This document shows positions 1-64,000 of a stretch of 64,000 nt of DNA, piece after piece (positions within the stretch are counted from its first letter, which is position 1; every line of letters begins with the position of its first letter). Location: positions 30,237,575 to 30,301,574 of the forward strand of contig OY726563.1 in the NCBI GenBank assembly GCA_963383645.1, given 5' to 3'. The notes under the pieces are model-generated. The model was not told the DNA's origin, did no database searches, and saw only the letters and a program-made list of their open reading frames with translations. Position numbers and translations under genes: made by a program. The stretch is from Muscardinus avellanarius. Its lineage: Eukaryota > Chordata > Mammalia > Rodentia > Gliridae.

Positions 1-765
1 GAGTCCTACTAATATCGATCTCTAATGCCACAAAATCAGTGCTTTTCATAGCCAGAAAACACTATCAGCAGATAAATTAAAAATGTAAATATAAGGGACA
101 GAGAAAAAGAAAACAAGAAGAACAACCAGAGAGCACAAAAGAAACCAGCCTGGATTGCAGAGCCATTCTGGCGCCATCATGCATCACAGCACCAGGCTGC
201 AGAGTGAAAAGGTAAATAAGGAGCTGAAGTGAGCAGCTGCAGATCATTTGGGTGTAATTCAGCAGTTCTTTCAGCACAAAGAAAATCTAAAACTCCCAGT
301 GGCCAAGCTCATCACGCCTTCCAGGGATTCAGAATGGAGCTCAAATCCAGAAAAAAATACGCCAGCCTCACAGCTGAGGGTATGGCAGTGGCACCATATT
401 GCCAGCAGCTGAGGCCAGTCCACCATGCCTGTGACAGCACACACAATAACCATGAGTAAAATTACGGCGGAGAAATCCTTAGGATAATCTCCCTGGGTGT
501 GAGATTTTGCAGTCCAACCCAGGGAAGGAGTAGTGGTGGCAAGATACCATGCCCGAGTCACAGCTCCCTGTGGGAAAATGCCCAGCCTGGCACACCCACA
601 GTTTCTTGCAGCCTCCATTAACTCCCTGAGTCTGAGACTTCATGATACAACCCAGTAAAATAGTAGTGGCGGCTGAGATTACCACAAACTTGAGATCCAG
701 AGCACCCTAAGTGAAGTCGTGGTGACCCGGAAAAGAAACCAGAGAAGGCAAAAACTTCTGAAATC

Positions 766-1679
766 ATGGGAAAGAGGAACAACAATAGAACAATAAATGC
801 CCACAACCCCATAATAAAAGAAGCTGTAACACAGAAATTCAGAGATCTCCAGAAGAACAAATCAGGAATATAACTATAGAAATAATACAGGACTTTAGAA
901 AAGAATTTAGAGAGATTCTAAAAGAAATAAAAGAAGCAATCATTGAGTAAAGGCATCAATTCAAAGTATAAACAATCAATTAGATGACATGGAGAATAGA
1001 ATCTCGCTCCTAGATGATCACTCCAGAAATGAATGCATAATTTCTAACTTAGAAAAAAAAATCAGACAGCAGGAATCTGACATTGAAGAAATATGGGCCC
1101 ATTTTAAGAGAGCTAACCTAAAAATAATTGGAATAGAGGAGGAAAAAGAAGGTGAAACCAAAGGGATCAATAATCTCTTTAAAAAAAATAATAGCAGAAA
1201 ATTTTCCAAACATAGAGCAAGAGGTCAATACACAGATCCAGGAAACTTATAGAATTCCCTTTAGACAGGATCAGAGAAGAGGATCCCCACACCATATAAT
1301 TGTCAAAATGACCAATGTGGAAGCCAAGCAGAGAATCTTAAAGGCAACAAAAACAAAAGGCCAAGTGACTTTCAGAGGCAAACCAATTAGAATCACTCCA
1401 GACTTCCCAAACCAAGTCATGAAAGCCAGAAGGGCATGGAGTAACATATTCCAAGCTCTGAAAGAAAACAACTTCCAGCCAAAAATTTCGTACCCAGCAA
1501 AACTTTCTATCAAATTAAATGGGGAAATAAGAAGCTTCCATGACAAACAGAAACTGAAGGAATTTATGTCTTCAAACACAGCGCTAGAGAAAATACTCAA
1601 AGAGATTAACTACAAAGAAGAAATAGGTAACACACACCAGAACCAGAGAAATAAGATTTTCCATCCAGCAGACAACTAA
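766..1679 (+). pseudogene. L1 ORF1 (ORF1p) pseudogene of half-L1 copy 1
   Basis: This is a decayed frame for the L1 RNA-binding chaperone that forms trimers on L1 RNA. The start ATG at 766 is placed by homology with copies 2 and 3. The coiled-coil part is readable at 989-1252 in one frame. The RRM and C-terminal part is readable at 1152-1679 in another, including the typical RIT-DFPNQVMKARRAW stretch. The 914-bp span is not a multiple of three and frames change near 1150-1250, so it cannot encode a full protein. The stop TAA is at 1677-1679. Confidence 0.8.
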
Positions 1680-1699
1680 GCAAAGAATAATATATTCAT

Positions 1700-2380
1700 G
1701 TGTTTATTGGTTAAAATCTTTGGAGATTCATTATTTATTTTAGTCTTTTACCTATTTGTAAATTGTATTGTTTGCTTTTATTGTTGCTAATTTTTAGGAT
1801 TTCTATTTGGAATATTAATATACCTTCAGATATAGCATTTGGAAATATTTTATCCCATTCTATCAGTAACTTTTAACTCTGTTTACATTGTCTTTGGATG
1901 TACTTTTTTTATTTTTTAGGAAGTTTGTTTATTCTTTTGTTGCCTGTGACTTTGAAATCAGAAATCACTGCCAATTTCAATGTTGTAAAGTGTTATGACC
2001 CAGGTTTTCTTCTAAAAGTTGATAGTCTTAAGATTTACATTTAGGTCTTTTATCTATTTTGAGTTAACATTTGTATATGGTGTTAGGTAAGGTTCCAATT
2101 TTATTTTTTTATGTAATTATTATTTTTCAACAATATTTAGTGAAAAGATTATTACTTTCTTCAAATTTTCTTGGAAATCTTGTAAAAAATAACTTGACCA
2201 TATATGGAAAAATTTATTTTTATTTTACTCCATTGGTTTATATATCTGCCTGCTATAAAGCAGTTTCAATTATTGTAGCTTTATAAGGTTTGAAATCAGA
2301 AAATGTACATCTTCTACCTTTGTTCTTTTCTGAGATTGTTTTGGGTATTTAGAGTTAATATTTCATGTTAGGATAGATTT
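1700..2380 (-). repeat. Inverted L1 ORF2 segment inside half-L1 copy 1
   Basis: The reverse complement reads as the 3' part of L1 ORF2, including the block equivalent to 'ccttacctaatcccatatac' seen in the minus-strand copy at about 44094. It lies directly behind ORF1 but in the opposite direction. The same segment occupies the same place in copies 2 and 3, so it belongs to the element and is not a separate insertion. Confidence 0.7.
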
Positions 2381-2545
2381 TTTCTGAAAAAAAAATAAAT
2401 GTATAATAGTTTCACCTTAACAAAAATAAAAAATATCCTCTAGTAAGAAAGAAAGCAAAAAGAAATGTTATCTCTAAGTGATCACAAGTTTGATATCAGA
2501 CAAATGAATCTGTTATGTGAGATAATCATTGTTAATTTTGGATAC

Positions 2546-2790
2546 AGTGTGGAGAGTTCTTAGAAGAATGCAAATTAACCTACCATATGACTCCTGATTA
2601 TATATCCAAAAGAACTGAAATAAGACTACCATCGTAAAATATAAATATTTGTTTATAGCTGCAAAATTCGTATTTACCAAATGATTGAACCAGCAGAGAT
2701 ATCCATCAACAGATTAATGGATTACAAAATTATAGAAATACATATATTATAAAATTTTATAAAACATTTACTAAATCAACTAGTCTACTG
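2546..2790 (+). mobile_element. Old L1 ORF2 3' fragment
   Basis: Sense L1-like sequence of the type found near the ORF2 3' end: a 'catatgactcctgattatat' block, then a 'ccatcaacagattaatggat' block. It is heavily diverged with no open frame. It may be the flank of copy 1 or an older continuation of its 3' end. Confidence 0.55.
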
Positions 2791-3310
2791 TTGACTGTAA
2801 TAACCACATTTTCCCGCACCCATCTTCTGTGTTTCCAGAACATTTCTAATGGCCATTTTATACAAGATCAAATACCATATCTATATCAAGTTCCCACACC
2901 CCAGTTTCCAATAGAATCAATCACCTCTTTTCCCGTACTCCTACAGCACCATGCACATAGCTCAATTAGAGCACTTATATGCTGAAATAGAGTCAGTTGT
3001 TTATTTATTTGCTTCTTACCACTTAAAATTTGATCAAGAAGTGCTCCATTAGAGAACAGTCTGGGAGGATGATAAGGTATGAGTGAATGATAAAATAGCA
3101 ATGTAATAAATTAGAATTGAATTGCAAAAAATTCAGAATTTCCAAAACAACTTGCACAAATTTATCATATATAAACCACTACAGAAGATACCTCAAAGTA
3201 AATATTTTAAAAGGAAAGGATGAAGTAAAAGAAGAAAGGAGAAGAAGACAGAAGGTGGTATGAAAAAGGAAAGGAAAGAAAAATGAGAGGAAGAAAGAAA
3301 CCCTATGCCA
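2791..3310. other. No recognised gene; purine-rich stretch
   Basis: No family was recognised. Positions 3195-3300 are strongly purine-rich (A/G runs such as 'aaaggaaaggatgaagtaaa'). No ORF has convincing coding features. Confidence 0.6.
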
Positions 3311-3548
3311 ATTTTTTTAATCCTGGTGTGTGTGTGTGTGTGTGTCTGAAATTAGGGATTGAACCCAGGAGCATTCTACCTCCAAGTTATACCCTCAGTC
3401 CTATTTTATTTCCTTTTATTTTAAAATAGGATCTCGCTAGGTTGATTAGAATCTTGCTATATGTTGCAAGTCTCCTTGAACCGGAGATCCTCCTGTCTCA
3501 GTTTCCAAAGTACTAGAATTACAGGTGTGTGCCACCATGCCTGGTTCA
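3311..3548 (-). mobile_element. B1-dID-type SINE with (TG)n at its tail side
   Basis: The reverse complement shows the B1-like left part ending in 'aattctagtactttg'-type sequence and the ID-like right part ('gggttcaatccctaatt' type). A TG microsatellite at 3327-3346 lies at the A-tail side. It is quite diverged. Confidence 0.75.
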
Positions 3549-3681
3549 ATTTTTTATTTATATTGGTTTTAAATGTATGTGATTTCATGTTAATGCTACA
3601 TGCCATTTCACTGGCCCTGATATAATGAGCTAGTAGTTGCAATAGTGTAGAGCTTATTATCACTAAGAATAAAACTATTAT

Positions 3682-3697
3682 ACATATATATATATAC

Positions 3698-3739
<42 letters not shown>

Positions 3740-3772
3740 CTGTGTGTGTGTGTCTGTGTGTGTGTCTGTGTG
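3682..3772. repeat. (TA)n/(TG)n microsatellite
   Basis: An alternating TA run with a few TATACA variants grades into TG/TC-TG repeats. The tyrosine/isoleucine-rich ORFs across it are simple-repeat artefacts. Confidence 0.95.
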
Positions 3773-3889
3773 TAGCTGTGAACTCCTTTTTGTCCTGAAT
3801 TTCAATTTAACAAATATTTCTTAGTTTATCATAAATTTTCCATTTTCAATTTTATAAAATTATTTTTCATAATTCCATTGACATTATGT

Positions 3890-4060
3890 ACATATGTCAG
3901 AATATTAATGCTAATCTCAATATCATGTATGAGGAAGGGGGTGGTAAGGGAGCTGGGGGAAAGCTCATGAAGTGCTGTGTTCATGTATGTCACTATCATT
4001 ATAAACTAATTTATGATGTGAGACTATAATGTACCAATAAATGTATAAAGAATATTTATA
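3890..4060 (+). mobile_element. L1 3' tail fragment
   Basis: A G-rich polypurine block (about 3935-3965) is followed by 'gatgtgagactataatgtac' and 'caataaatgt', the ending shared by the other L1 3' tails in this window (for example 32580-32735). Confidence 0.65.
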
Positions 4061-4177
4061 CCTTAAAACATATTAAAATAATTTATATTTAATAATAAAG
4101 TAAGCAACACAGTCACAGAAAAAAACTCTCTTTTTCATTATCTAATATTGTAATTTAAAGTTTCAAATTTCAAGTTT

Positions 4178-4181
4178 GTTT

Positions 4182-4217
<36 letters not shown>

Positions 4218-4432
4218 TTTTGTGGTACTGCAAATTAAACCCAGAGGCATTCTACCTCTGAGCTATACCCCAGCCCTATTTATTATTCTTTATTTTGAAA
4301 CGGGGTCTCACGGAGCTGCAAAGGGCCTTAAAAAGTAGCCTGGCTGTCTGTCAATTGAGATCCTTCACTCTCAACCTCCCAAATGCTAAATGCTGGAATT
4401 ACAAACGTGAATCATCATGCCTGCCTTCAAGT
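4178..4432 (-). mobile_element. B1-dID SINE with (TTTA)n tail
   Basis: An antisense SINE: TTTA repeats at 4178-4221 stand for the A-rich tail, followed by the ID-like part ('gcattctacctctgagctat') and the B1-like part ending 'catcatgcctg'. Similar 'tcaagttt' words flank it (about 4170 and 4428) and may be a degraded target-site duplication. Confidence 0.8.
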
Positions 4433-4511
4433 TTATTCTTAATGGGCATAAAACATTTGCATAAAATTTAATATTACATAGATTAAGTGGAATTTGGAAT
4501 TCATATGTATA

Positions 4512-4855
4512 TTAGTTAATTTTTTATCCCTGTGACCAAAATATAAGAAAACCATAGAGAAGAAAAGGATTATTTGGCTCAAGGTTTCAGAGATTTAGTC
4601 CATAGTCAGTTGTATCCAAGGCAGAGATATCATGGAGGCACAGTATGGAAGAAGAAAAGTGTTCAGGATAGCATAGAAGTAGAAAGAACCAGGCCATAGG
4701 AGGAGCCAGGGACAAATATAATCACAAAGACTACAACCCCAGTGATCTACCTCCTCCAGCCAATCCTACCTACCACTTCGATCACTCAGTAAGTCTTTTA
4801 AATAGGCTTATCCATTGATGAGGTTAGATTACTGATTCAATTATTTTGCCTAAAG
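4512..4855 (-). mobile_element. MaLR-like LTR (decayed)
   Basis: It resembles the pair near 59.8-63.8 kb: 'catggaggcacagtatggaa', 'acctcctccagccaatccta' and 'ttgatgaggttagattactg' blocks occur in the same order. By general knowledge this is the ERVL-MaLR type of mammalian LTR. The family name is my inference. Confidence 0.5.
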
Positions 4856-5631
4856 TTTTTGCATTACAAGTATATGAATGGCGCGGGTGCCATGTTCCCT
4901 TGCAGCACCAGGCCCCAGAGAGGAGGGGGAATCAGAATGGAGCTCAGAGCCACAGAGGAGATACGTGGGCCTCACACCCGAGGACACAGCAGCAGTGCCT
5001 TACTGCTAGCGGCGAGTTCACCGGATGGCACCAGACCAACGCACTCAACAGCCCACCAGGCTTCAGAGAGGAGCGGTGGACAGTGAGCCTAGGTGAGCCA
5101 CTGCAGAACAGTCGGGCAGAATTCGGCAGAATTTTTGGTGCAGGGAGCGTATAAAGCTCCCAGTGAATGGGCTCAGCACACCCTGCAGGGATTAAGAGTG
5201 GAGCTCAAAACCAGAGAAGAAATATGCCAGCCTCACAGCCGAGGGCGTGGCAGCGGCACCATATTGCAAACGGCAGCAGCAGCAGCAAATTCACTAAGTC
5301 CACCACAGCTTCATCAGCTCACTCAACAAGATTGAGTCAAATTGCAGCCCCTAGAGGAGAAATCCCAGGACTGTACTCCCAGGGACTTGACCCAGTGGGG
5401 GAGTAGTGGTGGCAGAGATATCACACCATAGGAGAACACCCAATCTGGCACCCCCCCCCCCTTATGGTCTAAAGCAGCCTCAATTGACTCCCAGGGACTG
5501 AGACTCTGCGATACAAGCCAGTAAAGGAGTAGTGGGGACTGAGATAGCACAGACTCGAGATCCAGAGCACCCTAAGTGAAGTCGTAGTGACCCAAGGGAA
5601 GAAACCAGAGAAGGCACAAACTTCTGAAATC

Positions 5632-6546
5632 ATGGGAGAGAGGAATAACAATGGAGCAATACATGCTCACAACCCCAAAACATCAGAACCTGATAAAACA
5701 GAAATTCAGAGATTTATAGAAGATCAAATCAGGAAAATAACTGTAGAAATAATAGAGGTGTTTCAAAAAGAATTCAGAGAGAGATAAAAAGAGATAAAGG
5801 GTGCAATTAATGAAGTAAAGGCCTCAATTCAAAGTACAAACAATCAATTAGACCACATGGAGAATAGAATCTAGCTCCTAGAAGATAATCACTCCAAAAA
5901 TGAATGCATAGTTTCTAATTTAGAAAAAAAAATCTGAAAGCTAGAATCTGACATTGAAGAAATATGGGCCCATTTTAAGAGAGCTAACCTAAGAATACTT
6001 GGAATAGAGGAGGGAAAAGAAAGTGAAACCAAAGGGATCAACAATCTCTTCAAGGAAGCAATAGAAAATTTTCCTAACATAGAGCAAGAGGTCAAAACAC
6101 AGGTCCAGGAAACTTATCGAACTCTTTTTAGATAGGATTGGAGAAGAGTATCCCCACGACACATAATTGTCAAAATGACCAATGTGGAAGCCAAGCAGAG
6201 AATCTTAAAGGCAACAAAAACAAAGGGCCAAGTGACATTCAGAGGCAAACCAATTAGAATCACTCCAGACTTCCCAAACCAAGTCATGAAAGCCAGAAGG
6301 GCTTGGAGTAACATATTCCAAACTCTAAAAGAAAACAACTTCCAGCCAAAAATGTCCTACCCAGCAAAACTTTCTATCAAATTAGATGGGGAAATAAGAA
6401 GTTTCCATGACAAACAGAAACTGAAGGAATTTATGTCTTCAAAACCAGCACTAGAGAAAATACTCAAAGAGATTAACTACAAAGAAGAAAGAGGTAACAC
6501 ACACCAGAACCAGAGAAATAAGATTTTCCATCCAACAGACAACTAA
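5632..6546 (+). pseudogene. L1 ORF1 (ORF1p) pseudogene of half-L1 copy 2
   Basis: From the homologous ATG to TAA the span is 915 bp (305 codons with stop), so overall frame is kept, but several in-frame stops interrupt it (near 5785, 5871, 5935 and 6134). The N-terminal coiled-coil region is followed by the RRM-like region and the C-terminal domain readable at 6175-6546 (RIT-DFPNQVMKARRAW motif). The family protein is a nucleic-acid chaperone acting in L1 ribonucleoprotein particles. This copy is dead. Confidence 0.8.
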
Positions 6547-6554
6547 GATTGGTT

Positions 6555-7250
6555 ATCTGTGGAGATTCATTATTTATGTTAGTCTCTTTCCTATCTCTAA
6601 ATTGTATTGTTTGCCTTTATTGTTGCTAATTTTTAGGATTTCTAGTTGGAATATTAATATACCTTCAGATATAGCATTTGGAAATATTTTATCCCATTCT
6701 ATTAGTAACTTTTAACTCTGTTTACATTGTCTTTTGATATACAATATTTTTTTTTAGGGAGTTTGTATACTCTTCTGTTGCCTGTGCCATTGAAATCATA
6801 TCCAAGAAATCACTGCCAATATCAATGTTGTGAGGTTTTATGACCCAGATTTTCTCCTAAAAGTTTATAGTCTTAAGATTTATATTTAGGTCTTTTATCT
6901 ATTTTGAGTTAATATTTGTATATGGGATTAGGTAAGGGTCCAATTTTATTCTTTTCCATGTGATTATTATTTTTCAACAATATTTAGTTAAAAGATTATT
7001 ATTTCCACCACCAAATGTTCGTGGAATCCTTGTCAAAAATAACTTGACAATATAGGGAAGAGTTTAGCTCTAGGCTTGTATTTAACTCCAATGGTTTATA
7101 TATCTGCCTTTAGAATAGTACTACACTGTTTCAATTATTGTAGCTTTATATGGTTTGAAATCAGAAAATATATATCTTCTAGCTTTGTTCTTTTTCAAGA
7201 TCGTTTTGGGTATCTAGAGTCCATATTCCATATTAGGATAGATATTTTTT
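6555..7250 (-). repeat. Inverted L1 ORF2 segment inside half-L1 copy 2
   Basis: Same antisense ORF2-derived block as at 1700-2380 and, in mirror, at about 43790-44440. It starts within 10-20 bp of the ORF1 stop codon in all copies, so the junction is inherited. Confidence 0.75.
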
Positions 7251-7312
7251 TTCTGAAAAATAAATATATAAATATATGATAGTTTTACCAAAAAAAATAG
7301 AAAAAAAATATT

Positions 7313-8245
7313 CTCTGGTAAGAAAGAAAGCAAAAAGAAATATTGAAATGTTATCTTTAAGTCATCAAAAGCTTGGTATCAGACAAATGAAACTGTTATG
7401 TGAGATTATCATTTTTAAGTTTGGATAAATTGCTATAATACTAGATGTCAACCACTAAGCCAAGCATGGGAGGGAGTGATGGGGAGAAAATGGGGTAGGG
7501 ATCGGGTGGGGGCTGACTGGGCGATGTGTGCATGTATATCTACAAAAGTTTGTATCCCACTATGATGTATGAATACAGTGCACCAATAAAAAATTTAAAA
7601 AAAAGAAACAAAAATAAATATTGAAATGTTATCTTTAAGTCATCAAAAGCCTGGTATCAGACAAATGAAACTGTTATGTGAGATTATTATTTTTAATTTT
7701 AATTTTTGGATAAATTGTTATAATACTAGATGTCAACCACTAAGCCAAGCATGGGAAGGAGGGATGGGGAGGGAACGGGGTGGGATCGTGTAGGGGCTAA
7801 CTGGGCAATGTGTGCATGTATGTCTACAGAAGTTTTTTTTTTTAAACCCACTATGATGTATGAATACAGTGCACAAATAAAAATATAATAAAATAAAAAA
7901 ATAAAAAAATAAAAATAAAACATAAAAAAAGAAAAAATATTCTCTGGTAAGAAAGAAAGCAAAAAGAAATATTGAAATGTTATCTTTAAGTCATCAAAAG
8001 CTTGGTATCAGACAAATGAAACTGTTATGTGAGATTATCATTTTTAATTTTGGATAAATTGCTATAATACTAGATGTCAACCACTAAGCCAAGCATGGGA
8101 AGGAGGGATGGGGAGAGAATGGGGTGGGGATTGGGTGGGGGCTGACTGGGCGATGTGTGCATGTATGTCTACAAAAGTTTGTATCCCACTATGATGTATG
8201 AATACAGTGCACCAATAAAAAAATGTTAAAAAAATAAAATAAATA
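7313..8245 (+). repeat. Three tandem copies of the half-L1 3' end
   Basis: The block that begins near 'tattctctggtaagaaagaa' and ends in 'cagtgcaccaataaaaaa' plus an A-rich run occurs three times. The word 'attgaaatg' starts at 7342, 7620 and 7971, giving spacings of 278 and 351 bp. Each unit contains the G-rich tract and its own A-rich end. The middle unit lacks the first roughly 30 bp. Confidence 0.9.
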
Positions 8246-9323
8246 ACTAAAAAAAAAGTATATGAGCTTTTCTGGGAGCAGTCTATGGCAAACCATAACA
8301 CTATGGAATAAATATTATTGTGAAAATAGAACAAAATAGCAAAAAAGGATATAGTTTGAAATTTATATATTGAAGATAAGTGAGATTTTAATAAAGGTAA
8401 AATTATTAATTTGTATAAAAGATAGTTATATCTTCAATGTAATCTAGTCATCAGTCTTCCTCCATGAAATTAGTTCTTTTGGTTTCATTGTCACATGGAT
8501 CATTTGTTACACTACAACTAATAACCTGAGTGGATAATCCTGCCTAAAATAACATTTGGTTAAATTTCAAGTTTTCTACCTTCATGCTATATTCTAGACA
8601 TCTTGAGTCAAGGCTTATATAACATTTTTATCAATATTTCCTCTATAACATATGTATTTATCTTGTAAAGCAATAATGGAGATTTGAGAATGTTATCTAA
8701 CACATCTGATTAATTATGTATCTCTACTTTTCATTCATTTATTATTGAATTAAATTATACTTCAAAGTGAATTCTGGCATGAACATCAAAGTACTACTCA
8801 GCCTTAGTTTCCAGAATTGGATTACTGTCTTTCTGAGAACAAATTCCCAGATATTGGTTTTGTTACCAGCTATCACTAACATTGATGCTGACATTGACAT
8901 CAACTATAATCATTGGTGATATCTGCAATATGTAATTTAAACAATGAGTAACAATACCAATGCTCAGTGGAAATAAATTGCCCATTAAAGAACAAAGGGC
9001 ATCTGTTCTGATACAGATGGTAAGCATAAATTTTACTAACTTTCAATAGAATAAAAAGAGATTTATTATAGTTTACGAAACAATATTAACCTATTTTATC
9101 ACATCAGATTTCAATGTTGAAATTTGGCTTAATATTACAGCTGTTGCTTTCATCACAGAATTTCAGAATGCAGATGTGGTTATGAGAATTTATTCCCTCA
9201 AAGCCAGAATTTCTAAACAAATTTCTTTGCCCTCTCATGTGGCTGGCATGATGTCAGCAATCATCACAGCAAAGAGTATTAAAAACAAAACATTTTTCAC
9301 TTCATATCTAAAATAAGAGCTAA
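8246..9323. other. Unassigned AT-rich DNA
   Basis: No repeat family or coding frame was recognised by eye. Confidence 0.6.
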
Positions 9324-9529
9324 GGCCAGGAGTGGTGGCGCATGCTTGTAATTCCCGCACTTGGGAGGCTGAGAAAGGAGTATCACACAGGTTCGAAGCC
9401 AGCCTCAGCTACTTACTGAGGCTCTCAGAAACTTAGTGAGACCCTGTTTCCAAATAAAATATAAAATATGTCTGGGAGTAGAGCCTGGCGGCAGAAAGCC
9501 CCTGGGTTCTGCCCCCAGTGCCACCAAAA

Positions 9530-9564
<35 letters not shown>

Positions 9565-9567
9565 ATA
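9324..9567 (+). mobile_element. B1-dID SINE, sense, with (AAAT)n tail
   Basis: Starts 'ggccaggagtggtggcgcat'. A perfect pol III B-box sequence GGTTCGAAGCC is at 9390-9400. The ID-like right part and an AAAT-repeat tail follow. Flanks 'agagctaa' and 'atagctaa' are a probable short target-site duplication. Confidence 0.85.
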
Positions 9568-9884
9568 GCTAAAGTGAATACTAAAGCACTAATGCACACA
9601 TGTCAAGAAGTAGGGGACCACTTCTGCCCTACTGCTGCATTCAATAGATATAATTAGTGATTTTCTCTGGTCATTAAGTGCAATAGTGTGGTCATGGGGT
9701 GTGAGTATAAGTTTTGTCACATCACTTCCATGACATTTCTTTAACTTCTTAGGACCTCAAATTGACCATTTGTAAAATATTACCTAAAAGCCTTTGCCCC
9801 TTTATTGTGAAAAGTGTGTAAGTATTTTGGAAGTATTTTGGAAGCAATAAAATATTGTTGAAATATAATTTATTTCCTACATTC
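9568..9884. other. Unassigned DNA
   Basis: Nothing recognised. Confidence 0.5.
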
Positions 9885-12035
9885 ATTCCTTCCTGTCACA
9901 TTATTTTTAAATTTATTTTTCATTTTTATGTGGAACATATTAAAAATGGCATAAATTCAGACTGTGCTTGGTGCCCTCTTCCCCCTCCCCACTCCCCTTA
10001 CCCCTTCCCCACAATAAGTGTCCAGGTTATTCATGCCACATTCATACTTTTACACATATTTGGATGTAGCTCCTTCATTATTCAACCGCAGCCGTCTTCC
10101 TCTCCTATGCTTCCATTCTAGCTTTGCTGAGGTTGACCCTCTATTATCTATATTCCCTCTGGTATTCCTAATACTCCCTAGTTTGGACATATTAGAAAGA
10201 ACTTATGTCCCTTCGTTTTCTGTGCCTGTCTGATCTCACTTAAAATAATGTTCTCCAGGTCTTTCCATCTTTTTGCGAATGACATGATTTTGTTCTTCTT
10301 CATAGCTGAGTAGAATTTCAATTTGTGTATTTCCCATAATTTTGTGATCCATTCATCTGTTGATGGAAACCTAGGTTGGTTTCATATTTTGGCTATTATA
10401 AATTGTGCTACTATGCACATGGGTATGCATATGTTACTGTAATTGTCTGATTTCAATCCCTTTGGACAAATACCCAAAAGTGGTAGAGCTGGATCATATG
10501 GTGGGTCTATTTCAAGTTTTCTAATAATTCTCCACACTGATCTCCATAGCAGCTGAACTAGTTTGTGCTCCTGCCAACGGTGTAAAAGAGTTCCTCTTTC
10601 CCCACATTCTCACCAACATTTGTTATTTGATTTCTTTATGCTTAACACTCTGACTGGGGTTAGATGAAATCTCAGTGTAGCTTTGCTTTGCATCTCCCTG
10701 ATGGCTAATGATGAAGAACATCTTTTCATGTATCTATTGGCCATTTGTATCTCTTCTTTTGTGAGGCATCTATTCAGTTCAGTTGCCCATTTCTTGACTG
10801 GGTTATTTGTTTTGCTAGTGTAGAGTCTTTTGAGCTCTTTGTATATTCTGGATATTATCCCTTTATCAGAGTGGTGGCTGGTAAAGATCTGCTCCCATTC
10901 TTTAGGCTTTCTCTTTAGGTTCTTGATGGTTTCCTTTGATGAGAAGAAACTTTTTAGTTAGATGTCATCCAACTTGTTAATTCTTACTTTAATTTTCTGT
11001 GCTTTGAAAGTCTTGTTGAGAAAGTTATTGCCTATGCCTATATGTTGGAGTATTGTGCCTATGCCCTCCTCTAAAACTTCACAGTCTCTGTTCTAATTTC
11101 TAAGTCTTTGATCCATCTAGAATTAATTCCTGTGCATGGTGAGAGGTAAAGGTTTATTTCCATATTTCTACAAATGGATAGCAAATTCTCTCAGGATAAT
11201 TTGTTGAGAAGGCTATCTTTTCTCCATTGTATGAGTTTGGCCCCTTTGTCAAAATCAATTGACTATAGGTGTTTGAATTTGGTTTTGTATCTCCTATTCT
11301 GTTCCACTGGTCAATATGCCTGTTGTTGTGACAATATCATGCTGTTTTTACTACTATTCCTCTATAGTTTAATTTGAAGTTCAGGATTGTGATGCCTCCT
11401 TCCTGGTTTGTATTGCTGAGGATTGCATTGGCTATTCTGGGTCTTTTCTCTCTCCATATAAAATTCACGACTGATTTTTATAGGTCAAGGAAGAATGTCA
11501 TTGGTATTTATAGAAATTCCATTGAATATTTAGATCACTTTTGGTATAATGGCCATTTTGATTATATTTATTCTGCCTATCCATGAGCAAGGAAGATCTT
11601 TTCATCTTCCAAGGTCTTCAATTTCTTTCTTTAATGTTTTATAATTTTCTTTGTAGAGGTCTTTTGCACCTTTGGTTAGGTTTATTCCTAGGTATTTTAT
11701 TGGTCTTGAGATTATAGTGAATGGAAATGTTTTCTTTATTTCTTTCATTATGGGTTCATTGTTGGCATAAAGAAAAGCCACTGATTCCTTTAGATTTATA
11801 TTGTATCCTGCAAATTTGCTGAACTTGTTAATCAGCTTTAGTACTCTTTTTGTTGAGTTCTTTGGGTCTTCTAGATAAAAGATCATGTCATCTGCAAATA
11901 AGGATAGTTTTAATTCCTCTCTTCTTATTTTAATTTCTTTGATTTTCTTCTCTTGTCTTACTGCTGTGGCAAGAGTCTTGAGGACTATATTGAAAAGGAG
12001 TGGTGATAATGAACATCTTTGTCTTATTCCAGATT
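9885..12035 (-). mobile_element. 5'-truncated L1 (ORF2 3' part and 3'UTR)
   Basis: Read on the minus strand this is the last roughly 2.1 kb of an L1: ORF2 reverse-transcriptase C-terminal and cysteine-rich region (about 12035 down to 10180), then a G-rich 3'UTR tract (plus-strand 'cttccccctccccactcccc' near 9980) and an A-rich end near 9885. Many stops and indels indicate an old copy. It breaks off abruptly at about 12035. Confidence 0.85.
11602..11886 (-). pseudogene. L1 ORF2 reverse-transcriptase fragment
   Basis: A 94-codon open stretch is typical of L1 ORF2p just after the RT catalytic region: [20 protein letters not shown], then [11 protein letters not shown], then [10 protein letters not shown]. 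The whole protein would be about 1,270 residues, so this is a remnant. It sits in the truncated antisense L1 at 9885-12035. Confidence 0.85.
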
Positions 12036-12774
12036 ATTTCAGCTTCAGTGCACATATTCCACAAATCCACATATTTAGTGACAGGGGAAGAATGAGCTTA
12101 TGCTTTACACACAGCAAGATTTACACCCTCCAGGCAGTCTGAAGAACTAGTCACATAGATCACTTGTTTACAAGGACTTGAGAAATTTATTGTAGATACT
12201 TTTTTTTAAGAGAAACCTTAAGTAGGCAGGTTGCTTACTCTTAGTCTGTTGTCAGAAGAATGACTCTAATATCAGTGTAGGGTGATATGGGGATGCATCT
12301 AAGGAGCAGCCTTTTATGAGTTCTTGTCTAAACTGGAAAGTAAAATTTCTAATAAATTCTCAAAGCACTAATTTCACTAAAACCTCTTTATAAAATAAAA
12401 GTAGAATGCAGTGGGGCCTTGTTAGTCACCAACTTGTACCTAACGTAGTGTATAAAAGAGAAGGGAAACAATATTCTTTCTAAACTCTCATGGAATATAA
12501 CTTTGTTATCTCAGGGGCTGTCAACACTAACAGTGACAACCAGCAGAAGCATCACAGGGTCGATGGTGCTCAGAAAAAAGTAAAAAAATGCCTAACAGAG
12601 GTTGAAGAGATCATATAGCTGTAATGTCCACCTCTGCAAGAGCCTTGCCTGAAGATACATGAGAACAGGAAAAAGATAATGTGTCCTAAAAGCCACCTAT
12701 TAGCTTTCAAACCTCCCCTTCTCTTCCTTTTCCCCCAAACAATGCCATTTCCTATTCCACGTAATATTTTCTTT
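12036..12774. other. Unassigned DNA
   Basis: No family recognised. A short 'tgtataaaagagaaggg' TATA-like word near 12450 has no supporting context. Confidence 0.5.
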
Positions 12775-13075
12775 CTTTTTTTGTATGCTTTTATTGGCAG
12801 ATTATAGTTTCACATCATAAAGTAAATCATGTGGACAGTGACATACATGCGCAGGGTACTTGGTGCCCACTCACCTCCCCATTTTTCTTCCTTCCAATCA
12901 AAGTACCCAGATTGATGTTGATATATATATATATATTCTTGTGTATATACATAGTCAATGGTAGTATTTTCATTAATGAATCTCAATCTTCATCCTCCCC
13001 AACCTTAGATCTCCTCCCTGGCTCCACTGAGGTTTCTGCTCTATTAACTGGAGAACTGGAGTCTCTCTTGTATCC
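12775..13075 (-). mobile_element. L1 3' end fragment
   Basis: Antisense L1 3'UTR-like start ('gcttttattggcagattata'), pyrimidine-rich tract and weak ORF2-end similarity, interrupted by a short TA run near 12922. Confidence 0.55.
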
Positions 13076-13081
13076 CAATTG

Positions 13082-13085
<4 letters not shown>

Positions 13086-13130
<45 letters not shown>
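13086..13130. repeat. (AT)n microsatellite
   Basis: An uninterrupted AT dinucleotide run. The tyrosine/isoleucine ORFs on both strands are artefacts of it. Confidence 0.97.
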
Positions 13131-13135
<5 letters not shown>

Positions 13136-13407
13136 AGGGCTATACATAAGGCATACAGAGATAAATAAAGGTGTGTGGGTATATATATGCAATTGTGTAT
13201 GTATATGACATACAAATTAAAATGTATAGATACACAGGAAATACTTATATATAACAGATTTATAATTGATATGACTTGGTTATATGGATATTATAAATGG
13301 GAATAAAGACAGTCAACTGAATAATGTGTGAAAATTCCATCTTTATGACCTTACCTAGACTCCATAAATGAAGCAGAGAATAACTTTGTGTATGTGTGAG
13401 GGTAAGT

Positions 13408-13576
13408 GTTACTGGGGATTGAACACAGGGAAATTCTACCTCTGAGCTACAACACAGTTCATTTTGATATTTCATTTTGAAAATGGAACTAGCTAAGTTG
13501 ATGCATACTGATCTTGAACCTGCAGTCATTTTGCCTCTGCTTCCCAAGTACTGGGATTACAGACATTTACCCGACT
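13408..13576 (-). mobile_element. Old B1-dID SINE
   Basis: Antisense ID-like part ('attctacctctgagctacaa') then B1-like part ('gtactgggattacagacatt'). The middle is strongly diverged. Confidence 0.7.
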
Positions 13577-13913
13577 TTCAACAAGTCTTAAGCATAAAAA
13601 CCACACATAAATGGAGAAGAAGGGTACAAGAGTTATTTGTCAAGAATATAAATTGGTACAGATAAGGTATAAAGCCTTCCTATAGGAAGAGGATTGGGTA
13701 AATTTAAGGGATATAAGCAAAGCAATTCTCAAAAAAGAAGCGAAAAAAGAAAAAAACAAAGAAATTCTTAGGAAAGGAAGGGAGGTGATCTTGGTAACTA
13801 TATAGAATTGGAAGGTCCAGTTTTAATGGAAAGTATATGTACCACTATTGGGAATGGTCTAGGAAGGTTTGAGAAAGCTCTGATTATTAATAGATATATT
13901 AAAAAAATAATTG
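13577..13913. other. Unassigned DNA
   Basis: Nothing recognised. Confidence 0.5.
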
Positions 13914-14447
13914 TGTCAAAATGGCAGCAGACCTGGGGAAAGAAAGACTTGGTTTCGGTTTCAGTCAGGAAGCAAACATCTATTGAAATTTAAATTAACC
14001 TAGCTAAAGGTAATTATCAAGTCTATAGGAGAAGGGAACTAGGACTTCCTCATCCTCATTCTAAAGACAGGTTTACATAATAATTGGATAATCTAGCTAG
14101 GATGGGAGGAGGGGTTGACCTTCAAAGGAGACACCTTGCCAGGGGAGGAAACTTACAGGGATGTTTACTATGTCAGAATTAGGTAAACAAGATGGAGGTC
14201 ATGGGTATAAAAGGTCTGGTCCATGTGTTGTACCTTTGGTGGGGCATTCACTCAAACCACCCCCCCATGCCATTGGCATGGGGCTGTAACTATCTTCTGT
14301 ATTTCTATTTGTTAATAAACTCCTTTAAATCTTCAGCAAGTGTCTGGGATATTATACTTATCCTTAGCTCAGGGCAAGAACCAGTGGTTTTACTGTTTCT
14401 CTGATTTTTGTTATGTTTTGAGGGAAATTGTGTCCAGAACCCTAACA
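13914..14447 (+). mobile_element. Probable solo LTR
   Basis: A promoter and polyadenylation pair spaced as in an LTR: TATAAAA at 14206-14212 and AATAAA at 14314-14319. A TG at 13914 ('tgtcaaaatggcagcagacc') and a CA at about 14446 ('cagaaccctaaca') could be the ends. I could not find a clear target-site duplication, so the boundaries are tentative. No internal retroviral sequence or primer-binding site follows. Confidence 0.45.
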
Positions 14448-16103
14448 GGGGTCCTTGGGGACAGTTTTCCCAAAACTGTAACATATTCTCTAAACCATAA
14501 TATCAGCTTCCAAACAATAACAGTATAGCTGCATGTAAACTGCAGAATATAGTGAGTTTTAAACTGTGGGTTTTCAATGAATGATGGGAAAATAATGCAC
14601 ACATATAGAGGTACAAAAGTTTTCTAAGGTACACATGACTAAGTCTAGTCTTTCATGTTCTCTCAGCCTAATATTTGGGGAGTGTCTTAATTTATTTTGT
14701 GCTTTGACTTCTATTTCTTATGGAGGAATGTATTGTCTATTATTATGGAAAATATTCTCACTTCATTGATGGAAATATTGAGTATTAGCAATTATCAGTA
14801 TTTATTCCAAGTTAACCAAATGTATTGTGTTCAGTGAAGTTAGTTCTCATTCTCAATCCCACATCTCTTGCTCCTAGGGTTCTTCTCTTCCTGCACCATT
14901 CAACATCTTAGAAACCTGATGGGGAGAGCTGTTAAAAGTTGTTGTCTGATAAGATTTTGATACAACCTTTCTGTTTAAATTTCCTCACTCTCAATGAACC
15001 AAAAAAAAAAAAAATGAGTGTTTGGGAAATTTCTGGGACAAAATGATCTGAGGAAGCATAACCTTAAATGGCTCAACAGAATGAATTTAGAATCCCCTGC
15101 AGCAATGCTTTTTCAAGTTCAAGGCCTCTTTTCTTGCATAAGAATAGCTATCTCTCTTCCTTCATCCACTCTTCCTGCTTCACACCAATTCTAAATATGA
15201 TTGTCATCCAAGGGAAACAAGAGGGGAGATGACAAGCATATTATTCTTCTTCCATGCTTCTCATTACCTTTTAAAATTTTTAATTTATATATTGTGCATG
15301 TCTTGGAAGAAAGCTCTTAGATACAGTGTTTTCCTGACACTCTCCAAGAAAGAGAGGATATGCTTCAGACAGTTCAATAGATTGTTTTCATGAAGCTGCC
15401 ACATCTTCAAATGGTGACTAACATGTGCTGCATCCCTGAGAATAATACAAGACAGTGACAAAAGGAGAAATACAAGTGTCTTTTCAGAGGCCTTTCACCC
15501 ATCCATCAATACCAGGATGCAGAATCAATTTAAATTATAGAATTAAATTGTATTATTATTACCTACAGCATATTGTTGGTGAAAACATTCTCAAAGATAT
15601 TTGGCATTTTTTTAGGTTTTAGTATCATTTTCTATACCTTCTTTCTTTGAGGAAAGCAATGGTGTCAAATCATTTCTTTTAAACTAGAACACTAGTGTTC
15701 AGTGAAAACGTATTTATACATATTACTGCAACCATTCATAATCCCATCCTCTGACAAACATATCCTGGAAGACTCTTGTAGTTTTCCTGAATCAGTCACC
15801 ATTAATTTGAATTTTTTTAACAAACTATTCAAGAATCATGCCAATAAGAATCAAATTAAGCAGAATGGGTTTTTTCATGTGATGTTTTTCAAGGTTTTAT
15901 GGTACATAATTGACAATTAAAAATTGCATATATTCATAGAATAAATGTCATGATCTGATGTACAGTGGGATGTCATTACCAAAGTCAAATTTATTTAACA
16001 TACCCATCACCACACAGTCATCGTTTTGGGGGTATGTATATGTTTGTGCACATCTGCTCACTAAGCAAATTTCAAGCATATTAGTCACCATGTTCTATAT
16101 AAG
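14448..16103. other. Unassigned intergenic DNA
   Basis: No repeat or gene recognised apart from a poly-A run at 15001-15014. Confidence 0.5.
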
Positions 16104-16318
16104 ATTGCCAGAACTAGCTGGTTGTGGTGGTGCATGCGTGTAATCCTTGAGCTTGGGAGGCAGAGATAGGAGGATCATGCAGGTTCAAAGCCAGCCACAT
16201 GCACTGGCTTAGGAGACCCTGTTTCCAGATAAAAATGTAAAAATAGGTCTGGGAGTGTAGCCCGGAGGTAGAAGGGCTTCCAGGAACCCCAGTACCACCA
16301 AAAAAAATTGCCAGAACT
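16104..16318 (+). mobile_element. B1-dID SINE (long-ID subtype) with 12-bp target-site duplication
   Basis: The element body is 16116-16306. Perfect direct repeats 'attgccagaact' at 16104-16115 and 16307-16318 are the target-site duplication left by L1-type insertion. The right part reads 'aggtctgggagtgtagcc', a variant also seen at 52547-52760 and 61618-61822. Confidence 0.92.
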
Positions 16319-17475
16319 TAATTTATCATCATATAACTGAAAACTTGTAGGGTAAGAGTTCCTTCCCAACCCCAAGTTCCTAGGAACCACCATTCTACTC
16401 TGTTTCTATGAGCTCTAAATTTTAGATGCCATATATAAATGAAACCATATGCAATAGTCTCTTTTCTGTGCCTAGCCTGGAAATCATCATCAGGAGTCAA
16501 GGTATTTATTTTTTATTGGTCCATTGTTGTCATACATCTTAATGGGGTAAAAGATGGTGGAGATACACATGCACACATTGCCCAATTAGCCATTACCCAG
16601 TTCCCACCCCATTCCCTCCCCCTCCCTTCTCATGTTTGGCTTAGTGATTGACATTGATATGTTTGTTAAAGTATATCATGTGCATTAGAAAATTTCCCTC
16701 TTTCCCTCCTATCCCCTCAGTTAGGTCACCTTATTTTTTCATCTATAGTATCTCTCATTCTTTGTCTAAAGTTCCTTTTATGTCCCATTTTTTCCCTGGA
16801 TTCCTCAAATATTTGGGAGAGCATTGATTTCTTATTTTGTAACTGACTAATCTCACTTAGTATAATGTACTCCAGTTTCATCCACTTCCCTGTAAATGAT
16901 GTAATTGTGTTTTTCTTTATAGCTAAATAAAATTCCATTGTGTACATATCCCATAGTTTTGTAATCCATTCATCTGTTGATAGACAGCTGGGCTAGTTCC
17001 ATAGTTTGACAAAGGCAAATTGTGTAGCTATGAACATAGTAACGCATGAATTACTATGGTAGTTTTGTTTCTATTCTTTTGGGTAGATACCCAGAAGTGG
17101 TATTGCTAGACTATATGTTAAGATTGTTCCCATTCTTCTGAGGATACTTTATACTGTTTTCCAGAGTAGTTGCACTAATTTGCAGTCCCACCAACAATTT
17201 TTTAGAGTTCCCACTTTTCTAAATCCTTGTCAACATTTGTTGTTGTTTTTGTTTTGAATGATTGCCATTCTAGTTGGAGTTAAATAAAGCTTAGGGTAGT
17301 TTCAATTTGCATCTCTCTGATTGCTAATGATGTTTAGTATTTTTTCATGCATTTATTGGCCATTTGAATTTCTTCTTTTGTAAAGTGTCTATTTAGTTCA
17401 CTTGCCCATTTTTTAATTGAGTTACTTCTTTGGTGAATTTCTTGATTTCTCTGTGTATTCTAGATATTACTCCTT

Positions 17476-17995
17476 TGTGAGAGTACTGAGATCCAGGCTC
17501 CTGTTTAAAGGGTTAACGAAGCAACTTTGGCTCCTGAGAAGCAGCTTGGAATGCCAGACTGGGTGGCAAGCATATTTCCTCTAATCAGTGAGCTATGTGT
17601 TCTGCCATGTTCCCATGAAGGTCAGGAAGCAGCTCCAGGCCTCTGCATGTTGTTCCTAGCCTAGACATCTCTCAGAAAATTGTATTGGTATCATAAACAG
17701 CTTGAGATATTATGAGTGGTCACAGGTGTTCCTTGCTTCTATTTGTAAAACAAAAAGTTGCTTTAAGTTTGAGATTAGTCCTTTGGCTTTACTTACACAC
17801 ATACATTGTTGCTTTAAGATAACCTTGTAATGTCTGAAATAGCTAACTTTTTAGTGTAATATACAGAAGCTTTATCTATAAAATTCTGATTGCTCTCTCA
17901 ATAAAACATGCAGTTGTACATGATACTCTGTATCCCCTGTATCCTGTGTTCAGCGGGGCTCTACCCTTGGGTCTCCAGTGCACTAGACGCTGACA
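17476..17995 (+). mobile_element. Solo LTR inserted in the antisense L1
   Basis: The 520-bp insert starts TGTGAGAGTACTGAG and ends CTAGACGCTGACA. It is flanked by 'ctcctt' (17470-17475) and 'ctcctc' (17996-18001), a 6-bp target-site duplication with one mismatch, and it splits an L1 word that is intact in the related L1 near 50720. AATAAA lies at 17900-17905. A 6-bp duplication fits class II (betaretrovirus-like) LTRs, but the family is not identified. Confidence 0.8.
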
Positions 17996-20125
17996 CTCCT
18001 CTATCGAAGGAGTAGTTGGCAAAAATCTTCTCCCATCCTGTGGCTCTCAGTTGAGAGTTGAGTTTCTTATAGTTTCCTTTGCTGTACAGAAGCTCTTCAG
18101 TTTAATGCAATGCCATGTATTGATTTGCCTTTTAGGTTCTTGTGCCTTTGGGGTCTTGTTGAGAAAGTTTTTATCTGTGCCTATGTGTTGCAGTGTTGAA
18201 CCTCTGCCCTCTTCAAGGAGCCTAAAGGTCTGTGGTCTAATTTCCAATTCTTTTATCCATCATGAATTGACTCTTATACAGGATGAGAAAGTGGGATTTA
18301 TTTCCATATTTCTGTATATGGTTAAACCAGTGTTGGCAAAATGATTTGTTGAACAGGTTATTTTTTTCTTGTGTATGTTTTTGGCCCCTGTGTCAAAAAT
18401 CAATTGACTGTAAGTGTGTGGGTTTGTTTCTGAGTCTTTTATTCTTCTCCATTAGTCTATGTATCTATTTTTGTGCCAGTACCATGCTTTTTTTTATTAT
18501 TATTATGGCTTTGTAGTATAGTTTAAAGTCAGGTATTGTGATTCCTCCTGCATGGTTTTTGTTGCTAAAAACTACTTTGGCTCTTCTGGGATTTTGTTGT
18601 TCCAAATTTAAGGACTCATTTTTCTATGTCTGTGAGAAATGACCTTTGTAATTTAATTCGTATTGCATTGAATCTGTAGATCACTTTGGAAGTATGGCCA
18701 TTTTGATGATATTTTTCTGCCTATCCATAAACATGGAGGATTTTTTTCATCTTCTAAGGTGTTCTTTGATTTCTTTTTTGTTTTATAATTTTCTTTGTAG
18801 AGGTCTTTTACCTCTGGCTAAGCTTATTCCTAAGTATTTTATTTTTTAAAGACTATTTTGAGTGGAAGTGTTTTCTGAATTTTTTTTCAGTGGATTTATG
18901 GTTCACATAAAGAAAAGCCTCCAATTTGTTAAGATTTAATTTGTATCTAGACACTTTGCTGAATTTGATGATCAGTTCTATAAGCCTTTTGATTGACTTT
19001 GTTGGGTATTCTTAGTATCTGTTAACTGCAAATAGTGAAAGTTTAAGTTCTTCTTCTACTATTTTTACTCCTTTGATTTCACTTCTTTCCTTATTGCTCT
19101 GGCTAGAGTCTCAAGTATGCTATTGAAAAAAGTGGTGATAATGGACATCCTTGTTAGGTTACTGTTTTGAGGTGAAATTTTTAAAGCTTTTCCCCTTCTA
19201 ATGTGATGCTGGTTGTGAACCTATTGTAGATTGCTTTCATGATATGCTGTATTTCTAATTTCCTTTGTTTCTAGAATTTTCTTGACTTCATCTCTTACAT
19301 TTTTATGATCCATTCTTCATTTAGCAGTGTGGTTTTCATTCTCCACATAAATATGTGGTTTCTCTGGGTCTTCTTATAGTTTATTTCTTGTTTCATTCCA
19401 TTATGGTTTAAAAGTCACAGGAAAATATTTCACAAGTTTTGAATTTGCTAGTGCTCACTTTGTGGCTCAGGATGTTATCTGTTTTAGAGAAGGTTCTGTT
19501 AGCAGCTGAGAAAAATTTGAACTTTCCTGTAGTTGGGTGGAATATTCTTTATGGGTCTAATAGGTCCATTTGTTTGATGGTGTTCCTTAGGTCTGAGGCA
19601 TCTTAACTAAACTTTTTTCTAGAAGATTGATTTATCGGTGTGAGAGGGGTGTTGAATTCTCACAGTATTATTGTATTGGGATTTATAGGTGACTTAATGT
19701 CATCATATAGAGTTTGTTTTATTAAAGTAGCTGCATCTATGTTTAGGGCATAAATGTTGACTTTTGCTGGATTGTTCCTTTTACTAATAAATAATGACCT
19801 GCTTTGTCTCTTCTAATAAGCTCAGGCTTGAAGTCTAACTTTTCTGATAACCTAGTTGCTACTCTTGCTTGTCTTTGATTCCAATGGCATGGATTACATT
19901 GCTCCAGCTCTTTATCTAAAGTTTGCTACTATTTACTTGTAAGGTGTGTTTTTTGCAGGCAGCAGATGGATGGATACTGGTTTTTAATCTATTTTGCCAC
20001 CTTATATCTCTTTATTGGGGTATTGAGGCCATTTATGTTCAGTGTGATTATTTTTAATTCTTAACATATTGAAATTTAACTTCTGTTTGAGGTAGTGTTT
20101 GTTCTCTTGTTAGTTGTTTGCTGGA

Positions 20126-20930
20126 TGAAAATTTTTATTTCTCTGGTTCTGGTGTGTATTACTTATTTCTTCTTTGCAGTTATTCTATGAGTATTTTCTC
20201 TAGCACTGTTTTGGAAGACATAAATTTCTTCAGTTTCTGTTTATCTTTGAAGATGTATATTACTCCATGTAATTTGAGAGATAATTTTTCTGGGTAGAAA
20301 ATTTTGGGCTGCAAGTTCTTTTCTTTCAGAGTTTGAAATATGCGACTCCAGGCCCTTCTGGCTTTCATGACTTGGCTTGGGAAGTCTGGAATAATTCTAA
20401 TTGTTTTGCCTCTGAATGTCACTTGGTCTTTTTTTTTTTTTTTTTTTTGCCTTTAAGCTTCCCTCCTTGTCTTCTACATTTGTCAGTTTGACTCTTTTGG
20501 AGCATGATGAACCTTTTTTCTAATCTTGTCTAAAAGGGGTTCTATTAAGTTTCCTATACCTTTGTATCAACCTTTTGTTCTATGTTTGGAAAATTTTCCA
20601 ATATTACTTCTTTGAAATGATTATTGATCCCTTTGCTTTCACCTTTTATTACTTTTCTATATCAATTATTCTTAGGTGAGCTCTTTTAAAATGAGCCCAT
20701 ACATCTTCAATGTCCAATTCACGCTCTTTAATTGTATTTTCTATGTTATTTATATAACATGCGTTTGTTTTTGGAATCATCTTCTAGGAGCAAAATTTTA
20801 TTCAATTTTTAATTTTTAATCAATTTTTTATAGTTTGAATTGAATTCAATTCAATGATTGCATTCTTTATTCTTTTAGACTCTCTCTAAATTCTCAAGTC
20901 CTATATTATTTCTAAAGTTACATTCCTGAT
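20126..20930 (-). pseudogene. L1 ORF1 pseudogene (antisense L1)
   Basis: The same ORF1 as in the half-L1 copies but more diverged. The C-terminal part is open at 20180-20422 on the minus strand (RII-DFPSQVMKARRAW, YPEKLSLKL). An oligo-T run at 20430-20448 breaks the frame (poly-A slippage in sense). ORF2 endonuclease-like sequence follows it in sense, so this is an ordinary L1 layout and a useful contrast to the half-L1 copies. Confidence 0.75.
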
Positions 20931-21428
20931 TTGACCTTCTGGATATCTCTGCAATTCTGTGTTGTCAGATTCTATTATTGTGGTGTTGTGGGAGTTCATT
21001 GCTTCTGTGTTATTCCTCCTTCTCATTATTTCAGAAGTTTGTATCTGTTGCTTTTCATAGATTTCTCTCAGTCTCTAGGTGTCAGCTGGCATATCCAAGG
21101 GCAAGTTTTATTGCATTCAACAGTGAAGGTTGAGTGAGGAGTGAAGTCATAAATGCAAGAATTGGAGAAAGCCTCAAATAGAATTGAATAGAATGATAAT
21201 ATGAGTTTGGTAATATGATATATAGTAGAGATTAGAGATAGTGAATATGTGTAGTATTCTAGTAACCCGTGTAGAGTTTCTGGTATAGTGATATAAAGTG
21301 GATTTAATACAAGACAAGAGAAAAAAGAGAGAAAAAGAAATAAAAGGGATAGAGAGAAGAAAGTAGTTATGTAGAAGGGAAGAAGCTTGGAAGAGGGTTT
21401 GGAAAGAGAATAAACAAACAGGCATACA

Positions 21429-21432
<4 letters not shown>

Positions 21433-21472
<40 letters not shown>
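21433..21472. repeat. (CA)n microsatellite
   Basis: A pure CA dinucleotide run of about 20 units. Confidence 0.97.
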
Positions 21473-21473
<1 letters not shown>

Positions 21474-22211
21474 CAAAAAACCAAAACAATGCCAAAAACA
21501 AATTAATGCAACTCCACAAATATGTGAATATTCAGCAGACTGGGCCTCTGATGTTTCTCTCTGTGCAGACACCAAGTGCCACCAACACCTTTCCTGCTAC
21601 ATGCCTGGTTCTCTGAGTCTTTCTCAGTCAATGAAGATGACCAGTATCAATGGGGCTGGATCTTGTGTTAAGCACAGGCTACCCTCCACACTTTCCACAG
21701 ATAATGGAGTATCTTTGGTGAAGTTCTGGCAGTGGCTGCCTCATAAAACAACTATGTTCCTCTCAATCCTCTCTTTATTAGAGTTCCAAAAATATTTCAA
21801 TTAATGTTATATGTTTTACTATCATCTCTTATGTCCTAGAGTGGAAATATCTGCATTATTAGTCCTAGGTGCTAGCACAGCTTGTGTAAACACTCATGAA
21901 AACCACCTGATGCATGCTTGCAAAGGGGAATTTTTGAAGGCTTGCATATAACTCTGTTTTCTACAAATAAACCCCCACAAAATCCCACTCAGGGAACACA
22001 ACAAATAGACTAATGGCCTAGAAGTAGACAAATTTAAGAGAAGTACCAAGGTTTGCGATGGACCGGCTCGGTTGGAGCACTTAGGGATTCTGCCAGGGTG
22101 TTGGGACCCTTTGGGACTGATTTCTCAATAGGTGGACAAAGGCTTCGGTTGTAGTTCTGCAGAGGCCTCTCTGCAGCGATTTCCCTCTCTGGCCAAGTAG
22201 AACTCCTTCAA
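21473..22211 (-). other. Unassigned; the right part may be ERV leader
   Basis: No family recognised. If the primer-binding-site candidate at 22212-22228 is real, sequence to its left would be the internal start of a minus-strand ERV, but no gag frame can be seen. Confidence 0.3.
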
Positions 22212-22228
22212 GTCCTTGTTTGGCGCTA
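22212..22228 (-). other. Candidate retroviral primer-binding site (tRNA-Lys-like)
   Basis: The minus strand reads TAGCGCCAAACAAGGAC, close to the 3' end complement of tRNA-Lys used by many betaretrovirus-like elements, with one base missing and two changed. It lies 5 bp from the proposed LTR end at 22233, the normal position. Confidence 0.45.
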
Positions 22229-22232
22229 AAGG

Positions 22233-22560
22233 TGGGGATTTTTCCCAGGATTTGGGAGAGAGAAATCTGAAAATGACTGACACGGACAATTGCCTCCTCT
22301 CTCGTGCAACTGATGGAGATTTATTTTTCATAACCAATATTTATACCCTTATCCCCAGTGGCAAAGTGTAAACACCAGAGTACAATAGTGAAGTGTAGAG
22401 TGAAGGACATGAAAATCACCAACCATAAACAAGACAAAAGTAAGGCCTGTGACATCACAGGTCTTTTGTGATTTAGATCAGCCCTTTGGTCTTGCAGATG
22501 GATGGCCTCAGAGGGCAAATTCCAGAAGAATAAAAGTCACACCCAAAATCATTTGAAGAA
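22233..22560 (-). mobile_element. Candidate LTR, minus strand (outer edge undefined)
   Basis: On the minus strand there is a TATAAA (22345-22340), then AATAAA (22325-22320), then a terminal CA at 22234-22233 directly before the primer-binding-site candidate. A palindromic 'ctgtgacatcacag' (about 22449-22462) in the putative U3 resembles a CRE-type site. The U3 start was not located, so the far boundary is a guess. Confidence 0.45.
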
Positions 22561-25500
22561 TTCAGTTCTTAGAGTTTCCTTTTAACCCTTTTGGAACCTT
22601 CTATTCCTAGGGCTTAGTCCAATGTCCTTTTCTATCTAGCAACCTCCTTTGAGCTGGATGGGGACAAAGTTGGAGATTCCATCTTTCATACATGTAGTTG
22701 GCATAGGGAAATCCGTGTCGTGTACATCGGATTGCGATGAATGTCTGCTGGATTTTTTCTGCAATACCATCTGATGTTTGAACCCTTCAACCCTATTAAA
22801 CAACACTTAAAATATATTTTAGCAGACAGGGCCCAAAAAGCATCATGAAGTTTTTAGATTTAATTATCAGATGTACTCCTCTAGCCTCTACCTGCTGCTG
22901 AGTCACTAACAGTAGGCTTTTGTTAGGCCAAGGCCAGGGAAAACAATTTCACACCTCTTGGGGGATGAAACAAAAGGTAGGAGCCTGTGTTTGAAGGCAG
23001 GGCAAATTTGCAGCTACCCCCTCTGGCAGAGATGGTGCTGAGATACGGGAGCTAATCTGTAGATCAAAGGACCTGCCTGTGGAAAGACCAAAAGGAACTT
23101 TGTAGCCCCACTCCAGCCTATTTGTTCACACAGCCCCTAAACTCTGACTATGTTTTATTACAGCTTGGAGCAAGGCAGAGAAAGTCTGAGGGCTCAGACA
23201 TATATTACCAGAAAATTTATCCCATGGAGTCATAAGTACAGAATCATTACCATAAGAACCATAGCTTTCAAAAGAATATCTAAGAGCAAGGGGGACTCTG
23301 GCCAGGGTCAAAGCTCCCTCGGGGCTGCTTTCTTTAAGCATTTGCCAAGTCATGCGCGCAGGCTCATGCATGCAGACGTCGAGGAAGACGATGCGGTGGC
23401 AAAGGTTGAATTGCTTGTGAAATATTTTCATAGTGATTTGATTGAATTCTCTGGCTCCAGAATAATCATGCAGACTCATATAGAAATGACATGATCTCTG
23501 GTTGCTTCTTCCTTAGTTTGTTTGATAGATTTATAGACATCTAGCCTCAGAATGTTACTGTTTAATTTTCAGCTTCCAGTATTATGAGTCATAAGGAGAA
23601 TTAGATGAAAACCAGTGCTCAATGAATAGATGAATCTGATTTTTACAGTTTTACTCTGAACAAAAAGACTCTGCTCTTGCAAAAATTTAAAATATTAGAT
23701 GTCTCTATGAATATGTTTGATTGAAATTCAATAGAAATCTGAAACAGTGGGTTATCTCAATGTGTATATATTTATATATTAAATTTCCAGCACATTTTAC
23801 AGTTATTTTCATAAGTGAGTTAAAGAAAACTGGATAAGCTTAAGGCCACTGGAGAACTATCCAATAGTCATTTTATATACCAGACTAATCAGGAGTCCAT
23901 GTTGATACTTTGAATTTCTGGGGACCAACATAAACTCGGACACTGTGTGTTATAATCCTTCTAATATATGAATATTTAATTAGCTCAGGAAACAGTTACT
24001 TAAATACATGGCCCTAGATCTAAGTGGGAAAGCAGTGAAGAAATCATTGTATAATCATTGTTTTAAAAAAATCTTTCATCCTCCTCTCCTTTAATCCAAG
24101 TTTTAGTCTGAAAACTGTCTCACATTTAGAAACTGAACAAGGGATGGGGACATACAGAATAACTTCCCTCAATATCATGATAATTAATATTGACTTCTTC
24201 TGTTTATTCCTATTATAATGAACCTTCATTAGTTTTCTATCTATTTGACTTTTACCTTGGCTGCCACTTTGTCTTTTCCACTCAATATAATAATTGCATC
24301 CATCAAATTTCTTAGACATATACTGAAATCTGTTTATTATTTTAAGTTTCTAACATCACTATTGCTATCATGAGCTCAGCTCTATGATAGGATTTCTTTC
24401 CATTATCCCTAATCTATATATGAAACTACTGAAATACTACTGTGGTTTCCCTATTACCAGCATATTTGTTAACATCTGGTATAAGGCCCTCTGGGTTCTA
24501 CTATGAAGCATCTTTACCTGCATCTGGAAAATAATACATAGCATATGCAATATTTCTACATTACTTAGTATATTAATTTCAGTGTGCTCAATTTTATGAG
24601 TAATTCAATACCTTCCTCCACCGTCTGCAGTGTTATAGCTGGAGTTTCTACCTTAGTTATAAAAGCTATCACTTTTTCTAGGCATCAGCATGTTCACAGG
24701 ATAGCTAGGGCTCCTTGTCAAGGTGTTAAATTCTATATCCCAGAATAGTGCTCACAAATCAATAATCTTATTTTACTCACACTTGATCCAGTATCTTCTA
24801 TCTTCAATCTGATATTGGCTTTTAAGGCTCCTGGTGGTATGTGTTAGCTAAGTCCTTTAGATATTATAGTCTCTTCCTTTATTAGATGTACTATATCTCT
24901 AAATGAGTTGCACTATAATTTAAACCCAATAATGTCTTAGAATTCAAGAGAAACTACAATACCATATCTGGAGGTGGGGATGAGGATATATGATTCCCTG
25001 TTAGACAGAAACTACCACATCATCGTCAAGCAGTAGTGCTAGTTAGCCATTAATAAGAATGAGTGAGATAATTCTTTAGGGTCAGAAAATTCAAGGGAAT
25101 TTTGAGATTTAAAAGTTTTGGGGTGTGTTAACATTAGATGTTTCTAGGCTAAAATGTATATTTTCTAATGTATAAGGGGATCTTGCAGCTGTCTTTATGA
25201 GAGACGAACCTATATTATTCTTTAATATATTTTTTTTTCATTTTGAGTGCCAAGATTATACTTATAGTAGATATGTGGAAAAATGTATTCTCTTTTGTAC
25301 AAGATTGTTGCTATTTTTTCTTAAATATTTGGTAGAATCCATGAGTATAGCCATCTGGAGACGCATGATATATTTGGAGGTGTATATAAGAAAATTTTAA
25401 ATTCAATTGTAGGCTTTTAGGGACTCTTAATTCTTATTGTATCAGTTCTGCTTATTTATGTTATTTCTTATTCTTATTTAATGTAACTTTTAAAATATAT

Positions 25501-25792
25501 TGCTAAAAGGTTGTTCAAATGTCTTCATATATATTTACATATTTAATATTTAGAAAGTTTTGTTTATGTTATTAAAATTTTTAATACTGGTAATTTTATC
25601 TGCTCTATCATTGACCAATAAAACCAAAGTTTTGAAATTTATATTAGACTTCTCAAAAGACCAAATTTGCTTTTATTTTCCATTATATGTTTGTTTTCTA
25701 TTAAATTAGATATGTCTTTGTAAAGAACATTTTTCATATTTTCAAATATATAATATATATATATATATATATTATCTTGCACAGATAAATAT
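22561..25792. other. Unassigned DNA with a CpG-bearing double-ORF patch
   Basis: No gene or repeat family recognised. At 23126-23494 both strands hold long ORFs (117 codons minus, 114 plus) over a segment with clustered CpG (near 23352-23395), unusual for this AT-rich background. I do not recognise either translation. A TA microsatellite is at 25750-25772. Confidence 0.4.
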
Positions 25793-25924
25793 TTTTTATT
25801 GGTGCATTGTAATCATACATCACATAGGAATACAAGACTTGAGAGGATATACAAGCACACATCATCCAATTATCCCTCATCCAATCCCCATCCCATTCCC
25901 TCCCCCTTCCTCTACCTCCTGAGT
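25793..25924 (-). mobile_element. L1-derived 3' end of composite copy A (shortened)
   Basis: Matches the start of the L1 tail of copy C (60712 onward) almost word for word ('acaagcacacatcatccaat' occurs in both), but stops after the pyrimidine-rich tract. The inner roughly 200 bp present in B and C are missing. Confidence 0.75.
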
Positions 25925-26005
25925 TTTTTTTTTTTTTTTGGGTGGTACTGGGGTTCCTGGAAGCCCTTCTTCCTCCGGGCTACACTCCCACGGGCTACAC
26001 TATTT
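25925..26005 (-). mobile_element. SINE fragment (B1-dID, long-ID subtype), B1 part missing
   Basis: A T-run and 'ggtggtactggggttcctgg' identify the right half of the antisense SINE. It breaks off at about 26005 against ERV sequence, so both lost material at one junction. Confidence 0.8.
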
Positions 26006-26772
26006 GGAAATTGGTCAAAGGTTGTTTAAAAGATCAAAAATATGCTCTGTTTCACCACCTCATCTCCTCAGGAGAACGAATCTTGTATCCCCTTACAAAA
26101 GGGAATATCAGGCTGGTTTTCCCTCAAACAAAAATGGGAAAAACAGAGACAAAATAATACTGTTACTGCTCCAAAGGGTTATCTAAGTTTCGGAGTAGCG
26201 AATGTCTCTTGTGAACATGTAAAATTTTACAAAAGCCGCTAACCTGTCTCGGGAGTTGTCAATTTATCTTTTAGGCAACTGGACGGGAGAATTTGAAACC
26301 CAACTAGAGAGATTACGCACTGCCGTGGTCACCGTCAACTCGACTCGTGTGGACATCAGTTTGGCTGAAGGACTGTCATCTTGGATAACTCGTGCCATGA
26401 ATCATCTAAAGGAATGGGCTGGATTGGGGGCCTTGATGGGATTATTGGTTGTGGCTGTGTTGTTTTGTGTCTGGTGCATTGCTCGTCTTCGCCAAAGTTT
26501 TAATCATAATACAGCCATGTTTATACAGGCCTGTGTGGCTATCGAGGCAGGACAATCACCCCAAGCCTGGCTCGCGGCAGCTAAGGCATAATGGCTCAGG
26601 TTGCAAGGCAAAGCACTGCAGCTGAGGGCACAAGTTTGGTCCTCAGGAAGAGTACGCTTGACTGCACACGGGTTAGGCACCCAAGTACCCGTCCCTAGAA
26701 AAAGGTGCCAGTGATTAATAGGGGTCAAACCTCTGCTCTTACCTGTTGCCTATAAAAACAAAAAGGGGGAAT
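26006..26772 (+). pseudogene. env: Endogenous retrovirus env remnant (transmembrane subunit tail)
   Basis: The readable frame at 26256-26591 has no ATG start and is only the C-terminal end of an env transmembrane subunit: an ectodomain end with two N-x-T sequons, a tryptophan-containing pre-membrane stretch, one hydrophobic span (about residues 56-76 of the frame), and a cytoplasmic tail of about 35 residues ending at a stop (26589-26591). Upstream the frame shifts near 26230 and the surface subunit is almost wholly absent, so no functional protein can be made. A polypurine tract (about 26757-26770) precedes the LTR. The tail layout suggests a class II (betaretrovirus-like) ERV, by inference. 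Confidence 0.8.
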
Positions 26773-27078
26773 TGTGGTGAGCCGCCATTGAAAGATGGCG
26801 CCGGCTTCCTGCCTCTGAGCTTGATTAGGCACATGGCTGTGCAGGAAGCAACTCCATATTTGGAGGCTAGGGTTGCGTAACACATGACGTGGTGGTGACC
26901 TGACGAGCGTGAGCCAGTGAGTGAGTGAGATGTGGCAAGAAGTGATTGGGTGAGTTAATGTTTATAATGCCCTGCGCGAGGCAGATCTTCGCCATTCCGC
27001 CATTACGAGTATCCTGAATAAACGGCTTGCAAGAAGAGCTTCGTGTCGTGTCTTAATCGCTGGTCGAGGGACGCGACA
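26773..27078 (+). mobile_element. 3' LTR of the class II-like ERV
   Basis: Starts TGTGGTGAGCCGCCATTG straight after the polypurine tract and ends GAGGGACGCGACA, 306 bp. AATAAA is at 27017-27022, with a TTTATAA promoter-like word near 26960. CpG content is high and the element looks young. Its outer end abuts the 50-bp array at 27079 with no visible target-site duplication, because the 5' side of the provirus is lost. Confidence 0.85.
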
Positions 27079-27705
27079 GATCCCAGCCTCGCTGGCCCTA
27101 GGACCTGCCTAACACGGTTACTTCAGCAGGCTCCAATACTGGCCTTGGAGGCTCCAGAACCAGCATTGCCTCACCACAGGCTCCGATCCCAGCCCCGCTG
27201 ACGCCAACACCAGCCTAACCCATCGGCAGGCTCTGATCCCAACCTCGGAGGCCCCAGCACCAGCCTTGCCTCATGGCAGGCTCTGATCCTGGCCTTGCTG
27301 GCCCCAGTACTGGCCTTACCCATAGGCAGGCTTTAATCCAGGCCTTGGAGGCTCCAGCACCGGCCTTTTCTCATGGCAAGCTCCAATCCCGGCCTTGCTG
27401 GCCCCTGCACCAGCCTAACCCCTCAGTAGGCTCCTATTCTAGCCTCAGAGCCCTCAGTAGCAGCCTTGCCTCATTGCAGTCTCCAATCCTGGCCTCGCTG
27501 GCCCTGGCACTGTCCTAACCCCTCAGCAGGCCCCTATCCCAGCCTCGGAGGTCCCAGCACCAGCCTTGCTTCACGGCAGGCTCTGATCCTAGCTTTGCTG
27601 GCCCCAGCACTGGCTCTGCCTCACGGCAGGCTCCAACCCCAGCTTTTCTGTTCCCATCACCAGCCTCACCCCTCGTCAGGCTCCGATTCGAGCACCCTCT
27701 TCACC
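27079..27705 (-). repeat. 50-bp tandem array (100-bp higher-order), composite copy A
   Basis: About 12 monomers of 50 bp. Two variants alternate: one carries (in sense) TGCCATGAGGCAAGGC, the other TGCCGAGGGGTTAGGC, so the true period is 100 bp. Proline/alanine-rich ORFs across it (for example 27273-27518) are produced by the array and are not genes. Confidence 0.9.
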
Positions 27706-28195
27706 TAGCAGTTTTTCCCATGTTCCCGAGGGTGCGTGGTGATCGTATTCTGCCTCTGGGGTTATTTTTCAAAAGTTCCAGGTGTAATGCATCAGATCTC
27801 TGCCTTCCCTGAGTACTGGCTGCTGCCATTGCCACCACCTCCACCATTTCAAATCTTTCCCAAGCTCTGCATGTTGTACAGTGTTCCTAAGCATGTGCGA
27901 CGGTAGCATTCGATGTTTGGGGTAATTTCTCCAGAAGATAAGGTTGGTAGGATCAGATTTCTGCCTCTCCCAAATACAAGTGTCCACCACCATCGTGGCG
28001 ACCGCTTCAAACACTGCCTTCCTCCTAGGTCTCCGCTAAACTCTCTCCTTACAAGTGATGTCCATGATTCTTAAGGATGTAGAGAAGCAGTCCTCCTTTG
28101 CGGGGAATTTTTCCAAAAGTTCCAGTTCAGTTGGATAAGTTTTGTCTGCATCTCCAGTATCCTGGCAGCTGCCACGGCCATTTTGACCCCTCTCC
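27706..28195 (-). repeat. About 175-bp repeats plus promoter-like box, composite copy A
   Basis: About three diverged units recognised by the recurring plus-strand words 'gttgtacagtgttcctaagc' and 'gatctctgccttccctgagt' and their relatives. In sense the module opens with GGAGAGGGGTCAAAATGGCC, which resembles the start of L1 5'UTRs. Confidence 0.8.
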
Positions 28196-28296
28196 AATAT
28201 ATTTATTTTCTTTTTCTTTTTCTTTTTTTTTCCTTTTTTTTTTTTTTAATAAGGGAAGACAGTATGTGTGGTTTGAGGAGGTTGTGGGATCAGGCA
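28196..28296 (-). repeat. A-rich spacer of composite copy A
   Basis: A T/C-rich run (28200-28250) is an A-rich tract in sense, preceded by a conserved module ('aggttgtgggatcaggcact'), exactly as in copy B at 42860-42953 and 47130-47250. Confidence 0.8.
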
Positions 28297-28690
28297 CTCG
28301 GTAGCACTGTGGCCCAGGCTCTGGTTCTTCCAGGTATCCGGCATGTCCCGCGTGACCCCCGCCCAGGACCCAAGGCCTTGTGACCCGGGCCCCGGTTCTT
28401 CAAGGGGTCCGGTGTGCCCCCACGTGACCCCCGCCTGGGATTCAAGGCCTTGCAACCCGGCCCCGGTTCTTCCAGGGGTCCGGTGTGCCCCGCGCAACCC
28501 CGATGGGGCCCCCCTGGGCCCTGGTTCTTCTGGGAGTCCTGCGTGCCCTGAGTGACCCCCGCCCGGGGCCCAGGGTCCTGTGTCCCGTGCCCCGGTTTTT
28601 CCAGGTGTCCGGCATGCCCTGCACAACCCCACCTGGGGCCCAGGGTCCTGTGACCAGAGGCCCGGTTCTTCTGGGAGTCCTGCATCTCTA
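28297..28690 (-). repeat. 71-bp GC-rich tandem array, composite copy A
   Basis: About 5.4 units. The word 'ggttctt' or variant recurs at 28323, 28394, 28465, 28523, 28594 and 28665 (spacings 71, 71, 58, 71, 71), so one unit has a 13-bp deletion. The array is CpG-rich. The long ORFs on both strands here are array artefacts. Confidence 0.93.
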
Positions 28691-28913
28691 ATATATTTTT
28701 AAATAATACAATCTTTGAGATAAAGTCCTTCATTTGTAATATATTTGAAGCATTGGTAATAAAATATGTCTTCATCCATGGTTCATGTGTATTTTAAGTT
28801 TTCTAAATAGTTGTATATACACATGAGCAATGACAGAATTGTAACAATTTGTTATAAAGTCCCAAACTCTGTTTGGACTATAGCAGAGTTTCTTAATAGC
28901 TATATTAATATGG

Positions 28914-29145
28914 ACAAATTATATTTATTTTTTGTTGTTCTGGGGATGGAAACCAGGGGCATTCTACCTCAGAGCTATACCCCCAGTCCTATTTTTTATT
29001 CTTTATTTTGAAATAGGGTCTCACTGAGTTGAAAGGGTCTCAATAAGTAGCTGAGGCTGTCCGTGAACCGTGATTCTCCTGTCTCAGCCTCCCAAATGCT
29101 GGGATTACAAATTTGCACCACCATGACAGGCAACAAATTATATTT
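28914..29145 (-). mobile_element. B1-dID SINE with 13-bp target-site duplication
   Basis: Body about 28927-29132, antisense. Perfect flanking repeats 'acaaattatattt' lie at 28914-28926 and 29133-29145. Confidence 0.93.
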
Positions 29146-29396
29146 CAATCTCAGTTTCCTTGTCTTCAAAAAAAAAATACAATATATTCCTATTAGTTTG
29201 TTGAGATAACTGAGAAAATATATCTAAAACGTAACCCTTTCTAGGCCTTTTGTAAGTATTGGTTTTATTTTATTATGTCTTGATTTCTTTTGTTAATGTA
29301 GAAATTAAAGTTAATGGTCCTTGTATGGTACTAAGAATGACATTAATTCAAACTAAAATTCAGATTTTATAACTAGTCATTGAGCTAAGATTTTTC

Positions 29397-29632
29397 TGAC
29401 CCAGGTATGGTGGTGCATGCTTGTAATCCCAGCATTTGTGAGGCTGAGACAAGAGGATCATGGTTTGCAGACAGCCTCAGCTACTTAGTGAGGTCCTTTG
29501 CAACTCAGTGAGAATCTGTTTCAAAAAATAAAGAATAAAAATAGGGCTGGGGTGTAGCTCAGAGGTAAAATGCCCCTGGGTTCCATCCTCAGTACTGCAC
29601 CTACCAAAAAAAAAAAAAAAAAGATTTTCCTG
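29397..29632 (+). mobile_element. B1-dID SINE with 12-bp target-site duplication
   Basis: Body 29409-29620, sense, ending in a pure A-run (29606-29622). Flanks 'aagatttttctg' (29397) and 'aagattttcctg' (29621) differ by one base. The ID-like part 'agggctggggtgtagctcag' is well preserved. Confidence 0.93.
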
Positions 29633-31329
29633 CTGGGAAATTATTTAGGAAAGAAGAAATCTCAGCCAGTCATTTTCTGTTTTTTTCTCTGAAATGATCA
29701 CACAGAGTCTAGTATTCACCTTTAAATATTTCTCAGAAAACTTACATGCTTTTGTCCTATTTGCACATCATTATCTTTCTCCTGGATTTTCCTTTTCATA
29801 TTACAGTGACCTTTTAATACAGTTACTTCTTGATTTGATCTATAAAATTATAAGTTGTGAAGATCCAAACCATTAAGCAAAAGTTAGCTGCCCTGAAAAA
29901 ATAAACAATAAACTTTGATATATAAATGTCACCCAAATCGTTTTGCAATCATCTTTGGGAAATTAAATTTTCAATTTTCCACATCAGTATGTCCCTCATT
30001 TGGCTGCTGGGTATTGTTTTAGAAAAAAACCATTTTTATCTTGAAATAAATTAGAAATATGCAGAAGGAGTAATATCAGTACTTTACTATCTGAATTCTT
30101 CACCTTGTGTTAGGGATTATATAAATATTTGATTGAATTTTAAGTTTTAACACATTATGAAATTTTAAAAATACTATTAACAGCTATTTTAAAATGGCAT
30201 TCACTCAATTTTTATAATTAAATTTGTAATTCATTTGATCATGTGAATCTTCTCTCAACTATTATTATAACTGACTTCATTATAATTTTTATAGTTACAT
30301 AATTTTTATAAAAAGAAATGAAGCATGCAAGGAAGAATTAAAAGATGAAAGAAAAGAAAGAGAGGAAAAACTTTCACAAATATCATACTTCTGCAGATTC
30401 TACATCCTGCACTGATAAGAAAAGGAAAAATACAAATGTTTATAATATAAAAATTTTATAGTTCAGTGGTTTTTATGGACTTTCAGGAATTTTGATGGCT
30501 TCAAAAATGAAGCTGGATGTTCCACATGTATATTCACATAAGGGCAACTTCCTGGACAATGGAGAGAAATTATCCCAATTCTCAGAATGAGGAATATGAG
30601 GCCATAGGTACTAAGACAATGATGTTAAAGGACAACCACATGCTGAGTACTTCAAACTGAAGGAGATTAGATGGCCATGGAATAGCCTCCTAGGTTGGGA
30701 TTCTATCTAATTTCTCCTCTCCTCTCCACCTTTTTGTCCCCAAAGCAAATCAATGAAGGAAGGCACTGCTCTAAAGCAAGTCATAGAAGATAGAACTTTT
30801 CCCAAAGCCAGATATTAAATTCTAGGAAAGTAACTTTCTTCCCTCTCTTTCCTCCTTGAGACTCCCATTCCAGAATGATCTTGCTGCATATCCAGGAGGA
30901 AGGAATGATATATAGAGAAAATGAGAAGGAGTTGAACTAAAGGCCCAACTGCACTTCCCCATGCAGCTTAATACCATTAATTATACCCTTGCCAACCACA
31001 TTTCTATGTGTCTGTCCTTTCTTCATAAAACCATAGCATGAAAAGAATTTCCCTTATGTCTTTAGGTATTCACTTCTGAAGGTTCCTGTGTCCCATAAAA
31101 CTTGGATTGCATAAATCTGATATGCTCATCTTTTATTAACCTGTCTTTTATTATAAGAGTATCAGGCATGACCCTTAGGAAGGATAATAAATGGTATCAC
31201 TCTTTTGCACCCCTACAGTCTCAATTCATTTGCAATTAATTATCTTTGCAAATATGCACCGACTCTTATCCATGCTTTATATTACCAATGTGTTGAATAA
31301 GACAAAATGGAAAAATTGTGTGAAACTAT
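29633..31329. other. Unassigned AT-rich DNA
   Basis: No repeat or gene recognised. Confidence 0.5.
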
Positions 31330-31545
31330 TTTTGTTTTTGTATACTTTTATTGATGCATTATAGTCTTATATCATAATGTAGATCATGTTCTTGGTCAAA
31401 TGATAACAAATACCCACATAAACTAATCAATCAAAATTCATTTGAAGATTGGCATATATGTGTGCATATATGACTCTATAGTCTTTTACTCCATTAAGAT
31501 GTATGACTACAATGCATCAATAAAAAACAAAAAATAAAAAATGAA
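31330..31545. mobile_element. Two short L1 3'-end pieces in opposite directions
   Basis: 31330-31395 resembles an antisense L1 end ('acttttattgatgcattata'). 31420-31545 resembles a sense L1 end ('gtatgactacaatgcatcaa', then A-rich). Confidence 0.5.
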
Positions 31546-31619
31546 AGCACTTGCATTCCATTGTGTGTACTTTTTATATAATATTAAAATGCTACATTCA
31601 AGGAGGGTGGTTGGGGGAG

Positions 31620-32460
31620 AGGGAGAAAACAATACATGTAATTCAACACATTAACAGAATAGAAGATACAAAAACAAATCCACACAATTATGAACAATTG
31701 ATTTTACACAAAGGTGCTAAAGGCATATACTGAGAAAATGACATTTTCAACAAATGGTTTTGGAAAACCTGATTACTCATTTGTAGAAGATGGAATTAAA
31801 TCCTTAGCTCTCATCCTACATAAGAGTTAACTCGAAATAGATCAAAGACTTAGAAATTAGACCAGAGATTTTCAAGTTACTAAAGGAGGGTATAAGTCCA
31901 ACAAATCCAACATATAGCACAGATAAACACTTACTCAATAAGACCCTAAGGCTCAGGAAATTAAGGCAATAATTAATAAATGAGATGGCATTAAACTACA
32001 AAAGTTTCTGCTCATCAAATGTAATTTTACTCAGCCATTATGTCATTTTCAGGGTAATGGGTGGAACTCAAGAATATTATGCTAAGTGAGATTACTCAAT
32101 CACACAAAAAGTGAATGGCTAGATGTTTTCTCTAGTATGTGGAAGATAGGGAGGAGATTGGGACAGAAGAGGAGCTCCATAGCAGAAGAGGAAACCTTAG
32201 TGGAGGGAGGGATGGAACCTATCTGAGGGGGGCAGGAGAGGGGAGGAAGAAAATAATACTTCAATTGACATGATGTGCATGCAAAAATTTATCAATGCTA
32301 ATCACAATGTTGTGCACAGGGAAGTGGGGAGAAAGAGGCAGTGGGATGGGAACTGGAGGAGGGCTCATGAAGTGCAATGACCATATCTGCCTCTATCACT
32401 CTGAACTTCATCATGGTGTATGATTACAATGCATCAATAAAATAAAATTAAATTAAAATG
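31620..32460 (+). mobile_element. L1 3' part (ORF2 end and 3'UTR), internally deleted
   Basis: Sense ORF2-like sequence with a jump near 32030, then a G-rich tract and the standard ending 'tacaatgcatcaataaaata'. No intact frame. Confidence 0.75.
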
Positions 32461-32499
32461 AGTATATTTGTATTAAACTGTGTGCTTTTATATAATATT

Positions 32500-32735
32500 A
32501 AAATGCTACACTAAGGGAGGGTGATTGGGGGAGATGGAGAATTAATGAAGGAAAGACTTCCATTAACCTTACATACATATGTGAGAATATCAATGCCAAC
32601 CTCAGTATCCTGTATGGGGACGGGAATGGAGTAGGGAGGGGGTGTTCACCAAAAGCTGTGTGCATGATATCACTATCACTCTGAATCACATTATGAAGTG
32701 AGACTACAATCCACCAATAAGAGTATATAAAGAAA
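32500..32735 (+). mobile_element. L1 3' tail
   Basis: G-rich 3'UTR tract and the end 'gtgagactacaatccaccaa'. The word before it ('tttatataatattaaaatgc') also precedes the unit at 31580, suggesting a local duplication of about 0.9 kb spacing. Confidence 0.6.
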
Positions 32736-33837
32736 ATAAAAGAAATACATTCCTAAGACCTTGAAAATAAAATCTACAGCATAGGTGTAGTAACCATCTC
32801 AATGTGAACAGTAGAAAAATTTAAAGCTGTACTCTTTCGAATGCAGTTCTGATCTTTATTTATCAGTCTGCCTTACTGTACTCTGTGTGTATATGTTCAC
32901 ATTAGGAGAAATAAATAGGCGCTATGAGGTATTTCACAAAGCACTAGCTACTTCAACTTATGATAAACTTAAAAATCTACTTCAAGTTTGAAAGAGGATT
33001 GCAAGAAATGGAATATGTTTGATTCAAATACATTCTAACCCCTTAGAAAACTGCTAACCAGACTACTGAGTAAAGATTTAATGACCAATTCCTGGATAAA
33101 GAATTGGGTTAATAAGATTTATCTCTAACTTTGAAGATGTAATATTGTAGTGGAGGACGATCTAGGATAATCGGTATAAACACTGATGTATCTCATAATA
33201 AAAACATCTTTTTGTGCCTAGTGCTCCAATGGCTGAGCTTTAAAGATATACCCATCAGAGAAACAAACAGGAAAAGCAAAAAGAACCAAATCTACATTAG
33301 AATAAGTTACTAAGTTAGGGGGAAGAGGACTGAGTAATATAATCTTCTGGATAGTTTTCCAAGTTTGGTATCCCTAACTGGTTCTGTTATCACAAAGCTC
33401 TATGTTTACTAAATTTTTCTGTTAAGCAAAGCATCACCTTGACTTCATCTCATACAGACTGGTTCAGAATTTGTGTATGGGGTATATAGTAGGTCTGGAA
33501 ATCTCCATTATTAATAGGCAGCCTTTGCGATTTTTGTTGGGGATTTTAAGAAACAGTGTCATAGCTGATGCCTGAACTTTACCATTTGAGCTTATCTTTC
33601 TGGTTGAACAAAATCTTCAGCTTGCACAAATGCATTTAAACCCTCTAATTGAGCTTAAATTTCTTTATCAGATCCTCCCAGAGGATAGGAGGAGTTCATG
33701 CTAGGAAAGTTGAGGTTCTTGGGCACCACTCTCAGTGTTAAATATAGGCATTTCCTATACTCTTTATTTTGACAAGCAAAGTAAGAGATCTTAATGAATT
33801 TGATCCTTGGAAGGGACTTTGAGCAATAATGGTTTAA
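32736..33837. other. Unassigned DNA
   Basis: Nothing recognised. Confidence 0.5.
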
Positions 33838-33955
33838 TTACTATTTAATGAAGGGGATGTGGAGGGTGGGAGAGGGCACCAAGCACAGCCTGAATGTGTG
33901 CCATTTTCAATATGATCCACATTAAAATAAAAATAAAGTCAGAGCAAAAAACAGT
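33838..33955 (+). mobile_element. L1 3' tail
   Basis: The sense counterpart of the L1 end at 9905-9990: 'gagggcaccaagcacagcct' followed by 'gatccacattaaaataaaaa'. Confidence 0.65.
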
Positions 33956-35744
33956 GAAATTATAAATAAAGCAAGACTCCTGTCTTCACTTTGAATTGTT
34001 ATTTTTGTAACCTACTGAGATTATACTTCAATCTACAATGTCACAAAAATAAATGATTAATTAAAAATAAAATAAACACGTATTGAATGAAATAAAAATA
34101 CTGTTGACAAGAAGAACTTTTCAGTCTTGTACTTGGGTGCAAAAAAGGGTTTGATAATTAGATTTAAATCTAGATCATAAAACTTGTAGAATATAAAGTT
34201 CTGTGATTAGAAGAATGTGTTTTATTATTTTCTGTTCATTGATGTGTGCTAACACCTATGAAAGTGACCTTTACATAATAGATGTTCCCAAAGTAGTTGT
34301 CAAGCTAGTGAATTAACTCATAGTTTATGGACATTTAATTTCTTACTAGTGTGTGTTTCCATATCTTCTAACACGGTTTGAAAAACAGAAGGTTCTTGGA
34401 AACAAACTTGCCAATGGAGAACAGGGTGGTGATACCAGGATTAAAAGAGTTGTGGGCACAGCTATGAAACACAGTGGAACTTCGGGAAAGAGAAGGAAGT
34501 ATCAGTAAAGATAGCTCAAGAGGGAGAGAGTCTCCTCAATTCTGCAGACCTCAAAGTTTATTTGGGATGATCAGAGCCTTGTGTGCTCATTCAGTGTCAC
34601 ACACAAAGGCTTGAGTTGCCCCCTCTGATAGGAGATTACATTTTAGAGCCACAGCATGAGAATCCCAGAGGATGAGGTGAAATGCTAATGAGGAAATATA
34701 CATGAACAAGACTTTAGCTTCCTCATTGTCTTCTGCCTTTATTTTCTGAGCTTTTCCTCTGTATATGTGGATGTAAACTCCATTTGCCTGTCAACAGGAA
34801 GGAAGGCACAGCATCAAATGTCTTGAGTACACTGTCTCTCTTCATTTATTTTCTGTTTTTCCTAGGATTCTGTATCCCTTCAGTCAGCCCTTGAGTGTTC
34901 ACTTGCTCTTATGTTAAGGAAAGGGAGATCTTGCATGTTAGTCCCTCACCAGCTTAAATTAAACAGGCTGTGGTATGCAGCTCTTCTACTTTGTGTGAGG
35001 GCTACACCAAGAAATGTTTCCAAGGGGTTAGAATCATCTCCTGCAGAAGTACACCATCTGTTCTGCCTTCACTCATGAGTGTGATAATTGTTATGAGGAC
35101 ACTACAATGGCTCCTTCCAGCTGTTCCTGGACTGGGTCTGTATATTTTGGGAGCTGATATTTTCAGTGGCAGAGGTATAGAGATTGTAAATATGAGGTTT
35201 GGGGCATAATAAACAAAATGCATAGCACTGTGTGCTATAATCGCAGCAGATATATTTGTCCTCAATTACTAAGTGTCATATGAGAGATGAAGGGGAAAAT
35301 AGAAGTGATATATTCAATGAATCATGCTCAAGAAGTATTATTCAGATGCTTTCTGTGTACATTGGCTGTAAGAAACATGAGACAGATGTTGTTCTTGCAG
35401 ACAAAGCCTGGAACTGCTGTCCAGTATATGTAGGATGTCAAAGAAAAGTTTTCCTTTGTAGATGACATCTGCATTTCATGCCAGGCTTTCCAAGAAACTA
35501 ATGTAAAAATTTAATATAATGTTTATTTTATAGCTATAAAAAGAGAGCATTAGAAAACTGCCTTTGGATGATACTGGGAGCTTATATACCTCCATTTTCC
35601 AGAAAACATGGATGTCTTTAGTCATTTTATTTTTGATAGGTACTCTGGATTGACTAATTTAGAACAATGATTGCATAAGTAGAGATTATGACTTATCAAT
35701 CATTTCTGTATCCTTTTACTTTGGAGAGACAAGTTATTTTCTGT
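33956..35744. other. Unassigned DNA
   Basis: No repeat family or gene recognised. ORFs of 69-87 codons near 34970-35465 show no motif I can name and are probably chance. Confidence 0.5.
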
Positions 35745-35957
35745 TTGTTTTAGTTTTTGTGCTTCTGGAATATTGTACTTAGGGGCATTCCACCTCTGAA
35801 CTATACCCCCAGTTCTATTTTTTTTTTTTCAAAACAGGTTCTCAATAGGTTGATGAGAGCCTCATTGAGTTGCTAAGGCTGGCTTTAAACCTAAAATTCT
35901 CTTGTCCCAGCCTCCCAAATACTGGGATTACAGGTTCATGCCACCACAACTGGCTTT
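35745..35957 (-). mobile_element. B1-dID SINE (old)
   Basis: Antisense ID-like part ('gcattccacctctgaactat') and B1-like part ('aatactgggattacaggttc'), with an oligo-T run in the middle. Confidence 0.8.
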
Positions 35958-37264
35958 TGTTTGTTTTTAATAATGAAAAAAGATATTTAGAGACTTAAGG
36001 AAAATGTCCAAGATAACAGTGCTAGGGAGTGTCAGAGCAAACACAAAATATATTTTTATTCTGATTCCTATATTTTCTCACAATAGCACCATATGCTTTT
36101 CACAATGAAAAAAATTAAAATCAGAATTGACAATTAGTAGCCTCACGATATTGAAAGATAGGAAAACATCAGCCAACCAATCAATCACTTCAAGAGTAGA
36201 AATGATTCTCAGCAATTTTGACCACTGCTTATTTTGTTACTTTTGTTTTGTTTTGGGATTATTTTGGCCACACTTGCTCCATCATTCAAGAACTTCAAGC
36301 TATCCCTTGCTTTCTGATCTCCTACTGGTACCACATATTGGTCAAATAGATGAACAAAAGAGAAACAGCAAGAAATCCATGTAATGAAACCAATAAATTC
36401 AGTCTTCTGACACAAAAACAAGATGAAAAGATTGTGTGGAGTGTGTGAGGGTGCTTGGGAGGGTGGCAGCTGAAACTGGTGTGTATGCCAGAATACCAAT
36501 TCTGATTTCATAATAAGAAATAATTTTGCATATATTATAATACTTGAAATTGAAATGGCTAGGGCATATTGTCCCTGTATACAAAAAGCAAAATTATAAT
36601 CAATAATCTTCTTAATTGGCATAAGAACCAACAAGAAGTCTAAATTATAATAGTCAATTATGTCTGCTTACAAGCTTCATTACTGCAGTAGACGTATGCC
36701 TGGCTTTAGAACTGTATTCTCCTTACAAAAAGTTTGGATGGATACAGCCAATGTGGCTATCATATTCAATTTCTTTTCTTTTGCGATGAGTAAACTCCAT
36801 TATGCTCTTACATTTTAGATGTATGTTTACTTATATAAACATACATTTATTTATATAAAGTCTTACCAAAATGGAGACATTCCAATTTCCTTAACTTTGT
36901 TTTCTTTATCTTTAAATCAGTTTTCAGTACCTGATTTTATACTTAAACTCCAAAAAACAATCTTATTTTGCTTATTTTAATGTTTTTAGTGTAAGTAAAC
37001 AAACCATTTGTTTGGTTTACTAAATACATTGGGCCAATATGAAACCTTTTGTACTCAGTAAAATCCAGAAAATTTCTTTGAAGATGGGAATTATAAATAT
37101 GTTAATTGAACCAAGTGGAGAAAAGCTGTCTGGAGTATAAGAATGAAGATTTTCACATAGCACAACTGAGTATGTATGTCCAGAAATCTTAACACCCATA
37201 AAAATTCAACAAAGCATTTTTCTATCTATATGGTAACTTTATAGATATATTACTTTTAAAACTA
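35958..37264. other. Unassigned DNA
   Basis: Nothing recognised. An imperfect inverted repeat (agtaaacaaacc / ggtttact) at about 36991-37021 is noted. Confidence 0.5.
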
Positions 37265-37267
37265 CAA

Positions 37268-37454
37268 ACTAGCTCAGTGTGGTGGTACACACCTGCAGTT
37301 CCAGTACTTTGGAGGCTGATACAGGAGGATAACAAATTTGCAGCCACTCTCAGTAATTTATCAATATCTTCTTTCAAAATATAAAAAATTTAATTGGGTC
37401 TGGGTGTTTAACCCAATGGTAGCGTGGGCCTGGCTTCAATCTCCAGTACCACAA

Positions 37455-37489
<35 letters not shown>

Positions 37490-37494
37490 ATGCA
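37268..37494 (+). mobile_element. B1-dID SINE with (AAAT)n tail
   Basis: Sense, starting near 'gctcagtgtggtggtacaca'. Diverged right part ending 'tccagtaccac' and an AAAT-repeat tail (37453-37493). Confidence 0.82.
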
Positions 37495-38845
37495 TACATA
37501 GAGACAAACAGACTGTTAATATATGAAAACAACTTGCTTTATTACAATATAGCTTTTGTCAGTCAACTTGGGCTAAATTTTGCTACTATAACTTTGAATT
37601 CATAAATCACAGTAGCTTACCATAGCCAAGATGTGATGTATTTCTCAATTACTCTACATATCTACCATGGGTCATATATGACTTCAATCTAGAACCAGGC
37701 TGACAATAGTTCTGGTATTGATAGTATTATGGTTGATAAACAAACCACCAAAGGATAAATGACAAAGAACCCTTGGACAAAGAACTTTTCTTTTAAGGAA
37801 TACTCAATTTATTTCTACGTAAAAGTTATATGGCCCAACATATATTCATGACATAGAGAGGTATTTTGTTTCAGAGACATAGAAAGATAAAGAGAATGAA
37901 AGGGTAGTGAATATAATAAAAAAATATACTGTCCCTCCTAGTCATCTACCTTGAAAACCAAACCATGTGTCTATCAATGGCATCTATAGTACCTATGATT
38001 TTCTTTTCAACAGATATTATCCACATAAATTGTTAATGTATTGGATTAATTGAATGGGCAAAGCCCTGTGGACTAACTTAGAGAATCAGAGAATTGACAT
38101 AGACCAGAAATGAATTAGTGCAGAATTATTCTTCTTCATACTAAATGGAAGCATGTTATTCTGATGTTCTTTTCCCTTCAACAAAGAGAAGACAAAAGCA
38201 TATGCAGGACTATGAAATACATATGAAGTCTCTATTGATTTACTGAAGCAAGAAAAACATGACTCTAAAAGTAATTAAGTTTATCATAACTCACTACTAC
38301 ACTTTATTAAAAAATAGATGTCTCTTAATATTAGTAAACAAGGCCGTATTACCATGGGATATAGCAGAAATAACCATCTCTACACAGTGAACTCACTGTG
38401 GCTATCTTTAGTGAAAGTGGTTTAGTAAAGGATATTACTTAGCTCCGAGAGTTTCATGAGACCTAGAGAAAGTGTTTAAACCGAGGCACAATTGTCCTAA
38501 TTGGGAAAGTGATGCTTCAGCTATGAGAGCAATTGCCACCATCAGAAAAACTAAGAACTGCAAATATTACACATTTGGCTATCAGTGACATATCTGTGAC
38601 AGCAATCTGTGCTTTCACTGAAAAGCTAAATGTCTCTTCTGTCAAGAAAGAATGGAAGATTTCTACTTCTATTTTCTCAACCTGCTCAAGTTTTAATCAA
38701 ATATGTCCACATTGTTTCTTATTAGAAGATCCAAGTTCAAATGCCTGTTTATTGCTGAAAGAAATATTTGAAATGATTATTATTATTTGTGAAATACATA
38801 AGCTTTATAATGCAAACATTATCCCTAATACAGAAAATATCTTTT
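37495..38845. other. Unassigned DNA
   Basis: Nothing recognised. The 146-codon ORF at 38533-38973 runs into an antisense SINE and has no recognisable domain. Confidence 0.5.
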
Positions 38846-39042
38846 TTTTTTTCAGTGCTGGGGATGGATGGAACTCAGGGCATTCTACCTCAAAGTTACA
38901 CCCACAGTGGATTTTATTCTTTATTTTGAAACAGGATTTCACTGAGATGCAAATGGCCTCACTAAGTAGCTGAACTATGATCCTCCTGTCTCAGCCTCCC
39001 AAGAACAGAGATTACAAATGTTTGCCACCATGCCCGGCTATA
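38846..39042 (-). mobile_element. B1-dID SINE
   Basis: Antisense, with T-run, ID-like part ('gcattctacctcaaagttac') and B1-like end ('gccaccatgcccggcta'). Flanks 'tacagaaaatatctt' and 'tatagaaaatctttt' look like a decayed target-site duplication. It abuts the 3' end of the UBE2N pseudogene. Confidence 0.82.
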
Positions 39043-39045
39043 GAA

Positions 39046-39219
39046 AATCTTTTGTTAATTAAAAACCATGAACAGTTATGAATATGATTGATTCCTCTGA
39101 AAATGTCTTGGCTTTTATTCTGCAATATTTCTCTTAAGACTGTGTCCATTATATGCAAACAAAAAGGAAGGAATCTTGATAAAACAGAGATGTGATGCAC
39201 GCTTGATGAGTAGATCGAT
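39046..39219 (-). pseudogene. UBE2N: 3'UTR part of the UBE2N processed pseudogene
   Basis: It continues directly past the pseudogene stop codon and resembles what I remember of the UBE2N 3'UTR ('atggacacagtcttaagaga', then 'cagaataaaagcc' holding AATAAA on the minus strand). This indicates reverse transcription of a mature mRNA. The downstream end is obscured by the SINE. Confidence 0.6.
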
Positions 39220-39678
39220 TTAAATATTATTCATGGCATATAGTCCAGTCCATGCTCTATCTGTCTCTATAGTTTGGGATTCTTTGGGCTTCTATTGCTC
39301 CTCTGCCTTATTTGCAAATGAACCATCTGTGTTAGGAGCACTTAACAAAGCCTGGATCAATAGAAGAACTGTGAAAATCTACAGTGCTGGGGATCAATTA
39401 TCTTTCAATATATCTAACCATATTCTTCTCAACTTGTCCACATTAGAATGATAAATTTTGGTCACAAAACATACTTTAGGTGTTGCCATTGGATATTCTT
39501 CTGAAAGGGATAATTCACGTTTAAATATCTCTCCCTTAAAGGGAGAATCCTAGAGGCCATCAATGATCACTTGAAAATAATAGGCATTGCTCTCATCTGG
39601 TTCTGCTTTAATGCCAGGAACAGGTTCTGCTAGCAAATGCTGGGCTTTCTTGAGGATTCTGTGAAGAATCCTGGCCAT
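39220..39678 (-). pseudogene. UBE2N: Processed pseudogene of UBE2N (Ubc13 ubiquitin-conjugating enzyme)
   Basis: The functional gene encodes the 152-residue E2 that builds K63-linked ubiquitin chains with UBE2V1/2. Here the 459-bp span from ATG (39678) to TAA (39220) has exactly the family length and no introns. The N-terminus reads [18 protein letters not shown] and the C-terminus ends LYAMNNI, both UBE2N signatures. It is dead: a CAG to TAG stop follows residue 42, further stops replace conserved Trp/Gln positions later on, and reading frame is disturbed in between. The active-site cysteine context (RICLDIL in the parent) reads RIWLDIL. About 40 bp of 5'UTR-like sequence precedes it. It inserted alone among repeats, with no promoter visible. 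Confidence 0.93.
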
Positions 39679-39719
39679 CTTGTCAGATCCTGAGTTCAGC
39701 CTCTTGTCTTGATATTTGG

Positions 39720-40434
39720 CTCCACTTATCTCATACAAGTCAAAACAAAATGTTACTGAAAATAAAACTTTGGAAATGAGAGACAAAGTTTGGTGGAACA
39801 AGATGGTAGCTTAGTGAGATCTAGCAACTATGTCCTCACAGAAACACAATTTTTTAATTGAAGTTTAAAAGTTTATATTTTTCTTGTTCTGCCCAATTGC
39901 ATATCCCAGACTATGTAAAGAAGGGAGTGGTCGTTTTGGCTGTTGACACTGTGCAATCTGCTTAAGGAGTTCATTAATACTAGAAAATGATCACTTAGTT
40001 GAGTGTCTTTGCCAAAGTATGTCACGTCCTATTCTATAACAGGAAGCATCCACAATACATGATTTAGAATAGGAGCTACATTTTTATTCTTCTAACACAT
40101 CTGATTTTATAAGGACAAAAGGCTGGTGGCACATTGAGTCTTTAAATATGATTTTTCAATGAGATAAAATAAACAGACTCCTCACTTTTGAGCTAAGAAA
40201 GGGACCAGACTATTCTATGAGCCAGTCTTGTCCCTCTTCTGGCTCATCTGCTCCCAAAACAGGTATACACAGCTTAAGAAACAATACCAACTTCTCTCTT
40301 GTATCTACTGAGCATGCCAGCACATGCAAACTCAAGGCATCAATGAAAAAACCCTCTGAAAGGCATTCAGGGCTATCTCAGGGAAATTTGAAGTCAAGTC
40401 TGCCCTACTTCTGTCTGATAGTTATTTCTTTTCT
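39720..40434. other. Unassigned DNA
   Basis: Nothing recognised beyond the possible upstream end of the UBE2N copy. Confidence 0.5.
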
Positions 40435-41008
40435 TGTGCATTGTAATAATGCATCTTAATCGAATAAAAGAAAGTAGAGTCACACATGCTCACATCACTC
40501 ATTTAGTCGTTCCCCGATTCCCACCCTATTCCCTCCTTCTTCCCTTCTTCTCATGTTTGGTTTAGTGACTTTGATATGTTTGTGACTGTACATCATGTAC
40601 ATTAGGGAGTTTTTCTCTTTTCCCTTTCAGTTGAGTTGCCTTATTTGCTCCTCTATAGTTTCCTTTTTAGTCTAGATTTTCTCCTATGATCCATTTTCTC
40701 TCTAGCTTCTGCATATTATGAAGAGTATCTGATTTTTTTACCCTTTGTGATTGACGGTTCTCACTTAGCATTACTCTCCAGTTCATCCATTTCCCTGCAA
40801 ATGACATAATTTTATTCTTCTTTATGGCTGAGTAAAATTCCATTGTGTATATTTCCCATAGTTTTGTAATCCATTCATCTCATTTGATGGACATCGTGAC
40901 TGGTTCCATAGTTTGGCAGTTGGGAATTATGCAGCTATGAACATAGATACACATGCATTAGTCTGGTGCTTTGGTTGCCATTATTTTGGGTAGATATCCA
41001 GAAGTGGT
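40435..41008 (-). mobile_element. 5'-truncated L1 3' end
   Basis: Antisense L1: 'cattgtaataatgcatctta', pyrimidine-rich tract, then ORF2 C-terminal region up to 'atatccagaagtggtattac'. The same region is in the antisense L1s at 16.5 and 49.8 kb. Confidence 0.82.
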
Positions 41009-41179
41009 ATTACTGTTTAGACACACAATTTTTTTTTTTTTACTATTTCTGTAACAAACTACTTTCACAGGAGCAAAACAAACTAAATGAGAGACCTTAG
41101 TGCAAGGTTTTAGCATAATAAGAAAAAATACATTAAAAAAGGCAAGAAGAAAAGAGTAATTCAGAATGGCCTCAACCAT

Positions 41180-42735
41180 CTTTAGTTAGTAGGGAGGAGA
41201 ATAAGAATCCACCATCTGGGAACCAGGACAGAAAATCTAGTACAGATATTTGTCTTGCACCTCAGTACATGGCCTATTGTGGTGAGATTCAGCTCCAGAA
41301 AGAAATGAAAAGCCACTCAAACTGGGGCAGTTTACTGACAGAATCACTAAAACTTCCCCAGCATCACTCAGAGACCTATAGGATGGACTCTAGTTTGGGC
41401 CTGTGACATTGTTGCCCTTGGAATGGGCCTGGGGAACCCACCTCTTATAAAGACAACATAGATATTTAGTGTGAGACTTGGGTGTAACTTAGCATAGCAT
41501 ATGCCTTGGCAGCCAAGGAATTGTCATTCCCACCCATTTCCCAGCCTTGGGCAGTCCAGTGCTTGCAGACAGGGCCTCTGTATCTCAGGTACCCAGGGAG
41601 ACCCCACCACAGTGAGCTACACTTAATTTTTAGCCTGCATCACCTTCTGCTGTGGCATGGGCCTTGGTATACCACTAAGACTGTGTACGTGCTTGCATCT
41701 GTGAGATTCATGCACCACCCAGCAGTGTGTCAGCTTAGGTTGTCAAGAGACTACCTTCACTGATGTACCCAAATTCCAGGCAGCACTACCCCAATAGACC
41801 AAGACTCCACTTGGAATAGAACAAGATAGCACAGAACTTTGCCTTAAAGCTCTGCCAGCAGGTAAAACCTAACATTAGGAGATATTCACAGCCTCAATCT
41901 CTATGCCTATCTGTAGAGAGACTCTGTAAGTGCCCCATTTTCACGCAGAAACATAAAGCTTTCATCTATCAGAATTCAATTTTGTCCAGCATTACCTATG
42001 GCTGGTTTCAGTGGAACTGGACAATAGGCCCAATTCAGCAGTGGGCAGCCCACAGCCATGTGGGCTTTGGCTCTACCCTACTTCTGTGATAGTCTCAGCA
42101 GCCTGAGAGCTGAGGGTAACAGTGAGCATTGTGGCACTAGTAGCCATGGATATATGGCTTAAGAGCCTGGGGCTGATCCATCCTTGGTCATTCTGCCAAC
42201 AGCCAGGTAAAAGCTTACAATACATAACCACGAGCTGGTGAGTGTGTAAAAGCCCTTTGGACTCACCCCAATCCAAGAAGAAGTTTACAGGGACATCCTA
42301 CTGTTTTAAGGAAGTCCCCTACATTCATGTTCAAAATTACTCCAACTACAGATTTGGAACAGACCTGGACTTGGATCACATTCTAGTGCTGAAAAGCAAC
42401 ATGCCAACAGCACAGTTTGTGGCAAATCTGGATATAGGGTGCCTACTAGTGGAAAGGGTGGAAGTGACTATAGGTTCAAAGAAAATAAGTAACCTGGTTA
42501 GAATTTCTGAAGAGACAGGTACAAAGCCAGATTACAAAAACTGGAATTAATACCTAATTCTTTAATGTTCAGATGATGTTACACAATAACAAGCATGAAG
42601 AACTTTCAGGGAAACATGACCTCACATCCTAGTCAAAATAAGGTGCCAGAAATTGACCAGATAATAACCAGTATGGGTGAACTGATAGAAAATTTAAGAC
42701 ACAAATATGTTTCCACTGTTTTTTTTTAGTGTGAT
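41180..42735 (+). mobile_element. Possible old L1 5' region (unrelated to the half-L1 5'UTR)
   Basis: GC-balanced, low-CpG DNA with phrases common in old mammalian L1 5'UTRs ('gcatgggccttggtatacca', 'aggcagcactaccccaatag'), then a purine-rich part towards 42700. The 102-codon ORF at 42242-42550 is not recognised. This call rests on remembered resemblance only. Confidence 0.4.
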
Positions 42736-42756
42736 TGCCATTCCTGAAACTTTTCC

Positions 42757-42850
42757 ATGAGGGCCCTGGTCGCAAGGCCCTGGGCCCCGGGCGGGGGTCA
42801 CGTGGGGCACACTGGATCTCCTGAAGAACCGGGGCCCCGGCTGCAGTGCT
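42757..42850 (+). repeat. 71-bp array remnant, composite copy B
   Basis: Just over one unit, matching the reverse complement of 28297-28690 ('gaagaaccggggccccggct'). It marks the 5' edge of copy B. Confidence 0.85.
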
Positions 42851-42855
42851 ACCGA

Positions 42856-42985
42856 GTGCCTGATCCTACAACCTCCTCAAACCACACATACTGTCTTCTC
42901 TTATTTAAAAAAAAAAGAAAAAGAAAAGAGATAGAAAAAATAAAAGAAAAATATCGGAGAGGGGTCAAAATGGCCACGGCGGCTG
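42856..42985 (+). promoter_or_regulatory. Conserved module, A-rich spacer and L1-promoter-like box (first round of copy B)
   Basis: 'gtgcctgatcctacaacctc', an A-rich run, then GGAGAGGGGTCAAAATGGCC with an AAAATGGCC core like the YY1 site at the start of L1 5'UTRs. The same series is at 47120-47275 and, reversed, at 28170-28300. A promoter role is inferred. Confidence 0.5.
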
Positions 42986-43390
42986 CCAGGATACTGAAGA
43001 TGCAGACAAAACTTATCCAACTGAACTGGAACTTTGGGAAAATTCCCTGCGAAGGAGGACTGCTTCTTCTCTACATCCTTAAGAATCCTTGGCATTATCT
43101 GTAAGGAGAGAGTTTAGCAGAGACCCAGGAGGAAGGAGGTGTGGGAAGCAGTTGCCGCAATGGAGGTGGACACTTGTATTTGGGAGAGGCAGAAAGCTGA
43201 TCCTACCAACCTTACATTCTGCAGAAATTACCCCAACCATCGAATGCTACCGTTGTGCATGCTTAGGAACACTGGAAAACATGCAGAGTGGAAAAAGAGC
43301 TTGGGAAAGATTTGAAATGGTAGAGGCAGTGGCAATGGCAGCAGCCAGTACTAAGGGGAGGCAGAGATCTGATGCATTACACCTGGAACT
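42961..43390 (+). repeat. About 175-bp repeats, first round of copy B (left of insert)
   Basis: Diverged units with recurring words such as 'gcatgcttaggaacactgga' and 'gcagagatctgatgcattac'. The array is cut at 43390 by half-L1 copy 3 and resumes at 46203. Confidence 0.8.
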
Positions 43391-43789
43391 TTTTTTTTTT
43401 TTTTACTTTTTTATTTTTATTTTTATTTTTTTTTCTTTTTTTTTTATTGGTGCACTGTATTCATACATCATAGTGGGATACAAACTTTTGTAGACATACA
43501 TGCACACATCGCCCAGTCAGTCCCCACTCGAACCCCACCCCATTCTCTCCCCATCCCTCCCTCCCATGCTTGGCTTAGTGGTTAACATCTAGTATTATAG
43601 AAATTCATCCAAAATTAAAAATGATAATCTCACATAACAGTTTCATTTGTCTGATACCAAGCTTTTGATGACTTAAAGATAACATTTCAATATTTCTTTT
43701 TACTTTCTTTCTTACCAGAGAATATTTTTTTCTATTTTTTTTTAGTGAAACTATCATATATTTATATATTTATTTTTCAGAAAAAAAAT

Positions 43790-44440
43790 CTATCCTAATA
43801 TGGAAAATGGACTCTAGATACCCAAAATGATCTTGAAAAAGAACAAAACTAGAAGATATATATTTTCTGATTTCAAACCATATAAAGCTACAATAATTGA
43901 AACAGTGTAGTACTATTCTAAAGGCAGATATATAAACCATTGGAGTTAAATAAAAGCCTAGAGCTAAATTCTTCCCTATATTGTCAAGTTATTTTTGACA
44001 AGGTTTCCACGAACATTTGGTGGTGGAAATAATAATCTTTTAACTAAATATTGTTGAAACATAATAATTACATGGAAAAGAATAAAATTGGACCCTTACC
44101 TAATCCCATATACAAATATTAACTCAAAATAGATAAAAGACCTAAATATAAATCTTAAGACTATAAACTTTTAGGAGAAAATCTGGGTCATAAAACCTCA
44201 CAACATTGAAATTGGCAGTGATTTCTTGGATATGATTTCAATGGCACAGGCAACAGAAGAGTATACAAACTCCCTAAAAAATAAAAAATAATATTGTATA
44301 TCCAAAGACAATGTAAACAGAGTTAACAGTTACTAATAGAATGGGATAAAACATTTCCAAATGCTATATCTGAAGGTATATTAATATTCCAACTAGAAAT
44401 CCTAAAAATTAACAACAATAAAGGGAAACAATCCCATTTA
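43790..44440 (+). repeat. Inverted L1 ORF2 segment inside half-L1 copy 3
   Basis: Plus-strand L1 ORF2 3' sequence ('ccttacctaatcccatatac', 'aactcaaaatagataaaaga', 'gacctaaatataaatcttaa') lies inside a minus-strand element. Its junctions with ORF1 and with the 3' segment match copies 1 and 2. Confidence 0.85.
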
Positions 44441-44491
44441 GAGATAGGTAAAAGACTAACATAAATAATGAATCTCCACAGATAACCAGTC

Positions 44492-45409
44492 TTAGTTGTC
44501 TGTTGGATGGAAAATCTTGTTTCTCTGGTTCTGGTGTGTGTTACCTATTTCTTCTTTGTAGTTAATCTCTTTGAGTATTTTCTCTAGTGCTGGTTTTGAA
44601 GACATAAATTCCTTCAGTTTCTGTTTGTCATGGAAGCTTCTTATTTTTCCATCTAATTTGATAGAAAGTTTTGCTGGGTAGGAAATTTGTGGCTGGAAGT
44701 TGTTTTCTTTCAGAGTTTGGAATATGTTACTCCAAGCCCTTCTGGCTCTCATGACTTGGTTTGGGAAGTCTGGAGTGATTCTAATTGGTTTGCCTCTGAA
44801 TGTCACTTGGCCCTTTGTTTTTGTTGCCTTTAAGATTCTCTACTTGGCTTCCACATTGGTCATTTTGACAATTATGTGGCGTGGGGATCCTCTTCTCTGA
44901 TCCTCTATAAAGGGAGTTCTATAAGTTTCCTGGACCTGTGTATCGACCTATTGCTCTACGTTTGGAAAATTTTCTGCTATTACTTCCTTGAAGAGATTGT
45001 TGATCCCTTTGGTTTCACTTTCTTTTCCCTCCTCTATTCCAATTATTCTTAGGTTAGCTCTCTTAAAATGGGCCCATATTTCTTCAATATCAGATTCCTG
45101 CTGTCGGATATTTTTTCCTAGATTAGAAACTGTGCGTTCATTTTTGGAATGATCATCTTCTAAGAGCGAGATTCTGTTCTCCATGTGGTCTAATCGGTTG
45201 TTTGTGCTTTGAATTGAGGCCTTTACTTCATTAATTGCATCCTTTATCTCTTTTTGGCTCTCTCTGAGTTCTTTTTGAAGCACCTCTATTATTTCTACAG
45301 TTATATTCCTGATTTGATCTTCTAGAAATCTCTGATTTTCTGTTTCATTGGGTTCTGATGTTGTGGGGTTGTGGGCATTCATTGCTCCAGTATTATTCCT
45401 CTTTCCCAT
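44492..45409 (-). pseudogene. L1 ORF1 (ORF1p) of half-L1 copy 3, two nonsense codons
   Basis: From ATG (45409-45407) to TAA (44494-44492) the frame is 918 bp, 305 residues plus stop, with no frameshift. It is broken only by TAG at 44950-44948 (GAG in the relatives) and TAG at 44842-44840 (CAG in the relatives). Residues about 28-112 form a heptad-rich coiled coil, an RRM-like region starts near ANLRIIGIEEG, and the C-terminal domain carries PIRITPDFPNQVMKARRAW. The human protein has 338 residues. ORF1p trimers coat L1 RNA and act as nucleic-acid chaperones. An in-frame upstream ATG at 45454 exists, but the 45409 ATG is shared by all copies. Low decay implies the source was intact recently. 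Confidence 0.88.
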
Positions 45410-46202
45410 GATTTCGGAAATTTGTGCCTTCTCTGGGTTCTTCCCTTGGGTCACTATGACTTCACTTAAGGTGTTCTGGATCTTGAGTCTGTAGTATCTC
45501 AGACCCCACTACTCCTTTACTGGGTTGTATCACAGAATCTCCGACCCAGAGAGTCGATAGAGGCTGCTTTAGACTGTGGGGGGTGCCAGGTTGCACGTTC
45601 TCCTATGGTGTATTATCTCTGCCACCGCCCCTCCCCCACTGGGTCAAGTCCCAGGGAGTACAGTACTGGGATTTCTCCTCTGTGGCCCGCAATTTGACTC
45701 ACTGTTCTTGAGTACGCAGATGTAGCTGTACTGGATTCGGTGAATTCTCTGCTGCTGCCGCCGGTGGCAATATGGTGCTGCTGCTATGCCCTCGGCCGTG
45801 AGGCTGGCGTATTTCTTCTTGGTTTTGATTTCCACTCTAAATCCCTGCAGCGTGTGCTGAGCTCAGCCACTGGGAGCTTTAGATTTTACCTGCGGCGAGA
45901 AATCCCGCCTGGCTGTTCCGCAGTGGCTCACCTTGGCTTGCTGTAGCCGTCTGGTGAAGTCGCCGCTGCCACTGGCAGTATGGTGCTGCTGCCGCAGTCT
46001 TGGGCGTGAGGCCGGTGTATCTCCTCTGTGGCTCTGAGCTCTGTTCTCAGTCCGCTTTCTCTCTGGAGCCTGGTGATTTTTTTGTTTCTCTGGTAATGGT
46101 GTTTTCTGGCTATGAAAGGCGCTGATTTTGTGGTAATGGAGATTAGTTGTTAGCGGGGCTCTTAAGCCCCGCTTTTCTCGGTCGCCATCTTCCTGGAAGT
46201 CC
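45410..46202 (-). promoter_or_regulatory. 5'UTR/promoter region of half-L1 copy 3
   Basis: GC- and CpG-rich, with internal near-repeats: 'gcctcacg' plus a 'cagcagcaccatattgcc'-type word appear at two sites about 230 bp apart, like a partial duplication. It begins with a YY1-like GATGGCG. Promoter activity is inferred from L1 knowledge. Confidence 0.55.
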
Positions 46203-46289
46203 ACACCTGGAACTTTTGAAGAAATAACCCCAGAGGCAGAAACTACAACCACGCACCCTCGGGAATGTAGGACAACCTGCTGGGTGAAG

Positions 46290-46790
46290 AGGGTGCTTGG
46301 ATCAAAGCCTGCCGAGGGGTGAGGCCAGTGACAGGGACAGCAAAGCTGGGATTGGAGCCTGCCGTGAGACAAGGCTGGTGCTGGAGCCTCTGAGGCCAGC
46401 ATTGGAGCCTACTGAGAGGTTAGGCTGATGTCAGGGCCAGCAAGGCCGGGATCGGAACCTGCCTTGAGGCAAGGCTGGTGCTGGGGCCTCCGAGGCCGGG
46501 ATCAGAGCCTGCCAAGGGGTTAGGCTGGTGCCAGGGCCAGTGGCAGGCATCGGAGCCTGCTGTGAGGCAAGGCCAGGCCCATTACTGAGGCCTCCGAGGC
46601 CGGGAAGGGAACCTGCCGAGGGGTTAGGCCGGGGCCGGGGCCAGTGAGGCCGGGATCAGAGCCTGCCATGAGACAAGGCCAGTTCTGGGGCCTCTGAGTC
46701 CAGGATCGGAGACTTCCAAGTGGTTAGGCCGGTGCTGGGGCCAGTGAGGCAAGGATTGGAGCCTGCCATGAGGCAAGGCCAGTGCTGGGG
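46290..46790 (+). repeat. 50/100-bp tandem array, first round of copy B
   Basis: About ten 50-bp monomers alternating between the GAGGCAAGGC and GGGGTTAGGC variants. Confidence 0.9.
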
Positions 46791-47000
46791 CCTGGAGCCA
46801 GGCTGGGGGTGGGCGGCCCTACCAGCTCCCCAGAAGGCCAGGTACCGGGTTTGGGGCAGGCGTCCTGGCTTGCTCCATGGAAGGCCCAGAGCTGGGCTGG
46901 GGACTGGCGGCCAGGCCCACTCCCTGGAAGGCCCGGTGCTGGGCTGGGGATGGGCGGTCTGGTCTGCTCCCAAGAAGGCCTAGCATGGGAGGCCAAGCTG
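46790..47000 (+). repeat. 47-bp GC-rich tandem array
   Basis: The word 'gaaggcc' recurs at 46833, 46880, 46927 and 46974, exactly 47 bp apart. It is not seen in copies A or C. Overlapping long ORFs in several frames are artefacts of the period, which is not a multiple of three. Confidence 0.92.
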
Positions 47001-47029
47001 TGGGTACTGAGGAACTCAGTGCTGCTGTG

Positions 47030-47193
47030 CTGCACCAGGCCATGGTAGGCTTAGAACAGCAGATCCTGCTCTGCGCAGTGAGGCTGTGGGACTCCGCCAA
47101 TGGAAAGAAGAAAAAATTCATTGCTACCAAGTGCCTGATCCCACAACCTCTTCAAACCACGCATCCTGTTTTCTCTTATTCAAAAAAAAAAAA

Positions 47194-47229
<36 letters not shown>

Positions 47230-47275
47230 AACAAAAAAAGAGAAAAAAATATTGGAGAGGGGTCAAGATGGCCGT
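47030..47275 (+). promoter_or_regulatory. Conserved module, A-rich/(GAAA)n spacer and promoter-like box (second round of copy B)
   Basis: 'agaacagcagatcctgctct' (also at 62857-62880, reversed), then 'tgcctgatcccacaacctct', a (GAAA)n run at 47196-47231, then GGAGAGGGGTCAAGATGGCC at 47254-47273. Confidence 0.55.
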
Positions 47276-47765
47276 GGTGGCAGGCAGGTTTCTGGAGATG
47301 CAGACAAAACATATCCAACTGTCCTGGAACGTTTGGAAAAATTCCCCGCGAAGGGGGACTGCTTCTTCCTTACATGCTTAAGAATCCATCTGTAAGGAGT
47401 GAGCTAAGCGGAGACCTAGGAGGAGGGAGTGTTGGCAGCAGCAGCTGCAGTGGTGGTGGAGGCTTGTATTTGGCAGAGGCAGGGTGGGTTGGATACAACC
47501 CACCCTGATCTTCTGAAGAAATTGCCCCAAAGGTGGAATGCTACCATTGTGCATGCTCAGGAATACTGGACAACATGCAGTGTGGGAAAAGAGTTTGGGA
47601 AAGAATTGAGATGGCAGAGGCAGCAGCAATGGCAGCGGCCAGTACTTAGAAGACACAGAGATCTGAGGCAACACACCTGGATCTTTTGAAGAAATAGCCC
47701 CAGAGGCAGAATGCTACCACTGCATACACTTGGGAACTTGGGACAACATGCTGTGTGAAGAGGGT
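47276..47765 (+). repeat. About 175-bp repeats, second round of copy B
   Basis: About three units with 'gcatgctcaggaatactgga' type words, leading into the 50-bp array. Confidence 0.82.
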
Positions 47766-48990
47766 GCTCAGATCAAAGCCTGCAAAGGGGTGAGACCGGT
47801 GCTGGGGAGAGCAAGACCAGTATCTGAGCCTGCCATGAGGCAAGGCCCGGGATGGGGCCTCTGAGGCCGGGATCGGAGCCTGCCGAGGGGTTAGGCCAGA
47901 GCCGGATCCAGCGAGAACGGGATCGGAGCCTGCTGTGAGGCAAGGCCAGTGCTTGGGCTTCTGAGGCCAGGATCAGAGCCTGCTGAGGGGTTAGGCTGGT
48001 GCTGGGGCCTTTAAGTCTTGTATCGGAGCCTGTCGAGGGGTTAGAACTGTGCTGGGACCAGCGAGGCTGGGATCTGAGCCTGCCATGAGGCTAGGCGAGT
48101 GCTGGAGCCTCCGAGGCTGGGATGGGAGCCTGCCGAGGGGTTAGGCCAGTGCGGGAACCAGCGAGGCCAGGACCGGAGCCTGTTGTGAGGCAAGGATGGT
48201 GCGGGAACCTCTGAGGCCGGGGTCAGAGCTTGCCAAGGGGCGAGGCCGGTGCCGCAGCCAGTGAGGCCGGGATTGGAGCCGGCCATTAGGCTAGGCCGTT
48301 TCTGGGGCCTCTGAGGCCGGGATCAGAGCCTGTTGAGGGGTCAGGCCAGTGCCAGGGCCAGCGAGGCCAGGATCGGTGCCTGCCGAGGGGTTAGGCCAGT
48401 GCTGGGGCCAGAAAGGCCGTGATCAGAACCTGCCGAAGGTTTAGGCTGGTGCCGTGGCCAGCGAGGATGGGATTGGAATCTGCCATGAGGCAAGGCCAGG
48501 GCTGGGGCTTCTGAGGCCAGGATTGGAGCCTGCCAAGGGGTTCATCCAGAGCTGGAACCAGCAAGGACAGGATTGGAGCCTGCTGTGAGGCAAGTCTGGT
48601 GCTGGGGCCTCTGTGGCTGGGATCAGAGCCTGCCGAGGGGTGAGGCCAGTGCCTGGGCCAGTGAGGCTGGGATCGGAGCCCTCCATGAGGCAAGGCCAGT
48701 GCTGGGGCTGACGAGGCTGGGATCAGAACCTACCGAGGGGTTAGGATGGTGTCAAGGTCAGCGAGGCTGGGATCGGAGCCTGCCATTAGGCAAGGCCAGT
48801 GCTGGGGCCTCCGAGGCTGAGATCAGAGCCTGCTGTGGGGTGAGGCCCGGTGACAGGGCCAGTGAGGCCGGGATTGGGGCCTGCCATGAGGCAAGGCTGA
48901 TGCTGGAGCCAGGAGGCCTGGATCAGAGTCTACCAGGTGGCCAGGCCAGTGCTGGGGCCATCAAGAGTGGGATCGGAACTTGCAATGTGG
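47766..48990 (+). repeat. 50/100-bp tandem array, second round of copy B (longest)
   Basis: About 24 monomers of 50 bp (for example 'gaggctgg' or 'gaggccag' at 48063, 48113 and 48163), mostly alternating in two variants. Copies hold about 10, 12 and 24 monomers, so length is variable. Confidence 0.93.
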
Positions 48991-49325
48991 CATACACAGA
49001 GAAATATCAAGGAAAATAAAAAACCAGATGCTTTCCCTAATATGGAAAAACTAGGAAGAAATAGGTAATAGGAGGAGATCTAGTTGAAGAAAGGGCCCTA
49101 TAGAGGAACAGTTATGGTGACCAATCAGAGGATGGGATGGGGGAGCATGGAATCTCTTTAAAACGCATGATGTACGTAAACAAATATATCAGAGTTAATC
49201 ACAAATCAAGCATGGGATGAAGGGAAGGAGAGGGAATGAGATGGGGATTGGATAAAGGCTAATTGGATGATGTGCTTGTATATCTTCACAAGTCCTGTAT
49301 TCCATTGTGATGTATGACTAAAATG
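48991..49325 (+). mobile_element. L1-derived 3' end of composite copy B
   Basis: 'agatgctttccctaatatgg' through G-rich tract to 'gtgatgtatgactaaaatgt', then a TG/TA microsatellite in place of the A-tail. It matches the reverse complement of 60712-61040 over its whole length and joins the 50-bp array at the same point. Confidence 0.88.
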
Positions 49326-49327
49326 TG

Positions 49328-49329
49328 TA

Positions 49330-49380
<51 letters not shown>
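49328..49380. repeat. (TG)n(TA)n microsatellite
   Basis: Dinucleotide run at the 3' end of composite copy B. Confidence 0.97.
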
Positions 49381-49385
<5 letters not shown>

Positions 49386-49610
49386 TAAAATGTTATTTTT
49401 TACAAATATTTAAATCAGAAAGGACTTAAATATGAGGGCATTAGGCCCCACTGTCAACAGAAAGGACATATTATAGCAAAAACAGAAGAATTATATGAAA
49501 TTTATTAATTTAACAAAGATAAACTCCCCACCTACATAAAGAGAAAGAAAAGGAAGGAAGGATGAACATAAGAACTTATACAGGTAGAAGAAAATTAAAA
49601 GAATTGATAG

Positions 49611-49656
<46 letters not shown>

Positions 49657-49754
49657 TATGGAAATGTAGAAAATATTACACTCATCAAAGTAGCATAGAT
49701 GATATTAAAATTAATAGAAAAACATTAAAGACTAAAAATGATATCTTGGAAATA
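49381..49754. other. Unassigned DNA with (AT)n run
   Basis: Only an AT microsatellite (49612-49653) is recognisable. Confidence 0.6.
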
Positions 49755-52122
49755 ATATATTTTTAAATTTTTTATTGCTGCATGTTGTCACACCTCTCAA
49801 TGGGATACAAGATGGTGGAGACATACATGCACACATCACCCAAATTGTCTTTACCCAATTCCCACCCCATTCCCTCCCCCTCCTTTCTTCTTATGCTTGG
49901 GTTAGTTATTGACTTTGATATGCTTGTTAAAGTACATCATGTACATTAGAGAATTTCCTTCTTTTCCCCTCCCATACCCTCAGGTCACATTATTTACTCA
50001 TCTATAGAATCTTCTTCCTCTGGAGTTTCTTCTATGACCCATTTCTCCCTAGCTTTCACATATTAGAAAGAATATCCTATTTCTTATTTTTGGTGATTGA
50101 CTAACCTCACTTAGCATAATGTCCTCCAGTTCCATCGATTTACCTGTAAATGATGTAATTGTGTTTTTCATTATGGCTGAGTAAAATTCCATTGTGTACA
50201 TATCCCATGGTTTGTAACTCATTCATCTATTGATGGAAATCTTGGCTAGTTCCATAGTTTGGCTATGGTGAATTGTGTAGCTATGAACATAGAAACACAT
50301 GCATTAGTTTGGTAGTTTAATTTCCTTTCTTTTGGGTAGATACCCAGAAGTGTTATTGCTGGATCATATGGTAGGTTCATTCCCACTCTTCTAAGGATCC
50401 TTGATACTCTTTTACAAAGTGGTTGCACTAATTTGCAATCCCACCAACAATGTTTGAGAGTTTCCATTTATCCACATCTTCACCAGCATTTGTTGTTGTT
50501 TGTGTTTTGAATGATTGCCATTCTAGATGGAGTTAAGAAAAGTCTCAGGATAGTTTTGATTTGCATCTCACTGATTGCTAAATGATGTTGAGCATTTTTT
50601 CAAGCATGTATTGGCCATTTAAGTTTCTTCCATTGTGAAGTATCTATTTACTTCACTTGCCCAATTTTTTTCTTAGTGCTGAGTTTTTTGAATTCTCTAT
50701 ATATTATAGATATTAGTCCTCTATCAGAGGAGTAGATGGCAAAAATCTTCTTCCATTCTGTTGGCTCTCAGTTGAGGTTCCTGATAGTTTCCTTTGTTCT
50801 ACAGAAGCTCTTCAGTTTCATGCAATGACATGTATTGATTCCCCTTCTAGTTTCTTGTGCCTTTGAGGTCTTGTTGACAATGTTTTTATCTGTGCCTGTG
50901 TGTTTAAGTGTTGGACCTCTGCCCTCTTCAAGAAGCCTCAAGGCCTCTGATGTAATTTCCAAGTCTTTGATCATTCTTGAATTGACTCTTGAAGGGTGAG
51001 AAAACAGGATTTATTTCCATTTTTCTGCATATGGTTAATGAGTTTTGCCAAAACCATTTGTTGAAGAGGTTATCTTTATTCCAGTGTATGTTTCTGGCCC
51101 CTTTGTCAAAAATCAATTGGGTGTAAGTTTGTTACACCCAATTTGCTTCTGCGTCGTCTATTCTATTCCATCAGTCTATATATCTGATTTTGTGCCAGTA
51201 TCATGCTGTTTTTATTACTATAGCTTTGTAGAATACTTTCAAGTCAGGTATTGTGGCTCTTCCTGCATAGATTTTGTTGCTGAGAACTACTTTGGCTATT
51301 CTGGGTTTTTTGTTATTCAAAATGAATTTAAGGACTCATTTTTCTATGTCTATGAGGAATGATCTTGGTAATTTAATGGACCTTGTGTTGAATCTGTAGA
51401 TCACTTTTGGAAGTATGTCCATTTTGATGACATTTATTCTGCCTATCCATGAACATGGAAGATCTTTCCATCCTCTAAGGTCTTTTTTGATTTCTTTATT
51501 TAATGTTTTATAATTTTTGTTGTAGAGGTCTATTGCCTCCTTGGTTAAGCTTTTTCCTATGTATTTTATTATTTTGTGAGATATCCTGAGCAGAAGTGTT
51601 TTCTGGATTTCCTTTTTAGTGTATTTATAGTTGGTGTACAGGAAAGCTTCTGATTTTTTAAGATTGATTTTTTATCCAGACACTTTGCTGAATTTTTTAT
51701 CAGTTCTATAAGCCTTTTTTTGTTTTTTGGGGTCTTCTTAGTATCATGTTATCTGTAAATAGTGAAAGTTTAAGTTCTTCTTTTCCCATTTGTACTCCCT
51801 TGATTTTGTTTCCTTGCCTTATCACTCTGGCTAGAGTCGGAAGTACTATATTGAAGAGAAGTGATAATGGACATCTTTGTCTTGTTCCTGTTTTTAGGGA
51901 AAATTCTTGAAGGTTTTCCCCATTTAATATGATGTTGGCTGTATGTCTATTATAGATTGTCTTTATGATATTGAGGTATGTTCCTTTTATTCTTATTCTT
52001 TATAGTGGTTTTAGCATAAATGGATGTTAGATTTAGTCAAATGTTTTTTCAGCATCTATTGAAATGATTATGTGTTTTTTGTCTTTGATTCTGTTTATAT
52101 GATGAATTATATGGATTTATTT

Positions 52123-52461
52123 TCATATTTTGAACCAGCCTTGTATTCCTGGGATGAATCCTTCCTGGCCATGGTGTATAATTTTCTTGATGTGGTTTTG
52201 AATGCATGTTGATAGTATTTTGTTTAGCAGTTTTGCATCCAAGTTCATCAGAGATATAGGCCTGTAATTTTCCTTCCTTGAGCTGTCTTTATTTGGATTT
52301 GATATTAATGTGATGTTGGCTTCATAGAATGTATTTGGGAGAGTGCAATTTTTTTCTATTTCACAAAAAAGATTGAGGAGTATCAGGATTAGCTCTTCTA
52401 TAAAGCTTTTATAAAATTCATTTGGGAAACCATCTGGTCCTGGGCTTTTCTTTGATGGCAA
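52123..52461 (-). pseudogene. L1 ORF2 reverse-transcriptase fragment
   Basis: A 112-codon open stretch of the RT fingers/palm start: [16 protein letters not shown], then [19 protein letters not shown], then [11 protein letters not shown]. These are standard L1 ORF2p signatures. The YADD catalytic segment is not in this stretch. Remnant only. Confidence 0.9.
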
Positions 52462-52531
52462 TCTCTTTGTTACTCTGTCAATCTCTTTGATTATTACTAT
52501 TGGTTGGTTTAAATTTTCTATATTTAAATTT

Positions 52532-52775
52532 TAATTTCTATATTTATTTATTTATTTATTTTTATTTTTATTTTTTGGTGGTACTGGGGTTCCTGGAAGT
52601 CCTTCTACCTCTGGGCTGCACGCCCAGACCTATTTTTACATTTTTATTTGGAAACAGGGTCTCCTAAGCCAGCACACATGGCTGGCTTCGAACCTGCGCG
52701 ATCCTCCTGTCTCTGCCTCCCAAGCGCGGGGATTACAAGCATACGCCACCACGCCAGGCCTAATTTCTATATTTA
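52532..52775 (-). mobile_element. B1-dID SINE (long-ID subtype) nested in L1, 15-bp target-site duplication
   Basis: Body 52547-52760. Perfect repeats 'taatttctatattta' are at 52532-52546 and 52761-52775. The reverse complement has a perfect B-box GGTTCGAAGCC and several CpGs, so it is young. Confidence 0.95.
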
Positions 52776-52929
52776 AATTTAAAATTTCTTGACTCAGTTT
52801 AGGTAGGTTGTATTCATCTAGAGAGTTGTCAATTTCTTTCAGATTTTCCATTTTGTTATAGTACTGTTTTTTAAAGTAGTTTTTGATAATCCACACTAAG
52901 CATTGTATTTAACCAAACCATCAAAAATG

Positions 52930-52971
52930 AAGATACAATTAAGACATCCTAAACTGTCTTAATTGTATCTT
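52930..52971. repeat. Perfect 17-bp inverted repeat (hairpin), 8-bp loop
   Basis: AAGATACAATTAAGACA (52930-52946) and its exact complement (52955-52971) are separated by 'tcctaaac'. Confidence 0.95.
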
Positions 52972-52975
52972 AATT

Positions 52976-53169
52976 TTCAAAACCTCTAATCAAATGTTTA
53001 AGTGCATAATATATTCTATTGGTTTCATGTTTTTTTTTTTTGATGTGTCTCTTTCAGAAGTTCATTCCCTTTTCACCTGTGTTATATCCCTATTACCTAC
53101 ATTTCATGTTTTTCTCTTTCATAATTTTTTTAATATTAAAGTATTTCCTGTTTGATTAGAGGTTTTGAA
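52976..53169. repeat. Perfect 19-bp inverted repeat around 156 bp
   Basis: TTCAAAACCTCTAATCAAA (52976-52994) is the exact complement of 53151-53169. It lies next to the hairpin at 52930. It may be a small DNA-transposon relic or a templated rearrangement. No transposase and no clear TA/TTAA duplication. Confidence 0.9.
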
Positions 53170-56100
53170 TTCTACTGAAAAGATTAAAAGTAAGTTAAGT
53201 GAATACACTGAAGTCAATATATGACTACAATATAATGAGAAATAATATAAAACTTTAAATGAAATAGATTTTATAACCAAGTTCTACAGCAAATGCTTTG
53301 GAATTATGAGAAATAATTCATATTGGGGAGCTTTGGCAAAGAAGTGACCATTCAGTCACTTATTCAACAAATGCTAATCAAGACCTGCTATGCATCAGGC
53401 TTTTCTCTAGATTCTGGTGTTAAAATAGAAAATAAACTGGATAAAAATCCATGTTTTTAGGCAGCTGATAGCCTACCATGGAAAAAAAGAAAAAACTTAA
53501 GATAAATTAATAAAGCCATTATAAATGAGATTAAATGCTAAGAATAAAAATTTAAAAAAAATCTTTTAGGATTAGAGAGAGTGGCAAAAGGGCTAAGAAG
53601 AATGGCTATTAATGGAGGGACCATTGATGGATAAGAGGGTCTTCTAGGCTGAAAAGGAGACTCATTGTTCCATAAGAAAAATCTGCCCATTGCAGAAGAA
53701 TCAATTCTGCTGATCCCACAGATGATTGAAATCACTTGTTCTGAGGTCTGTAAAAAGTTCAGTCAGTCTCACAGTTGATTATATGTCAGGCTTTTCATCA
53801 CCACAGCTGATCAATGAGCATCAACTACAGGCATTTATTTGATTGTTTCTTAGAAATAGGCCTTTTGAGTAGTTCTCAGACCATGGAATTAGCTTGAATG
53901 ATTTTAATCAAAACCTAGCTTTGAATTGGTCACAGTTTGGTATAAAGATTTTCCAAACAGATATTATAGTCAACAGATGTGAGTTTAAAATTCTAGCTCT
54001 GCCACTTTTTCTCAGTGATTTTGGAAAAGTTTTATTACAATATGTTCTTCAGACCGCAAAATCTGACATGGAGTGTGACAGGTACTCTGGCTCTCTAGTG
54101 ATGTCAGAATTTTCTTTTATAATGGAAAAACTCACCATGCCATAACTTTCAGTGATTTATCAAGTTATACTCCTAAGCCTGACTTCAGAGGCAGAGTCTA
54201 ATTCTTAAACTTCATCACCTATAATCCTTCATCTTTTATTCTGAGAACCATATTTGTTTGTTGCATATTTTTTCCTGAGATTTATTCATCACTTTCTTTC
54301 CTGTGAACTCCTTCACATTTAAAAAATTATCTTAAACATATTTTTTCCACCAAAGGTCTTGCTGAGTATTGGCATGACCTTTGCTATGGGTCCAAAATGT
54401 TCTCATACACAAAGCCTTTACAGTTCCTATATAGTGTACCTGTTCACAAGTTTCTTGTCTTCTCTATATTGGAAATGTCCTGAAAGAACATATTGTATCC
54501 TCATAACTAGGTCAGTTTAGGTAAAATATCAGGTAGTCAATGAATAATTCTGAATGAGTAATCTATCCCTTACTTTAACACATCAATTGTTCTATAGGCC
54601 CAGGAAACACAAACTTGCTTATATTTTGTGTTTTATTCCATATTTCTCCTGCATTGATTTAATATCATTTTCACTTTGGAGTTTTAACCAAACTGAAGCA
54701 TATTTAGCATTTTACAATTGAAAGAATAATGTTTCTGTGAGGAAATTTTTTTCAAATATGATTATTTTTGTTTTAATGTTGACTATGGACTGAATCATTT
54801 TTTGAAAAAATTCCAACATTAATTTTTATTAAAAATAGCTTCCCAAACTGAATTGATTCAATAATATATTTAGACTGTAAGTCATGTCATAAGAAATAGG
54901 GCTAAAATAAAATCTGTACTTCTTAAAATTAAGCAGTATAAGAATATGGAGTTTTTAAAAACTCTAGAGGCTTAAGGCACTGATTGAATTCCACACCATC
55001 AGTGTTTTATGTGTTAAAACAAGCATTGCTTGATGAATATTCAAGTGATGTGCTGATAAGAACCATACTATTCCATCTTTTCCTCTTTCTTTCTTTACTT
55101 CCTACTGCTAATTTAAAGTATTAAGACATAAGGGATAAAGAAAGAAAAAGAGATAAAGAGGAAAGAGCACTGGGAAATTATCCTGGCAATGTGAACACAT
55201 GGAAAAATTGTCTCTGTCAGAGTTATGCAGATTGTACAGAAGTGTATAATTTGGGGAAATAAAACTTTACAAGAGAAATACCCAGGTTCTTGAAGAATTG
55301 AACTTAAACTTTGTTTAATATTCCAGAGATAAGTGGAATATGTCTTCCCTATCAGAATTTGGAAGTATAAAATGATTAGGAGTGTTATAACACTATATGC
55401 TTCAATAGCATAAAAACCATATTGGCAGGTTTGTGAGAGCTCATAAAGGACAGCTGTGCCTCCTCATGGCTTTTCCACAGAATGCAAATCAATAGCAAAT
55501 GGCATTTCAGCACTGCACACCAGTGAATATTAAATGTAAAAATCTTTGCGATTCTGGGCTTTATTGATTTTTTCCCCTGACTCTACTGACATCCTACTAA
55601 TGAAGCCCACATCTGTGGTCTTGTATATGCTAATGTGCATCATGGAAGGAATACACCATATCAGAGGCCCTAGATGCTTGAGAACATCTTCTGATTAAGG
55701 AACATATACTCTGGTATCTTCAGGGATCTTATAACCACAGGCCACATTAAAACATTTGACTCAGGAATGTATTATGCCTTCACAAATACATGTCTTATTG
55801 AAGCGAGTTTACATTTTGGAGGGTCCATTTATTGTTATATAGGAGTGAATATTTCTTTTCCTCATCCATTGCTAGATTAATGGCTGAGGCCTGTATAAAA
55901 CACAAATTAGAAAGAAACATGCAATATTAGTATAAGTTTTATTTGACATAGAATGGTTAGAAGTGAAAACTTAAATAAATGCAATTTTATGCTGTTTTTT
56001 AAAAAAGAAGTCTGGGTGGACAAACAGATCATAATCTAATGATAATAAATAAGGGGGCATTATTAAGGCCTATTTGTTTGTCCTTGTGCCCTCAGATATA

Positions 56101-56868
56101 AGGATACATCTTTTCTATGGGTATAAGAAGGGTACCTCCAGAAAAAAAGATTATAAGATCTCCTTCAGAGGAAGGCAAGAGAATTCCAAAGAGCAATCAT
56201 CTTGGCTTATGATGTTCTCGAAAATATCAAGTTTTCATATTTTGGGGTAGAATGTACATCAATGCTAGACTCATATGGGAACATAAACTATAAAAACCCA
56301 TATAGGAGTATATACTACTGCAATAGAAGATCCTGAAGGGATGGTTTCAGAAAGTATTTCCTGTTTACCAACTATCATGTGAAGAAGTGATTCTCAAACT
56401 TAGCTGTATATTTGAAATCACCTAGAGAATTTAGACTAGATTCCACATTTAGGTATTCCAATTTAATGACATGTATTATGGCTTTTTATATAAGAATTTG
56501 TAAATATTTTCCAAGTGATTCTAAGTGGTAGCTAAGGTTGATCACTACTGATGAAAGAATATGCACTATAGTTCAAGTTTATTATTTCATCAAGTTAGTC
56601 ACTAATTATGATTATGTTCCTTTTATCCCAGTTCACTCACATTCACATTCATGTGTTTGATATGTTTCTTCTGCTTCTCTTAATAATCATATGGGATGGT
56701 GGGCATGCTACCAGAATTTGGGCAGAAGGTGGCCACTAAAACATTTGGCCTTCTTTGAACTAAACTTGTTGATATTTTCCTGACAACAAAATGTAAACAT
56801 ATTTTTTCAGAAGAATTTGGTGATGGATGGTAATCGTTTCGATTATATATTGGTATAAAACTAAAATT
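53170..56868. other. Unassigned intergenic DNA
   Basis: No repeat family or gene recognised in 3.7 kb. ORFs are short and featureless. Confidence 0.5.
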
Positions 56869-57110
56869 TAGCCAGGTGTTGTGGCTCACACTCTAATACC
56901 AGTACTTGAAATGCTGAGACAGGAGGATTTGGGTTTGTGACCAGCCTCAGCTACTTAGTGAGGTCTCCACAACTTAGTAAGACCCTGTTTCAAAATAAAG
57001 AGTAAAAAATAGGGCTTGGGGCTATAGCTTGGAGATAGAATGCACCTGTGTTTAATCTCCAGAGCCACACACACACACACAAAAAAAAAAACAACAACCC
57101 TAAAACTTAA
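56869..57110 (+). mobile_element. B1-dID SINE
   Basis: Sense, starting 'gccaggtgttgtggctcaca', with the ID-like right part 'gggcttggggctatagcttg', then (CA)n and an A-run. Flanks 'ctaaaattta' and 'ctaaaactta' are a likely target-site duplication. Confidence 0.85.
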
Positions 57111-57114
57111 TGTT

Positions 57115-57240
57115 AGGTTGTAGAGTTTAATGGCATTTTTTAAAAAAATGAATGGTTTAGGGTTGTGTGCATATATGTTTTTGAACCTCACTTTGATGTA
57201 TAATAATAATATACCAATAAAATACACTATAAACATAAAC
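57115..57240 (+). mobile_element. Possible L1 3' tail
   Basis: 'actttgatgtataataataa' and 'taccaataaaatacac' resemble the ends of the other L1 tails. Short, so uncertain. Confidence 0.4.
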
Positions 57241-58884
57241 ACATAATGGTTTAGAGCAGTATGAAGAGCTTGACAGTTTTCTTCCTGGAATCTATATTAT
57301 GAGTCTTCAGGAGGCCACAGTGAGAAAGTTTGAAAGGATGGAAGGATCTTCCCAACCTAGTTATGATATAAACTATGTGTTGACCTGAAGGAAACCATAA
57401 AAAGGTCACTAATAAATCAGATGACTGTTCCCAAACCATATAAATCAAGGTGGAGTAGGTGTGGGGAAAAATGTAGTAGTCTAGTAGTCTAGCAGGCCTA
57501 CTTCTACTGCATACAGAAACATGTGATATAACCTGGTAGCTTAAATGTGGTGAAAAGCCTAATCTTTGGGTATATAAATGATCTTACTTAAATTGCTCAT
57601 TCTACTTTCTTTTTCCAATCTTCTCTCATTCAACAATCACTATCTATGTTTTAACTTACCCCAGTCTCCCAGGATATCATCTGTGCCTAAAGAAATTAAC
57701 TTGGATACTTACACCTTGCAAATTTTGCAACTTGCTTATAATGAATGGAAATGCATTTTCATCTTCCAAGTTATCGCTGGTTCTGCCCAGAAGGTTAGAA
57801 GCAACAGGTCTAGCATAGTGAAAGACTTCTACTGTTTCAATTTTCTAAAATAAATCTGTAGTTATTCATATCTAATCTTATGGGTGGCAATTTCTTTTCA
57901 AATATTCTCAATTATGGCATTAGATAAATTTCTTTTTTACAAGAATGAGGTAGAATGAAAAATTAAATCTTTAATCTTATTTATAAGTATTATCTTCTCA
58001 TATTAATAGATTTTTCCTCTTTCCCTACCCTAGTGATATTATAATCTCTTTTTTAACTATTAATGAAGGGCCTCATGCCCAGATTACTTCACTCTGATCC
58101 CCAAATCTATTCTCAGTTAAGAAAATAAAAAACTCAGTTCACCTTATCATGCTACAACATCAGCATATTGTAATATTTCTGATTTCTAATGTTTACTTCA
58201 GACTGTTGGAGTTCTGGCAAATAATAATATTTATAATTAATCTAAGCATGAAATGACACAGACCCACTTGCAATTTTAACAGAAGCAATAGGTTCTGTGT
58301 CTACCTCACTACCCTTACTCTTAGAGCTAATAGAAGTTAAAACATCTCTTGACACTCTTTTATACAAAGTTAAAAAACCCAATAGTTGCATCATCACAAC
58401 AAAACTTATACAACAAAAGGATCATCACACAATATGTACAATAATAAGATTATCATTTAACACAGAAAATTATGTATGATAGTATTCAAGAAATAGTTTT
58501 GAATGAGGAATTGGCTCACATGATTATATAGTTCTGTGATCATCAATCAGCAAGTTGAAGACCCAGGATAGTAAATGATATACTTCTAGTTTGAGTCTGA
58601 AGGCTTGAAAATCAAAATTGATGTTGTAAGTTCAGCCTTTGAGTCTGAAAGATAAAGACTGCTATTGGTATTCCAGCTCAAAATCAATTGGGCAAAATTA
58701 ACTTTTACTTTGCCATTTTTTTGTTTAGGCTTCCAATGGATTGATTAAGGCCTATCAATCCTAGCTACAGTAATAAACTTTACTCATTGTATTAATTCAA
58801 ATGTTAATCATCAAGAAATACCCTCAGAACATACCTACAGTTATATTTAACTACACATTTAGGCACTCAGTGGCCCAGTTAAGT
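57241..58884. other. Unassigned DNA
   Basis: Nothing recognised. Confidence 0.5.
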
Positions 58885-59455
58885 TGACAAATAAAATTTA
58901 TCATCACAAGCATTTGAAAATTAAAAACAGAATTCCCATATGATCCAGTGGTTCTGCTTTTGAGTATATATACAAAAGAAATTAAAAGCAAAATTTCAAA
59001 GATATGTTACACACAGAAATACTATTCACAATAGTCAAGGAGTGGAGCAACTCACTTGTTTACCAATAAATGTATGAATAAAAATGAAGTACATACAAAA
59101 ATGATATGTTATATAACTTTGAAATTAAAGAAATTTCTGACATATGTTACAAAATGGATGAACTTTGAATACATTATACCAATTGAAATAAGCTAATCAC
59201 AAAAGAATAAATACTACACAATGCTGCTTTTATTATGGTATCTCAAGTACAAAATCATAGACACAGAAAGTAAAATAATGGTTGTCAGGGCTAAAGGAAG
59301 GGGAAAGAGGGTTCAATTTTAAATGGAAATAGTTTTAGTTTTACCAGAGAAATAACAATATGAGTATGTGGAACATGATTGGAATGCAAACTCAGAAATG
59401 GTTGCTCTAATAAATTTTATGTTATTTCATATTTTAATACAGTCAAAAATTAAAA
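58885..59455 (+). mobile_element. Old L1 3' region
   Basis: Sense ORF2-end similarity ('cccatatgatccagtggttc', 'aatagtcaaggagtggagca') and a decayed 3'UTR ('gggctaaaggaaggggaaag'). Typical of ancient mammalian L1. Confidence 0.65.
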
Positions 59456-59824
59456 GAAAAATTAGTAAACTGAATATAGTTAAGTGAAGGAGAAATTTTT
59501 ATATACTTGAGCAGGTTTAATGAACCAATAATCCGTCTTGGGGCCCCTAATGACTACTCTTATATGAGAGGCATTGCTAACTGTGTCTGAGCGAGTCCAG
59601 AGAAGACACTGCATTGTTTGCAAAGTCTGTTGAGACCTGAGTATTTGGGCTAAGAATTTCCAGAAATGAACTGTGGCCTTAGGGTATCACCACTGCTGCC
59701 AAAATGCTGGTGAGATGAAGAAGGAGCTGGGAGTGAGAAAGAAATAAACATTGTCCTTTCCCTTCCTCTAATCTCCTGTTGGTGCTTGCCCTTTCAGTCA
59801 ACATTCTCACTACTAAAATCCAAA
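59456..59824. other. Unassigned DNA
   Basis: Nothing firm. It may be further LTR sequence. Confidence 0.4.
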
Positions 59825-60042
59825 AGACCTGATCACACAGTTTAGAGGAAGGAAAGTTTACTTGCTCAAAGTTTTTGGGAAATCTTAGGGTTTAGCACTT
59901 GTGAGGCAGTCTTATGCTCAGGGCATACCAGTGGGAGTGAAGAGAGGGGGAGAATACATGAGCTCTGCTCCTCAAGTCATGGAGGCTGGAAGCAAGAAAG
60001 AGCAAGCAATCAAGGGAATTTAAAGATACAAGTATAATTCTT
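59825..60042 (-). mobile_element. MaLR-like LTR, 3' part (split by composite copy C)
   Basis: Minus-strand LTR whose other part is 63283-63466. The two parts join continuously at 'aagaattat' and match the uninterrupted LTR at 63467-63814. Confidence 0.6.
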
Positions 60043-60480
60043 TTTTTGTTGTTAGAATTACTTTTATTACCTGATAATTGCCATATATAAACCATTCACT
60101 ATAAAATTTCAACCACAATTTTAATTAATTCTGAACACAATATTCTCAAAATTCTCTCAAAAATTCTTGAGGTAAGAGTAATAATATTTGGTATAAGTAC
60201 AACAATTACAGCATAAGGTTATCAAAGGCTTATTTTAAAATAAATTATTTTAAGGTAAATTTCAAAATTTAGTATTGTTTCCTATTTCATCAAAAATCTA
60301 AATATGTAATCATTCAAATTATTACATTTAATTATTCAGAAATATTTTGAGCCCAGAAAATATATCTTAGGTATATATCTTAGGTTACTCTTTATTATTC
60401 TATCCCAATGTATGTCTAATATTCTCATGAATTACAGAGAATGTTACAGACATTTAAAGTGCATTTTTTCCATTTTTTAA
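60043..60480 (-). other. Probable 3'-transduced flank of composite copy C
   Basis: AT-rich single-copy-looking DNA between the L1-derived end (plus SINE) and the target-site duplication, ending in a short A-run (T-run at 60041-60047). It is absent from copies A and B. Confidence 0.65.
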
Positions 60481-60483
60481 TTT

Positions 60484-60694
60484 ATTTATTTTTGCAGGTC
60501 TGGGGATGGAACCCAGGAGTATTTGACTTCCGAGCTACACCTCCTGCCCTATTTTTTATTCTTTATTTTGAAACCGGGTCTCAAGGAGTTGCAGAGGGCC
60601 TCACTAAGTAGATAAGGCTGTCTGAGAACCACAATCCTCCGGTCTCAGCCTCCTGAATGCTGAGATAACAAGTGTGCGCCACCAAAACCAGCTT
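60484..60694 (-). mobile_element. B1-dID SINE inside the transduced part of copy C
   Basis: Antisense in the window ('ggtctggggatggaacccag', 'accaaaaccagctta'). It lies between the L1-derived end and the transduced DNA, so it was probably at the source locus or arrived later. Confidence 0.82.
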
Positions 60695-60711
60695 ATTTTT
60701 AAATTTAATAT

Positions 60712-61040
60712 ATTTTTATTGGTGTATTATCGTCAAACATCTCAATGGAATACAAGACTTGTGAGGATATACAAGCACACATCATCCAATTAGCTTTTAT
60801 TCAATCCCATCCCATTCCCTCCCCCTCCCTCGATCCCATGCTTGATTTAGTGATTAACTTTGATATAATTGTTTAAGTACATCATGTACTTTAAAGAGAT
60901 TCCATCCCATCCACTCTGATAGGTCACCTTAATTGTTCCTCCATAAGGCCCTTTCTTCAACTATATTTCCTCCTATTACCTATTTCCTCCTAGTTTTTGC
61001 ATATTAGGGAAAGCATCTGATTTTTTATTTTCTGTGATAT
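60712..61040 (-). mobile_element. L1-derived 3' end of composite copy C
   Basis: Same segment and same junction with the 50-bp array as in copy B (48991-49325). It includes the G-rich tract (minus strand, about 60800-60835) and an 'accaataaaaatatatt' end. Confidence 0.88.
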
Positions 61041-61067
61041 TTCTGTTTATGCTGCATTGCAGGTTCC

Positions 61068-61562
61068 AATCTTGCTCTTGAAAGCCACGGCACCTGCCTA
61101 GCCACCCGTCAGACTCTGATCCCAGCCTCAGAGGCCCCAGCACTGGCCTTGCCTTAAGGCAGGCTACTACTATCCAGGCCTCGCTGGCTCCAGAAACAGC
61201 CTCACCCCTTGGCAGGCTCAGATCCCGTCCTGGAAGCCCCAGCACCGGCCTTGCCTCACAGAAGGCTCCGATCCTGGCCTCGCTGGCCCCGGCACTGGCC
61301 TCACCCCTTGACATGCTCTGATTCCGGCCTTGGAGGTCCCAGCAACGACCTTGCCTCATGGCAGGCTACGATCATGGCCTCGTGGGCCCTGCACTGGCCA
61401 TCCCTTAAGGCAGGCTCCTATCCTGGCCTCACTGGCCCTAGCACAGGCCTCACCACATGGCAGGCTCCAATTCCAGCTTCACTGGCCCTGGCACCGGCCT
61501 CGCCATGCGGCAGGCTCCTATCCTGGCCTCAGAGGCCCAGGCACCGGCCTTGCTGTGCATAG
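61068..61562 (-). repeat. 50/100-bp tandem array, composite copy C
   Basis: About ten monomers with the same two alternating variants as in copies A and B. Confidence 0.92.
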
Positions 61563-61617
61563 GGCTCTGGTCTCTGTCACTATGAGCAGGTCATCTACAA
61601 ATGTTCCCTTTTATCTT

Positions 61618-61822
61618 CTTTTTTTTTTTTTTGGTGGTACTGTGGTTCCTGGAAACCCTTCTACCCCCAGGCTACACTCCTAGAGATCTATTTTTTTATA
61701 TATATTTTTATTTGGAAAGAGGGTCTCTTAAGCCAGCAAGGCTGGCTTCAAACCTGCATGATCCTCCTGTCTCTGCCTCCCAAGCATGGGGATTACAAGC
61801 GTGTGTCACCATGCCCAGCATT
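61618..61822 (-). mobile_element. B1-dID SINE (long-ID subtype) nested in copy C
   Basis: Antisense T-run, 'ggtggtactgtggttcctgg', ending 'caccatgcccagca'. Flanks 'gttccctttt' and 'ttcccttttt' are a probable duplication. Confidence 0.88.
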
Positions 61823-62100
61823 CTTCCCTTTTTTTTATTAATATGAGAAAGCAGTACATATCTTTTGCAAAAGCTGGGACCCCAAATACCTAGTAACAAT
61901 GAGTTTTGTCTTCCCTCCAAAGGCAAAGGTCCATAGTTTCACTTCGGAGAGCAGGCTCTGCTGCTTCACATGTACCCTGGCCTGCTCTGCACAGAGGAGC
62001 ATGGTGGCCATGAGGGCTGGTGTCTCCCAGAACACACACCATGGCAACCCATCCCGGGTATGCAAGGCTCCCTTTGATACCCCCCAAATCCTTTTACCAC
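61823..62100 (-). other. Conserved module and A-rich spacer of copy C
   Basis: In sense: 'agcagagcctgctctccgaa', 'ctcattgttactaggtattt', 'actgctttctcatattaata', an A-run. This is the equivalent of 47040-47190 in copy B, but here it lies after the 175-bp repeats, not before them. Confidence 0.7.
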
Positions 62101-62852
62101 TTAGCCTGTTGTCCAGAATTCCCAAGAATGTGTGGCAGGAGCAGTCTACTTTTGGAGAGATTTCCTCAAAAGTTCAAGGTAGATTGTACTGGATCTATCT
62201 GCCCCTTCAAATACTGGTCACCACCACTCCCGCTGCAGCCACCGCCATACCAGTTCTCTCCCGAATACCTTTCCAGCACAGTATGTTTTCCAGAATTCCC
62301 CAGCATGTGCAGCAGTAGCAGTCTACCTTTGAGGATATTTCTTTAAAATTTTAAGTTGTTTTGGATTGGATCTCTGCCTCTAGCAAATACTGACCACCGA
62401 TGCTGCTGCCACAGCCATCTCGGTTCTCTTCCAAGCACCTTCTTCACACAGCATGTTGTCCCACATTCCTGAGCATGTGCAGTGGTAGCATTCTACCTTT
62501 GGGGTGATTTCTTCAAAAGATTAAGGTGGATTGAATGAGATCTCTGCCTCTCCTGAATACTGGCTGCTACCATTCCCGCTGCCTCCACCATCTCAATTCT
62601 CCCCCAAACACTTTTCCCACACAGCATCTTGTCCAGAATTCCTGAGCATGCACGGCAGTAGCATTCTACCTTTGGGGGGATTTCTTCAAAAGGTCAAGGT
62701 GGACTGGATTAGATCTCTGCCTCTCCCAAATACTAGCTGCTGCCGCTGCCACCGCACCACCACCACTGTTACCACCATCTCAGTTCTCTCCCAAACACTC
62801 TTCTCACACAGCAAGCTGTCCAGAATTCCTAAGCAAGCGTGGCCATAGCAGC
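62101..62852 (-). repeat. About 175-bp tandem repeats, composite copy C
   Basis: Five units. Equivalent points ('gtccagaatt' type) fall at 62113, 62290, 62460, 62633 and 62820 (spacings 177, 170, 173, 187). A CTG/CCG/CCA-rich triplet stretch inside each unit varies most in length. Confidence 0.9.
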
Positions 62853-63282
62853 CTACCGCAATAGAGCAGGATCTGCTGTTCTGAGCACTCCATGGCCCCC
62901 AGCACACCATAGAGGAGCTCCCAGGGACTTGTGGCTGGGCTTCCTGCCCAGCACTGCTAGGCTCCCTCCACCATGTCCAGGTCATTTTTTTTGCAAGGTA
63001 TTTTATTAAGAGTTCCCCACCATGTTCAGCTGAAGCAGTCTTTTCTCTAATCTTTTCTGGGATGTTCTTCCAAAAATCACTTTTCTTGTGTGGCTGGCGC
63101 TTCCTTGTCATCTTGCTTCTAATTCTGCCATTATCCATTCTCTCTCCTGTATTCTAGATAGGAAGTCACTGCTGTAAATGTCTCCTTAAGTCATCCCACT
63201 CAGATATTAAACCAAATCTGGTGTCCAGGCCTTCTCTGAGGAATGCATGTCCTTTTCAGCGGCCGCCATTGTCCCTCCTCCA
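62853..63282 (-). other. 5' module of composite copy C with a 150-codon ORF
   Basis: Begins at the insertion point with a GC-rich TGGAGGAGGGACAATGGCGGCCGC-like start (YY1-type core). The ORF 63138-62686 starts MDNGRIRSKMTRKRQPHKK, a basic start resembling the N-terminus of some L1 ORF1 proteins, then runs into the 175-bp repeats. I do not recognise a domain. Protein production is unproven. Confidence 0.5.
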
Positions 63283-63466
63283 ATACAAGCATAATTCTTA
63301 AGGCCACACCCCAGGGACCTACCTTCTCCAGACACACTGTATCAATCTAGGCTACCGCTCAGGCCATTCACCTACTAATGAAATTACAGCCCTCATGACT
63401 TAACTACATCAAATAGGAACACCAATAAATGACAAATTTAGGGGGCATTTTATATCTAACTATAAC
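63283..63466 (-). mobile_element. MaLR-like LTR, 5' part (split by composite copy C)
   Basis: Reverse complement starts TGTTATAGTTAGATATAAAA, followed by 'tgaaattacagccctcatga' (plus strand) as in the neighbouring LTR. Continues at 60042 downward. Confidence 0.6.
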
Positions 63467-63814
63467 ACTGATTCCTGGACATTCCATGTGAAGCTGAGGT
63501 CTATGGATCTCAGGACATGTTGGTGGGAAGCTGACAGAAGGAGAAAAACAGGCTTTTTTACTCATATCATGGAGGCTGGAAGCAGAGAGCAAGCAAGCAA
63601 GGGGATTCAAAGACACAACATAATCCCAAAGACCACACAAGAAACTATCTTCTCCAGCCACACCTTACTGGCCTAGGTCACCACTCAGGCCACAGTAAAT
63701 ACATCACAAAGGATTTATCCAGTGATGAGATTACAGCCCTCATGACTCAATTACATCAACTAGGAACACTAATAAATGAACTCTTCGGGGGACATTCTAT
63801 ATCTAACTATAACA
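63467..63814 (-). mobile_element. MaLR-like LTR, uninterrupted neighbour
   Basis: Reverse complement starts TGTTATAGTTAGATATAGAA. It shares the block order of the split LTR and gives the sequence across the target site ('cattatg'-type join) without an insert. Confidence 0.6.
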
Positions 63815-64000
63815 CTTTCCACCAGTCAAAACCAGTATAGGACAAGGAAGTTCTAGAGAGAAAGTCCAAAGTAACTAGCCTCCCAGAACACAGAGCAAAA
63901 CTGACCAGGCAGAATTGGAGATTATGCATTACTTACCATTCTAGATTTTCCTCAAAACTTTCACACTACTGCTACCAGAGCTCAGTAAATATTTTATTGG
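63815..64000. other. Unassigned DNA to window end
   Basis: Nothing recognised. Confidence 0.5.

Follow-up and report, generated by a model that had tools for sequence, protein, structure and literature searches.

The three repeat-rich units A, B and C of the 64,000-nucleotide stretch of DNA analysed here (the window) very probably belong to a single family of interspersed non-LTR retrotransposons that is non-autonomous and is a functional analogue of SVA and LAVA built from other parts. From its 5' end, a full young copy runs through a GC-rich array, the leader, the A-rich tract, the box with its monomers and a VNTR of 50/100-bp units to an L1 3' end, and measures 2.3-3.7 kb from one target-site duplication (TSD) to the other (2275-3720 bp in nine copies). 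The family shows a fixed joint between array and L1 end, dispersal, TSDs, variable 5' truncation, AATAAA with A/T-rich tails, and co-inheritance of its 5' and 3' modules. An earlier note on this DNA had proposed an SVA-like retroelement family, and this is supported by dispersed copies in the host genome that share the joint, many of them with TSDs.

Organization of the three units

The tandem arrays of 71, 173, 50/100 and 47 bp were found where the earlier note had placed them, and comparison of the three units confirmed that they have modules in common. Region B (42757-49325), one of the three places listed in the earlier note, is not a single element but two: an old unit, interrupted by a nested ORF1-only L1, is followed in tandem by a young one. 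The young unit (46794-49325, forward strand) carries the tail. It begins with a GC-rich array of 47-bp repeats (46794-46995; the start was set by eye, and several young copies bounded by TSDs also have their 5' ends in such an array), followed by the leader (47000-47185, comprising PREBOX2 at 47000-47112 and PREBOX at 47110-47185), an A-rich/GAAA tract that varies between copies (47182-47250), a region of related units of ~175 bp (the box-monomer region, 47250-47770) holding the box GGAGAGGGGTCAAGATGGCC (47254-47273, located by a search with mismatches), the central GC-rich 50/100-bp VNTR (47777-48991), and, after the fixed joint, the tail (48992-49325), with L1 homology from ~49006-49013. The box has the core CAARATGGCC, which we take to be YY1-like. 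With three or fewer mismatches, the box occurs three times in the window, at 28176 (reverse strand), 42956 and 47254 (both forward), against 0.01 occurrences expected.

The old unit (42757-46793, forward strand) passes straight into the 5' array of the young unit without an L1 tail. It retains a fragment of the 71-bp array (42757-42850), the leader and A-rich tract (42844-42955), the box and monomers up to a break at 43389 (42956-43389), and, beyond the break, the remaining monomers and the 50-bp array (46203-46793). The break is occupied by a 2.8-kb, HAL1-like, ORF1-only L1 in antisense orientation (43390-46202, reverse strand), which is foreign to the element and is flanked by an 11-bp TSD (43379-43389 and 46203-46213).

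Unit C lies on the reverse strand, and its proposed extent (60043-63282) was confirmed exactly by flanking 17-bp TSDs with one mismatch (5' copy at 63283-63299, 3' copy at 60026-60042). It contains an alternative 5' start with 3.8 copies of the 173-bp monomer (62081-63282), the 50/100-bp array (61110-61553, with a SINE upstream of it at 61625-61819), the L1 tail joined as in B (60707-61058), and a SINE plus ~430 bp (the latter at 60043-60471) that lie inside the TSDs and end in AATAAA and poly(A) (60043-60706), a candidate 3' transduction. The unit is inserted in a repeat; a second copy of this repeat, at 63500-63830, is uninterrupted and represents a paralogous empty site. Unit A, also on the reverse strand, comprises the 71-bp array (28308-28685), the box and monomers (27690-28197, box at 28176-28195) and the 50-bp array (27079-27687), which is interrupted by the 3' part of an ERV (identified by eye, ~26000-27078). 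The array-to-L1 joint that had been reported for B and C is present in both. A also ends in this tail, but only in its last ~118 nt (25795-25912, 94% to the tail consensus), a remnant that follows the ERV fragment and a SINE fragment. No TSD was recognised in the contexts flanking the outer ends of A and B.

The nine read-through frames examined yielded no credible Pfam domain; a single weak match (E 0.044) fell below the cut-off, and we do not believe it. On this result, a coding origin for the 5' modules was rejected.

Dispersal, fixed joint and common history

In twenty dispersed loci, selected on box, monomers and array only (those that matched B best, rather than a random draw), the 50-bp array was followed in every case by the same ~334-bp L1-type end at a distance of 13-82 bp (BLAST edges), and together with B and C the joint was alignable at the same place in 22/22 copies. 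PREBOX was present in all twenty loci and PREBOX2 in sixteen. A junction confined to this locus would have spoken against a family, but a search with the joint found it dispersed, with all 40 scored matches crossing it on 19 contigs (scored among 9268 first-look candidates; neither this number nor the 14705 first-look candidates of another search is a copy count). In eight of ten loci chosen by the joint, the copy is truncated at its 5' end inside the array and everything upstream of the array is absent, the order of array before tail being built into the query, which included ~112 nt of array. The flanks, 135,816 bp in all, contain 6 further copies and three tail-only clusters, a figure biased by the choice of loci. 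Several copies lie close together in loci L026 and L022.

Clear TSDs, which the earlier note had named as supporting evidence if present in dispersed copies, were accepted in 9/20 and 5/10 loci in addition to unit C. They were weak in L011 and L026, and none was accepted in nine of the first twenty loci (L009, L013, L014, L017, L019, L020, L022, L025 and L027) or in five of the ten joint-chosen ones (L029, L030, L032, L033 and L037). An automatic TSD score of at least 12 was reached by 9/20 true pairs versus 15/380 mismatched pairs; this score is inflated by chance in SINE-rich flanks, which were the source of the high scores in L017 and L033, and three of the nine high-scoring pairs (L017, L025 and the automatic pair of L015) were not accepted. 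Endonuclease sites were assigned by eye, without statistics. The 5' parts of nine TSD-bearing copies (eight with clear TSDs, L026 with a weak one) begin in GC-rich arrays. RNA polymerase II would start transcription from this GC-rich 5' region, the RNA would be presented through its poly(A) and its 3' end derived from L1, and L1 ORF2p acting in trans would insert it by target-primed reverse transcription.

The three units lie within 40 kb and are built of tandem arrays, and two of the dispersed loci hold several neighbouring copies, as would be expected if A, B and C were pieces of a local or segmental duplication or of a satellite. This is highly improbable, as it is contradicted by the TSDs and empty site of C, by the joint-chosen loci, and by a dispersal that covers 19 contigs in the joint search alone, with differing flanks, TSDs and truncations. 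A satellite forms long tandem blocks at few sites, whereas many copies of this family are interspersed insertions with TSDs.

We also considered that each copy might be a separate chimera, formed by template switching from an array transcript to L1 RNA, without any heritable family. Chimeras between L1 and other RNAs have been described for the human lineage (PMC13174262), but the constant joint and the single common history of the 5' and 3' modules contradict such an origin here, leaving this account hardly any likelihood. Across the copies, box-monomer distances correlate with tail distances (Mantel r 0.762, 0/9999 permutations; L022 was left out), and therefore the modules moved as one unit; 5' and 3' modules also give an identical two-way split of the copies. 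Outside CpG-type sites, divergence from the sample consensus is 1.8-7.4% for the box-monomer region in the younger group and 8.4-12.0% in the older one, and 2.8-8.1% and 8.0-9.6%, respectively, for the tail; these are raw values without a clock, biased toward the younger group because a majority consensus was used, and L022, A and C stand outside the two groups. A value of 31% for the tail of L022 came from a misplaced window.

Origin of the tail and the 5' modules

The tail had been described as the last 330 bp of an L1. An L1-type end of ~334 bp stands, while L1 homology proper starts only ~14-22 nt after 48992. The window L1s with an RVT_1 or ORF1 domain upstream align from position 23-30 of the tail consensus at ~74%, and in the L1 of locus L039, which has an open ORF2 frame, the last ~47 nt of that frame align with the tail. 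Judged by these alignments, the tail comes from an older L1 lineage, of which it comprises the final ~15 ORF2 codons and the 3'UTR. The 3'UTR of the young L1 in L039 differs from the family tail, so that the present-day L1 may not recognise it.

The 5' modules could have come from an L1 as well. It is possible, though we consider it somewhat unlikely, that they represent what was once the 5'UTR (promoter monomers) of a now extinct L1 subfamily and that internal deletion of ORF1 and ORF2 gave rise to the family, which would then not be a composite of several sources. An ORF-less L1 would still depend on L1 for mobilisation in trans; this alternative therefore concerns the origin of the family and overlaps with the composite reading. 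Mouse L1 carries tandem monomers at its 5' end, and the family resembles rodent L1 5'UTRs in having tandem units of ~175-200 bp (~175 bp here) near its 5' end with a YY1-like core; the L1 in L039 has a 5' end that starts near CAAAATGGCG, to be compared with the CAARATGGCC core of the box. On the other hand, the modules show no resemblance to the 5'UTR of the HAL1-like L1s, and to that of L039 none beyond shuffles, and L040 gave no module match, these three kinds of 5' end being few and none of them known to come from the older tail-donor lineage. Modules were found within 1.5 kb upstream in 0/5 ORF1 copies with upstream sequence (one of which shows only 0.67 kb; a sixth copy, in L027, runs off the end of the locus), and in the family the modules precede a VNTR and an L1 tail, not ORF1.

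Relation to known retroelements

The composite family resembles SVA in the way it works but is a different element. It shares with SVA and LAVA/PVA/FVA the lack of a visible ORF, a GC-rich central VNTR of ~50-bp units (30-50 bp in SVA-type elements), a variant 3' module, a poly(A)-type tail and TSDs, that is, the marks of L1-type insertion seen in the loci described above and in C. SVA has a 5' CT-hexamer, whereas the family begins in GC-rich arrays; SVA also has an Alu-like region, and none was noticed in the family when the copies were read by eye. The 3' module is SINE-R or L1ME/Alu in SVA and LAVA but an L1 tail here, and the box-monomer region is an addition relative to both. HAL1, too, is derived from L1, is non-autonomous and ends in an L1 3' end, but it keeps ORF1 (PMC5753468), which the family lacks; autonomous L1 has ORF1 and ORF2, neither of which the family carries. 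A SINE is a short unit of hundreds of bp, in contrast to the 2275-3720 bp of the family. Rfam gave no match to the family, which says little because Rfam also reports none of the SINEs in the window.

SVA-type elements have been described as hominoid-specific, with an SVA2 precursor also in macaque (PMC4432496), and a literature search of open-licence PMC papers found no rodent VNTR composite. On balance, we lean toward a second, independent and convergent origin of VNTR-cored composites outside hominoid primates, from unrelated modules, in a family that would be abundant (its copies probably numbering in the thousands or tens of thousands) beside an L1 that still looks young; joining a GC-rich VNTR to an L1-recognisable 3' end would then be a way of parasitising L1 that can arise more than once. 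If so, a mammal outside the hominoids would hold many mobile VNTRs and candidate promoters that may have escaped annotation. With the layout of SVA but different parts, the family could then help to find out which of the features GC-rich VNTR, YY1-like leader and L1 3' end turn an RNA into a good substrate for L1.

Units of the family in the window

Tandem Repeats Finder recovered the tandem arrays described in the earlier note: 50/100-bp arrays at 27.1-27.7, 46.3-46.8, 47.8-49.0 and 61.1-61.6 kb, a 71-bp array at 28308-28491 (up to 28630 as a 129-bp row), a 173-bp array at 62081-62741 and a 47-bp array at 46852-46980. Self-comparison of the window revealed common modules at three places, A (minus strand), B (plus) and C (minus), and agreed with the note that B and C share an array leading into L1-like sequence. 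The box, a 20-nt module, occurs three times in the window when ≤3 mismatches are allowed, against an expectation of 0.01.

B (42757-49325) had been read as a single element; its modules are indeed shared, but it comprises two units. The older-type unit (42757-46793) contains a 71-bp array, leader, box, monomers and 50-bp array without an L1 tail, and the young-type unit (46794-49325) contains a 47-bp array, leader, A-rich tract, box, monomers, 50-bp array and tail. The older unit is split in two by 2.8 kb of antisense sequence (43390-46202) inserted with an 11-bp target-site duplication (TSD); because this insertion has L1 ORF1 domains and gave no match to reverse transcriptase, we assign it as a HAL1-like element. 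A is uninterrupted at 27775, the equivalent spot. In A, the 50-bp array is followed by an ERV 3' fragment with LTR (~26000-27078, minus strand; read by eye), a SINE fragment, and the last ~118 nt of the family tail (94% to the tail consensus). Head-to-tail pairs, with the L1 tail of the first unit truncated or missing, are found at 42757-49325 and at another locus (L022:4001-9324), and could have arisen from array-mediated recombination or read-through from an upstream copy.

Short, ORF1-only, HAL1-like L1s of one common structure lie at 282-2543, 4906-8260 and 43390-46202 of the window and at L027:8174-10000 elsewhere. The L027 copy and the copy nested in B share ~97% identity over ORF1 and the middle part, implying recent activity of the HAL1-like family, and 90% at the 3' end. 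A HAL1-like 3' end is tandemly duplicated at 7602-8246 (351-bp period, 1.9 copies).

Dispersal and signs of retrotransposition

The element has dispersed as a unit, with TSDs, truncation and tails. In the genome of 2,497,143,478 bases (the window being 30237575-30301574 of its contig), a tail-free query of box, monomers and array gave 40 scored matches out of 14705 first-look candidates, and 20 of these places were fetched. All 20 carry the same ~334-bp tail after the array (BLAST-edge gap, 13-82 bp) and the leader module PREBOX, and 16 also carry the second leader module, PREBOX2. The joint between the 50-bp array and the tail is alignable over its full length in 22/22 copies (the 20 loci, B and C). 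With the joint as the query, 40 matches were scored out of 9268 candidates, and the main rows of these 40, spread over 19 contigs, all span the joint, with identities of 90-92% (100% for the window's own match). Ten of these loci were fetched, and all have the array 5' of the tail, the query itself having demanded the array's last ~112 nt; eight have nothing upstream of the array and two reach the box and leader. Three more family pieces flank the copy in L026, within one 10-kb locus, which suggests local clustering there.

C is flanked by the TSDs AAGAATTATGCTTGTAT (63283-63299) and AAGAATTATACTTGTAT (60026-60042), and its two flanks align to a neighbouring repeat copy (63500-63830) whose corresponding site holds no insertion. 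Clear 10-17-bp TSDs were found in nine of the 20 tail-free-chosen loci (L010, L012, L015 with one mismatch, L016, L018, L021, L023, L024 and L028), adjoining the 5' array on one side and coming after the 3' tail on the other, with element lengths of 2275-3720 bp. An automatic TSD score of at least 12 was reached by 9/20 true pairs vs 15/380 mismatched pairs, and the automatic and hand-read sets have six loci in common. The automatic pairs of L015, L017 and L025 were not accepted on hand reading; reading by eye added the TSDs of L015 (a different pair), L021 and L024. Among the ten joint-chosen loci, L031, L034, L035 (one mismatch), L036 and L038 have 13-19-bp TSDs at the array start or truncation point, against a background in which a score of 10, the lowest accepted, is reached by 9/90 mismatched pairs and 13 by 5/90. 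By-eye placement, without statistics, puts TT|AA at the TSD start in L015, L016 and C, and a TTAAAA-like run within 5 bases of it in L010, L012, L021 and L028. Tails mostly read ..CACCAATAAAA, after which the sequence is A- or AT-rich. Past its L1 tail and inside the TSDs, C carries a SINE and ~430 bp (60043-60706), with a terminal AATAAAAG..poly(A) directly before the TSD; this extra sequence is a candidate 3' transduction.

Linkage and origin of the modules

The box-monomer region and the tail lie ~0.9-2.3 kb apart with the VNTR between them, and their pairwise distances correlate with an r of 0.762 (0/9999 permutations) over 20 copies, namely B and 19 loci (L022 was omitted, and A and C each lack one part). 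Both modules divide these copies in exactly the same way, 7 being older and 13 younger; box-monomer divergence from the sample consensus at non-CpG-type sites is 8.4-12.0% in the older and 1.8-7.4% in the younger group. The element is thus one unit, not a chance pairing of modules.

The tail is L1. L1s align to its consensus from position 23-30 onward at ~74-75%; one at 49.77-50.10 kb of the window has RVT_1 upstream, another at 16.5-16.8 kb has an ORF1 domain upstream, and a third is in L027. Nothing in these L1s of the window and L027 matches the first ~14-22 nt past position 48992. The L1 in L039, whose open frames are 329 and 1279 aa long, matches the tail only at positions 25-72, the last ORF2 codons. 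Together, these alignments place the start of the L1 part ~15 codons ahead of the ORF2 stop, and the limited L039 match indicates that the tail 3'UTR derives from an older L1 lineage, not from the young L1 of L039. This young family is found genome-wide, and the L039 3'UTR is unlike that of the older window L1s.

The 5' modules gave no credible Pfam domain, no similarity above shuffles to the 5'UTR of the HAL1-like L1s or of L039, and no match in L040, another locus whose L1 5' end was compared. None of the five ORF1 copies whose upstream sequence is visible has them within 1.5 kb; a sixth copy runs off the end of its locus. Between the box and the beginning of the L039 5'UTR, resemblance is confined to a short CAARATGGC core; the core pattern as searched is intact in 12/20 copies. 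Within the element itself, the 50-bp array module scored 30 against the box-monomer consensus, slightly above the shuffle maximum of 28.

Relation to known families and L1 activity

In published descriptions, VNTR composites are confined to hominoid primates, and an SVA2 precursor is named in macaque (PMC4432496). Our element shares with the SVA/LAVA type the VNTR, the lack of an ORF, the TSD and the poly(A)-type tail, but lacks the 5' CT-hexamer; on reading by eye, no Alu-like region was noticed. It is therefore an analogue of these composites rather than a shown member. It also differs from HAL1, which retains ORF1 (PMC5753468), in having none.

By the mechanism proposed as most likely, Pol II would start inside the GC-rich 5' arrays, the RNA would be left untranslated, and L1 ORF2p would act in trans upon the L1-like 3' end. 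LINE/SINE quiescence is reported in ground squirrel (PMC5857283). In the Muscardinus avellanarius genome, an ORF1-domain search found no internal stop in any of 150 scored matches (of 38950 candidates), most of which lie in 329-aa open frames and score identically, and these stop-free matches imply that L1 has recently been active in this genome.
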